Notes under the pieces: model-generated
Seen by the model: the letters and a program-made list of their open reading frames with translations, nothing else
Told to the model about the DNA's origin: nothing
The model's database searches: none
Program-made: the position numbers and the translations under genes
Shown here: piece after piece, positions 1 through 52,817 of the stretch
Layout of the letters: the number at the start of each line of letters is the position of its first letter
Position numbering within the stretch: the stretch's first letter is position 1
Assembly (NCBI GenBank): GCA_016790225.1
Contig: JAEUOZ010000057.1
Location: forward strand, 1 to 52,817
Direction: 5' to 3'
Source: Rubrivivax sp.
GTDB lineage: Bacteria; Pseudomonadota; Gammaproteobacteria; Burkholderiales; Burkholderiaceae
DNA: 52,817 nucleotides

Positions 1-890
1 AGCTTCTCCATGCCGGCGCGGAAGGCCGGGTGGTCGATGTCCAGCGAGATCGGGAACACCTGCTTGCTGATTTCGCTGGTGATGCGGAACACCTTGTAGT
101 CGTAGTCGGTGCTGTCCAGGCCCATCGCCTCGTGCAGCATCGGCCGGGTGTGGTCGCGCACGTACATCGTTGCGTACACCGCCAGCAGGAAGAAACGCAC
201 CCACAGCAGGTTGGCGCCGCGCAGCAATCCGGGTTGCGTGCGCATGATCAGCGCAAAGCTTTCGCCGTGGCGGAATTCGTCGTTGCACCAGCGCTCGAAC
301 CAGCGAAAGATCGGGTGGAAGCGCTTGTCGGGGTGCGCCTCCAGCTGGCGGAAGATGGTGATGTAGCGCGCGTAGCCGATCTTCTCGCTGAGGTAGGTGG
401 CGTAGAAGATGTACTTGGGCTTGAAGTAGGTGTAGTGCTTGCTGGCCTTGAGCTTGCCCAGATCGACGCCCAGGCCGTAGTCGCGCAGCGAGGCATTGAT
501 GAAGTTGGCGTGACGCGATTCGTCGCGCGTCAGGTAGGTCATCAGCTGCTTGATGTCGGGGTTGTCGACGTTCTTGCGGATCTCGTTGTAGAGCACGCAG
601 CCTGAGTATTCGCTGGTGATCGAGGAGACCAGGAAGTCCAGGAACTCCTGCTGCAGTGCGGGCGGCAGCTGCCGGATCTCCTGCTTGAAGCTTTCGTCCC
701 GCTGGAAGTGATCGTGGTTGTTGTCGCCTTCGTACTCGGCCATCATCACATCCCACTCGGCGCGCACGGGCCCGACGTCGATGCGGTCCATGGCCTTGTA
801 GTCTGTCGTGTAGAAGCGCGGGCTGATCAAGGTGCGGGCCTTGGCGCGTTCCATCACGTCATGGCGGCTTTCGATGGCGGTCGTGTTCAT
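1..890 (-). CDS. acsF: Aerobic Mg-protoporphyrin IX monomethyl ester cyclase (3' end outside window)
   Basis: Catalyses the oxygen-dependent formation of the isocyclic E ring of (bacterio)chlorophyll from Mg-protoporphyrin IX monomethyl ester. The reading frame runs off the left edge, so only the first 296 residues are seen. Two carboxylate-histidine di-iron motifs are visible: DESRH at residues 123-127 and DEFRHGE at 204-210, with a further glutamate-containing stretch [15 protein letters not shown] at 92-106, as in AcsF/CHL27 ferritin-like proteins. The ATG at 888-890 is preceded by an AGGAA-type ribosome site. It is the last visible gene of the bchF-to-acsF operon, 24 nt after puhC. Having the aerobic cyclase in the cluster implies pigment can be made when oxygen is present. 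The family assignment is firm; whether the C-terminus is intact cannot be judged. Confidence 0.95.
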
Positions 891-914
891 CGCGGGTTCC
901 TGCAGGTGGAAGGG

Positions 915-1412
915 TCAGCGCGCCGCAGCGGGCACGGGCAGGGTCAGCCAACGTGCAAACACCGCAGCGTTGGTGGGACCGAAGGATTCGAGGTCGATGC
1001 GGCGGCCGGTCTGCGCATCGTTCAGCGTGAGGCGGCCATCGGCTCGGGCGAGCAGTTCGAAGGGCTGGCTGTCCAGCGCAGCGGCGCCGGGGCCATCCTG
1101 CGTGGCCTGCCAGCGGCGGCGTTCACGGGCCATGCCGCGCAAGGTGCCGCGCAGGAAGCCCTGCTCGCCGTAGACCACCTCCAGCGTGGTGCCGGAGACG
1201 GCATCGATGATGGCCACACCCCCATCGGCACGGTCACGGAAGTGCAGCAGGCGCCGAGACACCGTGGAAGCATCGGGCGTCTGGGCGCGCCAGCCAGCCC
1301 AGCGGGCCAGCGCCACCGCCCCCAGGCTGCCGGCCAGCACGGCGCCCAGCGACAGCACGGCACGGCGCGGGACCAGCTCGGTGGGAGGTCTGGCGGAGGT
1401 GGAGCTGCTCAT
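915..1412 (-). CDS. puhC: Photosynthetic complex assembly protein PuhC
   Basis: 165 residues. An Arg-containing N-terminus (about 1-17) precedes one membrane span (about residues 18-38), then a periplasmic domain with the PuhC-type stretch LLHFRDRADGGVAIIDA near residue 55. PuhC proteins support assembly or reorganisation of the RC-LH1 core complex. The gene follows puhB after 58 nt and precedes acsF by 24 nt, in the usual puhA-puhB-puhC order. No strong ribosome site precedes the ATG at 1410-1412. The sequence is divergent but length, topology and position all fit. Confidence 0.85.
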   Translation of the reverse strand: MSSSTSARPPTELVPRRAVLSLGAVLAGSLGAVALARWAGWRAQTPDASTVSRRLLHFRDRADGGVAIIDAVSGTTLEVVYGEQGFLRGTLRGMARERRRWQATQDGPGAAALDSQPFELLARADGRLTLNDAQTGRRIDLESFGPTNAAVFARWLTLPVPAAAR

Positions 1413-1470
1413 GATGGACGTTGGGGTCGTGATGGCGTTGGCGAAAGGGCAGCTTGCAAGGTGCAGGGCC

Positions 1471-2163
1471 TCAGCCCGCCAGTGGATGTGTCATCGGGCC
1501 GACCAGGGGCCGCTCGCCGGCGGGCGTGTGGGGCGCGGATGCCGGCACCGCGGCGACCCGCTGGCCGTGGACCGCGCCCCAGGCTTCGGCGAGCTGTTGC
1601 GCCACACGCGGCGCATCAGCCAAGGCGCGCAGCATCGGCTGGGCGCGCGCCACTTTCCACGGCCGCACGTGCGGCCACAGTTGCAGCCAGGCGATGCGGG
1701 TGTCCGCCTCGAGCGTGAGCGCGATGTCACCGACCTGGCCGCCTGCGCGGTGCAGCGCCGCGCCTTCGATGCGGCGCAGCGGCAGGTTGAAGGCCACGGT
1801 CAGGACGATGCCGATGCGCATCACGACACGCAGGTTGGTGAGCGTATAGACCGTCGTGCGCGCCGTCAGCCAGGCCAGCAGCAGCACCAGGCCCAGGGCG
1901 AGGGCAAAGAGGGGCAGCAGCCAGGCCAGGCTGCGCAGGACCTCGGCGCCCGTGGCGCCATCGCCCAGCATCGAGGCCACGCGCCACACCGTCAGCACGG
2001 CGAAGTAGATCGCCAGCTTGTCGGCGTGGAAGGCGCTGCGCGCCAGACGCTGCCACTGCGGGTTGCCCTGCCACAGGATGCGCTCGCCCTGCGGCAGGCG
2101 TTCCGGCAGGCCGTACTGCGGCTCCAGTTCGTGTTCGCGCGCGACGTGCAGCGATCGGCTCAT
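1471..2163 (-). CDS. puhB: Photosynthetic complex assembly protein PuhB (PH domain)
   Basis: 230 residues. The N-terminus contains the PuhB hallmark LPQGERILWQGNP (about 22-34), followed by two membrane spans (about 50-65 and 80-103) and a bacterial PH-like domain beginning TVYTLTNLRVVMRIG. PuhB acts as a reaction-centre assembly factor in purple bacteria. The C-terminal tail of about 30 residues is Pro/Ala-rich. The gene starts 23 nt after the puhA stop, so it is very likely cotranscribed with it. Assignment rests on the motif, topology and the puhA neighbour. Confidence 0.9.
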   Translation of the reverse strand: MSRSLHVAREHELEPQYGLPERLPQGERILWQGNPQWQRLARSAFHADKLAIYFAVLTVWRVASMLGDGATGAEVLRSLAWLLPLFALALGLVLLLAWLTARTTVYTLTNLRVVMRIGIVLTVAFNLPLRRIEGAALHRAGGQVGDIALTLEADTRIAWLQLWPHVRPWKVARAQPMLRALADAPRVAQQLAEAWGAVHGQRVAAVPASAPHTPAGERPLVGPMTHPLAG

Positions 2164-2186
2164 GGCAAGGCTCTTGAAGTGAAAGG

Positions 2187-2951
2187 TCAGACCAGCGGGT
2201 CGGCGCGGTGGGCTTCGGCATACAGCAGCCCGCCGCCCCAGAAGGCGCAGATGCGCTCTTCCTCGTTCAGCGTCACGCGGTCGGTGTGGCGGGTGACGGG
2301 CACCTGCGACATCTGCTCGGCCAGCAGCGCCTTGACCGTCACGCCTTCACGCGTGATGCGGGCAAAGGGCATGGGCAGCAGCACCCGGACGGACGTCTGG
2401 TCAGCCCGCAGGGCCTCCACCTCGAGGTAGCGGAACATCAGCTCGCCCGCGTCGATCCACAGATCGACCACCGTGCCGCCGCGATCGCCGTAGACATCGA
2501 AGACGCCCATGCCGCGCGGATCCGGGTCACGCCCGGAGACGCCAAAACCGGGGCACAGCGACAGCGGCCGGATCTTGGGCACGCCGTGGTGATCCATATC
2601 CGGTTCATCCGGGCGCGGCGTCCACGCGCCCGGCCCGATGCCGGCCTGCAGCGGATCGCCCACCGGCTCCAGCGGCGAGGCCGGCGAATCGTAGACCGGC
2701 TGCGCCAGCGGCGTGGGATGCGGCGCCTCATCACGCGGCACCTGCACCTCGCGGCCATCGGCCATGCGGTAGATCTTGGGATCGGGGGCGCGCGGCCAGC
2801 CTTCGATGATGCCGCGGTCGGTATCCATCGGATACCCCTCGCGGTGGTTCTCGCGGATCAGGTAGTAGATGAGGCCGGCGAAGAAGGCCCAGAAGAGGTA
2901 GAGGACGAGCTGCGCAACATCCACGTAAGAGGTGATGGCTCCAGTGCCCAT
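2187..2951 (-). CDS. puhA: Photosynthetic reaction centre H subunit
   Basis: 254 residues. An N-terminal periplasmic stub (MGTGAITSYVDVAQ) leads into a single membrane helix (about 11-31) ending in YYLIRENHREGYP, the signature of RC-H, then a cytoplasmic PRC-barrel domain with the DPRGMGVFDVYGDRGG region. The H subunit caps the L/M dimer and shapes the proton path to QB. The frame is open upstream to 3086, but the ATG at 2949-2951 gives the normal RC-H N-terminus and has an AAGGAG site 7-8 nt before it, so this start is chosen. Spacing to lhaA is 17 nt. Confidence 0.97.
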   Translation of the reverse strand: MGTGAITSYVDVAQLVLYLFWAFFAGLIYYLIRENHREGYPMDTDRGIIEGWPRAPDPKIYRMADGREVQVPRDEAPHPTPLAQPVYDSPASPLEPVGDPLQAGIGPGAWTPRPDEPDMDHHGVPKIRPLSLCPGFGVSGRDPDPRGMGVFDVYGDRGGTVVDLWIDAGELMFRYLEVEALRADQTSVRVLLPMPFARITREGVTVKALLAEQMSQVPVTRHTDRVTLNEEERICAFWGGGLLYAEAHRADPLV

Positions 2952-2968
2952 GGCAGGCTCCTTCTTGG

Positions 2969-4423
2969 TCAGCCGGGAAGATCGGCAAGGCCGAGCCGCT
3001 GCGATGGCGGACGGCCGGGGGTGGCAGACGAACGGCGCCGCACCAGCGGCCCCAGGGCGATGAGCGTGGCAAACAGCAGCGCCCATTCGAGGTGATAGAC
3101 GACGCTGTAGCCGGTGACCGGGTCCTGCAGCACCTCGCCCAGCCAGCCAGCCTCGGCCAGCGAGCCGGCCAGATCACGCAGCAGACCGCCCAGGCCGACG
3201 GCGATGCCGGCGCAGGTGGCCTGCACGGCACCCCAGGCGCCCAGCACCATGCCGTTCAGGCCCTGGCCATCGTCCAGTTCCATCGCCGCGCTGAGCGTGC
3301 CCACCGCAAACAGGCCGCCGCCCACGCCGATGAGGATGGCGCCGGCGCGGAACAGGTTGGGCGCCTCCAGCGGCTCGGCAAAGATGACTGCGGAGAAGGC
3401 GAACACGCCGACCATCAGGCCGGCCGCGGCCACGCGATGCGGGTCGGCGCCCCGACTCAGCCAGCGAGCGGCCAGCGCAAAGGCCGACAGCGAACCCAGG
3501 GCCATCAGGCCCGTGAGCTGCGTGGTGGCGCTGACGCCCAGCTTGAGGATCTCGCCACCGTAGGGCTCCAGGATCACGTCCTGCATGTTGAAGGCCAGCG
3601 CCCCCAGGCCCACGGTGAGCAGAAAGCGCCGAACCTGCGGCCGGGCGGCAAAGCGCCGCCAGTGCGTGCGGAAGCGCTCCTGGGCCGGCGGCTGCTGCGC
3701 GCGCAGGCTGTTGCGCGGCTCCTGCTTCCACACCGCCAGCAGGTTCAGGAACACGCAGACCACCGCCGTACCCTGCACCACCTGGACCAGCCGCGTGTGC
3801 GTGTAGTCCTGCAGCAGCCAACCGTACACCGCACTGGCGCCCACCAGGCCCAACAGCAGCATCACGTACATCAGCGCCACCACGCGCGGCCGGGTGGCAG
3901 GTGCCGCCAGATCGGTGGCCAGCGCCAGACCCGCGGTCTGCACCACCTGGCCTCCCGCGCCCGCCATCAGGAAAGCCAGCGCCGCCGCCACGCGCCCGGC
4001 CCACAGCTGCAGCGGCGTGGTGCCGGTCAGCAGCACCAGCGCAAAAGGCATGATCGCCAGACCGCCAAAGACCAGCAGCGTGCCGACCCAGATGAAGGGC
4101 ACGCGCTTCCATCCGAGAAAGCTGCGGTGCAGATCGGACTTCAGCCCGATCAGCGCGCGGAACGGCGCCGCCAGCAGCGGCAGCGCCAGCATCGCGGCCA
4201 CCAGCCAGGCGGCCACGCTCAGCTCGACGATCATCACGCGGTTCAGCGTGCCGACCATCAGCGCCGCCACGGCCCCCACCGAGACCTGGAACAGCGACAG
4301 GCGCGCCAGGCGGCCCAGCGGCAGATCGGGGCTGGCCGCATCGGCAAACGGCAGGTAGCGCGTGGCCACGCGCGTCCAGTCGATGACCGGCAGGCCGCGG
4401 CGAAGGCTGATCAGACGGCTCAT
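2969..4423 (-). CDS. lhaA: LhaA, PucC/BCH-family light-harvesting 1 assembly transporter
   Basis: 484 residues, about 12 predicted membrane helices, member of the BCH1/PucC branch of the major facilitator family. Recognisable stretches are RLSLFQVSVGAVAALMVGTL near residue 40 and GWKRVPFIWVGTLL near 105, followed by paired hydrophobic helices. LhaA homologues promote LH1 assembly, probably by delivering bacteriochlorophyll to the antenna polypeptides. The start overlaps the bchM stop by 4 nt (4420-4423), and puhA follows, the order typical of purple bacteria. A second family member lies at 17399, so two PucC-type proteins are encoded in this cluster. Confidence 0.92.
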   Translation of the reverse strand: MSRLISLRRGLPVIDWTRVATRYLPFADAASPDLPLGRLARLSLFQVSVGAVAALMVGTLNRVMIVELSVAAWLVAAMLALPLLAAPFRALIGLKSDLHRSFLGWKRVPFIWVGTLLVFGGLAIMPFALVLLTGTTPLQLWAGRVAAALAFLMAGAGGQVVQTAGLALATDLAAPATRPRVVALMYVMLLLGLVGASAVYGWLLQDYTHTRLVQVVQGTAVVCVFLNLLAVWKQEPRNSLRAQQPPAQERFRTHWRRFAARPQVRRFLLTVGLGALAFNMQDVILEPYGGEILKLGVSATTQLTGLMALGSLSAFALAARWLSRGADPHRVAAAGLMVGVFAFSAVIFAEPLEAPNLFRAGAILIGVGGGLFAVGTLSAAMELDDGQGLNGMVLGAWGAVQATCAGIAVGLGGLLRDLAGSLAEAGWLGEVLQDPVTGYSVVYHLEWALLFATLIALGPLVRRRSSATPGRPPSQRLGLADLPG

Positions 4424-5142
4424 GAAGCCTTCCGGGTCATCTCGAAGGCCTGCGAGGTGTAGAACCCGCTGGACACGCGGTGGCTGCGGCCGGCAGACCA
4501 GGCGGCCAGCGCGGGCTCATCCTGCAGCTGCCGGCGCAGCCCGCGTTCGGCCACGGGCACGATCGCCGGCGCACGATCGGCCCGCGGAAACAGCCGGCCC
4601 ACGGCGTGCATGGCCATCAACGGCGGCGTGCTGGGCGCGAAGGTGAAGAGCATCGATCCCATCACCCGCGGCGCCCAGGCCTTGAGCACGCGCAGCGCAT
4701 CGGCGGCGTCGTAGTGGATCAGCGAGTCCATCGCCACCACGTGATCGAAGAGGCCCAGCGCCGGGTCGGTCATGTCGCCGCTGCAGAACTGGATGTGGCC
4801 GCTGCCGGCGGAGGCGTCCAGCTGCCTGGCCACGCGCTCCTCGGCCACGCGCACCAGCGAGGGCGACAGGTCGATGGCCACGACCACCGCACCGCGGCGC
4901 GCCGCCTCGATGGCAAACGCCCCGGTTCCGCAGCCGGCGTCCAGGATGCGAAGCCCGTGCAGATCGGCCGGCAGCCAGGACAGCAGCGACTCGCGCATGC
5001 GGTCGCGCCCCGCGCGCACGGTGGCGCGGATGCCGCTCACCGGTGCGGTGGAGGTGAGCTGCTCCCAGGCCTGGGTCGCGGTGCGGTCGAAATAGGTCTC
5101 GATCTGGCTTCGCCGCTGAACATAGGTGTTGGGGATGTGCAT
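4420..5142 (-). CDS. bchM: Mg-protoporphyrin IX O-methyltransferase
   Basis: Transfers methyl from S-adenosylmethionine to the C13 propionate of Mg-protoporphyrin IX, giving the substrate of the AcsF cyclase. The protein has 240 residues from the chosen start. The class I methyltransferase motif LRILDAGCGTGAFAIEAARR is followed by VVAIDLSPSLVRVAEERV, and FDHVVAMDSLIHY is the post-motif strand. An in-frame ATG lies 30 nt further upstream (5172), overlapping the bchL stop, but only the ATG at 5140-5142 has an AAAGGA ribosome site, and MHIPNTYVQRR resembles known BchM N-termini. The gene sits between bchL and lhaA. Confidence 0.94.
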   Translation of the reverse strand: MHIPNTYVQRRSQIETYFDRTATQAWEQLTSTAPVSGIRATVRAGRDRMRESLLSWLPADLHGLRILDAGCGTGAFAIEAARRGAVVVAIDLSPSLVRVAEERVARQLDASAGSGHIQFCSGDMTDPALGLFDHVVAMDSLIHYDAADALRVLKAWAPRVMGSMLFTFAPSTPPLMAMHAVGRLFPRADRAPAIVPVAERGLRRQLQDEPALAAWSAGRSHRVSSGFYTSQAFEMTRKAS

Positions 5143-5173
5143 GCTGTCGTCCTTTGCTGCCTCGGGCCCCATC

Positions 5174-9981
<4,808 letters not shown>

Positions 9982-10007
<26 letters not shown>

Positions 10008-11655
10008 CGTAGAGCGTCTCCAGGGTGATGGTGGCCAGGCCGCGCTCGCGGGCATAGCTTTCGGTATTGCGCCGGGCCTTGCCGCGCACGAAGAAGGGGA
10101 TCTTGCCGAGCTCGCGTTCGGCCTCCGTGCTCCACACGGGCTGCGCGGGCGGGTTCGCGGCGGCCGCCGGGCTTGCCGGGCTCGGCGTGATCGACAGGGC
10201 GGCTGGCGCGGCGCTGGACGCGAGGTCAGCCGCAGGAGCGGCTGGCGGATCTGCAGTGTTGGCCTGCGGCGTCGCGGCGGCCGCCGCAGCGGCCTGCGCG
10301 CTCTGGATCGCCGAAGCCGCGAGGGCGGCTGCGTGCCCCAGGTGCGAGGCGCCGGCCCCTTCGTGGAACTCGAAGTCCTCGCGGAACATGCGCAGCAGGT
10401 GCTCTTCCAGGCCCATCATCAGCGGATGCACCCAGGTGTCGAAGATCACGTTCGCACCTTCGAATCCCATCTGCGGCGAATGGCGGGCCGGAAAGTCCTG
10501 CACATGCACCGGTGCCGAGATCACCGCGCAAGGCACGCCCAGGCGCTTGGCGATATGGCGCTCCATCTGCGTACCCAGCACCAGCTCGGGCTGCAGTTCG
10601 CTCACGCGGGCCTCGACCTCGAGGTAATCGTCGGTGATCAGCGGCTCGACACCGTAGCGGGCTGCCGCCTCGCGGATCTCGCGGGCGAATTCGCGGCTGT
10701 AGGTGCCCAGCCCGACGACCGAGAAACCCAGTTCCTCGCTGGCCACACGGGCTGCGGCCACCGCATGCGTGGCGTCGCCGAAGATGAAGACACGCTTGCC
10801 GGTGAGGTAGGTGGAATCGACCGAGCGTGCATACCAGCGGGCGCGCGGCTCGGCCATCGCCAGGCCCTGCGCCGGATCGATCTGCGCCAGCTGGCAGACC
10901 TCGGCGATGAACTCACGCGTGGCCTTGGCGCCGATCGGGATGGTGCGCGTGAAGGGCTGGCGGTGCGTGCGCTGCAGCCACTGGGCTGCCGTGCCGGCGA
11001 TTTCCGGGTACAGCACGACGTTGAAGTGGGCTTCGCCCAGCCGCGCCAGATCGGCCGGCGTGGCGTCCATCGGCGCAACCACCTGGACGGCGATGCCCAG
11101 CTGCTCCAGCAGGGCGCGGATCTCGCGCAGATCGTCGCGGTGGCGAAAGCCCAGTGCCGCCGGGCCCAGGATGTTGCAGCACGGCTGGGCCGTGCGTTCA
11201 CGCGGCTGCGCAGGCGCCGGGCAGAGGGTGCGCACGAGGCGGTAGAAGGTCTCGGCGGCGGCCCAGTTCTCCTTGCGCTGGTAGGCGGGCAGCTCCAGCG
11301 GAATCACCGGCACGCCCAGCTCCAGCGTTGCGGCCAGGCCGCCCGGATCGTCCTGGATGAGTTCGGCCGTGCACGAGGCGCCCACCAGCAGCGCCTGCGG
11401 CTGGAAGCGCAGCACGGCAGCGCGGGCCGCTTCCTTGAACAGCTCGGCCGTGTCGCTGCCCAGATCGCGGGCCTGGAAGGTGGTGTAGCTCACCGGCGGG
11501 CGCTCGCTGCGCCGCTCGATCATCGTGAACAGCAGGTCGGCGTAGGTGTCACCCTGCGGCGCGTGCAGCACGTAGTGCACGCCCTTCATGGCCGTGGCGA
11601 TGCGCATTGCGCCCACGTGGGTGGGGCCTTCGTAGGTCCACAGGGTCAGTTGCAT
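9982..11655 (-). CDS. bchB: Dark-operative protochlorophyllide reductase subunit B
   Basis: 557 residues, NifK-like half of the catalytic BchNB tetramer. The N-terminus [20 protein letters not shown] and aspartate D36 (in QGDTYAD) are present; D36 is the unusual fourth ligand of the NB [4Fe-4S] cluster in this family. [18 protein letters not shown] follows near residue 90. The C-terminal helical PCP-reductase domain begins after [16 protein letters not shown]. Between core and tail, at about residues 430-505, lies a long Ala/Pro-rich segment that family members usually have only in short form. The gene starts 31 nt after bchN with an AAGGAAGG site, and its 3' end overlaps bchH. Confidence 0.96.
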
Positions 11656-11686
11656 GTGCGCCCTTGCCTTCCTTGCGGTGTGCCGC

Positions 11687-13521
<1,835 letters not shown>

Positions 13522-13543
13522 GTGGGTGGCTCGGTTGATCGTC

Positions 13544-13572
13544 AGACTAGACCCCCGAGATACAGATGTCAA
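13544..13572 (-). promoter_or_regulatory. bchF operon sigma-70-type promoter
   Basis: Read on the minus strand: TTGACA (13572-13567), 17-bp spacer, TAGTCT (13549-13544). Transcription would start near 13537, about 15 nt before the GTG at 13521. The -35 is a perfect consensus and forms the end of a PpsR-type site. Confidence 0.7.
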
Positions 13573-13600
13573 TCCGAAATGACGTCAACTTGGCGTGACA
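13567..13600 (-). promoter_or_regulatory. Two abutting PpsR/CrtJ-type operators at bchF
   Basis: On the minus strand, TGT-N12-ACG covers 13600-13583 and CGT-N12-ACA covers 13584-13567. Each matches the PpsR consensus TGT-N12-ACA at 5 of 6 defined bases, and they share two bases. The second site contains the whole -35 hexamer TTGACA, and the first contains a TTGACG. This is consistent with aerobic repression of the entire 13-kb operon. The binding call is inference from the motif and the presence of ppsR 1.4 kb away. Confidence 0.6.
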
Positions 13601-13694
13601 CTCTGGATTGCGGCAGCATAGGGTTCGCCCGCCCCTCGGCTCTGGTCCGAACGATGCAGACTCGACCGGCGCGCAAGGAGTGCTCGGTTTTTCT

Positions 13695-13723
13695 TTGACG
13701 GACGGCCGAGTCAGGAGTACAAA
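13695..13723 (+). promoter_or_regulatory. Probable ppaA promoter
   Basis: TTGACG (13695-13700), 17-bp spacer, TACAAA (13718-13723). It lies about 135 nt before the ppaA ATG. No TGT-N12-ACA site overlaps it, unlike the pigment-gene promoters in this window, so ppaA may not be under PpsR control here. Confidence 0.45.
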
Positions 13724-13856
13724 CAGTGACAACCCGGCGTGACGGGTCTCCGTGCAGTGGCGGGGGCATGTCGCAGTACAGGCGTGGTCGGTGAAGCAGC
13801 CGTTGGGGTGATCCACCCTCAGGCGCTTCGGCGGCCCTCAGGAGACGAGGAAGACG

Positions 13857-14738
13857 ATGTCCACATCACAGGCGTCCGAGGGCAGACCCATCACCGTGCT
13901 GACCGGGTCGGCCGTGTCGCACACGCGCAGCAGTTCGCGGGCCGCGATGGCGCGCGCCTCGGCGGCGCACCAGGACACCCGCGAGCGCTTCGACCGGCTG
14001 AACCGCACCTTGCAGTCCGAGGTCATCCCACGGCTCGTTCGCCTGCACGAAGGCGAGCCGGCCAGCCTGGAACTGCTGGACGGCGAGCTGGGTCGTTTCG
14101 TGGACCTGCTGGTCAGCGGCAGCGATGGCGAAGTGAACGCCAGTGTCGATGCGCTGCACCGCCGAGGGCTCAGCGTGACGCAGGTCTTCACCCAGGTGCT
14201 CTCGCCCGCGGCGCGCCTCCTGGGCGAGCGCTGGGACGACGACCAGTGTGACTTTCCCACCGTGACGATCTGCCTGGGTCGCCTGCAGCGCCTGCTGCGC
14301 GAATGGGCGCCGGCCTTCAACCGCGAATGCGGCGGCGGTCCGAACGGGCGCAGCGTCTTGCTGGCGCAGCACCGCGAAGAGCAGCACAGCTTCGGCCTGT
14401 CGATGGTTGCAGAGTTCTTCCGCGCCGACGGCTGGTCGGTGCTGGGCGGCGTGGGCGCGGCCGTGCCGGACCTGGTGGCGCGCGTCAACCGAGAGTGGTT
14501 TGACGTGCTGGGCATCTCCATCGGTACGGACCTGCGCGTGGAATGGCTGAGGGAGCAGGTCGTCCGCGCGCGCGCCGGCTCGCGCAACCCGCATCTGCTG
14601 GTGCTGGTGGGCGGCCCGATCTTCCTGGTCAAGCCGCAGCTGGCAGCCACCATCGGCGCCGATGCCGCCTGCGAAGACGGCAGCCTCGCGCCGGCGCTCT
14701 GTGCACGGCTCTTGAAGGCCCGCCAACAGGCCGCCTGA
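13857..14738 (+). CDS. ppaA: PpaA/AerR family photosynthesis regulator (B12-binding-like domain)
   Basis: 293 residues. A helical cap-like region (about 45-150, RFDRLNRTLQSEVIPRLVRL; LLGERWDDDQCDFPTVTICL) precedes a cobalamin-binding-type domain. The DxHxxG motif of B12 proteins appears as EEQHSFG, keeping the histidine. DVLGISIGTDL and LVLVGGPIFL are the following strands. In Rhodobacter, AerR/PpaA proteins antagonise PpsR/CrtJ and have been reported to bind cobalamin or heme. The location next to ppsR is the standard arrangement. A purine-rich GAGGAAGACG site precedes the ATG. The 45-residue N-terminal Ser/Arg/Ala-rich segment is probably disordered. Whether cobalamin binds cannot be told from sequence. 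Confidence 0.9.
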   Translation: MSTSQASEGRPITVLTGSAVSHTRSSSRAAMARASAAHQDTRERFDRLNRTLQSEVIPRLVRLHEGEPASLELLDGELGRFVDLLVSGSDGEVNASVDALHRRGLSVTQVFTQVLSPAARLLGERWDDDQCDFPTVTICLGRLQRLLREWAPAFNRECGGGPNGRSVLLAQHREEQHSFGLSMVAEFFRADGWSVLGGVGAAVPDLVARVNREWFDVLGISIGTDLRVEWLREQVVRARAGSRNPHLLVLVGGPIFLVKPQLAATIGADAACEDGSLAPALCARLLKARQQAA

Positions 14739-14948
14739 GCGCGCGGGTTTTCTGCGGCGCTCGCCCGCCCTGGATGTGGGCAACCCCGCTTGCCGGCAAT
14801 CACGGCCACGGCGGCTGCGCGCCAAGGACGGGTTTCCGTGCCGCGTCTGCGAGAATGACGCTCACGCGGGCCTGCATCGGCCCGCATGCTCCACAACAAC
14901 CACCCGCGGTCACACCCGGGATTGCCGCCCAGAGAGGGGCGATCGCCG

Positions 14949-16439
14949 ATGAGTCGGCGCCAGCCAAAGCCCACCCCCGCCCAGCCCAGCCTGCCCGCAG
15001 AGCCGATGCCCTTGGCCCTGGAACGGGTGCTGCTGGCCGCCACCGATCTGGCCCTGTCGATCGACGCCCACGGACGCATCGTCCACGTGCTGGCGCGCGA
15101 TGCCACGCTGGCGCAGCGCCTGAAGGCCAGCTGGCCCGGGCGATCGATGAGCGACACCGTCACGCCCGAGAGCCAGGGCAAGGTCGACATGCTGCTGAAG
15201 CCCGTGGAGGGATCGGCTGCGGCGCCTTCGCGCCACGTCAACCACCTGCTGCCCGACGGCACCGAACTGCCGGTGCAGTACACCCCGACACGCTTTCCCT
15301 CGGCCGGCCTGGGCGATGGCCCGGCGCTGCTGCTGGCAGGGCGCGATCTGCGCAGCCAGATGGAGATGCAGCGGCGCGTGGTGGAGGTGCAGCAGGCCTC
15401 GGAACGTGACCACTGGCGGCTGCGGGAAACGCAGACGCGCTACCTGAGCATCTTCCAGACCTCTGCGGAAGCCACGCTCGTGGCCGAAGGCGCCACGCTG
15501 CGCATCCAGGAGATCAACCCCGCCGCCCAGGCGCTGCTGGATCCTTCGCGCGCGCGGCGCAACCGGCTGCAGGGCCTGCCGCTGGCCTCGCTCTTCACGC
15601 CCGAAAGCAGCGAAGCGCTGGCCGAGGCGGCTTCGGCCACGCTGAGCCACGGCCGGCACGAGCGGCTGCAGCTGGCCCTGGCCGAGCAGCGCGGCACGGT
15701 GCAGGTCAACATGACCTCCTACCGACATGAAGATGCGCTGATCGTGCTGGTGCGCCTGATGCCGCTGCGCGCAGCCGGTGGTGCTGCTGCGGCGGCGGCA
15801 GGCGCGGCGCCGCAGGCGGCGGAATCCGAAGCAGGCGATGTCTGGGCCCGGCAGTACATCACGCAGGCCGGCGACGCGCTGGTCTTCACCGACGTGCAGG
15901 GCCGCGTGACGCTGGCCAATCGCGCCTTCGTGCGGCTGGCTCAACTCAGCAGCGAGCGCCAGGCCGAAGGCGAGCCGCTGGACCGCTGGCTGGGCCGCCC
16001 GGGGGTCGAGCTTCAGGTGCTGCTGGCGCACCTGCGTGAAGGGCGCAGCCCGGGCCTGATGGCCACCGAGCTCAATGGCGAACTGGGCACGCAGTCACCG
16101 GTGGAGGTGGCGGCCACGGCGCTCGATGGCCGTGGCGACACGCGTCTGGCTTTCAGCATCCGTGATATCGGCCGGCGCCTGGCGCCCGGCGAAGAAGCGC
16201 TGTCGCGCGTGCCCGGCTCCGTCAAGCAGCTCAGCGAACTGATCGGCCGCGTGCCGCTGAAGCAGATCGTCAGCGAGACCAGCGATCTGATCGAGAAGCT
16301 GTCGATCGAGGCTGCGTTGCAGATGACGCGCGACAACCGCGCGCTGGCTGCGCAGATGCTGGGCCTGTCGCGCCAGAGCCTGTATGTGAAGCTGCGCCGA
16401 TTCGGCATGGGCGGCCTGGGCGGCGAGGACGAAGACTGA
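14949..16439 (+). CDS. ppsR: Photosynthesis repressor PpsR/CrtJ (cysteine-free)
   Basis: 496 residues. Domains in order: N-terminal PAS (about 25-125, LLAATDLALSIDAHGRIVHV), Q-linker helix (about 130-155), PAS1 (about 157-255), Ala-rich linker, PAS2 (about 285-390, DALVFTDVQGRVTLANRAF), and a C-terminal FIS-type helix-turn-helix (DNRALAAQMLGLSRQSLYVK). PpsR represses bch, crt and puc genes at high oxygen by binding TGT-N12-ACA. The protein contains no cysteine, so the intramolecular disulfide described for Rhodobacter PpsR/CrtJ cannot form. The ATG at 14949 has an AGAGAGGGG site; an ATG at 14886 in frame lacks one. It lies 210 nt after ppaA, on the same strand. Confidence 0.95.
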   Translation: MSRRQPKPTPAQPSLPAEPMPLALERVLLAATDLALSIDAHGRIVHVLARDATLAQRLKASWPGRSMSDTVTPESQGKVDMLLKPVEGSAAAPSRHVNHLLPDGTELPVQYTPTRFPSAGLGDGPALLLAGRDLRSQMEMQRRVVEVQQASERDHWRLRETQTRYLSIFQTSAEATLVAEGATLRIQEINPAAQALLDPSRARRNRLQGLPLASLFTPESSEALAEAASATLSHGRHERLQLALAEQRGTVQVNMTSYRHEDALIVLVRLMPLRAAGGAAAAAAGAAPQAAESEAGDVWARQYITQAGDALVFTDVQGRVTLANRAFVRLAQLSSERQAEGEPLDRWLGRPGVELQVLLAHLREGRSPGLMATELNGELGTQSPVEVAATALDGRGDTRLAFSIRDIGRRLAPGEEALSRVPGSVKQLSELIGRVPLKQIVSETSDLIEKLSIEAALQMTRDNRALAAQMLGLSRQSLYVKLRRFGMGGLGGEDED

Positions 16440-16455
16440 CCCGACTGCTCTGAAG

Positions 16456-16496
16456 TGTAAATCTGGGTTGACGCATCAACGCGTCAGGTGCACCAT
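16456..16496 (+). promoter_or_regulatory. bchG promoter with PpsR-type operator
   Basis: TGT-N12-ACG at 16456-16473 (one mismatch to TGT-N12-ACA) ends in TTGACG (16468-16473), a good -35. A 17-bp spacer leads to CACCAT (16491-16496), a weak -10. The predicted start of transcription, near 16503, coincides with the bchG ATG. Confidence 0.55.
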
Positions 16497-16502
16497 GCAC
16501 TT

Positions 16503-17402
16503 ATGGTGCTGCCCGCTTTCTCGGCCGTGGCCGAACTCCTCAAGCCGATCACCTGGTTTCCGCCGATGTGGGCCTTTGCCTGCGGCGCGGTGGCCTCGGG
16601 TGCTTCCCTGGACGGCCGGCTGGGTCTGCTGGCCGGCGGCGTGGTGCTCGCCGGACCGCTGGTCTGCGCCACCAGCCAGGCGGTGAACGACTGGTTCGAT
16701 CGCGAGGTCGACGCGATCAACGAGCCGCACCGCCCCATCCCCTCGGGCCGCATGCCGGGCCGCTGGGGGCTCTACGTGGCCATCGCCTGGACTGTGCTGT
16801 CTCTGGGCGTGGCGAGCCTGTTCGGTGCCTGGGTGCTGGCTGCCGCCGTCTTCGGCCTGGGCCTGGCCTGGGCCTACAGCGCGCCGCCGCTGCGCCTGAA
16901 GCGCAACGGCTGGTGGGGCAATGCGGCCTGCGGCCTGTGCTACGAAGGCCTGGCCTGGGTGACCGGGGCCGCCGTGATGGCGGGCGGCGCGCCCACGCTG
17001 CCGTCCTTGATCCTCGCCGCCCTCTACAGCGCCGGGGCCCACGGCATCATGACGCTCAACGACTTCAAGTCGATCGAGGGCGATCGCCGCATGGGCATCG
17101 CCTCGCTGCCGGTGCAGCTGGGCCCGCGGCGGGCGGCGCTGGCCGCCAGCGCCACGATGGCCTTGTCGCAGCTGGCCGTGATCGCGCTGCTCGTCGAATG
17201 GCAGCGGCCCTGGCACGCGCTCGCAATCGGGCTGCTGCTGGCGGTGCAGCTGCTGATGATGCGCCGCTTCGTCGCCGCCCCGCGCGAAAAGGCGCTGTGG
17301 TTCAGCGGCCTGGGCGTCCCGCTGTTCGTGCTGGGCATGCTGGTGTCGGCCTTTGCGCTGCGCGGCATGGCAGCGCTGCCCGTGATGGGAGGACAAGGAT
17401 GA
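16503..17402 (+). CDS. bchG: Bacteriochlorophyll a synthase (prenyltransferase)
   Basis: Esterifies bacteriochlorophyllide a with geranylgeranyl or phytyl diphosphate. It is a UbiA-superfamily membrane protein with about nine helices. The diphosphate-binding motif NDWFDREVDAINEPHRPIPSG lies near residue 60, and the second acidic motif is GIMTLNDFKSIEGDR. KPITWFPPMWAFACG is the typical N-terminal helix. The frame extends to GTG 16488, but that lies between the -35 and -10 of the putative promoter, so ATG 16503 is preferred (299 residues). Neither start has a Shine-Dalgarno. The stop overlaps the next start (ATGA, 17399-17402). Confidence 0.95.
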   Translation: MVLPAFSAVAELLKPITWFPPMWAFACGAVASGASLDGRLGLLAGGVVLAGPLVCATSQAVNDWFDREVDAINEPHRPIPSGRMPGRWGLYVAIAWTVLSLGVASLFGAWVLAAAVFGLGLAWAYSAPPLRLKRNGWWGNAACGLCYEGLAWVTGAAVMAGGAPTLPSLILAALYSAGAHGIMTLNDFKSIEGDRRMGIASLPVQLGPRRAALAASATMALSQLAVIALLVEWQRPWHALAIGLLLAVQLLMMRRFVAAPREKALWFSGLGVPLFVLGMLVSAFALRGMAALPVMGGQG

Positions 17403-18784
17403 GCGCGTCACTCGGTCTGTCCTGGGCAGGGATCGCCCGCCTGGGCCTGGTGCAGGCGATGCTGGGCGCCGTGGTGGTGCTGACCACCTCCACGCTGAAC
17501 CGCGTCATGGTGGTGGAGCTGGCACTGCCGGCCCTGCTGCCGGGCCTGCTGGTGGCCTGGCACCACGCGGTGCAGCTGACGCGCCCGCACATGGGTTTTG
17601 GCGCCGATGTGGCGCGCCGGCGCACACCGTGGATCGTGGGCGGCATGATCATCCTCGCGCTGGGCGGCTGGCTGGGCGCGGTCGCCACGGCGACGCTGGC
17701 CACGCAGGCCGGCCTCGGTCTGGCGCTCGCGGTGCTGGCCTTCACGCTGGTGGGGCTGGGCGTCAGCGCCGCGGGCACTTCGCTGCTGACCCTGCTGGCC
17801 AAGAGCGTGGCGCCGGAGCGCCGCGCGGCGGCCGCCGCCACCGTGTGGGTGATGATGATCATCGGCTTTGCGGTCACGGCCGGCGTCGCGGGCAAGCTGC
17901 TGGATCCTTTCTCGGCCGGGCGCCTGATGATGGTCTCCGGCGGGGTCTCGGTGATCGCGGTCCTGGTGACGCTGCTTGCGCTGCTGGGGCTGGAGCGCCG
18001 CGCCGTGCTGGCGCACGAGATCGATGCGCGCCGCGCCACCGAAGAGCCGATGACGGCTTCGCGCTTCCGCGCCGCGCTGGCCGAGGTCTGGAGCGAGCCC
18101 GAGGCGCGCCGCTTCACGATCTTCGTCTTCGTCTCGATGATCGCCTACAGCGCACAGGATCTGATCCTGGAGCCCTTTGCCGGCGTGATGTTCGGCTATT
18201 CACCCGGTGAATCGACCCAGCTGTCCGGTGTGCAGCACGGCGGCACGCTCGCCGGCATGCTGCTGGCGTCGCTGGCCGGACGGCGGCTCGGTGGCTTCAG
18301 CTTCGGCTCTCTGCGAGCCTGGATCGTGTGGGGTTGCCTGGCCAGCGCGCTGTGCCTGGCCGGCCTGGTGGTGGCCGGCCTCGGCGCCGCGCCGAACTGG
18401 CCGCTGCGCGCCAACGTCTTTGCCATGGGCGTGGCCAATGGCGTTTTCTCGATCGCTGCCATCGGCTCCATGATGGCCCTGGCCGGCCAAGGCCGAGGCC
18501 AGCGCGAAGGCACCCGCATGGGCCTGTGGGGCGCAGCGCAGGCCATCGGCTTTGCGGCCGGCGGCGTCGCGGGCACGGCGCTCAACGATCTCGCGCGCTG
18601 GCTGCTGGGCACCCCCGGCCCGGCCTACGCCAGCGTCTTTGCCATCGAGGCGCTGATGTTCGTGGCGGCCGCGCTGCTCGCCCGCCATCTGGCGCTGGGC
18701 GGCCGCCCGGCTGCCAAGACGTCAGGCCCCTGCGGCGCCGCTTCCCCCACGCCGCTGACCCTCGCCCGGGAGAACCACACATGA
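17399..18784 (+). CDS. PucC/BCH-family MFS transporter between bchG and bchP (ORF427-like)
   Basis: 461 residues with about 12 predicted membrane helices. RLGLVQAMLGAVVVLTTSTL near the N-terminus and SMIAYSAQDLILEPFAGVMF in the middle are family signatures shared with LhaA and PucC. In purple bacteria a gene of this type lies between bchG and bchP (orf427/bch2) and is thought to handle bacteriochlorophyll or antenna assembly; its exact role is not settled. ATG 17399 overlaps the bchG stop and has GGGAGGACAAGG before it. The stop overlaps the bchP start (ATGA, 18781-18784), so bchG, this gene and bchP are translationally coupled. Confidence 0.9.
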   Translation: MSASLGLSWAGIARLGLVQAMLGAVVVLTTSTLNRVMVVELALPALLPGLLVAWHHAVQLTRPHMGFGADVARRRTPWIVGGMIILALGGWLGAVATATLATQAGLGLALAVLAFTLVGLGVSAAGTSLLTLLAKSVAPERRAAAAATVWVMMIIGFAVTAGVAGKLLDPFSAGRLMMVSGGVSVIAVLVTLLALLGLERRAVLAHEIDARRATEEPMTASRFRAALAEVWSEPEARRFTIFVFVSMIAYSAQDLILEPFAGVMFGYSPGESTQLSGVQHGGTLAGMLLASLAGRRLGGFSFGSLRAWIVWGCLASALCLAGLVVAGLGAAPNWPLRANVFAMGVANGVFSIAAIGSMMALAGQGRGQREGTRMGLWGAAQAIGFAAGGVAGTALNDLARWLLGTPGPAYASVFAIEALMFVAAALLARHLALGGRPAAKTSGPCGAASPTPLTLARENHT

Positions 18785-19992
18785 ACCACACCACACCCAC
18801 CTTCGATGTCATCGTCGTCGGAGGCGGCCCCTCCGGCGCCACGGCGGCGCACGAGCTGGCCGAGCAGGGCCACTCGGTGCTGTTGCTGGACCGTGCGGGC
18901 CGCATCAAGCCCTGCGGCGGCGCGGTGCCGCCGCGGCTGATTGCCGACTTCCGCATCCCGGCGCACCTGCTGGTGGCGCGGGCCACCAGCGCCCGCATGG
19001 TCGCGCCCAGCGGCACCGCGGTGGACATCCCGATCGAAGGCGGCTTTGTCGGCATGGTCGACCGCGAGGTCTTCGACGAATGGCTGCGCCAGCGGGCCGC
19101 CGAGGCCGGCGCGCTGCGCCGCACGGGCCGCTTCGAGCGCATCGAACGCGACGACGACGGCACGGCCGTGGTCCATTGGGTGGTCGAGGGCGACGACGCC
19201 GCACCGGGCATCCACCAGGCCCACGCCCGGGCCCGCTGCGTCATCGGCGCGGACGGCGCGCGCAGCGCCGTGGCCCACCAGAACATCGCCGGCTGGGACC
19301 GCGGCCGCTTCGTCTTTGCCTACCACGAGATCGTGGAGCGGCCGGCCCAGCCGCCCGCTGGCTACGACCCCGGCCGCTGCGACGTGGTCTACAACGGCAA
19401 GCTGTCGCCGGATTTCTACGGTTGGGTATTTCCGCATGGCCCCACGCTGTCCATCGGCACCGGCAGCGCAGACAAGGGCTTTTCGCTGCGCAACGCCACT
19501 GCGGCCCTGCGCGGCATGGCTGGCCTGGGCGAGGCCCGCACCGTGCGCCGCGAGGGCGCGCCGATCCCGCTGAAGCCGCTGCCGCGCTGGGACAACGGCC
19601 GTGACGTGGTGCTGGTGGGAGACGCAGCCGGCGTGGTGGCCCCGGCCTCCGGCGAGGGCATCTACTACGCCATGGCCAGCGCGCGCATGGCCGCCGCGGC
19701 GGTGCACCGCGTGCTGCAGACGGGCGATGCGCGCCACCTGGCCGGCGTGCGCAAGGCCTTCATGAAAGAGCACGGTCGTGTCTTCTGGGTGCTGGGCATC
19801 ATGCAGCGCTTCTGGTACGTGAACGACCGGCGGCGCGAACGCTTCGTGTCCATCTGCCGCGACAAGGACGTTCAGCAGCTGACTTTCGACGCCTACATGC
19901 ACAAGCGCCTGGTTCGCAAGCGGCCGATGGCTCACGTCCGCATCTTCTTCAAGGATGTCGCTCACCTGCTGGGCCTGGCCCGCGTGGGCTGA
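18781..19992 (+). CDS. bchP: Geranylgeranyl (bacterio)chlorophyll reductase
   Basis: 403 residues. A FAD-dependent reductase that saturates the geranylgeranyl tail of bacteriochlorophyll to phytyl. The Rossmann FAD motif VIVVGGGPSGATAAHEL is at about 10-26, with LLLDRAGRIKPCGGAVPP directly after, the chlorophyll-reductase signature. The second FAD site is VLVGDAAGVVAPASGEGIYY. The C-terminal region includes the FKDVAHLLGLARVG end. It is coupled to the preceding transporter by ATGA and to tspO by TGATG. Confidence 0.95.
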   Translation: MNHTTPTFDVIVVGGGPSGATAAHELAEQGHSVLLLDRAGRIKPCGGAVPPRLIADFRIPAHLLVARATSARMVAPSGTAVDIPIEGGFVGMVDREVFDEWLRQRAAEAGALRRTGRFERIERDDDGTAVVHWVVEGDDAAPGIHQAHARARCVIGADGARSAVAHQNIAGWDRGRFVFAYHEIVERPAQPPAGYDPGRCDVVYNGKLSPDFYGWVFPHGPTLSIGTGSADKGFSLRNATAALRGMAGLGEARTVRREGAPIPLKPLPRWDNGRDVVLVGDAAGVVAPASGEGIYYAMASARMAAAAVHRVLQTGDARHLAGVRKAFMKEHGRVFWVLGIMQRFWYVNDRRRERFVSICRDKDVQQLTFDAYMHKRLVRKRPMAHVRIFFKDVAHLLGLARVG

Positions 19993-20495
19993 TGGAATCC
20001 GGCAAGCCCCAGAGCAGGCGGGAAACCTGGCGTGTGCCCGTTCTCTGTGCGGGAGCCGCTGCGCTGCTGGTGGCCGTGCTCGGCGGTCTGGCCACGCAGA
20101 TCGGCCCCTGGTATCTGTCCTTGCGGCAGCCCGCCTGGAAGCCATCAGATCTCTGGTTCGGCCCGGCGTGGACCATGATCTATTCGCTCATCGCCGCTTC
20201 GGCCGCCCGCGCGTGGGTGCGGGCGCCGCACCGAACGCAGCGCCTGCGCGTCGTCATCGCCTATGGGTTCAACGGTTTGCTGAACGTGGCCTGGAGCGTG
20301 CTGTTCTTCTCGCTGCGACGGCCCGATTGGGCCCTGGCGCAGGTCGTCCTGCTGTGGCTGTCCATCGCCGCGCTGGCCTGGTGGAGCGCGCAGCTGGACC
20401 GCTGGGCCGGGCTGCTGCTGCTGCCCTATCTGGCCTGGGTGAGCTTCGCGGCGGCGCTGAATGCGGCCGTGGTGCAGCTCAACGGGCCGTTCTGA
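19992..20495 (+). CDS. tspO: TspO/MBR-family tryptophan-rich sensory protein
   Basis: 167 residues with five predicted membrane helices and many tryptophans. Characteristic stretches are WYLSLRQPAWKPSDLWFGPAWTM-like (about 39-60) and GLLNVAWSVLFFSLRRPDWA. TspO binds porphyrins and tetrapyrrole intermediates, and in Rhodobacter it modulates photosynthesis gene expression in response to oxygen. The start overlaps the bchP stop, so it is read with the pigment genes. It is followed 14 nt later by a PpsR-like regulator gene. Confidence 0.93.
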   Translation: MESGKPQSRRETWRVPVLCAGAAALLVAVLGGLATQIGPWYLSLRQPAWKPSDLWFGPAWTMIYSLIAASAARAWVRAPHRTQRLRVVIAYGFNGLLNVAWSVLFFSLRRPDWALAQVVLLWLSIAALAWWSAQLDRWAGLLLLPYLAWVSFAAALNAAVVQLNGPF

Positions 20496-20509
20496 GCGTG
20501 CATGCCCTC

Positions 20510-21298
20510 ATGAGCTCCAACGATTCGCCTCAGGCTCCCGACGCGGCGCGTGAGATGGACATCCTGGCCGCCTGGGCGCCCGAGCTCGCGGAGACCTTCG
20601 CCTCGCTGGCCTGCGACGTGGCGCTGGTGCTCAGCACCGGCGGGATGGTGCTCAAGCGCGCCGCCACACCGAGCTACGACAAGGACACGGCACATTGGCA
20701 GGGGATTGCCTGGATCGACACCGCCACGCCGGACAGCCGGCGCAAGGTGCAGGCCTTGCTGGACGAGGTCACGCAGCAGGGACGCTCGGGCCGGCACGAG
20801 ATCAACCACCACGGCATCGGCACGATCCCGCTGGCCTGGCGTGCGGCCCGGCTGGGCCGCGATGGCCCGATCCTGGCCGTGGCCCACGATCTGCGGGCCC
20901 AGGCCGAGATGCAGCAGCGCTTTCTGGCCGCCCAGGAGGCGCTGGAACGCAGCTACTGGAACGCCCAGCGCCAGCAGTTCCAGGAAGGCGACGGACCGCC
21001 GCTGATGACGGCCGATGAACGGCACAAGCTGGGCCTGGAACGCGCCGCCCACCTCGACGACCCGGGCGGCGACGGCGCCGATGCCTTGAAGCTGGCACTG
21101 GACCGACTGCACGAACGCATCGGCCGCGACAGCCTGCAGGGGCTGCTGCGCGACGCGCGCCGGCTGGCCGAGCAGCAGTTCCTGCGCCGCGCGCTGCAGC
21201 GGGCCGGCAGCCTGGATGCGCTGGCGCGCTCTCTGGGCGTGAGCCGCCGCGCGCTGCTGCGACGCGGCGGCCAGGCGCTGCGCCGGCCCCCTCCCTGA
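20510..21298 (+). CDS. Short PpsR-like regulator (single PAS plus helix-turn-helix)
   Basis: 262 residues. Residues about 27-150 resemble the N-terminal PAS and Q-linker of PpsR: GPILAVAHDLRAQAEMQQRF aligns with GPALLLAGRDLRSQMEMQRR of the PpsR at 14949, followed in both by an E-R-x-x-W helix. The two later PAS domains of PpsR are absent. A helical linker joins to a C-terminal helix-turn-helix (AGSLDALARSLGVSRRALLR). There is a single cysteine, C35. The ATG at 20510 is used because an ATG at 20502 is followed at once by a stop; no strong ribosome site is seen. The gene lies in the bchG-bchO operon, so it would itself be under the bchG promoter. Function is inferred: a paralogue that may compete with or heterodimerise with PpsR. 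Confidence 0.75.
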   Translation: MSSNDSPQAPDAAREMDILAAWAPELAETFASLACDVALVLSTGGMVLKRAATPSYDKDTAHWQGIAWIDTATPDSRRKVQALLDEVTQQGRSGRHEINHHGIGTIPLAWRAARLGRDGPILAVAHDLRAQAEMQQRFLAAQEALERSYWNAQRQQFQEGDGPPLMTADERHKLGLERAAHLDDPGGDGADALKLALDRLHERIGRDSLQGLLRDARRLAEQQFLRRALQRAGSLDALARSLGVSRRALLRRGGQALRRPPP

Positions 21299-21332
21299 AC
21301 CCGCGACGCGCCGTCTGCGCGATCATCGTCCC

Positions 21333-22364
21333 ATGTCCAGAACGCCTTTTCCCTTCAGCGCCATCGTCGCCCAGGAAGAACTCAAGCTCGCGCTGACGCT
21401 GTGCGCCATCGATCCCGGCATCGGTGGCGTGCTCGCCTTCGGTGACCGTGGCACCGGCAAGTCCACCGCGGTGCGCGCCTTGGCGGCCTTGCTGCCGCCC
21501 ATGACCGTGATCGACGGCTGCAGCTATGGCTGCGATCCGAAGGCGCGCAGCAGCTGGTGCAGCGATTGCCGCACCCGCCTGGCCAAGGCACGGCGCATCG
21601 CCACGCGCGAGGTACCGGTGCCGGTGGTCGATCTGCCCTTGGGCGCGACCGAAGACCGCGTGGTCGGTTCGCTGGATCTGGAGCGTGCGCTGTCGCAGGG
21701 TGTGAAGGCCTTCGAGCCCGGACTGCTGGCGCGCGCCCACCGCGGCTTTCTGTACGTCGACGAGGTCAATCTGCTGGAGGACCACATCGTCGATCTGCTG
21801 ATCGACGTCGCGGCCTCGGGTGAAAACGTGGTGGAGCGTGAAGGGCTTTCGGTGCGCCACCCCGCGCGCTTCGTGCTGGTGGGCAGCGGCAACCCCGAAG
21901 AGGGCGAGTTGCGTCCGCAGATGATGGATCGCTTCGGCCTGGCGGTGGACGTGCGCACGCCCAGCGATCTGAAGACACGCGTCGAGGTCGTCAAGCGGCG
22001 TGATGCCTACGAGCGCGAGCCCGAGGCCTTTGCCGAGACCTGGGCACCGGCGCAGGCGGCGCTGCAGCAGCGCATCAGCGAAGCGCGCGGCCGCCTGGGG
22101 CGTGTCGCGGTGCCCGATGCCGCGCTGGAGCGCGCCGCCACGCTGTGCATGGCGCTGGGCACCGATGGCCTGCGCGGCGAGCTCACGCTGGTACGCGCCG
22201 CGCGGGCCCGCGCGGCGCTGGAAGGTCACCCCCGCGTCGGCGACGCCGATCTGCGCTGCCTGGCCGGGCCGGCGCTGCGCCATCGCCTGCGGCGCAATCC
22301 GCTGGACGACAGCGATGCCTCGGTGCGCGTGGCGCGCGTGGTCGAAGAACAGTTCGGGCCGTGA
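21333..22364 (+). CDS. bchI: Magnesium chelatase ATPase subunit I
   Basis: 343 residues, AAA+ ATPase that drives Mg insertion by BchH together with BchD. FSAIVAQEELKLALTLCAID opens the domain. Walker A GDRGTGKST is at 37-45, Walker B is GFLYVDEVNLLEDHIVDLLI, and VLVGSGNPEEGELRPQMMDRFGLAVDV is the sensor/arginine-finger region of Mg-chelatase I subunits. The stop overlaps the bchD GTG start by 4 nt. The family is unmistakable and the length is normal. Confidence 0.97.
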   Translation: MSRTPFPFSAIVAQEELKLALTLCAIDPGIGGVLAFGDRGTGKSTAVRALAALLPPMTVIDGCSYGCDPKARSSWCSDCRTRLAKARRIATREVPVPVVDLPLGATEDRVVGSLDLERALSQGVKAFEPGLLARAHRGFLYVDEVNLLEDHIVDLLIDVAASGENVVEREGLSVRHPARFVLVGSGNPEEGELRPQMMDRFGLAVDVRTPSDLKTRVEVVKRRDAYEREPEAFAETWAPAQAALQQRISEARGRLGRVAVPDAALERAATLCMALGTDGLRGELTLVRAARARAALEGHPRVGDADLRCLAGPALRHRLRRNPLDDSDASVRVARVVEEQFGP

Positions 22365-24241
22365 ACACCCTGGCGCGCCAGGCGGCGCGACCCAAGCCCG
22401 CCGATGCACTGGCGCGTCAGCCCGCCCCCCCGCTGGCGGTACAGGCGCTGGACCTGCTGGCGGTCGCGCCCGCACTGCTGGGCGGTGCGCGCCTGCGGGG
22501 CCCCAGTGGCCCGGAGCGCGAGGCCTGGCTGCAGGCGCTGGCCGCACGGCTGCCGGCAGGCACACCCTGGTGCCGCCTGCCGCCCGGCGCGTCTGAAGAG
22601 GCGCTCGACGGTGGCCTGGATCTGGTGGCTTCCCTGTCGCAAGGCCGGCCGGTGCGCCAGGCCGGCCTGCTGGAGCGCGCCGCCGGGGGTCTGCTGCTGC
22701 TGCCCATGGCCGAGCGGCTGAGCCGCGCGCGCGCTGCACGCCTGGCGCTGGCGCTGGACGGAGCCCATGGGCAGAGCGAGCGCTGGACGCAAGGCCTGGC
22801 CGAGAAGCACAGCCCAGGCCTTGCCTTGGTGGCGCTGGACGAAGCGGTGCAGGCCGACGAGGGCCTGGCGCCGGCGCTGGCGGACCGCCTGGCCTTCGAC
22901 CTGCGCCCACAAGGCATGCCCCCCGCCCCCGACAAGCTGCGCCTGGCGCGCGCCAGACGCAGCTGGCCACAGATTGCCGGCGCGCAGCCGCTGCTGGCCA
23001 CCCTGGCGCAGGCCGCGCAGGCGCTGGGCATCGAGTCCACGCGGGCTGTCTGGCTGGCCTGGTGCACGGCGCGCGTGGCGGCCGCACTGCGCGGCGCCGC
23101 GGCGATCGAAGAAGCCGATCTCACGCTGGCCGCGCAGCTGGTGCTGGCGCCGCGCGCGCGCCAGCTGCCCACCAGCGAAGCGGCCGAGCCAGCGCCGGCC
23201 GAGCCAGCCTCCAACGCATCACCCGAGCCGACGCCGCCGCAACCGGCCGAAGGCGATGACACAAGGCCGCGCGAGCAGCCTCAGGCGCCAGCCGACGAGA
23301 CCGATCGCCCCCTCGACCGCGAAGAAGCCGAAACGCTGCAGGATCGGGTGCTCGCGTCCACACAGGCCGCGATCCCGCCCGGGTTGCTGGCACTGCTGGG
23401 CCTGGGATCGCTGCGACCGACGCGTCGGGGCGATGCCGGCCGTCAGGGGCGGGCGGCCGCCTCGGCGCAGCGCGGGCGACCGCTGGGCGCCCAAGCCGGC
23501 CTGCCGCGCGGTGGCCAGCGTCTGGCCCTGATCGAGACCCTTCGCGCGGCGGCGCCCTGGCAGACGATGCGGCGCGCCGCGGCCGAAGCCGCTTCGGGCG
23601 TGCCGGGCCCCGCCGGCCGCGTGATCGTCCAGCGCGATGACCTGCGCGTGCAGCGCCGCCAGGAGCGGCGCGGCACGACCACCATCTTTGCCATCGATGC
23701 CTCAGGCTCGCAGGCCATGCACCGGCTGGCCGAAGCCAAGGGCGCGGTGGAGCTGCTGCTGGCCGAGTGTTATGCGCGGCGCGACCGGGTGGCCGTGATC
23801 GGCTTTCGCGGCACGGGCGCCCAATTGCTGCTGCCACCCACGCGATCGCTGGTCATGGCCCGGCGCCGCCTGGCCGGCCTGCCGGGGGGTGGCGGAACGC
23901 CCTTGGCCTGCGGCATCGAAGCTGCCACGGCGCTCGCCGCCTCGGTGCAGCAGGCCGGATCCACACCGCTGGTGGTGCTGCTGACCGATGGCAAGGCCAA
24001 TGTCGGGCGCAGCGGTGATCCCGGGCGCCCCCAGGCGATGGCTGACGCCGAGCGCGCCGCGCGGGCGCTGGCGGCCAGCGGCACGGCAGCCTTGGTCATC
24101 GACACCTCGCCTCAGCCCGGTGCCGCGGCGCAGCAGCTCGCACAGGCCCTGGGTGCGCGCTGGCTCGCGCTGCCGCATGCCGGCTCCCGGGCGCTGTCCG
24201 GCGCGGTGCAGCAGGTGCGGGGGCAGAGCCATGCTGGCTGA
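22361..24241 (+). CDS. bchD: Magnesium chelatase subunit D
   Basis: 626 residues from a GTG start (22361) overlapping the bchI stop as GTGA. The N-terminal AAA+-like half has lost a usable Walker A, as is normal for BchD. An acidic Pro/Ala-rich linker follows at about 270-330. The C-terminal von Willebrand A domain carries the MIDAS motif DASGS at about 446 and VVLLTDGKANVG. BchD is the platform linking the BchI ring to BchH. The GTG is the only start that fits the coupled overlap. The 3' end overlaps bchO by 11 nt. Confidence 0.95.
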   Translation: MNTLARQAARPKPADALARQPAPPLAVQALDLLAVAPALLGGARLRGPSGPEREAWLQALAARLPAGTPWCRLPPGASEEALDGGLDLVASLSQGRPVRQAGLLERAAGGLLLLPMAERLSRARAARLALALDGAHGQSERWTQGLAEKHSPGLALVALDEAVQADEGLAPALADRLAFDLRPQGMPPAPDKLRLARARRSWPQIAGAQPLLATLAQAAQALGIESTRAVWLAWCTARVAAALRGAAAIEEADLTLAAQLVLAPRARQLPTSEAAEPAPAEPASNASPEPTPPQPAEGDDTRPREQPQAPADETDRPLDREEAETLQDRVLASTQAAIPPGLLALLGLGSLRPTRRGDAGRQGRAAASAQRGRPLGAQAGLPRGGQRLALIETLRAAAPWQTMRRAAAEAASGVPGPAGRVIVQRDDLRVQRRQERRGTTTIFAIDASGSQAMHRLAEAKGAVELLLAECYARRDRVAVIGFRGTGAQLLLPPTRSLVMARRRLAGLPGGGGTPLACGIEAATALAASVQQAGSTPLVVLLTDGKANVGRSGDPGRPQAMADAERAARALAASGTAALVIDTSPQPGAAAQQLAQALGARWLALPHAGSRALSGAVQQVRGQSHAG

Positions 24242-25220
24242 GCCGCTGCCGCCCTGGTGGCCGCACCGCACGCACAGCCGGCGCATCGCCGTGCCCGGCC
24301 AGGCGCTGCGCTGGCATCTGCAGCACTGGGCAGGACCGGCGCCGGGGCCGGCGCCGGCCGCGAGCGCGGGCAGCCTGGCTGCGCGCCCGGTGGCCTTGCT
24401 GCTGCATGGCACGGGAGCCTCCAGCCACAGCTGGCGGCGTCTCGCGCCGCTGCTGGCACGCCACATGGAGGTGCTGGTGCCGGATCTCCCGGGGCACGCC
24501 TTCACGCACACGCCCGCCACGCAGGATCTCTCGCTGGACGGCGTCTGCGGCGCGTTGCAGGGCCTGTTGCATCATCTGGCGTGTCAGCCCACGCTGCTGG
24601 TCGGCCACTCGGCCGGCGCTGCGCTCGCCTGCCGCTGGGCCATCGACGCCGGCAGCGCCGCCTCCGCAGCCCGGATCGTCGCCGTCAATGGGGCGCTGCT
24701 GCCGCTGGAGGGCACGCTGGGCCGCCTGTTCACGCCGCTGGCGCGGCTGCTGACGCTCAACCCGCTGAGCGCACCGGTGTTCTCCGCCTGGGCCTCCTGG
24801 CCGCGCGGCACCCAGCGGCTGCTGCAATCCACCGGCTCGCACATCGAGCCGCTGGGCGTGCGCTGCTACCAGCACCTGGTTCAGGACGCGCGACACACCG
24901 GTGGCACGCTGCGGCTGATGGCGGCCTGGGATCTGCAAGGCCTGCAGCGGCAGCTGCCGCAGCTGGCCCTGCCGCTGGACCTCATCGTCGGGAAGCGTGA
25001 CCGCACGCTGCCACCGGCCGAGGCCGAACGGGTGCGCGAGCGCCTGCCCCAGGCCCGCATCCATCGTCTGGCGTCATGCGGCCACCTGGCCCACGAAGAG
25101 CAGCCGGACGCGGTGCTGGCGCTCTGCCTGGAACGCAGACGGCCGCCTGGCGCCGCACCGGCCGAGTGCGGCACGGAACGGACTTCAGCGCCGCTCGCCG
25201 CCGACGGCCCCGCGCTCTGA
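24231..25220 (+). CDS. bchO: BchO, alpha/beta-hydrolase of the Mg-chelatase operon
   Basis: 329 residues. The alpha/beta-hydrolase fold shows the oxyanion-hole stretch LLLHGTGASSHSW, the nucleophile elbow GHSAGAALA, and a late SCGHLAHEEQPDAV segment carrying the catalytic-type histidine. BchO genes follow bchID in many purple bacteria, but the substrate is unknown. The ATG at 24231 lies inside the end of bchD. The last 36 nt overlap, in convergent orientation, the 3' end of a small minus-strand gene (25185-25412). The last roughly 30 residues are low-complexity. Confidence 0.9.
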   Translation: MLAEPLPPWWPHRTHSRRIAVPGQALRWHLQHWAGPAPGPAPAASAGSLAARPVALLLHGTGASSHSWRRLAPLLARHMEVLVPDLPGHAFTHTPATQDLSLDGVCGALQGLLHHLACQPTLLVGHSAGAALACRWAIDAGSAASAARIVAVNGALLPLEGTLGRLFTPLARLLTLNPLSAPVFSAWASWPRGTQRLLQSTGSHIEPLGVRCYQHLVQDARHTGGTLRLMAAWDLQGLQRQLPQLALPLDLIVGKRDRTLPPAEAERVRERLPQARIHRLASCGHLAHEEQPDAVLALCLERRRPPGAAPAECGTERTSAPLAADGPAL

Positions 25221-25412
25221 GACCGGCACGGCCGCAGCCTCGGGCGGCAGCGGCGCATTCGCCGCCGTGAGCGCCGCGGCGGGCGGCGGATCGGCTGGCG
25301 AAGCCGCCGCCGAGAGAAACACGATGGTGGCGGCCAGCAGGGCGGCATAGGGCAGCACGCGCTCAACCCAGGCGCCCAGCCGCGCCGTCCAGGCTCGATC
25401 TCCGGCTGACAT
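25185..25412 (-). CDS. Small single-span membrane protein divergent from crtE
   Basis: 75 residues. A basic, tryptophan-containing N-terminus (1-18) is followed by one predicted helix (about 19-37, VLPYAALLAATIVFLSAAA) and an Ala/Pro-rich tail. Support for a real gene: an AAGGAG ribosome site 7 nt before the ATG at 25410-25412, a clean membrane-protein pattern, and placement directly behind the PpsR-controlled region that also serves crtE. Against: short, low-complexity tail, and a 36-nt convergent overlap with bchO. I do not recognise the family; size and topology recall accessory polypeptides of antenna/reaction-centre complexes, but there is no sequence match I can point to. Confidence 0.6.
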   Translation of the reverse strand: MSAGDRAWTARLGAWVERVLPYAALLAATIVFLSAAASPADPPPAAALTAANAPLPPEAAAVPVSERGAVGGERR

Positions 25413-25471
25413 CGCAGTCTCCTTCAAGTGCTGCACCTCCCGCTCGCGTTGAGCGCAGGGACGCGTGTTGG

Positions 25472-25521
25472 TGTAAACGTAGGTTGACGCAGTTTTCGAC
25501 CGATGTCTATACTGATTTACA
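25472..25521 (+). promoter_or_regulatory. crtE promoter with two PpsR-type operators
   Basis: Site 1, TGT-N12-ACG, is at 25472-25489 and ends in the -35 TTGACG (25484-25489). Site 2, a perfect TGT-N12-ACA, is at 25504-25521 and contains the -10 TATACT (25508-25513). The spacer is 18 bp. Two operators covering both promoter elements is the classic layout for PpsR/CrtJ repression. The same region may also control the small divergent gene. Confidence 0.75.
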
Positions 25522-25582
25522 CCTTTCGATGACGCCGTGTCCGGACGGCCACGGGCATCCCAGGTGAGCCCAGGAGCTCGGC

Positions 25583-26464
25583 ATGCAACAGACGCGCAAA
25601 CGCATCGAGGAAGCCCTCGCCGCCGTGGTGTCCGTGGCGGAGACACGCGGCGCCCCGCCGCAGCTCGGCGCCGCCATCCGGCACGCGGTGCTGCCGGGTG
25701 GCGCACGCATCCGTCCGCTGCTGTGTGTGGCCGTGGCCGCCGCCTGCGGCGACAGCGACCCCACGCTCAGCCTGTCAGCCGGCGTGAGCATCGAGCTCAT
25801 CCATTGCGCCTCGCTGGTGCACGACGATCTGCCCTGCTTCGACGATGCGCCGCTGCGCCGCGGCCTGCCTTCCGTGCACGCCGCCTACGGCGAGCGCCAG
25901 GCGGTGCTGGCTGGCGACGCGCTCATCGTGATGGCCTTCGAGGTGCTCGCTCAGGGCGCTGCGCAGCACCCCGAGCGCCTGTGCGGGCTGGTGAGCGAGC
26001 TGACGCAGCGCACCGGCATGCCGCGCGGCATCGTGGCCGGCCAGGCCTGGGAGTGCGAGGACTGGGTGGCCCTGCCCGATTACCAGCGCGCCAAGACCGG
26101 CTCGCTGTTCGCCGCCGCCAGCGTCATGGGGGCGCTGGCCAGCGGCGGCGATGCCGAGCGCTGGCGCGCCTTCGGCGAACGCCTGGGCGAGGCCTACCAG
26201 GTGGCCGACGACATCCGCGATGCCGCCTGCACCGAAGCCGAGATGGGCAAGCCGGCCCTGCGCGACCGCGCGCTTGGCCGGCCCAGCGTGGTGATCGAGA
26301 TGGGCATGTCGGGCGCGCTGGATTACTTCGAACAACTGCTGGCGTCGGCGCGCAGCAGCGTCCCCGAGTGCCGCGGCGCACCCAGCCTGCGCGCCCTGGT
26401 GGGCGCCGAATCCGAGCGCCTGCTGCCCGCCGGCCTGCGCGCCTCGGCCTTGGCGGTGGCGTGA
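25583..26464 (+). CDS. crtE: Geranylgeranyl diphosphate synthase
   Basis: 293 residues. Condenses isopentenyl with farnesyl diphosphate to give the C20 precursor for both carotenoids and the bacteriochlorophyll tail. The first Asp-rich motif is DDLPCFDD near residue 78, and the second is DDIRD near 215. GGARIRPLLCVAVAAA and HDDLPCFDDAPLRRG are typical trans-prenyltransferase segments. The ATG lies about 70 nt after the predicted start of transcription, preceded by CCAGGAGCTCGGC, which supplies a ribosome site. crtF follows after 93 nt. Confidence 0.95.
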   Translation: MQQTRKRIEEALAAVVSVAETRGAPPQLGAAIRHAVLPGGARIRPLLCVAVAAACGDSDPTLSLSAGVSIELIHCASLVHDDLPCFDDAPLRRGLPSVHAAYGERQAVLAGDALIVMAFEVLAQGAAQHPERLCGLVSELTQRTGMPRGIVAGQAWECEDWVALPDYQRAKTGSLFAAASVMGALASGGDAERWRAFGERLGEAYQVADDIRDAACTEAEMGKPALRDRALGRPSVVIEMGMSGALDYFEQLLASARSSVPECRGAPSLRALVGAESERLLPAGLRASALAVA

Positions 26465-26557
26465 GCGGCACATGCGCCGCACGCAGGGCCTGCCGATGAA
26501 CACGACGGGCCGTCCCTCATTGCGCATGCCGGCGTGTGCAGAACGGAAGGATGCTTG

Positions 26558-27703
26558 ATGAGCAGTGCCAGTTTTCTGGGCGGCTGGATGGATCGCTGGC
26601 AGGCGCGACGCGACCGCTGGCTGACCAGCCCGGGCTTTCGCGAGGCCGCCAGCCGCTTCATCGGCACGCGGCCGCTCGCGCGGCGCCATGCGCGCGAGCT
26701 CTTCGATCTGGTGGCCGGGTTCGTCTACTCGCAGTGGCTGGCCGCCTGTGTCGAGCTCAAGCTCTTCGATCGCCTCGCGCAATCCCCGATCACGGCCCCG
26801 CAGCTGTCGCGCGAGAGCGGCCTGCCGCTGCCCTCCGCCGAGCGGCTGCTGGAGGCCGCCTGCTCGCTCGAACTCGTCCAGCGGCGCGAAGCCGCCGACA
26901 GCGGCGAGCCCCGCTTCGGCCTGGGCCGGCTGGGCGCCTTGATGGTCGGCAACGAGGCGCTGACCGCGCTGGTCCAGCACCACGGCGCGCTGTACCGCGA
27001 TCTGGCCGATCCGCTGGCCGTGCTGCGCAGCCGCGGGGGCGGCGAGCTCGCACGCTACTGGGCCTATGCGCAGGACGGTGCGCCGGGTGAACTGCCCGCG
27101 CCGCGCACCGGTGCCTATTCCGCGCTGATGTCGGCCTCCCAGCCCCTGGTCGCCGGGCAGGTGCTGGATGCCTACCCGCTGCACCGCCACCGGCTGCTGC
27201 TGGACATCGGCGGCGGCGAAGGGGTCTTCGCCGGCGCGGCGCTGGAGCGCACGCCCGATCTGCAGGCCATGGTCTTCGATCTGCCCAGCGTGGCCGATGC
27301 CGCGCGCTTGCGCCTGGCGCGGCTGGGCCTGTCGCAGCGCGCACGCTGCATCGGTGGCAACTTCCACGACGACCGGCTGCCGGCCGGCGCCGATGTGGTC
27401 TCGCTGATCCGCGTGCTCTACGACCACGATGACGGCCCGGCACTGGGCATCCTGCGTGCCGCGCGCCGTGCGCTGCCGCCGGGCGGCACGCTGCTGGTGG
27501 CCGAGCCCATGGCCGGCACGGCCAGCGCGCAGACCATGGGCGCGGCGTACTTCGGCATGTACTTGCTCGCCATGGGCAGCGGCCGCTCGCGCACGCCCGC
27601 CCAGCTGACGGCCCTGATGCAGCAGGCCGGCTTCGATCAGGTCCAGCAGCGCCGCACCGCGGTGCCGCTGCAGGCCGGGCTGCTGGTGGCGCGTGCGGCA
27701 TAG
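26558..27703 (+). CDS. crtF: Carotenoid O-methyltransferase (hydroxyneurosporene/demethylspheroidene)
   Basis: 381 residues. Methylates the tertiary hydroxyl introduced by CrtC in the spheroidene pathway. An N-terminal winged-helix dimerisation region (about 40-110) precedes a class I methyltransferase domain with LLLDIGGGEGVFAGAALE near residue 208 and the acidic loop AMVFDLPSVAD; DVVSLIRVLYDHDD and GGTLLVAEPMAGT are further family segments. The ATG at 26558 is preferred to an in-frame start 24 nt upstream because of GGAAGGA just before it. Partners crtA, crtD and crtC lie 10 kb away after pufC. Confidence 0.93.
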   Translation: MSSASFLGGWMDRWQARRDRWLTSPGFREAASRFIGTRPLARRHARELFDLVAGFVYSQWLAACVELKLFDRLAQSPITAPQLSRESGLPLPSAERLLEAACSLELVQRREAADSGEPRFGLGRLGALMVGNEALTALVQHHGALYRDLADPLAVLRSRGGGELARYWAYAQDGAPGELPAPRTGAYSALMSASQPLVAGQVLDAYPLHRHRLLLDIGGGEGVFAGAALERTPDLQAMVFDLPSVADAARLRLARLGLSQRARCIGGNFHDDRLPAGADVVSLIRVLYDHDDGPALGILRAARRALPPGGTLLVAEPMAGTASAQTMGAAYFGMYLLAMGSGRSRTPAQLTALMQQAGFDQVQQRRTAVPLQAGLLVARAA

Positions 27704-27815
27704 CGCCGCCCGGTGCCGGCCTCGGCGCGGCCCGCAAGCGACGCGCGCAGACCGCAGCGCCGCCCGAACCGCGCAGGCGCTTGCGGCACCCGACCGTGGC
27801 CATTCCGAGCTTTGG

Positions 27816-27855
27816 TGTAAGTCTCTCTTGACACCTTGTTTCGTAAGCCTACTAT
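27816..27855 (+). promoter_or_regulatory. bchC promoter with perfect PpsR-type operator
   Basis: TGT-N12-ACA at 27816-27833 is an exact consensus match. Its right half is part of TTGACA (27828-27833), a perfect -35. A 16-bp spacer leads to TACTAT (27850-27855). It would drive the bchCXYZ-puf-crtADC superoperon. The 233-nt gap between crtF and bchC otherwise holds only an untranslated leader of about 75 nt. Confidence 0.75.
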
Positions 27856-27936
27856 GACATCCAGTCGATCAGGCCTCCAGCGCACTCCGGGAGATTCCTC
27901 CCGGGGTACCGGAAGCCCGGCTCCTGGAGAAGTGGC

Positions 27937-28896
27937 ATGAACATGAGCACCCGCGCCGTCGTGCTCGAGGCGCCTGAAAAGTTGGGACTGCACGATCTGG
28001 ATCTGGCCGAGCCCCAGCCCGACGACGTGATCGTCGACGTGGAATGGAGCGGCATCTCCACCGGCACCGAGCGGCTGCTGTACGACGGCCGCATGCCCAT
28101 GTTTCCCGGCATGGGCTACCCGCTGGTGCCCGGCTACGAATCCGTCGGCCGCGTGCTGCAGGCCGGGCCCGAATCGGGCCATGTGGTGGGCGAGCGGGTG
28201 TTCGTGCCCGGGGCGCGCTGCTTCGGCGAGGTGCGCGGCCTCTTCGGCGCTTCGGCCTCGCGGCTGGTGGTGCCGGGCGCTCGCGCCTGGAGCCTGGGCG
28301 AAGGTCTCGGAGAAGAGGCCGTGCTGCTGGCGCTGGCCGCCACGGCCTATCACGCGGTAGCCGGCGGCGGCCGGCGCGACCCCATCGTCCCGCCGGATCT
28401 GATCGTCGGCCACGGCGTCCTGGGGCGCCTGCTGGCGCGCATGACGGTACTGGCCGAGTACCCCGCGCCGACGGTCTGGGAAACCAACCCCGAACGCCAC
28501 GACGGCGCCACGGGCTACGCCGTGATGCACCCGGACGCCGATCCGCGCCGGGACTACCACGCCATCTACGACGTCAGCGGCGATGCCGCGATCCTGGATC
28601 GATTGCTCTCGCGCCTGGCGCCCGGCGGCGAGATCGTGCTGGCCGGCTTCTACAGCCAGCCGCTGAGCTTCAGCTTTCCGATGGCCTTCATGCGCGAGGC
28701 GCAGATCCGCGCCGCGGCCGAGTGGAAGCCGGCCGACATGAAGGCCGTGAAGGAACTGGCCGAGAGCGGCTTCCTGCCGCTGGAAGGCCTGATCACGCAC
28801 CACGCCGCAGCCACTGACTGCGAGCGTGCCTACCGCACCGCCTTCGGCGACAGCCACTGCCTGAAGATGGTGCTCGACTGGAGGGCCAGCGCTTGA
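27937..28896 (+). CDS. bchC: 3-hydroxyethyl bacteriochlorophyllide a dehydrogenase
   Basis: 319 residues. Oxidises the C3 hydroxyethyl group made by BchF to acetyl. The N-terminal GroES-like part has VEWSGISTGTERLLYDG and YPLVPGYESVGRVLQAG, the BchC signature. A Rossmann-type region is reduced, with LIVGHGVLGRLLAR in place of a longer glycine-rich loop, as usual for this family. An ATG at 27937 has GGAGAAG upstream; a second ATG two codons later is less likely. First gene of the bchCXYZ-puf superoperon; the bchX TTG start overlaps its stop codon. Confidence 0.95.
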   Translation: MNMSTRAVVLEAPEKLGLHDLDLAEPQPDDVIVDVEWSGISTGTERLLYDGRMPMFPGMGYPLVPGYESVGRVLQAGPESGHVVGERVFVPGARCFGEVRGLFGASASRLVVPGARAWSLGEGLGEEAVLLALAATAYHAVAGGGRRDPIVPPDLIVGHGVLGRLLARMTVLAEYPAPTVWETNPERHDGATGYAVMHPDADPRRDYHAIYDVSGDAAILDRLLSRLAPGGEIVLAGFYSQPLSFSFPMAFMREAQIRAAAEWKPADMKAVKELAESGFLPLEGLITHHAAATDCERAYRTAFGDSHCLKMVLDWRASA

Positions 28897-29909
28897 ACAA
28901 GTCCATCCCCATCGTCGCCGCCTCGAACCCCAACGCGCAGCTCGATGCGCTGCGCGCCGAGGCCGCCATCGAGCCCGATGCCCCGGCCACCGGCACACCC
29001 ACCAAGACCACCCAGATCATCGCCATCTACGGCAAGGGCGGCATCGGCAAGAGCTTCACGCTGGCCAACCTGAGCTACATGATGGCCCAGCAGGGCAAGA
29101 AGGTCCTGCTGATCGGCTGCGATCCCAAGAGCGACACCACCAGCCTGCTGTTCGGCGGCAAGGCCTGCCCGACCATCATCGAGACCAGCTCGAAGAAGAA
29201 GCTGGCCGGCGAGCCGGTGAAGATCGGCGACGTCTGCTTCAAGCGCGACGGCGTGTACGCGATGGAACTGGGTGGCCCGGAGGTCGGCCGCGGCTGCGGT
29301 GGCCGCGGGATCATCCACGGCTTCGAGACGCTGGAAAAGCTCGGCTTCCACGAGTGGGACTTCGACTACGTGCTGCTCGATTTCCTGGGCGACGTGGTCT
29401 GCGGCGGCTTCGGCCTGCCCATCGCGCGTGACATGTGCCAGAAGGTCATCGTCGTCGGCAGCAATGACCTGCAGAGCCTCTACGTGGCCAACAATGTCTG
29501 CAGTGCCGTCGAATATTTTCGCAAGTTGGGGGGCAACGTCGGCGTCGCCGGCATGGTGGTCAACAAGGACGACGGCACCGGCGAAGCCGCTGCCTTTGCC
29601 GCCCGCGCCGGCATACCCGTCCTCGCGGCCATCCCGGCCAACGAGGACATCCGCCGCAAGAGCGCTTCCTACGACATCATCGGCCGGCCCGGCACCGAGT
29701 GGGCGCCGCTGTTCGAGACGCTGGGCGTCAACGTGGCCGAAGCACCGCCCGTGCGGCCTCGCCCGCTGAGTCAGGACGAGCTGCTGGGCCTCTTCTCGGG
29801 ATCCGCGGTCGGCCGCGATGTCGTGCTGCAGCCTGCCAGCGATGTCGACATGCGGGGCCTGAACCGCGAAGACAAGGCCTCGCTGGAAGTTGTCTACGAC
29901 GCCGCCTGA
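28893..29909 (+). CDS. bchX: Chlorophyllide reductase iron protein (X subunit)
   Basis: 338 residues, NifH-like donor of the chlorophyllide a reductase (COR) that makes the bacteriochlorin ring. The P-loop YGKGGIGKS is at 46-54. Cluster cysteines lie in GRGCGGRGIIHGFETL and [16 protein letters not shown]. It starts with the rare codon TTG, overlapping the bchC stop as TTGA; no ATG or GTG lies nearby upstream, and the reading from this TTG gives a normal-length N-terminal extension. That arrangement suggests initiation by translational coupling and possibly limits BchX level. Confidence 0.94.
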   Translation: MNKSIPIVAASNPNAQLDALRAEAAIEPDAPATGTPTKTTQIIAIYGKGGIGKSFTLANLSYMMAQQGKKVLLIGCDPKSDTTSLLFGGKACPTIIETSSKKKLAGEPVKIGDVCFKRDGVYAMELGGPEVGRGCGGRGIIHGFETLEKLGFHEWDFDYVLLDFLGDVVCGGFGLPIARDMCQKVIVVGSNDLQSLYVANNVCSAVEYFRKLGGNVGVAGMVVNKDDGTGEAAAFAARAGIPVLAAIPANEDIRRKSASYDIIGRPGTEWAPLFETLGVNVAEAPPVRPRPLSQDELLGLFSGSAVGRDVVLQPASDVDMRGLNREDKASLEVVYDAA

Positions 29910-29942
29910 ACGCGCCGTCGCCACCCGCACCGCAGGCCTGCC

Positions 29943-31502
29943 ATGAGCCGCCCGACCATCCCCATCCAGCCCGTCCTCTCGCCGGGAAATGCCGCCACGC
30001 CGCCGCTCGACGCGGCTGACGGCACCGGCTGCCACGCCACGCCCGAACGGGCCCAGGCCGCCAGCCAGGCGGCTGCGGCCAAAGGCAAGGGCGCCGTGCT
30101 GGCGCAGTACGCCAGCGACTATCCCAAAGGCCCGCACGACCAGCCGCAGAGCATGTGCCCGGCCTTTGGCTCGCTGCGCGTGGGGCTGCGCATGCGGCGC
30201 ACGCAGACGCTGCTGTCGGGCTCGGCCTGCTGCGTCTACGGGCTGACCTTCACCTCGCACTTCTACGGCGCCCGGCGCAGCGTGGGCTACGTGCCCTTCA
30301 ACAGCGAGACGCTGGTCACCGGCAAGCTGTTCGAGGACATCCGCGAGGCGGTGCACGCGCAGGCCGATCCGGCCCTGTACGACGCCATCGTCATCATCAA
30401 CCTGTGCGTGCCCACGGCCAGCGGCGTGCCGCTGCAGCTGCTGCCGCGGCAGATCAACGGCGTGCGCATCATCGGCATCGACGTGCCGGGCTTCGGCGTG
30501 CCCACACACGCCGAAGCCAAGGATGTGCTCGCCGGTGCGATGCTGCGTTATGCCCGCGGCGAGGCCGAGGCCGGCCCGGTGGCCGCGCCGCGCGCGGGCA
30601 TCGCCGACAAGCCCACCGTCACGCTGCTGGGCGAGATGTTCCCGGCCGATCCCGTGGGCATCGGCATGATGCTGGAGCCGATGGGCCTGGCTGCCGGGCC
30701 GGTGGTGCCCACGCGCGAGTGGCGCGAGCTGTATGCCGCACTGGCCGGCCGCGTCGTGGCCGCCATCCATCCCTTCTACACCGCCAGTGTGCGCGAGTTC
30801 GAAGCCGCGGGGCGTCCCGTGGTGGGCTCCGCGCCGGTCGGGCTGGACGGCACCGCCGCCTGGCTGGAAGCCGTCGGTCGGGCGGCCGGTGTCGCCGCCG
30901 ACCGCATCGCTGCGGCGCAGAACCGCTTCCTGCCGGCCATCAAGGCCGCGCTCGCCGCGCGCCCCATCCAGGGCCGCGTCACGCTGTCCGGCTACGAGGG
31001 CTCGGAGCTGCTGGTGGGCCGTCTGCTGATCGAGTCCGGCGCCGATCTGCGCTACGTGGGCAGCGCCTGTCCGCGCACACCCTGGGCCGAGGCCGATGCC
31101 CAGTGGCTGGAAGGGCGCGGCGTGCAGGTGCGCTTCCGAGCCTCGCTGGAGCAGGATCTGGACGCGATGCGCGAATACCGGCCGCAGCTGGTGATCGGCA
31201 CCACGCCGGTGGTGCAGGCCGCCAAGCAGGCACGCACCCCGGCGCTCTATTTCACCAACCTCATCTCCGCGCGGCCCTTGATGGGCCCTGCCGGCGCGGG
31301 CTCGCTGGCGCAGGTGATCAATGCCGCCATGGGCAACCAGGCGCGCTTCGATGCGATGAGCGATTTCTTCGGCGATGTCGGCCACGGCGATCTGGGCGGC
31401 GTGTGGAGCGAAGCGCCCCGGCTGCGGCCGGAGTTCCGCGCCGATACGCGCCGGCGCCTGGAGCGCGAAGCGCGCAAGCGCAAGTCCGAGGAGATGCTGT
31501 GA
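29943..31502 (+). CDS. bchY: Chlorophyllide reductase subunit Y
   Basis: 519 residues, NifD-like half of the COR catalytic component. Conserved cysteines occur in [33 protein letters not shown] and [40 protein letters not shown] is another family segment. A non-conserved region of about 50 residues opens the protein. The gene follows bchX after 33 nt with only a weak GCAGG site. The end lies 13 nt before bchZ. Confidence 0.95.
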
Positions 31503-31515
31503 CGGAGGCCAGGCC

Positions 31516-32994
31516 ATGCTGATCCTCGATCACGACCGCGCAGGCGGCTACTGGGGTGCGGTGTACGTGTTCACCGCCGTCAAGGGATTGCAGGTGGTCA
31601 TCGACGGCCCGGTGGGCTGCGAGAACCTGCCCGTCACCAGCGTGCTGCACTACACCGACGCGCTGCCGCCGCACGAGCTGCCCATCGTCGTCACCGGTCT
31701 CGCGGAAGAGCAGCTCGGCCGCGAAGGCACCGAAGGCGCGATGAAGCGCGCGCACCGGGCGCTCGATCCGGACCTGCCAGCGGTAGTGGTCACCGGTTCG
31801 ATCGCCGAGATGATCGGCGGCGGCGTCACGCCCGAAGGCACGGGCCTGATGCGCTTCCTGCCGCGCACCATCGACGAAGACCAGTGGCAGGCGGCCGACC
31901 GCGCACTGGTGTGGCTGTGGCAGCAGTACGGCACGCGCCAGGTGCCGGCGCGCAAGCCGCTGGCCGAGCGGCCCGCCGGCGAGAAGCCGCGCGTCAACCT
32001 GATCGGCCCGAGCTACGGTGTCTTCAACGGCCCGAGCGATCTGGCCGAGATGCGCCGCCTGGTCGAGGGCATCGGCTGCGAACTGAACCTGGTCTTCCCG
32101 CTGGGCAGCCACCTGCTGGATGTGCCGCGCCTGGCCGAGGCCGACGTCAACATCTGCCTCTACCGCGAGTTCGGCCGCGGCCTGTGCGAGCTGCTGCAGC
32201 GCCCTTACCTGCAGGCGCCGATCGGCATGCACAGCACCACCGCCTTCCTGCGCGAGCTGGGGCGACTGACGGGCCTGGACCCGGAGCCCTTCATCGAGCG
32301 CGAGAAGCACACCACGATCAAGCCGATCTGGGACCTCTGGCGCTCGGTCACGCAGGACTTCTTCGGCACCGCCAGCTTTGCCGTGGTGGCCAACGAGACC
32401 TACACGCGCGGCCTGCGCCACTACCTCGAAGACGAGCTGGGCCTGCCCTGCCGCTTTGCCGTGCCGCGCAAGGCCGGCGCCAAGACCGATCACGCCGAGG
32501 TGCGCCGCCTGGTGCACACGCAGCCGCCGCTGGTCCTGTTCGGCAGCTACAACGAACGCATGTACCTGGCGGAATCGGGCGGCGCGGGTTTCGGGCCGAA
32601 GCCCACCTACATCCCCGCCAGCTTTCCCGGCGCGCTGATCCGCCGCCACACCGGCACACCCTTCATGGGCTATGCCGGCGCCACCTATGTGCTGCAGGAG
32701 TTCTGCAACGCGCTGTTCGATGCGCTGTTCGCCATCCTGCCGCTGGGCACCGAGCTGGACAAGGTGGACGCCACGCCAGCGCGCGGCGGCGAGCCGCCGC
32801 TGGCCTGGGACGGCGAAGCCGAGGAGCTGCTGGCGCAGGCGGTCGGGCGCGAGCCCGTGCTGGTGCAGATCTCCGCCGCCAAGCGCTTGCGGGACGAGGC
32901 CGAGGCGCAGGCGCGCCGTGCCGGCGCGCAGCGCGTCACGCGCGAGCTGATCGCCCGCCTGTCAGGACAAGCCCAGGAGGCCACCGGTGTCTGA
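31516..32994 (+). CDS. bchZ: Chlorophyllide reductase subunit Z
   Basis: 492 residues, NifK-like half of [22 protein letters not shown] is the typical N-terminus, with [20 protein letters not shown] providing a cluster cysteine and [19 protein letters not shown] following. The C-terminal PCP-reductase-like domain is [20 protein letters not shown]. ATG 31516 has GGAGG about 8 nt upstream; the open frame extends further 5' without family similarity. The last codons contain an AGGAGG (32975-32980) placed to serve a small downstream reading frame. Confidence 0.95.
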
Positions 32995-33124
32995 CTCTTC
33001 AGTCACGCCGACTGCCGCCGGGTCACCGGATACCGACGCATGCCGCGCCGGTTGCCCACATTGCGCGGGCTGTGCGCAAGAAAGGCCGGAAGGCCGATTG
33101 GGAAGGAGTGGTTCACATGGCTGA
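32987..33124 (+). CDS. Candidate 45-residue Cys-rich peptide between bchZ and pufB
   Basis: A GTG-initiated frame overlapping the bchZ stop (GTGTCTGA) and ending 8 nt inside pufB. A perfect AGGAGG Shine-Dalgarno (32975-32980) sits 6 nt before the GTG, the strongest ribosome site in the region. The peptide has four cysteines, C19, C23, C26 and C29 (CxxxCxxCxxC), in the segment [16 protein letters not shown]. It occupies the position of pufQ in Rhodobacter but shows no similarity to PufQ and has no membrane span. Either a real metal- or cluster-binding micropeptide or a leader whose translation couples bchZ to pufB. Not a recognised family. Confidence 0.4.
33061..33095 (+). promoter_or_regulatory. 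Paired small hairpins upstream of pufB
   Basis: TTGCGC/GCGCAA (33061-33066 and 33074-33079, 7-nt loop) is followed by GGCC-GGAA-GGCC (33084-33095), a GNRA-type tetraloop stem, then the pufB ribosome site. In purple bacteria the 5' end of puf mRNA carries stability hairpins; a similar role here is inference. The hairpins lie inside the candidate 45-codon frame. Confidence 0.4.
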
Positions 33125-33263
33125 ACGTAGAGGCTCGATTTCGGGCCTGAACGATGAGGAAGCCCAGGAGTTCCACCAGTACTGGGTTCAGGGTTTCGTG
33201 GGCTTCACGGCGGTCGCTGTGGTGGCCCACATCCTGGTCTGGATCTGGCGGCCCTGGTTCTAG
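33117..33263 (+). CDS. pufB: Light-harvesting 1 beta polypeptide
   Basis: 48 residues. The cytoplasmic N-terminus is followed by one helix. Conserved histidines are H20 (EFHQY) and H38 ([10 protein letters not shown]), 18 apart as in all LH1 beta chains; H38 ligates bacteriochlorophyll a. The protein ends in WRPWF, the typical beta terminus. A GGAAGGAG site precedes ATG 33117. The next gene is not pufA but a 78-codon relative of pufB. Confidence 0.97.
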
Positions 33264-33290
33264 GAACCGCAGTGTGAAAAGGGGACAGTC

Positions 33291-33527
33291 ATGACAACCC
33301 AGGTAAAGCCCTATCCGCAGCAACAGACCACGGCACAGACGGCGGAAAAACCCGACGCCTTTCTCGTGATCTTCGTTTCGGCCTTTGTGGTGTTTGCGGC
33401 GATTGCGCTCATCAGCCAAGTCCTGGGTTTCCCATGGCGGTCCTGGTTACCCGGTGCCGAGGGCGTCAAGTCGGTATTCGGGGGCGTGAAGGCGGCGGTT
33501 TACACCTTCATGTCACATCTTCAATAG
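33291..33527 (+). CDS. PufB-like polypeptide lacking both pigment-binding histidines
   Basis: 78 residues, one predicted membrane helix. Residues 19-53 align without gaps to PufB 14-48 with 12 of 35 identities, including F, V, F, V, F, A, A, L and the WRxW end. At the two conserved positions H20 and H38 of PufB it has L25 and Q43. It adds a 20-residue Gln/Thr-rich N-terminus and a 25-residue C-terminal tail ([19 protein letters not shown] onward). AAAAGGGGA precedes the ATG; it starts 27 nt after pufB and ends 11 nt before pufA, so it is an integral puf gene. The resemblance suggests a beta-fold polypeptide that packs in or beside the LH1 ring without binding bacteriochlorophyll through histidine. 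Confidence 0.85.
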
Positions 33528-33538
33528 GAGCTCACCTT

Positions 33539-33721
33539 ATGTGGCGCATCTGGAAGCTGTACGACCCGCTTCGTGCGATGGTTGTCCAGGGCATCTTCCT
33601 GTTCGGGTTGGCGGCAATGATCCATCTGGTCTTGTTGTCCACGCCAACCTTCAACTGGCTCGATGGCCCTGCGGCAGCGCAAACGCTGAAGCAGAACGCC
33701 GCCATGCCCGCGAAGAAGTAG
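33539..33721 (+). CDS. pufA: Light-harvesting 1 alpha polypeptide
   Basis: 60 residues. [20 protein letters not shown] is a standard LH1 alpha N-terminus; H29 ([10 protein letters not shown]) is the bacteriochlorophyll ligand, and FNWLDGP closes the helix. The 17-residue Ala/Lys tail is hydrophilic. AGGAG precedes the ATG by about 9 nt. It is normally adjacent to pufB; here the two are separated by the pufB-like gene. Confidence 0.97.
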
Positions 33722-33746
33722 ATCTTCTTCTCGGCTGGTGGCCGGC

Positions 33747-33786
33747 GCGGACGGGGTGCATCGCTCCCCACGGGTACCCCGTCCGC
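33747..33786 (+). promoter_or_regulatory. pufA-pufL intercistronic hairpin
   Basis: Perfect 11-bp stem GCGGACGGGGT (33747-33757) with ACCCCGTCCGC (33776-33786), loop 18 nt, no T-run after it. In Rhodobacter a stable hairpin at this point protects the pufBA segment from 3' decay, giving more antenna than reaction-centre mRNA. Position and strength match; the same job is inferred here. Confidence 0.75.
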
Positions 33787-33848
33787 CCTTTACCGAAGAC
33801 AACGATCGCCGATGGCCCGCGGGCACGGCGACGCCGGAGGATCGACCC

Positions 33849-34673
33849 ATGGCGATGCTCAGTTTTGAACGCAAGTACCGGGTGCGCGGTGGCACCCTGG
33901 TGGGTGGCGACCTCTTCGATTTCTGGATGGGGCCGTTCTACGTCGGATTCTTCGGCGTCACCACCATCTTCTTCACCTTTCTCGGCACGGCCATGATTCT
34001 CTGGGGTGCGGCGTTAGGGCCCACCTGGAACCCCTGGCAGATCAATATCGCACCGCCGGACCTGAAATACGGCCTGCAGCTCGCGCCGCTGCGCGAAGGC
34101 GGCATCTGGCAGGTGGTCACGGTCTGCGCCATCGGCGCCTTTGTCAGCTGGATGCTGCGCGAGATCGAGATCGCGCGCAAGCTGGGCATGGGGCTGCACG
34201 TGCCTTTCGCCTTCGGCATGGCGATCTTCGCCTACGTCACGCTGGTGGTCATCCGCCCGGTGCTGATGGGCGCCTGGGGACACGGTTTCCCCTACGGCAT
34301 CTTCAGTCACCTGGACTGGGTGTCCAACGTCGGATATCAGTATCTGCACTTCCACTACAACCCGGCGCACATGATCGCCATCACCTTCTTCTTCACGACC
34401 ACGCTGGCCCTGTCGATGCACGGCGCGCTGGTGCTCTCGGCGACCAACCCGCCGTCGGGCGAAGTGGTGAAGACGCCCGATCACGAGGACACCTTCTTCC
34501 GCGATCTGGTCGGCTACTCGGTGGGCACGCTGGGCATTCACCGGCTGGGCCTGTTCCTGGCCCTGGCGGCCGTGTTCTTCAGCGCCGTGTGCATCGTCAT
34601 CAGCGGGCCCTTCTGGACGCGCGGCTGGCCGGAGTGGTGGAGCTGGTGGCTCGCACTGCCCATCTGGAAATGA
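33849..34673 (+). CDS. pufL: Photosynthetic reaction centre L subunit
   Basis: 274 residues, five transmembrane helices. [20 protein letters not shown] is the standard N-terminus. Bacteriochlorophyll and iron ligands fall in [18 protein letters not shown] and the segment around [24 protein letters not shown] precedes ATG 33849. The frame is open to 33738, inside the intercistronic hairpin, and is not used. L binds half of the special pair and QA/QB cofactors with M. Confidence 0.98.
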
Positions 34674-34685
34674 GGAGCGGCTGCC

Positions 34686-35663
34686 ATGGCTGAATACCTG
34701 AACCTCTTCACCCGCGTGCAGGCCACGGGGCCGGCCTCCGACGGCATCGAGCTGCCGGCCGGCAACAGCCCGCGCACCGGGCAGGCCTTCTTCGTGCATC
34801 TCTTCGGGCGCCTGGGCAATGCCCAGATCGGGCCGATCTACCTGGGCGGCCTGGGCGTGGCCTCGCTGCTGCTGGGCATGCTGTCGATCAACATCATCGG
34901 CGTGAACATGCTGGCTTCGGTCAACTGGAACCCGGTGGAGTTCATCCGCCAGCTCCCCTGGCTGGCCCTGGAGCCGCCGCCCCCCGGCTACGGGCTGAAG
35001 CTGCCGCCGATGAACCAGGGCGGCTGGTGGCTGCTCTCCGGCGGTTTGCTCACGGTCTCCATCCTGCTGTGGTGGGCACGCACCTACCGGCGCGCACGCG
35101 TGCTCGGCATGGGCACGCACATCGCCTGGGCCTTTGCCGCGGCGATCTGGCTGTTTCTGGTTCTGGGCTTCTTCCGTCCGCTGCTGATGGGCAGCTGGGG
35201 CGAGGCCGTGCCCTTCGGCATCTTCCCGCACCTGGACTGGACGGCCGCGTTCAGCCTGCGCTACGGCAACCTCTTCTACAACCCGTTCCACGCGCTGTCC
35301 ATCGTCTTCCTCTACGGCTCGGTGCTGCTCTTCGCGATGCACGGCGCCACCATCCTGGCCGTGAGCCGCTACGGTGGCGACCGCGAGATCGACCAGATCG
35401 TCGACCGCGGCACGGCCAGCGAACGCGCGGCGCTGTTCTGGCGCTGGACCATGGGCTTCAACGCCACGATGGAGTCGATCCACCGCTGGGCCTGGTGGTT
35501 TGCGGTGCTCACGCCGCTGACCGGCGGCATCGGCATCCTGCTCACCGGCACCGTGGTCGACAACTGGTACCTGTGGGCGGTCAAGCATGGTTTTGCCGTT
35601 CCCTACCCTGCCGTGCCGATCATTGCCGATCCGGCCACGATGATCCAAGGAGTCAAGCCATGA
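34686..35663 (+). CDS. pufM: Photosynthetic reaction centre M subunit
   Basis: 325 residues, five transmembrane helices. [20 protein letters not shown] opens the protein; [38 protein letters not shown] and [20 protein letters not shown] contain the chlorophyll, iron and quinone-site histidines. TGAGGAG overlapping the pufL stop gives the ribosome site. The C-terminal extension ATMIQGVKP is typical of reaction centres with a bound cytochrome. The stop overlaps the pufC ATG. Confidence 0.98.
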
Positions 35664-37018
35664 AGCCCACGCTCTGGATCGCCCTGCTGGGCATGGCCGC
35701 CCTGCTGGCCGCGTGCGAACGGCCCCCGGTGAAGAGCACGCAGACCGGCTACCGCGGCACGGGCATGGTGCAGGTGGAGAACCCTCGCATCCTGGCCAAG
35801 CAGCGGGCGATGGAAGCCGACGTGCCCGAGATCGCGCCGGCACCGCCTGGCGCGGAAGGACCCAAGGCCAAGGACGTCTTCCAGAACGTCAAGGTGCTGG
35901 GCGAGCTCTCGGTGGGCGACTTCACGCGCCACATGCTGGCGATCACGCAATGGGTGTCCCCGACAGAAGGCTGCGCCTACTGCCATACCGACAACCTGGC
36001 CGATGACAGCAAGTACCAGAAGGTGGTGTCGCGTCGCATGATGGAGATGACACGCACCATCAACACGACGTGGAAGCCGCATGTGGCCGACACGGGCGTC
36101 ACCTGCTTCACCTGCCACCGCGGCAAACCGGTGCCGCAGAACGTCTGGTTCACCACGCCCCAGGCCAAGGGCAACCGGGTCGGCCCGGGCCTTGGCGAAG
36201 ATGCCGGGCAGAACAAGGCCGAGCCGGCCATCGCCTACGCCTCGCTGCCCTACGACCCCTTCACGCCCTTCCTGCTGCAGGAAGAGCCGATCCGCGCGCA
36301 GGGCAATACCGCGCTGCCCACCGGCAACCGCATGTCGATCAAGCAGGCGGAGTGGACCTACAGCCTCATGAACCACATGAGTGCGGGCCTGGGCGTGAAC
36401 TGCACCTTCTGCCACAACACGCAGTCCTTCCAGTCCTGGCAAGGGCCGCCCCAACGCGCCACCGCATGGCACGGCATCCGCATGGCGCGCAGCCTGAACA
36501 AGGACTATCTCGCGCCCTTGACGGCCAGCTTCCCGGCGCACCGGCTCGGGCCCACGGGAGATGTGGCCAAGATCAACTGCGCCACCTGCCACCAGGGCGT
36601 CTCCAAGCCGCTGCGCGGGCTGCAGATGGCCAAGGACTTCCAGGGGCTGATCCAGGTGGCCGCCGTGACCACGGGGAACCTGCCGCCGCCGGTGTCCGAA
36701 GCGCTGCGGGCGGTGATGTACTTCCCGGTCGGCTCCCCGGTACTGCAGGGTGAACAGGCCAAGGGTCTGGAGCGCCTGATCGTCACGATGACGGAGCGCA
36801 AGCGCGCCGTGGCCACCATCTCCGGCTACCACTCGGCGGCGGGCACCTTGGCCGCCAACCAGGAACTGGCCAAGCAGCGGGCCTTCACCGTGCGCGACGC
36901 CCTGCTGGCCGCTGGTGTGGGTGCCGACCGCGTGCGGCTGGAGAAGCCGCAGCAGACGGAAGCCAACGTGGCCGGTGAAGACCCGGTGGCCCGGCGCGTG
37001 GAAGTGGCGGTGCGTTGA
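35660..37018 (+). CDS. pufC: Reaction-centre tetraheme cytochrome c with C-terminal OmpA-like domain
   Basis: 452 residues, about 100 longer than usual PufC. Lipoprotein signal with lipobox LAAC (C19). Four CxxCH heme sites: CAYCH at 105, CFTCH at 149, CTFCH at 248 and CATCH at 307, with nearby methionines as axial ligands. After about residue 345 a domain of OmpA/MotB type begins ([40 protein letters not shown]; ends RRVEVAVR). Such domains bind peptidoglycan; the usual GHTD aspartate is replaced (SGYHSAAG) while the QRA arginine is kept. The cytochrome re-reduces the special pair. The start overlaps pufM; crtA follows after 53 nt. Confidence 0.95.
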
Positions 37019-37071
37019 GCCCGGGCAAGACCGAAGCCCTTCTCCGCGGTGCCGGGCCGGCCCGCGGCGCG

Positions 37072-37845
37072 ATGGAGCCTGCCCGCCCAGCCTTGTCCAC
37101 GGCGGCCCATCCCGCGGCAGCGTCCGGTCCGGCGGGCCTTGCCACCCCGCCTGAGGCCGCCACGCACGCCGTCATCGTGCTGCTGCGCTACCGCCGCCGC
37201 CACCTGCTGTGGGGCCTGTCGCGGCTGCTGCTGGCGCCCTGGGGGCTGGGCGCGGTGCCTGGCCTGCGCGGCGCGCGGATTCTCGGCTCCGGGCGCGAAG
37301 GCGGCTTCGGCGTGTGGCCGGGCCTGCGCCACCAGGGCCTGATGGCCTTCTTCGACAACGAGGCCAGCGCCCGGGCTTTCGCCTGCCACGACCCCGCCGT
37401 GGCGCAGCGCCGCGCGCGCGCGGACCGCTGGTTCTGTTCGGTGCTGGCCGTCTCGTCCAGCCGCGGCAGCTGGAACGGCCTGCGCCTGCAGCCAGCCGGC
37501 ACGCCCGGCGCGCAGGCCGCAGGCCCCGTGGCCGTGCTCACGCGCGCGAGCATCCGGCCGACGCAGGCCCGGACTTTCTGGAGCCACTCGCCGGCCACGG
37601 AGCGTGCGCTGGCCCATGCCACGGGCTGCCGCCTGGCCGCAGGCCTGGGCGAGGCCCCGCTGCTGCGCCAGGCCACCTTCAGCCTGTGGGACAGTGCGGC
37701 GGCACTGGAAGCCTATGCACGCCGCGGCGAGCATGGCGAGGCCGCGCGCCAGGCCTGGGGCCAGGGCTGGTTCAGCGAGTGGATGTTCGTGCGCTTCGTG
37801 CCCCTCTCGCAGGAAGGACAGTGGCATGACCGCCGCGCGGGCTGA
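37072..37845 (+). CDS. crtA: Spheroidene monooxygenase
   Basis: 257 residues from ATG 37072. Introduces a keto group into spheroidene to give spheroidenone under oxygen. Family segments: LLRYRRRHLLWGLSRLLLAP, GGFGVWPGLRHQGLMAFFDN, VAVLTRASIRPTQARTFWSH and FSEWMFVRFVPLS. The frame extends back to a TTG overlapping the pufC stop (37015); neither start has a strong ribosome site, so the N-terminus is uncertain by 19 residues. The 3' end overlaps crtD by 20 nt. pufC-crtA-crtD-crtC is the order known from Rubrivivax gelatinosus. Confidence 0.92.
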   Translation: MEPARPALSTAAHPAAASGPAGLATPPEAATHAVIVLLRYRRRHLLWGLSRLLLAPWGLGAVPGLRGARILGSGREGGFGVWPGLRHQGLMAFFDNEASARAFACHDPAVAQRRARADRWFCSVLAVSSSRGSWNGLRLQPAGTPGAQAAGPVAVLTRASIRPTQARTFWSHSPATERALAHATGCRLAAGLGEAPLLRQATFSLWDSAAALEAYARRGEHGEAARQAWGQGWFSEWMFVRFVPLSQEGQWHDRRAG

Positions 37846-39418
37846 CGCCGAACGCGTGATCGTCGTCGGTGCCGGCATCGGCGGCCTCGTGTCGGCGCTT
37901 CTGCTGGCCTGTCGCGGCCTGCCTGTCACCCTGGTGGAGCAGGCGGACCGCGTGGGCGGCAAGATGCGCGCGCTGCTGGTGGACGGCATGGCCATCGATG
38001 GCGGGCCCACGGTCTTCACCATGCGCTGGGTCTTTGACCAGATCCTGGATGAGGCGGGCAGCTCGACCGACGCGCTGATGCGCCTGCAACCCCTGAGCGT
38101 GCTGGCGCGGCACGCCTGGCGCGGCCAGGCGCGCAGTCTCGATCTGCATGCCGATGTCCGGTGCTCGGCCGATGAGATCTCGGCCTTCGCCTCACCGCAG
38201 GAGGCGCAGCGCTTCCTCGCCTTCTGCCAGGAGGCGCGGCGCATCTACCAGCGGCTGGAGGGGCCCCATATCCGCTCCAGCCGTCCGGGCTTCTGGCAGA
38301 TGGTGCGCGATCTGGGGCCGCGCGGCCTGCAGGAGCTCACGGCACTCGGCCCCTTCGCCAGCCTGTGGCGCACACTCGGACGGCACTTTCACGATCCGCG
38401 GCTGCGACAGCTCTTTGCGCGCTATGCCACCTACTGCGGCGCCTCGCCCTGGCAGGCACCGGCCACGCTGATGCTGGTGGCCCATGTGGAGATGGATGGC
38501 GTGTGGTCCATCGACGGCGGCATGGACGGTCTCGCCCAGGCGCTGGCCGACATGGCGGTCCAGCGCGGCGTGCAGCTGCGACTGAACTCGCCCGTGCAGA
38601 CGCTGCTGGGCAGCCCGCAGGGCGTCAGCGGTGTGCGGCTGCGGGGCGGCGAAGAGTTGAGTGCGCGCCGCGTGGTCTTCAACGGAGACGTCAACGCCCT
38701 GGCGCGCGGCTGGCTGGGCACCCTGGCCCGTGAAGCGATCGGCGCACCGCTGCAGCCGAGGCAGCGTTCACTCTCGGCCCTGACCTGGGCCATGCATGTA
38801 CGCACGCAGGGCTTCGTGCCGGCCCGCCACAACGTCTTCTTCGATGCGGACTACCGCTCGGAATTCGACGACATCTTCCGCCAGCGCCGCCTGCCCCGGC
38901 AGGGCACGGTCTACCTCTGCGCCCAGGACCGGAGCGACGGCAGGGACGCCCTGCCCGCCGGGCCGGAGCGTCTGCTGGCCCTGGTCAACGCCCCCGCCGA
39001 CGGGGATCGACGGACCCTCTCCCCCACGGAGATCGAAGCATGCGAAAGCCGCTGCCTCAAGCTGATGCAGGATTGCGGGCTGACGCTGGACATCAGCCAC
39101 CCGGCCACTCAGGTTCGGCGCCGCACGCCGGGCGACTTCAACGCCCTGTTCCCGGGCTCGGGGGGAGCGCTGTACGGTCCGGCGACGCACGGCTGGATGG
39201 CGCTGTTCCGGCGTCACGGGGCACGCACGCGCCTGCCGGGCCTGTATCTGGCGGGTGGCAGCGTGCACCCGGGGCCGGGCGTTCCCATGGCGGCGATGTC
39301 GGGCCGGTTGGCAGCTGCCACGCTGATGGGCGACCTCGCTTCGACGCAGCGATCCAGCCGGGTGCATATCGCTGGTGGTACGTGGACGCCGTCAGCGAGG
39401 ACGGCCGCCACGCGCTGA
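37826..39418 (+). CDS. crtD: Hydroxy/methoxyneurosporene desaturase
   Basis: 530 residues. A phytoene-desaturase-type flavoprotein that introduces the C-3,4 double bond in the spheroidene pathway. The FAD motif VIVVGAGIGGLVSALLLA is at 11-28, with RVGGKMRALLVDGMAIDGGP after it. The C-terminal FAD-binding motif is LPGLYLAGGSVHPGPGVPMA near 470-490. Family similarity ends near residue 500; the last 30 residues are read through sequence that also encodes CrtC homology in another frame. AGGAAGGA precedes ATG 37826. Confidence 0.93.
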   Translation: MTAARADAERVIVVGAGIGGLVSALLLACRGLPVTLVEQADRVGGKMRALLVDGMAIDGGPTVFTMRWVFDQILDEAGSSTDALMRLQPLSVLARHAWRGQARSLDLHADVRCSADEISAFASPQEAQRFLAFCQEARRIYQRLEGPHIRSSRPGFWQMVRDLGPRGLQELTALGPFASLWRTLGRHFHDPRLRQLFARYATYCGASPWQAPATLMLVAHVEMDGVWSIDGGMDGLAQALADMAVQRGVQLRLNSPVQTLLGSPQGVSGVRLRGGEELSARRVVFNGDVNALARGWLGTLAREAIGAPLQPRQRSLSALTWAMHVRTQGFVPARHNVFFDADYRSEFDDIFRQRRLPRQGTVYLCAQDRSDGRDALPAGPERLLALVNAPADGDRRTLSPTEIEACESRCLKLMQDCGLTLDISHPATQVRRRTPGDFNALFPGSGGALYGPATHGWMALFRRHGARTRLPGLYLAGGSVHPGPGVPMAAMSGRLAAATLMGDLASTQRSSRVHIAGGTWTPSARTAATR

Positions 39419-40278
39419 CCCTGATCGCCTTCATCGGCAGCGTCTTCTCGCCCTACTACCGGCGGGCCTTCCGGCGCGATGCGCAGACCGATCCGGCCGA
39501 TCACTGCGCGCTCAACGTCTGCCTCTACAGCCCCGGCGCCCGGCGCTGGACCATGACCGAGCGTGGCCGCCGCCACGTGCACCGCGACGAGACCCACCTG
39601 GAAATCGGGCCGAGCGCCCTGCACTGGCAAGGCGATGAGCTGAGCATCCGGATCCAGGAGCGCAGCCTGCCTTTTGGCCAGCGCGTACAGGGACACATCC
39701 GCCTGCAGGCCCCGGTGCTCACGCGCTATGCCGCGGCGCTGGACGCGGCCGGCCGCCACCGCTGGCGACCTCTGGCGCCAACGGCGCAGCTGGTCGTGGA
39801 GCTCGATCAGCCCCGGCTGCAGTGGCGCGGCCGCGCCTACCTGGACAGCAACGAGGGCGACGAACCGATCGACCAGGGCTTCGAGCGCTGGGACTGGGTG
39901 CGCGCGACGGCGCGCGACGGCCGCACCACCGTCATCTACGACACCACGCCGCGGCACGGGCCGGGCTGCGTGCTGGCGCACCAGTTTGCGCCCGACGGCA
40001 GCGACAGCGAACTGGAGGCCCCGCCGCCACTGCCGCTGGGCGCCACACGCTGGTGGCGCGTCCAGCGCCAGCTGCGGGCGGCGCCGTCGGCCGAAGGACA
40101 GCAGGCCCTGGTGCGACAGACGCTGGAGGACACGCCCTTCTACGCCCGCTCCCTGATCCATCTACCTTCCCACCACAGCCAACCGATGGATGTGGTGCAT
40201 GAGACGCTGGACGCGCAGCGGCTGCGCCAGCCGCTGGTGCAGTGGATGCTGCCCTTTCGCATGCCGCGCCGCAGCTGA
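39040..40278 (+). CDS. crtC: Carotenoid 1,2-hydratase (hydroxyneurosporene synthase), long form
   Basis: Adds water across the C-1,2 bond of acyclic carotenes. CrtC homology begins near residue 98 (RPRFDAAIQPGAYRWWYVDA) and continues to the end (IAFIGSVFSPYYRRA; NVCLYSPGARRWTMTERG). Between 39040 and the homologous part no ATG, GTG or TTG exists in frame; the next start, GTG 39382, would cut the conserved YRWWY. ATG 39040 has GGAG 8 nt upstream. This makes a 412-residue protein overlapping crtD by 379 nt out of frame, with a Gly/Ala/Pro/Arg-rich N-terminus as expected of an overprinted region. I recall a comparably long CrtC described for Rubrivivax gelatinosus, but cannot check it. The start is therefore probable, not certain. 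Confidence 0.85.
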   Translation: MRKPLPQADAGLRADAGHQPPGHSGSAPHAGRLQRPVPGLGGSAVRSGDARLDGAVPASRGTHAPAGPVSGGWQRAPGAGRSHGGDVGPVGSCHADGRPRFDAAIQPGAYRWWYVDAVSEDGRHALTLIAFIGSVFSPYYRRAFRRDAQTDPADHCALNVCLYSPGARRWTMTERGRRHVHRDETHLEIGPSALHWQGDELSIRIQERSLPFGQRVQGHIRLQAPVLTRYAAALDAAGRHRWRPLAPTAQLVVELDQPRLQWRGRAYLDSNEGDEPIDQGFERWDWVRATARDGRTTVIYDTTPRHGPGCVLAHQFAPDGSDSELEAPPPLPLGATRWWRVQRQLRAAPSAEGQQALVRQTLEDTPFYARSLIHLPSHHSQPMDVVHETLDAQRLRQPLVQWMLPFRMPRRS

Positions 40279-40285
40279 TCGCGCA

Positions 40286-40326
40286 CGGCGGGCACAGGCA
40301 GCGCCCGAGCCTCGCGCCGCCCGCCG
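40286..40326. terminator. Candidate bidirectional terminator between convergent crtC and the Bug-type gene
   Basis: Inverted repeat CGGCGGGC (40286-40293) and GCCCGCCG (40319-40326) with a 25-nt GC-rich loop, lying in the 58-nt gap between two converging genes. No T-run follows on either strand, so intrinsic termination is unproven. Confidence 0.45.
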
Positions 40327-40336
40327 CGGCAACCGT

Positions 40337-41386
40337 TCAGGGCCCGCGCCGCGCCAGACCCAGGCGCTCCACCGTCAGCCGCTCCGCCGCGTGGATGCTG
40401 CGCATGCTGCGGCCATAGTCTTCCGGCCCGAGGTAGGCCAGTTCCTGGTCATGGCGCGCCAGTTCGGCCAGGTGCTGCGGATCGTGGATCGCGGCCTTGA
40501 AGGCCTCGTGCAGGATGCGCACCGTCTCCGGCGCCATGCCGGCCGGGCCTGCCAGGCCGTAGGGCGACTGCGCGACGATGCCCAGCCCCAGTTCCTTCAG
40601 CGTGGGCACGCTCGGCCAGCGCCGCGTGCGCCGTTCGCCGAAGGTGACCAGCAGGCGCAGCTGCCCGCCATCCACGAAGGGGGCAAAGCCATTGGAATTG
40701 ACGCCCGCCATCACCTGGCCGGAGGCCACTGCCAGCATCTGCTCGGAGGTGCCCTTGTACGGCACGTGCACATACTCCAGCCCGCGCGCGCCGAAGAGCT
40801 GATCCAGCACCACATGCGGCGTTGTTCCCACGCCGTTGGTGGAGATCGTCAGGTGTCCTGGCTGCGCGCGTGCGTAGGCGAACAGATCGTCCAGGCTGCG
40901 AAAGGGGCTGCCGGGCGCAACGACGACGCCGAAGGTCACGCCGCTGATCTGCAGGATGGGCGTGGTGTCGCGGATGGGGTCCCAGGTCACGCGCTGCGTC
41001 CAGGGCGCGCGGAAGACCGGCTGCGGCATCTGCGCGACCGTATAGCCATCCGGCGCAGCCTGCTGCAGCACCGGCATCACCAGCGTGCCGCCGGCGCCCG
41101 CGCGGTTTTCCACCACCACCTTCTGCCCCAGGTGATGGCCGGCCAGCTCGGCAATCAGGCGCAGGCTCTGATCGGTCGAGCCACCGGCGGCCCAGGGCAC
41201 CCACAGCGTCACGGGGCGCGAAGGAAAGCGATCGGCATGCACCGCGGCACTGGCGCCGGCCATGCTCGCCCCCAGGCCCAACGCGGCCAGGCCGCGCAAG
41301 GCCTGACGCCGCGAGATCGCTGCAGGCTTCAGCGGCCTGGCCGCCGTTTCGCCTGAGGGCCAGGCCGGCTCTTGAATCAGTTCCAT
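40337..41386 (-). CDS. Bug/TctC-type periplasmic binding protein with Tat signal
   Basis: 349 residues. An N-terminus of about 24 residues precedes a twin-arginine signal (SRRQALRGLAALGLGAS). The mature part starts FPSRPVTLWVPWAAGGSTDQ, followed by VVENRAGAGGTLVMPVLQQA and YKGTSEQMLAVASGQVMAGV, all typical of Bug (Bordetella uptake gene) receptors that bind small carboxylates. No TctA/TctB membrane partners are encoded nearby, which is common for Bug proteins. ATG 41386 overlaps the end of the upstream lipoprotein gene by 10 nt. Last gene of the minus-strand operon. Ligand unknown. Confidence 0.85.
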   Translation of the reverse strand: MELIQEPAWPSGETAARPLKPAAISRRQALRGLAALGLGASMAGASAAVHADRFPSRPVTLWVPWAAGGSTDQSLRLIAELAGHHLGQKVVVENRAGAGGTLVMPVLQQAAPDGYTVAQMPQPVFRAPWTQRVTWDPIRDTTPILQISGVTFGVVVAPGSPFRSLDDLFAYARAQPGHLTISTNGVGTTPHVVLDQLFGARGLEYVHVPYKGTSEQMLAVASGQVMAGVNSNGFAPFVDGGQLRLLVTFGERRTRRWPSVPTLKELGLGIVAQSPYGLAGPAGMAPETVRILHEAFKAAIHDPQHLAELARHDQELAYLGPEDYGRSMRSIHAAERLTVERLGLARRGP

Positions 41387-42135
41387 GTCATCAGGTCCAT
41401 CGTCAGCGTACCGCCGACCAGGAAAGTGGATTGGGCAGGTTCTTCGCGCGTCAGGCGCACCAGGCCGGGGCCGGGGCAGTACCACTCGGTGGTCGTCAAG
41501 GGCATGTCGCGCCAGCCCACGACAGGGTCGGCGAACAGCCGCAGCACGGCGCGGCCGCGCACTCGCACGCAGCGCTCGAAGCGGCCGATGCGGGTCTGCA
41601 CCGCTTCGTCCACCGCCTCGATGCTGTAGCTCATGGGCACGGACGGGTGCGTGTGACGGATCTCCGGCGGAAACTCCTGGCGCCGGCGCAGCAGGTAGGC
41701 CGTGGTGGGGTGCTGCCAGTTCGTGCCCACGGCCAGCGGCAGCTTCAGAACATAACGCTTCATCGCATCGGCTTGCGGCTCGGCGTCCAGATCGGTCCGG
41801 GTGGCCACGCGGTAGATGCCGCTGTCGTCGCTGCGCAGAAACCACTCCACGCCATCGGCACTGCGCCGCACCCAGGCCGGCGCGTCGCCGACCGTGGCGC
41901 GGCCTTCGGTGCTGAGCTCCCGGGTCTCGTGCTCCACCGTGTTGTTCTCCCACTCGATGCGCACGTCGTAGGTCCAGCGCTGGCCGCCTTCCAGCGGAAA
42001 CAGCGTCTGCTGCGGCGCGGGGCTGCAGGCGCACAGCAGGCCGGCCCAGCCCAGCAGCGCCGCCACCGCCGGACGGCGCCGACCCGCGCCGGCCTGCAAG
42101 GCCGATCGCGCGAACCTGGGAGCGAGCCGGCTCAT
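41377..42135 (-). CDS. Uncharacterised envelope lipoprotein
   Basis: 252 residues from ATG 42135. An Arg-rich N-terminus and a hydrophobic stretch AALLGWAGLLCAC end in a probable lipobox (LCAC, lipidated Cys before SPAPQQT). The mature domain is rich in beta-strand-like segments (LFPLEGGQRWTYDVRIEWEN; GIYRVATRTDLDAEPQ; ERCVRVRGRAVLRLFADP) and ends TMDLMTWN. I do not recognise the family. An in-frame ATG at 42171 would overlap the preceding gene. It lies in a tightly packed operon with MotA/ExbD-like proteins, so an outer-membrane-side partner role is possible but is inference. Confidence 0.75.
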   Translation of the reverse strand: MSRLAPRFARSALQAGAGRRRPAVAALLGWAGLLCACSPAPQQTLFPLEGGQRWTYDVRIEWENNTVEHETRELSTEGRATVGDAPAWVRRSADGVEWFLRSDDSGIYRVATRTDLDAEPQADAMKRYVLKLPLAVGTNWQHPTTAYLLRRRQEFPPEIRHTHPSVPMSYSIEAVDEAVQTRIGRFERCVRVRGRAVLRLFADPVVGWRDMPLTTTEWYCPGPGLVRLTREEPAQSTFLVGGTLTMDLMTWN

Positions 42136-42136
42136 C

Positions 42137-42637
42137 TCATTTCTCCGGCAGTTGCGGCTGCGGCAGATCACGGATCTTCACGTTCTGCTCGTCGCTGCCG
42201 GGCCGCAGCCAGGACAGACCCTTCGGCCCGGTCTTCGGCTCTGCCGTCCCCATCTGAGAGACCCCCTGGCGCACCTTCTTCATGCCTTCGCTGAGCAGCG
42301 CATGCAGATCCTTGGTGTACGGCAGCCTGAAGGCGCGCGGGGCGCCGGCGGGTTTGCCCATTTCCAGCGCCGTGACCCACACGTAGAGCGCGCCGGCGCT
42401 GGTCTTGTTGGGCTCTTCGATCACCGCGGCCAGCAGCACGAAGCGCTCGGGCAGCGCCTGACGGCTGGGCCAGCCCCACACGTCGTCGAGCGAGCGATCG
42501 GCCGCGAAGTACAGCCCGGTGACGGACAGCACCAGCAGCGCCTTGGCCCAGCGCGGCCAGTTCGAGGCCAGCAGTGCAAGCGCGGCGATGAAGGCCAAGG
42601 CCACGAAGGCCCACAAGAAGCCGTCGGTGGCCGTCAT
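42137..42637 (-). CDS. Uncharacterised two-span membrane protein
   Basis: 166 residues from ATG 42637. Two predicted helices (about 7-25 and 31-47) with a very short loop, then a soluble domain containing DRSLDDVWGWPSRQALPERF and VWVTALEMGKPAGAPRAFRL, and a polar tail. Not a family I recognise. The stop codon abuts the next gene's ATG (42137/42135). It follows the ExbD-like gene by 31 nt. The helical hairpin with a cytoplasmic or periplasmic domain suggests a third component of the ion-driven module. Confidence 0.7.
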   Translation of the reverse strand: MTATDGFLWAFVALAFIAALALLASNWPRWAKALLVLSVTGLYFAADRSLDDVWGWPSRQALPERFVLLAAVIEEPNKTSAGALYVWVTALEMGKPAGAPRAFRLPYTKDLHALLSEGMKKVRQGVSQMGTAEPKTGPKGLSWLRPGSDEQNVKIRDLPQPQLPEK

Positions 42638-42668
42638 GTTCGCTCCCGGCGCGCGGTGCACGCCGTCA

Positions 42669-43271
42669 TCAGATCCGCTCCACGAGGGTCTTGGCCAGCG
42701 TATTGACGCCGCTGACGCCACCTTGCGGATCCACGCTGAAGCGCGCCGCGGTCGCCTCGTCACCCTTGCGCTGCACCGTCACGCTGCCGTAGTAGACGAC
42801 CTCGGCGCGCGGATTGACCTTGACCACCGAGACGTTCACGGTCACCGGTTCGCCGTTCTGGGTCTCGTAGTAGTGCACGTTGACCGTGTACTCGCCGGGT
42901 GCGAAGCCGCGGATCGTCACCACCTCCTGGTTCAGCGGGTTCACCACCTTCTGGCCGTTGATGACGATGGTGTCGTTGGACAGGCCGCGGTCGTCGCGGT
43001 CCAGGTGCATCATCCCGGCCTCGCGGGAGCGGAACCACACCAGGTTGCCGCCCGGATCCTGCACCCAGGTGTCGATGTCGTTGGGGTTCAGGTCGGGCCA
43101 GGTGACGGTGATGATGAACTCCGCCTTGGCATCGATGACGCCGGTCTTGGCCTTGGGGTTCATGGCGATCATCGCGATGGCAAAGAGCATCACGAAGGCC
43201 AGCAGCGTGTTGAAGAGCAGGTCCGAGAAGGGATCCAGCTCGTCGAAGCGGCGCTTGCGCAGCAGCGCCAT
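42669..43271 (-). CDS. ExbD/MotB-like anchor with DUF2135-type domain
   Basis: 200 residues from ATG 43271, which overlaps the MotA-like stop. A basic N-terminus is followed by one helix (about 17-38); D17 in PFSDLLFNTLLAFVM sits where ExbD and MotB carry the proton-binding aspartate. The periplasmic part (DIDTWVQDPGGNLVWF; HLDRDDRGLSNDTIVI; RGFAPGEYTVNVHYYE) resembles YfaP/DUF2135 domains rather than the ExbD fold. This combination of an ion-coupled helix with a DUF2135-like head is unusual. It pairs with the MotA/ExbB-like gene immediately upstream. Confidence 0.8.
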   Translation of the reverse strand: MALLRKRRFDELDPFSDLLFNTLLAFVMLFAIAMIAMNPKAKTGVIDAKAEFIITVTWPDLNPNDIDTWVQDPGGNLVWFRSREAGMMHLDRDDRGLSNDTIVINGQKVVNPLNQEVVTIRGFAPGEYTVNVHYYETQNGEPVTVNVSVVKVNPRAEVVYYGSVTVQRKGDEATAARFSVDPQGGVSGVNTLAKTLVERI

Positions 43272-43969
43272 CAGGGGCTCCCAGCGTCGGCCGTCGCCGC
43301 GCCCTGCGGCGTTGGCTGCGGTGAAGCGTCGGCCAGGATGTCCGCCACCAGGCGGTCGGCCATGCGGTCCAGCAGCAGCAGCTGCAGCCCGAGCCAGAGG
43401 TTGGCCACCAGGCCCACCAGCGTGGTGTACAGCGCGATGGCCATGCCCTGGGTCATCTGCTTGAGCAGGTTCTGCACCTGATCCAGATCGAAGCTGGGCA
43501 TGCGCCCGATCTGCGTGGCCATCACGATGAAGCCCACCACGGTACCCAGCAGGCCCAGCTTGATGGCCGCGGCGGCAAACCACCAGGCTGTCTCGTGCGG
43601 GCCGTGGCTGCGTTCGCTCAGCAGCTGCGCGGCGATCTCCGGTGCGCCGCTGCGCTCGCGCCGGTAGCTGGCGCGCCAGGCCGCGCCAGCCGGCAATTGC
43701 GCCTGCAGGCGCCAGGCGCGCCAGCCAATCCATCCCGTGACCACCGCCGAGAGGGCGACGATGCCCAGGCTGATGCCGCTGGGATCGCCCTCCACCAGTG
43801 CGTGCCACAGGCCGCGCCGCTGCATCCACCAGGCGGCAAAGGCCACCAGCCCGGCCTGTGCGGCCCAGGCCCAGAACAGCCACTGCAGGCTGCGCGCCAG
43901 GCGGCTGTCGCGCGCGGGCGCGGGATCGGAGAGGGCCGGCGCGCGGCGCTTGCGAACGAGCGCGATCAC
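43271..43969 (-). CDS. MotA/TolQ/ExbB-family proton channel protein
   Basis: 232 residues. Two N-terminal helices (about 28-48 and 65-83), a cytoplasmic loop, then two channel helices with the family motifs KLGLLGTVVGFIVMATQIG and MTQGMAIALYTTLVGLVANL. Such proteins form pentameric ion channels that drive MotB/ExbD-type partners. The start overlaps the ABC permease stop and the stop overlaps the ExbD-like start (TGATG), so all three are translationally coupled. The substrate or process energised is unknown. Confidence 0.85.
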   Translation of the reverse strand: MIALVRKRRAPALSDPAPARDSRLARSLQWLFWAWAAQAGLVAFAAWWMQRRGLWHALVEGDPSGISLGIVALSAVVTGWIGWRAWRLQAQLPAGAAWRASYRRERSGAPEIAAQLLSERSHGPHETAWWFAAAAIKLGLLGTVVGFIVMATQIGRMPSFDLDQVQNLLKQMTQGMAIALYTTLVGLVANLWLGLQLLLLDRMADRLVADILADASPQPTPQGAATADAGSP

Positions 43970-44784
43970 GCCGGGCCTCCCGGGCGCTTGCTCAGGGCGC
44001 CAAAGCCGCGCTGCGGGTCATAGCCCCAGCTGGCCAGTGCAAAGCACAGCGCCAGCGTACCCAGCACCACCACCGGTGCCCAGCCTGGATCCTTGCCATA
44101 CATCGCAAAGCGCATCCACTCCACCGCATGCGTGAAGGGATTCAGCCGCGCGAGCTGGTAGACCCACTCGGCACCCGATTCCTGCAGCTTCCACAAGGGG
44201 TAGAGCGCCGTGGACATGAAATACATCGGGAAGATGACGAAATTCATCGTGCCGGCGAAGTTCTCGAGCTGGCGGATGTGAACCGACAGCAGCAGGCCCA
44301 GGGCGCCCAGCATCAGCGCCGAGCCCACGGCCGCCAGCAGCAGGTGCGGCGTCTGCGGGCCCAGCAGCGGCAGCTGCGTGCCGATGAGCCAGGCCACGAT
44401 GACGAACGCCAGCGCCTGCAGCAGCGAGAGCACGGCGGTGGCCGTCAGCTTGGCCAGCAGGATCCAGGGGCGCGGCAGGGGCGCCGTGAGCAGCAGCCGC
44501 ATCAGGCCCATCTCGCGGTCGTAGACCATGGCCAGGCTGCTCTGCATGCCGTTGAACAGCAGCACCATGCCGATCAGGCCGGGCGCGATGTAGACGTCGT
44601 AGGGGATGTAGGTGTCGTAGGGCTCGACGATGGCCACGCCGAAGACATTGCGAAAGCCCGCCGCAAACACCGCCAGCCACAACAGCGGCCGCACCAGCGC
44701 CGACACCAGGCGCCCATACTGCCGGCCGAACTTCATCAGCTCGCGCACGACGATGGCCCACAGGGCCTGCCAGGCGTGCCGCAT
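43966..44784 (-). CDS. ABC-2 type permease, PQQ-linked alcohol-oxidation ABC system
   Basis: 272 residues from ATG 44784. Six predicted helices of the ABC-2 (export-type) fold. Characteristic segments are PYDVYIAPGLIGMVLLFNGM, SSLAMVYDREMGLMRLLLTA and NFVIFPMYFMSTALYPLWKL. It matches the permease that accompanies the PQQ-dependent alcohol system genes (PedC-type). The frame extends to 44901, inside the neighbouring gene. It is encoded with its ATPase (47013-47753), a beta-propeller protein and a dedicated binding protein. Confidence 0.88.
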   Translation of the reverse strand: MRHAWQALWAIVVRELMKFGRQYGRLVSALVRPLLWLAVFAAGFRNVFGVAIVEPYDTYIPYDVYIAPGLIGMVLLFNGMQSSLAMVYDREMGLMRLLLTAPLPRPWILLAKLTATAVLSLLQALAFVIVAWLIGTQLPLLGPQTPHLLLAAVGSALMLGALGLLLSVHIRQLENFAGTMNFVIFPMYFMSTALYPLWKLQESGAEWVYQLARLNPFTHAVEWMRFAMYGKDPGWAPVVVLGTLALCFALASWGYDPQRGFGALSKRPGGPA

Positions 44785-44842
44785 CAGACGGCCCTGCCTG
44801 GCACTGGCGGTGCCATCGGCGCGCAGCGGCAGGCGAGCCGCC

Positions 44843-46036
44843 TCATGACCGCGCCTTGCACAGTCTTTCCGGTGCGTCGGCGCCCAGCGTATCCAGCGCA
44901 TCGCGCGGGTGCAGCACGCCGTCCACCGGCGCCATCCCCAGCACGGCCTGACCGTCGCTCAGCACCAGGGGCTGGCGCAACTGGCCGTCCCAGGGCCGCA
45001 GGCTCATCAGGACACCTTTGGACCCGTCCAGACTCACCTCGCCCAGCGCCTTGTGGAAGGCGGCCGCCGGGCCCTTGGGCGCAGCGACTGCGGCCGCGAC
45101 CAGCGCCTTGCCGGCCATCCAGGCCGTCCAGTCGTGCGCGCTCATCGGACGGCCCACGGCCTTGATCAGGCGCCGCGTCACCTGCGGGCCACCATAACGC
45201 TCGAAACGCGGCGACCAGGCGAGCGCGACAAGACCGCCGTCACCCACCACCGGGCGCGGCAGCGCCGTGCGGTAAGGCAGCAGCGCAGCGAACTCGCCGT
45301 CCGTATCCACCACCCACACCGCGTCGTAGCTGCCCTGCGTCAGCAGCAGCGGATTGGCCAGATCGCGCTCGCGCGGATCTGCCGACAGCTTGAAGGGTCT
45401 GCTGCCGGCGAGCTTCAGGCCATAACGGCGCAGGCTGGCCTGCACCGTGGCCCCGCGCTCGGCGTCCGCCTCGCCGGGGCCGGTCAGCAGCAGCACGTTG
45501 CGCCAGTTGCGCTGCACCAGCCACTGCGCCAGTGCGTCAGCCCGCATGCGGTCGCTGGCCGCAAAGTGCCACAGGTTGCGCCGGCAGTCCTGCTGGCGCA
45601 GCGCGTCCGAACCGGCGCTGAGGTTGAGCACGGGCAGCCGCGCGCCATCGGCCGCGGCCAGCAGCCAGGCGGCCGGCAAATCTGCCAGCAAGGCGACATG
45701 GCCGGCCTTCTCCGCACGCGCGGCGGCTGCGCGCGCCGCCGCGGCGTCGGCCACGGCCACCGGCTCCAGTTCCAGCCGCGCCCCCGCGGCTTCGAGCTCC
45801 ATCTGCGCTTCGCCCAGCGCCACGCGCAAGGCGTCCAGCGCCGGGCCCGTGGGGTGGCCCAGGTAGCCACGCTCCAGGCGCGCGCGGTTGAGCCGCCCGT
45901 CGTCCTGCGGCGTGAGCAGCATGAGCTTGAAGCTCAGCGCCTGCGCCGGACCGGCCAGCAGCAAACCCAGCGTCAACGCCAGCGCCGATGCCAGGGCCGT
46001 CGTCCGCAGGGGCCAGGAACGCCTGCAGCACATCAC
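44843..46036 (-). CDS. PQQ-dependent alcohol system ABC substrate-binding protein
   Basis: 397 residues. A Sec signal (about 12-34, LASALALTLGLLLAGPAQA) precedes a type I periplasmic-binding fold: FKLMLLTPQDDGRLNRARLE, LPVLNLSAGSDALRQQDCRR, LWHFAASDRMRADALAQWLV and WVVDTDGEFAALLPY. This pattern fits the binding protein that co-occurs with PQQ alcohol dehydrogenase ABC genes. The start overlaps the beta-propeller stop by 4 nt. The ligand is not known; pairing with an export-type permease is a known oddity of this system. Confidence 0.88.
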   Translation of the reverse strand: MMCCRRSWPLRTTALASALALTLGLLLAGPAQALSFKLMLLTPQDDGRLNRARLERGYLGHPTGPALDALRVALGEAQMELEAAGARLELEPVAVADAAAARAAAARAEKAGHVALLADLPAAWLLAAADGARLPVLNLSAGSDALRQQDCRRNLWHFAASDRMRADALAQWLVQRNWRNVLLLTGPGEADAERGATVQASLRRYGLKLAGSRPFKLSADPRERDLANPLLLTQGSYDAVWVVDTDGEFAALLPYRTALPRPVVGDGGLVALAWSPRFERYGGPQVTRRLIKAVGRPMSAHDWTAWMAGKALVAAAVAAPKGPAAAFHKALGEVSLDGSKGVLMSLRPWDGQLRQPLVLSDGQAVLGMAPVDGVLHPRDALDTLGADAPERLCKARS

Positions 46037-47016
46037 TCGATCACCAGCACCGTGTGCGGCACGCGGCCCATCTTCACGGTCTTCAGCGGCTTGGCCGTTG
46101 CCACATCGATGATGGTCAGGTCATCGGACAGCCCGTTCACGGCCAGCAGCGTCTTCTCGGACCTGTCCAGCGCCACGCTCCACACGCGCTTGCCCACCAG
46201 CACCAGATCGGTCACCTTGCGCGTGGCGACGTCGACGAAGGCGACATGGCTGGCGCGGCCCAGGCCGACGAAGGCGCGCTTGCCGTCGCGCGACATCGTC
46301 AGGCCCACCGGCGTGATGTCCGCCTCGCGCGCGCCCTTGACCTGGAACTTCAGTGTCTCGATGGGCTGGTTCGTGCGCGTATCGATCACCGTGACGCTGG
46401 CATCCAGCTCGTTGCTCACCCACAGCTGGCTGCCGTCGGGCGTCAGCGCAAAGCGCCGCGGGCGTTTGCCGGTCTTGACGTTGGCCACGATGCGGGCCGT
46501 GGCCAGATCGATCACATGCACGACGTTGGCCACTTCGCTGGTGACGTAGAGCGTCTTGCCATCGGCGCTGAGCTTGACGCCTTCGGGCTCGCCGCCGACC
46601 TTGATCTCGCTCTTGCGCTGTCCGCTGGCGAGATCGATGATGCCCACCACGGCGTCTTCCTCGTTGGAGACGTAGAGCGTCTTGCCGTCGGGCGCGATGT
46701 CGAAGATCTCCGGGTCCTGCCCCAGCTTCACGCGGCGAAGGGACTGGCGGGTGGCCACGTCGATCACATCGGCCTCTCCGGAATCACCGCAGGCCACGAG
46801 GATCTGGCGGCGATCGGGCGTCAGCTGCATGTGGCGCGGGCGCTTGCAGGTGGCGATGACGCCGGTGACGGCCTGCGTCTTCAGATCCAGGATCGTCAGC
46901 GCGTGATCCTTCTCGCTGGATACCAGCGCGAGGCCCTGGGCCGCGACGGCCAGCGGCAGCACCAGGGGTGCCAGCAGCAGCCAGCGAAGGCGGCAGCGAT
47001 TGAACGAGCCAGTCAT
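46033..47016 (-). CDS. PQQ-catabolism-associated YVTN beta-propeller protein
   Basis: 327 residues. A signal peptide (about 10-27) is followed by roughly seven repeats of the YVTN type, e.g. DKDHALTILDLKTQAVTGVI-like, GKTLYVSNEEDAVVGIIDLA, GKTLYVTSEVANVVHVIDLA, GSQLWVSNELDASVTVIDTR and GKRAFVGLGRASHVAFVDVA. Secreted propellers of this kind sit in PQQ-dependent alcohol oxidation operons; their biochemical role is not established. Overlaps of 4 nt on both sides couple it to the ATPase and binding-protein genes. Confidence 0.9.
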   Translation of the reverse strand: MTGSFNRCRLRWLLLAPLVLPLAVAAQGLALVSSEKDHALTILDLKTQAVTGVIATCKRPRHMQLTPDRRQILVACGDSGEADVIDVATRQSLRRVKLGQDPEIFDIAPDGKTLYVSNEEDAVVGIIDLASGQRKSEIKVGGEPEGVKLSADGKTLYVTSEVANVVHVIDLATARIVANVKTGKRPRRFALTPDGSQLWVSNELDASVTVIDTRTNQPIETLKFQVKGAREADITPVGLTMSRDGKRAFVGLGRASHVAFVDVATRKVTDLVLVGKRVWSVALDRSEKTLLAVNGLSDDLTIIDVATAKPLKTVKMGRVPHTVLVIE

Positions 47017-47753
47017 GCAGGTATCTCCTTTCTTGAAACGTCAGTGGTGGCGCGGATGAAGGCCTCCTCCAGCGAGCCGCCGCCCAGGGCCTGCGCCACC
47101 TGGGCCGGCGCGCCATCGGCCAGCACCCGCCCACGGTGCAGCACCAGCACACGATCGGCTGCCGAGGCCTCTTCCACAAGATGGGTCGCCCACAGCACGG
47201 CAGTGCCGCGTTCAGCCACATCGGCACGGATCGCCGCCAGCAGGTCGCGGCGCGACTTGGGGTCCAGGCCCACGGTGGGCTCGTCCATCAGCAGCAGCCC
47301 CGGGCGGTGCAGCAGCGCGCGCACCAGCTCCACCTTGCGCCGGTTGCCGCCGGAGAGCTCGCGCGCGGGGCGCTGCAGATCGGCCGTCAGGCCCAGGGCC
47401 TGGCAACCGGCTTCGATGCGCGGTGCGGCCACGGCACGCGGCAGGCCGTGCAGATCGGCATGGAACTGCAGGTTGCGGCGCACGCTCAGGTCCAGATCCA
47501 GCGACATCTGCTGGAACACCACGCCCATGCGCGCCAGCGCAGCGGCTGCCTGCGTGCGCAGCAGGCGCCCATCCACGTGCACCTCGCCCGCGTCGGGCGC
47601 ATACAGGCCGGTGAGCAGCTGGAAGAGCGTGGACTTGCCGGCGCCGTTGGGGCCCAGCAGCGCCAGCCACTGGCCCGCCGGCACCTGCAGATCCAGGCCG
47701 TCCAGTGCCGTGCGCGCTCCGTAGCGCTTGGTCAGTCGTTCGATCTTGAGCAT
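47013..47753 (-). CDS. ABC transporter ATPase, PQQ-linked alcohol-oxidation system
   Basis: 246 residues from ATG 47753. Walker A GPNGAGKST is near residue 34, Q-loop VFQQMSLDLDLSVRRN, signature LSGGNRRKVELVRALLHRPG, and Walker B LLLMDEPTVGLDPKSR. It fits the ABC-2 exporter ATPases that pair with the permease at 43966. It is the first gene of a nine-gene minus-strand operon. An open frame continues to 48038 without family similarity. Confidence 0.92.
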   Translation of the reverse strand: MLKIERLTKRYGARTALDGLDLQVPAGQWLALLGPNGAGKSTLFQLLTGLYAPDAGEVHVDGRLLRTQAAAALARMGVVFQQMSLDLDLSVRRNLQFHADLHGLPRAVAAPRIEAGCQALGLTADLQRPARELSGGNRRKVELVRALLHRPGLLLMDEPTVGLDPKSRRDLLAAIRADVAERGTAVLWATHLVEEASAADRVLVLHRGRVLADGAPAQVAQALGGGSLEEAFIRATTDVSRKEIPA

Positions 47754-48091
47754 GCGGGCTTGAGGGTCCGGTTCGCGCAGGCTCCAGCCCGGCGCAACAC
47801 CACAGCATTCACTGTCCCGCGCGAAGCCCGGGGCGGGCAAGTGCGCGCATACCCGGGTGACCGGGGCCCAGGCTGCGGCAAGATGGCGCCATGCTGTTCC
47901 CAATTTGTGGTTTCCGGCGGTCGGCCAGCGGCCCTGAGGGCTTGCTCGCCGCCGACCTCGCTCCATCCTGTTGCAACTTGGGACAGCCCGCTTGGCGCGG
48001 CTTGTTGCAGGAGGCGCTGGGCTTGGCCTGCGGAACATGGTGCCGGATGCACGCTCGCCTGCATCGGCCGCCGCAGGGGCCTTTCGCCGGG
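47754..48091. other. Divergent intergenic region between ABC ATPase and quinoprotein-relay gene
   Basis: About 338 bp. It must hold promoters for both directions, but no convincing -35/-10 or consensus sigma-54 element was found. The plus-strand frame from 47891 is open, yet its first 67 codons look non-conserved (Cys- and Pro-rich) and are not annotated as coding. Confidence 0.5.
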
Positions 48092-49090
48092 ATGGCGAAG
48101 GCGGTGGCGCGGGTTATGGCGATGGTGGCGGCGACGGTCCTGGCGGGCCCGGCCGCGGCCGCGCAGCCCGCATCAGAGGCCAAGGCCAAGAGAACACCAG
48201 CCGCCTGCGCCGGCCCGGCGCTGACGTTCGAGCGCCTGGCGCCGGGGCTGTGGTGGGTACCCGGCGAGGCGGCCGCTGCCGATGCGCAGAACCGCGGCCA
48301 TGTCTCGCACCTGTTGATCGGCCTGTCGGGCACCCGCATCTGGGCCATCGGCAGTGGGCCCAGTGCAGCCTTCGGCGAACGGCTGGATTGCCAGGTGCGG
48401 CAGCGCTTCGGCCGCGCGATCACGGACGTCGTGAGCCCCTGGCCCCACCCCGAGCTGGTGCTGGGCCAGCGCGGGCTGCCAGCGGCGCGCAGCTGGGCCC
48501 ATGCCGACGTCGCGCGGTCCATGGCCCAGCGCTGCGTCAGCTGTGTGGAGCGCCTGCGCCAGCGCCTGGGCGACGCGGCCGCGGATCTGGGGCCGGATCC
48601 GATCCGCATTCCGGATCGCCTGCTGCAAGGCCGCGCCGGCCGGCTCGGGCCCTGGCAGTGGTGGCGCCTGGAACGCGGGCCCGAGACGCCCGTGACGGTG
48701 TGGGCCTGGCGCGGGGCTCCGGTGGTCTTTGCACCCGGGCTCATCTGGGGCAGCGGCGCCCCAGATGGCCAGGACGCGCGGGCGCAGGATCTGGAGCGCG
48801 CCAGCCTGGCGCTCGCGCGGCGTGTGCAGCGACCGCCGGGGCCGCCGCTGCGCTGGCTGGGCGAGCAGGGACCGCTGGCCGACAGCCGGGCGCCCCAGCG
48901 ACACGCGCGCTACTGGGCCGCGCTGCACGCCGAAGCGGTGGCCTCGGTGCAGCGCGGTGACGACGCCAGCGCCCCCTCACCGAAGCTGGCCGGGCTTGAG
49001 TCCCAGAGCCAGGGGCTGCTGCACGAGCTGAACTGGCAGCGCACCTGGCGTCAGGCCGAGGAGGATTCGTTCCAGCGCAGCCGGCGGTAG
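48092..49090 (+). CDS. Quinoprotein-relay metallohydrolase-like protein lacking metal ligands
   Basis: 332 residues. A signal peptide AVARVMAMVAATVLAGPAAA opens the protein. The rest follows the layout of metallo-beta-lactamase-fold proteins found with PQQ dehydrogenases: FERLAPGLWWVPGE, HLLIGLSGTRIWAIGSGPSA, a segment WPHPELVLGQRGLP where relatives have THxHxDH-x-x-G, AHADVARSMAQRC, and a late VVFAPGLIWGSG block. The zinc-binding histidines and aspartates are replaced. ATG 48092 is chosen because it starts the signal peptide. The 3' end overlaps the convergent regulator gene by 40 nt. A pseudoenzyme is likely; homology is my reading of motif order. Confidence 0.65.
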   Translation: MAKAVARVMAMVAATVLAGPAAAAQPASEAKAKRTPAACAGPALTFERLAPGLWWVPGEAAAADAQNRGHVSHLLIGLSGTRIWAIGSGPSAAFGERLDCQVRQRFGRAITDVVSPWPHPELVLGQRGLPAARSWAHADVARSMAQRCVSCVERLRQRLGDAAADLGPDPIRIPDRLLQGRAGRLGPWQWWRLERGPETPVTVWAWRGAPVVFAPGLIWGSGAPDGQDARAQDLERASLALARRVQRPPGPPLRWLGEQGPLADSRAPQRHARYWAALHAEAVASVQRGDDASAPSPKLAGLESQSQGLLHELNWQRTWRQAEEDSFQRSRR

Positions 49091-51228
49091 ATGGTGTTGC
49101 GGCTGACCCCCAGCCGCTTGGCGGCCACCGAGATGTTGCCGCTCGCTTCGGACACGGCGCGCTCGATCGCCTCACGTTCGACCTCGTGCAGCGGGCGCAG
49201 CCCGGAGGCTGGCTGCGAGCCGGCAGAGGCAGCCGCGGGTTCGGCGCAGACGCCCATCAGGTCAGCCGTCTGACTGCCTTCGCGGCCACCCGGCAGGCCC
49301 GCCGCGCCCGGGCGCGCGCCGACAGCCGGCCGCTGGCCGCGAAGCTCGTCCAGAAAGTCTTCCGGCAGGTGCTCGGCCCGGATCCAGCGCTCGTTGCCGG
49401 CCATCACGGCGGCCGTCCTCAGCACATTGAACAGCTGCCGCACATTGCCCGGCCAGGCGTAGCTCTGCATCAGCGCGTGGGCCTCGCTGCTCAAGCTGAG
49501 GTGCGGCGCCGCCGCGGCCCCATCCAGGATGCGCCGCACCAGCGCCGCAAGATCGCTGCGTTCGCGCAGCGGCGGCAGTTTTACGGCGAGCCCGTTCAGG
49601 CGGTAGTAGAGGTCCTGTCGAAACGCCTTCGCGTCGATCATGTCGCGCAGGTTGCGGTGCGTCGCGCAGATGATGGCCAGATCCACCTGCACGGCGCGCG
49701 TGCTGCCCAGCGGCGTGACCTGCCGCTCCTGCAGGACACGCAGCAGGTGTGCCTGCAGGGGCAAGGGCATGTCGCCGATCTCGTCCAGGAACAGTGTGCC
49801 GCCGTTGGCCTGCTGGATCTTGCCGACGGCCCCCTTGCGCCGCGCGCCGGTGAAGGCGCCCTCCTCGTAGCCGAAGAGTTCGGCCTCGATCAGCGTATCG
49901 GGGATCGAGGCGCAATTGACCGCCACGAAGGGCTGCCGCGCGCGCGAGGACTCGGCGTGGATGGCCCGCGCGAGCAGCTCCTTGCCGGTCCCCGTCTCGC
50001 CCAGCACCAGGATGGGAATGTCGCGGTCGATCACGCGGCGCAGCTTGCCGATCAGCGCCTGCATCTGCTCGTCACCGGTCTGCAGCTGCGCCAGGCTGAC
50101 GCTCTCCGAACGCGCGGCCGCGGCAGCAGCGGCGCCCTGGGCCGGCCCGGCGGCCGGGCCCGCGGCGCCTGCCGCCAAGGGCTCGCCGCGCGGCCCATCG
50201 CCCAGCGGGCTGGCCGTCGGCGTGGGCACCAGATCCTCTTCGGCGCGCGGGCGATCGGCGCTCACCGCGGCGGCCTCGGTCACCTGGCTCCAGACCGGCC
50301 AGTTGAAACGTGCATGCACATGAAAGCCCCGGCCATCGTCCAGCCGCACGCCCAGCGGCGTGGCCAGGGGCGAGCGGAAGTGATCGACCAGCGCGCCGAC
50401 GCTGGTGCCGAACAGCGACACCAGGCTCTGCATGCGCAGCGCCGCACTGCTCAAGCCCAGCTGCTCCAGCGCACTGCGGTTGGCGCCGACGATGCGGCCA
50501 TCGGGCGAGACCGCCAGGATGCCTTCCATCAGCGAGCCGATGAAGCCCAGCTTGCTGTGGAAGTGCAGGCGCATCGCATGGCGGTAGTTGTCCGCCAGCC
50601 ACTGGTTCTCGATCATCCGGGCGGACATATTCACCAGCGCCATCGTGTGCTGGTGGTAGCTGCGGTGATCGCCAGAGACATCCAGCACGCCCAGGATGTT
50701 GCCGCGCGGATCGACGATGGGCGCGGCCGAGCAGGTGAGAAAGTGGTTGGCGTGCAGGAAGTGCTCGTCGGCATGGACCAGCGTGGCCATCTCGGAAACC
50801 AGCGCCGTGCCGACGGCATTCGTCCCCTTGGAACTCTCGGACCAGTTGGCGCCTGGCGCCAGCGCCACCTTGGCGGCACGCTCCAGAAAATCGTCATCAC
50901 CGATGGAGTGGATGACGATGCCGGTCGCATCGGTCAGCACCACCATGCTGCTGGTGTTGACGATCTGCTCGTAGAGCATCTCCATCACCGGCGCCGCGTG
51001 GCCATGCAGGCGCAGGTTGCGCTCCCGCGCCAGCGTGAGATCGGTACGGCCCAGGGGCGTGAAATCCGGCCGCTCGATGCGCGACAGGCCCAGGGCCAGG
51101 CAGCGTTCGTGCGATTGCTCGATCAGCTGCACATGTGACGGCGGCAGAGACAGTGCCGAGGCAATGGGCCGCGCGCGTTCTGTCTCGCGCCGCTGCCGGG
51201 AACTCGGGCCGACCGGGGATGAGGGCAT
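49051..51228 (-). CDS. AcoR-type sigma-54-dependent transcriptional activator
   Basis: 725 residues. An N-terminal GAF-type sensor (about 70-205, VVLTDATGIVIHSIGDDDFL; GTNAVGTALVSEMATLVHAD; LGVLDVSGDH) is followed by a PAS-like region (about 230-320), an Ala/Pro-rich linker and an AAA+ domain. Walker A is GETGTGKE, and the sigma-54 contact motif GAFTGA is intact. The C-terminal Fis-type helix-turn-helix is GNISVAAKRLGVSRNTIYRR. AcoR/PedR-like proteins activate alcohol and acetoin oxidation genes. A good sigma-54 promoter lies 170-185 nt upstream, reading toward the cytochrome gene. Confidence 0.93.
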   Translation of the reverse strand: MPSSPVGPSSRQRRETERARPIASALSLPPSHVQLIEQSHERCLALGLSRIERPDFTPLGRTDLTLARERNLRLHGHAAPVMEMLYEQIVNTSSMVVLTDATGIVIHSIGDDDFLERAAKVALAPGANWSESSKGTNAVGTALVSEMATLVHADEHFLHANHFLTCSAAPIVDPRGNILGVLDVSGDHRSYHQHTMALVNMSARMIENQWLADNYRHAMRLHFHSKLGFIGSLMEGILAVSPDGRIVGANRSALEQLGLSSAALRMQSLVSLFGTSVGALVDHFRSPLATPLGVRLDDGRGFHVHARFNWPVWSQVTEAAAVSADRPRAEEDLVPTPTASPLGDGPRGEPLAAGAAGPAAGPAQGAAAAAAARSESVSLAQLQTGDEQMQALIGKLRRVIDRDIPILVLGETGTGKELLARAIHAESSRARQPFVAVNCASIPDTLIEAELFGYEEGAFTGARRKGAVGKIQQANGGTLFLDEIGDMPLPLQAHLLRVLQERQVTPLGSTRAVQVDLAIICATHRNLRDMIDAKAFRQDLYYRLNGLAVKLPPLRERSDLAALVRRILDGAAAAPHLSLSSEAHALMQSYAWPGNVRQLFNVLRTAAVMAGNERWIRAEHLPEDFLDELRGQRPAVGARPGAAGLPGGREGSQTADLMGVCAEPAAASAGSQPASGLRPLHEVEREAIERAVSEASGNISVAAKRLGVSRNTIYRRLRWNESSSA

Positions 51229-51274
51229 GTCATGTCTCCGCTGGTCCGCCGTGTGTTCGGGCGGCTGTCGTTAT

Positions 51275-51294
51275 GTGTCGATCGGCTGTCACAC
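51275..51294. promoter_or_regulatory. Inverted repeat, possible upstream activator site
   Basis: GTGT-N12-ACAC palindrome about 105 bp before the -24 element of the sigma-54 promoter, a normal distance for an enhancer-binding protein such as the adjacent AcoR-like regulator. The arms are only 4 bp. It also fits TGT-N12-ACA, but a PpsR role here is unlikely from context. Confidence 0.3.
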
Positions 51295-51397
51295 CGCGGG
51301 CCGGATGTTAGGGGACGGCGCATCGTTCGTGCAATTTCGGAACAGTTCACTCGGGCACACCCGGGCATGGCTGCGGTGCCACGCCGTGGGAAGCTTC

Positions 51398-51413
51398 TGG
51401 CATGCGCATTGCA
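51398..51413 (+). promoter_or_regulatory. Sigma-54 (-24/-12) promoter of the cytochrome c-550 gene
   Basis: TGGCATG-N4-TTGCA. GG at 51399-51400 and GC at 51411-51412 have the exact 10-bp separation; one mismatch to TGGCACG-N4-TTGCA. It lies about 78 nt before the ATG of the cytochrome gene, downstream of a divergent sigma-54 activator gene, which strongly suggests direct control. Confidence 0.8.
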
Positions 51414-51490
51414 AATGTCGTTGCGACAACGCTCGCGCGTCGACGCGAAGGCCAGCTGATTTCCCATCCCACCCTCCTGGAGACATGCCC

Positions 51491-51982
51491 ATGAAGACCG
51501 CTTCCATCCGCACGCGATTGCGTGCCACGGCCCGCCTGGCCTTGCTGGGCCTGGCACTCGCCGCCGCGCAGCAGGCCTACGCGCACGGTGACGTCACGCC
51601 CCAGGCAGTGGATACCAAGGAGCTGCCGCAACTGGGCAAGGAACTCCGGGCAGAGAACCCGTTCCGCGGCCACGCCGCCGCCATCCGCATCGGCGCCTCG
51701 GCCTACAACCAGAACTGCGCGCGCTGCCACGGCCTGGAAGCCATTTCCGGCGGCATCGCGCCCGATCTGCGCAAACTGGACAACGACTGCGTCAACATCA
51801 AGATCGCCGCGAAGAAGACGGCCTGCGTGGCCGAGGTCGACCAGTACTACGCCAGCAGCGTCTACAAGGGCAAGGTGCGCAATGGCGCCGTCTACATGCC
51901 GCCCTTCGACGGCATCCTGAGCCAGGAAGCGGTGTGGGCGATCAAGGCCTATCTGGAAACCCGTCGCGAGAAGCCGCTGTAA
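51491..51982 (+). CDS. pedF: Cytochrome c-550 (PedF-type), quinoprotein electron acceptor
   Basis: 163 residues. Signal peptide RLALLGLALAAAQQAYA at about 15-31. Single heme site CARCH near residue 76, preceded by RIGASAYNQN and followed by GLEAISGGIAPDLRKLD. YMPPFDGILSQEAVWAIKAY carries the likely axial methionine. Two extra cysteines (NDCVNIKIAAKKTACV) probably form a disulfide. It accepts electrons from PQQ alcohol dehydrogenases. The ATG at 51491 has GGAG 8 nt upstream; an in-frame ATG two codons earlier is too close to it. The gene symbol is by resemblance. Confidence 0.85.
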   Translation: MKTASIRTRLRATARLALLGLALAAAQQAYAHGDVTPQAVDTKELPQLGKELRAENPFRGHAAAIRIGASAYNQNCARCHGLEAISGGIAPDLRKLDNDCVNIKIAAKKTACVAEVDQYYASSVYKGKVRNGAVYMPPFDGILSQEAVWAIKAYLETRREKPL

Positions 51983-52059
51983 GCTGGCTGGCGTGTGATG
52001 CGGCGCGCCCGGGACTCGGCCGCCGCTGCGCCCTTCACGCCTTGACCGACAGGACATCC

Positions 52060-52817
52060 ATGAGCGATCACTCGCCACTCTCGGCCAGCCACGCGTCGCC
52101 GCGTCGTCGCTGGCTGGCCGCCGCGGCCGCTGCCTCTGCGGCGCTGCTCGCGCCCCATTGGGCCCGGGCCCAGGCCGCACCCGGCGCAGAACCGGGCGCG
52201 CTGGAGCGCATCCGTGCACGAGGCCGCCTGACGGTGGGCCTCTACAACGACATGCCGCCTTTCCACGAGGCCGGCAAGGGCATCGACAGTGAGATCGCCC
52301 AGGCGCTGGCCAAGGCGCTGGGCGTCACGCTGGCGCCCATGCCCTTCAATGCCGACGAGAACATGAACGACGATCTGCGCAACCTGGTGTGGCGCGGACA
52401 CTACCTCGGCTTCGGCCCCGCTGACGTCCTGCTGCATGTGCCGGTGGATCGGCCGCTGATGGCCGCCAACCCGCGCGTGGAGATCTTCGCGCCGTACTAC
52501 CGCGAGCGCGTGATGATCGCGCGCGATCTGGCGCGCGTGCCGCAGATGGAATCGCTGGCTGCCTTCAAGGGCCACCGCATTGCCGTGCCCGGGCAGAGCC
52601 TGGCCGGCTGGCTGCTGATCGGCGCCGACAGCGGCGCCTACCGCGAGCAGCTGATCACGCGCTGGAAGGATGGCGCCGAAGCCGCGCAGGCCTTGCTGCG
52701 CGGCGAGGTCGCAGCCGCGGCCGGGCATGCCTCGGAGCTGGAATCGGTGCTGGCCGGCGACAGCCGCTTCGTGATCGAGGCGCTGCCCGTGCCCCGCATG
52801 CGGGAGGGCTGGGCCGT
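52060..52817 (+). CDS. MoxJ/XoxJ-like periplasmic binding protein, quinoprotein-associated (3' end outside window)
   Basis: The first 252 residues are visible. A signal with SPRRRWLAAAAAASAALLAP (possible twin-arginine) is cleaved near ARAQA. The solute-binding family 3 fold opens with RIRARGRLTVGLYNDMPPF and continues DSEIAQALAKALGVTLAPMP, GFGPADVLLHVPVDRPLMAA and FKGHRIAVPGQSLAGWLLIG. This type accompanies PQQ methanol/alcohol dehydrogenases and is thought to help the dehydrogenase or its cytochrome mature rather than transport. It starts 77 nt after the cytochrome gene with AGGAC before ATG 52060. The dehydrogenase itself may lie just past the right edge. Confidence 0.85.
   Translation, partial: MSDHSPLSASHASPRRRWLAAAAAASAALLAPHWARAQAAPGAEPGALERIRARGRLTVGLYNDMPPFHEAGKGIDSEIAQALAKALGVTLAPMPFNADENMNDDLRNLVWRGHYLGFGPADVLLHVPVDRPLMAANPRVEIFAPYYRERVMIARDLARVPQMESLAAFKGHRIAVPGQSLAGWLLIGADSGAYREQLITRWKDGAEAAQALLRGEVAAAAGHASELESVLAGDSRFVIEALPVPRMREGWA

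Follow-up and report, generated by a model that had tools for sequence, protein, structure and literature searches.

Between pufB and pufA of a Rubrivivax sp. puf operon lies a third antenna-type gene, here termed X, the product of which is very probably a paralogue of the LH1 beta chain PufB that lacks both pigment-binding sites. We favor, with a probability of about 45%, the reading that X is a resident pigment-free LH1 subunit derived from a copy of a long-tailed beta chain. The window, i.e., the whole stretch of DNA that was analyzed, comprises 52,817 nucleotides (assembly GCA_016790225.1, contig JAEUOZ010000057.1, positions 1 to 52,817 of the forward strand), and all features given below are on its plus strand. 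X, recognized from the list of open reading frames and from homology searches, occupies 33291..33527, begins with ATG, encodes 78 residues, and ends with TAG. The sequence AGGGGA (33280..33285), which resembles a ribosome-binding site, is separated from the ATG by five bases, in agreement with the sequence-only reading of X as a 78-codon gene with a ribosome site of its own.

X starts 27 bases after the end of pufB (33117..33263) and is followed after 11 bases by pufA (33539..33721). The former encodes a tail-less chain of 48 residues that retains both histidines and scores above the cut-offs of PF00556 and NF040862; the latter encodes 60 residues and scores above those of PF00556 and NF040861. 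Further downstream are pufL (33849..34673; reading frame and tblastn conservation), pufM (34686..35663; reaction center M chain in a phmmer search of PDB chains, E 4e-167), and pufC (35660..37018). The pufA-pufL gap (33719-33855) contains a GC-rich hairpin of -65.8 kcal/mol (z -1.9). The pufC product matches PF02276 (E 1.7e-135) and carries an additional C-terminal OmpA-like domain (PF00691, residues 354-428, E 5e-10). A similar domain lies beyond the pufC core in 15 of the 80 loci that extend at least 600 bases past it; the two R. gelatinosus loci (L006 and L014) do not have it.

The kinship of X with PufB was evident from direct comparison. Residues 19-53 of X align with residues 14-48 of the neighboring PufB without gaps, and 12 of these 35 positions, counted by hand, are identical, which is the number reported earlier; BLASTP finds 12 identities in 37 positions (E 5e-7). 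In the gap-free alignment, His20 of PufB corresponds to Leu25 of X, and His38 to Gln43. Beyond the aligned part X has 18 N-terminal and 25 C-terminal residues; tails of 20-25 residues had been ascribed to each side by the sequence-only reading.

Database searches bear out the proposal that a pufB paralogue lies between pufB and pufA. The best PDB match of X is the LH1 beta chain 8z81_B (phmmer, E 1.4e-10), and a profile built from 54 X relatives again places LH1 beta chains first (E 5.2e-16). No PDB chain close to X was found, the best matches of both the sequence and the profile search being pigmented beta chains; among PDB chains, the nearest relative of R. gelatinosus PufM is that of 9m8m, the sequence of which differs. 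In profile-profile comparisons, the nearest kin of X are long-tailed PufB proteins, defined as those with at least 15 residues after the WRxW motif (99.4%, E 2e-21), and the values are 97.0% (E 1e-10) for a set of PufQ-like proteins described below and 96.7% (E 4e-10) for short PufB. The alternative that X belongs to another characterized family failed. Standard family models nevertheless miss X: PF00556 does not match it at E ≤ 10 and matches 2 of the 54 relatives (best E 0.2), and the pufB equivalog NF040862 gives 15.7 bits against a cut-off of 61 bits. These low scores may explain why some records label X as hypothetical; many JGI entries among its relatives are labeled LH1 beta.

Codons 21-45 of X (33351..33425), modeled by AlphaFold as a helix with pLDDT of 82-89 and having a mean hydrophobicity of 0.74, are the predicted membrane helix on the basis of homology and hydrophobicity. 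Residues 1-18 have pLDDT below 50, and a second helix is predicted at residues 62-77, within the C-terminal tail formed by codons 54-78 (33450..33524). The conservation of these parts was assessed in 239 distinct aligned rows, which combine the 120 listed proteins with the X proteins from the window and from the loci numbered up to L164. The conserved part of X is the tail, and the membrane helix is variable: the mean frequency of the most common residue is 0.95 in columns 62-73 and 0.61 in columns 21-45. The loss of the two histidines, correctly described by the sequence-only reading, is general, as each is missing in 238 of the 239 rows. Codon 25 (33363..33365) and codon 43 (33417..33419) each specify histidine once, in loci L016 and L100; the L100 protein is the sole row with histidine at the main bacteriochlorophyll-ligand position (ALVGHLL).

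Glutamine can ligate the magnesium of chlorophyll in other proteins. Position 43 is glutamine in 179 rows, which might suggest that X still binds bacteriochlorophyll, with Gln43 replacing the histidine. The remaining 60 rows, however, have K (23), S (14), L, T, A, R, E, V, G, C, or H (1) at this position, the second histidine position is free, and the helix is the variable part of the protein; we therefore regard this reading as very improbable.

Contrary to the earlier impression that X is unusual, it belongs to the commonest arrangement among PufM-bearing genomes of its order. A protein search with X returned 592 related sequences among 593 candidates at E ≤ 10, of which the best 120 were listed, and the alternative that all relatives lack X failed. 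From a genome scan that gave 92 loci, the best 80 were taken as the X-selected set, including R. gelatinosus (L006 and L014), R. benzoatilyticus (L007), Piscinibacter, Limnohabitans, and Hylemonella. The pufB-X-pufA order is conserved in them: pufA follows X in 80 of 80 loci and pufB precedes it in 79 of 80, the one other locus (L002) starting too late to show pufB. In one listed protein (P0011), a 132-residue open reading frame, PufB and X are joined in frame, possibly through an assembly frameshift.

To avoid selection on X, genomes were also sampled by PufM, which was found in 64 of 399 genomes of the family of R. gelatinosus, 48 of 399 of the order (4 shared with the family sample, 44 new), and 31 of 398 of the phylum (27 new). 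The puf stretch was read in 63 of the 64, 44 of 44, and 27 of 27 genomes, respectively. The family genome outside this count (G167) has a match to the X profile of 112 bits; because this profile also matches PufB, raw profile tallies are not counts of X. In the family sample, 53 genomes have short PufB with X, 7 have long-tailed PufB without X, 1 has short PufB with a PufQ-like gene, and 2 (G379 and G215) have no antenna genes in the fetched stretch. The corresponding numbers in the order sample are 34, 5, 3, and 2. X is absent from all 27 genomes of the phylum sample, which comprise 10 with short PufB and PufQ, 10 with long-tailed PufB and a PufQ-like gene, 4 with long-tailed PufB alone, and 3 with short PufB alone. 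Altogether, X is present in 87 of 130 readable genomes and in 87 of the 103 from the family and order samples.

X is under purifying selection. Its median dN/dS is 0.065 (430 pairs), compared with 0.045 for the tail alone (813 pairs) and 0.088 for PufB (1136 pairs); the pairs, which were those differing at 3-20% of nucleotides, share members and so are not independent. This supports the view of X as a separate gene within the LH1 section of the operon. The failure of the Pfam and NCBIfam antenna models to recognize X would be in keeping with a duplicate gene in decay or an artefact of annotation, but the low dN/dS, the conserved order, the lack of internal stops in the X matches of the family-sample genome scan, and transcript evidence for ORF74 (PMC10037100) leave this explanation with next to no credibility.

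ORF74 is one of two published reading frames with which X can be compared. The puf operon of R. gelatinosus is described as containing two reading frames without assigned function, one of which, ORF2, lies directly upstream of pufA, has no central histidine, and was compared with PufA and with PufA proteins of Gemmatimonadota (PMC12817894, citing Nagashima 1994). In Roseateles depolymerans, ORF74 has a locus tag that falls between the tags of pufB and pufA; it is reported to be transcribed together with both, as part of the major 1-kb puf transcript, and to be one of the three loci that changed most (PMC10037100). ORF2 shares with X its place and the missing central histidine; ORF74 shares its place and, if 74 is the number of codons, a length typical of X. 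By place and length, X is very likely the ORF2/ORF74 of these reports. The literature searched yielded no assigned role for X, ORF2, or ORF74, and the main text of PMC10214105 does not mention Rubrivivax. The gene itself has thus been sequenced before; its kinship and tail pattern appear to be new within the papers searched.

The origin of X is best approached through the long-tailed PufB proteins (PDB 8z81_B, 9m8m_B, and 7xxf_B; PufB of Burkholderiales, 76 residues), which share with it a helix and WRxWLPG region alignable without gaps, a C-terminal tail, a single membrane helix, and the location in the puf operon. X differs from them in lacking both histidines, in having a distinct N-terminus that varies among its relatives, and in the stronger conservation of its tail. 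A model of one long-tailed PufB has helices at residues 14-45 and 55-75, the tail being of low confidence; the models of X and of this PufB share the plan of helix plus tail helix. Five order-level genomes that lack X have a PufB with both histidines and an X-like tail: DGVKAAVNSFMPYVFMA in L187 and L211, DGVKAAVSSFLPYVYMA in L209, EGIKAAVYNVVPYAFMG in L153, and DGVKAAANTITPYMMS in L154. The tail GVKAAV[N/S]SF[M/L] is found on the histidine-bearing PufB of L187, L209, and L211, and related tails on that of L153 and L154. A profile of the X helix alone scores long-tailed PufB at a median of 36.5 bits (n=12, 20.6-38.9), short PufB at 15.8 bits (n=90, -1.6 to 40.3), and PufQ-like proteins at 19.9 bits (n=6). 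Together with the profile-profile values, these medians fit a duplicated long-tailed beta chain, the jobs of which were divided, although individual short PufB proteins reach 40.3 bits, level with long-tailed PufB. The most likely ancestor of X is a copy of a long-tailed beta chain, of which the tail was retained and the pigment sites disappeared.

Presence and absence of genes point in the same direction. Antenna genes were classified in 211 loci (5 further loci had none): 167 have short PufB with X, 1 has X with pufB off the contig, 26 have long-tailed PufB without X, and 17 have short PufB without X. Ten genome-sample loci repeat X-selected ones; their removal leaves 201 distinct loci, 157 of which have short PufB with X, the other classes being unchanged. 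X occurs together with long-tailed PufB in none of the 201. Nor does it occur in any of them with PufQ or a PufQ-like gene, this absence being less sure in 20 X loci in which the sequence ahead of the pufB open frame is shorter than 350 bases. On a PufL+PufM tree (61 rows, 59 scored), X changes five times, with two independent pairs on supported branches, and a sign test is not significant. With only two such pairs, the pattern may reflect shared ancestry; resting on two to five independent changes, the mutual exclusion of X and tailed PufB, PufQ, or PufQ-like genes is suggestive rather than proven. Three X rows (L044, L098, and L099) fall among long-tailed rows, and another (L010) near the outgroups, both placements being weakly supported.

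The avoidance of PufQ fits a non-structural role equally well: X might do the job of PufQ, as a small single-helix protein, produced along with the antenna, that steers tetrapyrroles to bacteriochlorophyll or assists in passing pigment to LH1 while the latter is assembled, without being a lasting member of the ring. PufQ (PF05398) has about 75 residues, one helix, a conserved C-terminus, and a location in the puf operon, all in common with X. In Rhodobacter it binds ferrochelatase and directs flux to bacteriochlorophyll, and not every purple bacterium is said to have it (PMC5725709). PufQ or a PufQ-like gene is present in 24 of 43 loci without X (10 of the 26 with long-tailed PufB and 14 of the 17 with short PufB) and in none of 168 with X. 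The plan of an N-terminal tail, one helix, and a conserved C-terminus is similar, and so are the size and the tail. True PufQ and X match at 53% (E 1.4e-4, 28 columns), a higher probability than that between true PufQ and the PufQ-like set (17.6%, E 0.0014, 55 columns; hhalign). In the window, the 122 bases between bchZ and pufB match neither a PufQ nor a PufQ-like profile, and the latter has its best match in the window with X itself (20.6 bits). The strongest argument for retaining this alternative is genome G122 (L089, minus strand), which has a PufQ-like gene of 90 residues upstream of pufB instead of X. It belongs, with no fixed position inside, to a PufLM clade (100/99) whose other 36 rows all bear X, and its PufB is still short.

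Against such a role, PF05398 (cut-off 22.1 bits) does not match X and matches 1 of 54 relatives at E 0.11, X lies downstream of pufB and pufQ directly upstream, and X resembles PufB more closely than it does the PufQ-like set. Moreover, in 12 of the 103 genomes of the order that could be read, PufB is long-tailed and both X and PufQ-like genes are missing; hence X is not a simple stand-in for PufQ. In our opinion, a PufQ-like role is less likely than that of a resident subunit but a close rival to it.

The PufQ-like set joins PF05398 weakly. Of 37 genomes searched, 10 were found to have true PufQ, above the cut-off and upstream of pufB; all 10 belong to the phylum sample. The PufQ-like set consists of reading frames upstream of pufB with the place and plan of PufQ; none of the 14 genomes holding them exceeds the cut-off, the best score of five proteins scanned being 15.4 bits. 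Short reading frames at the pufQ place in L145-L151, L156, L164, L175, L176, L179, and L181 resemble both PufQ and long-tailed PufB, and none of the genomes concerned exceeds the PF05398 cut-off. Judged by place and plan, the upstream reading frames may be PufQ, which may thus be more widespread than annotated. The PufQ-like set matches long-tailed PufB at 97% in profile-profile comparison. A rather unlikely but broader scheme would have one interchangeable puf tail module, supplied by PufB, X, or a PufQ-like protein, with PufQ-like proteins being ancient pigment-free LH1 beta paralogues and X a second, independent invention in Burkholderiales.

The reading of X as a resident subunit draws on its homology with beta chains, the missing pair of histidines, the constancy of the tail, purifying selection, the conserved gene order, the complementarity with long-tailed PufB, the similar model plan of X and a long-tailed PufB, and the co-transcription of ORF74, presumably X, with pufB and pufA (PMC10037100). 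A long-tailed, histidine-bearing PufB would have been duplicated, after which X would have retained the tail but not the bacteriochlorophyll sites, and PufB the pigment sites but not the tail. X, presumably made from the common high-level pufB-X-pufA message, would most likely form a single, pigment-free helix of the RC-LH1 core, next to the beta chains or between them. Its near-invariant C-terminal helix, periplasmic if X is oriented in the membrane like PufB, might hold a neighbor, such as the reaction center, the cytochrome subunit, or an adjoining beta chain. We infer the direction of the evolutionary steps, as well as the presence of X in the complex, its copy number, topology, and partner. 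The scores of X below the antenna cut-offs, the short PufB proteins that equal long-tailed ones on the helix, the few independent changes of X, and genome G122 count against this reading; short PufB with neither X nor PufQ in L155, L182, and L183 indicates that the tail is not needed everywhere.

Pigment-free single helices beside beta chains have been described as gamma and gamma-like subunits in Blastochloris and Rhodopila, the latter lying between beta chains (PMC9640540). X is likened to them by analogy; the Rhodopila helix has 22 residues and the opposite orientation. The sequence-only reading had instead suggested that X could be a ring-gap, quinone-channel, or assembly polypeptide, a role that it ascribed to the unrelated PufX in Rhodobacter; as a functional counterpart of PufX, X would be present once per complex at a ring gap or quinone gate. 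A beta-like chain replacing a pigmented one would indeed interrupt the ring, and PufX, by analogy, is also an additional single-helix polypeptide encoded in the puf operon. However, pufX follows pufM (operon pufQBALMX; PMC5725709), and X lies in the pufB-pufA segment; no sequence link turned up in the general homology searches. The location of X in this segment, and the reported change of its presumed homologue ORF74 in the manner of antenna genes, suggest more than one copy per reaction center. A ring-gap or quinone-channel role is thus possible, without being specifically favored over a gamma-like or PufQ-like one, and a one-per-complex gate seems improbable to us.

Most sampled phototrophs of the order, including the long-used model Rubrivivax gelatinosus, thus encode a third, pigment-site-less antenna-type polypeptide between their LH1 genes. 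Should X prove to belong to the core, the RC-LH1 models of this group would lack a component. If X instead stands in for PufQ, it bears on the regulation of the haem/bacteriochlorophyll branchpoint in bacteria without PufQ, a question raised in PMC5725709.
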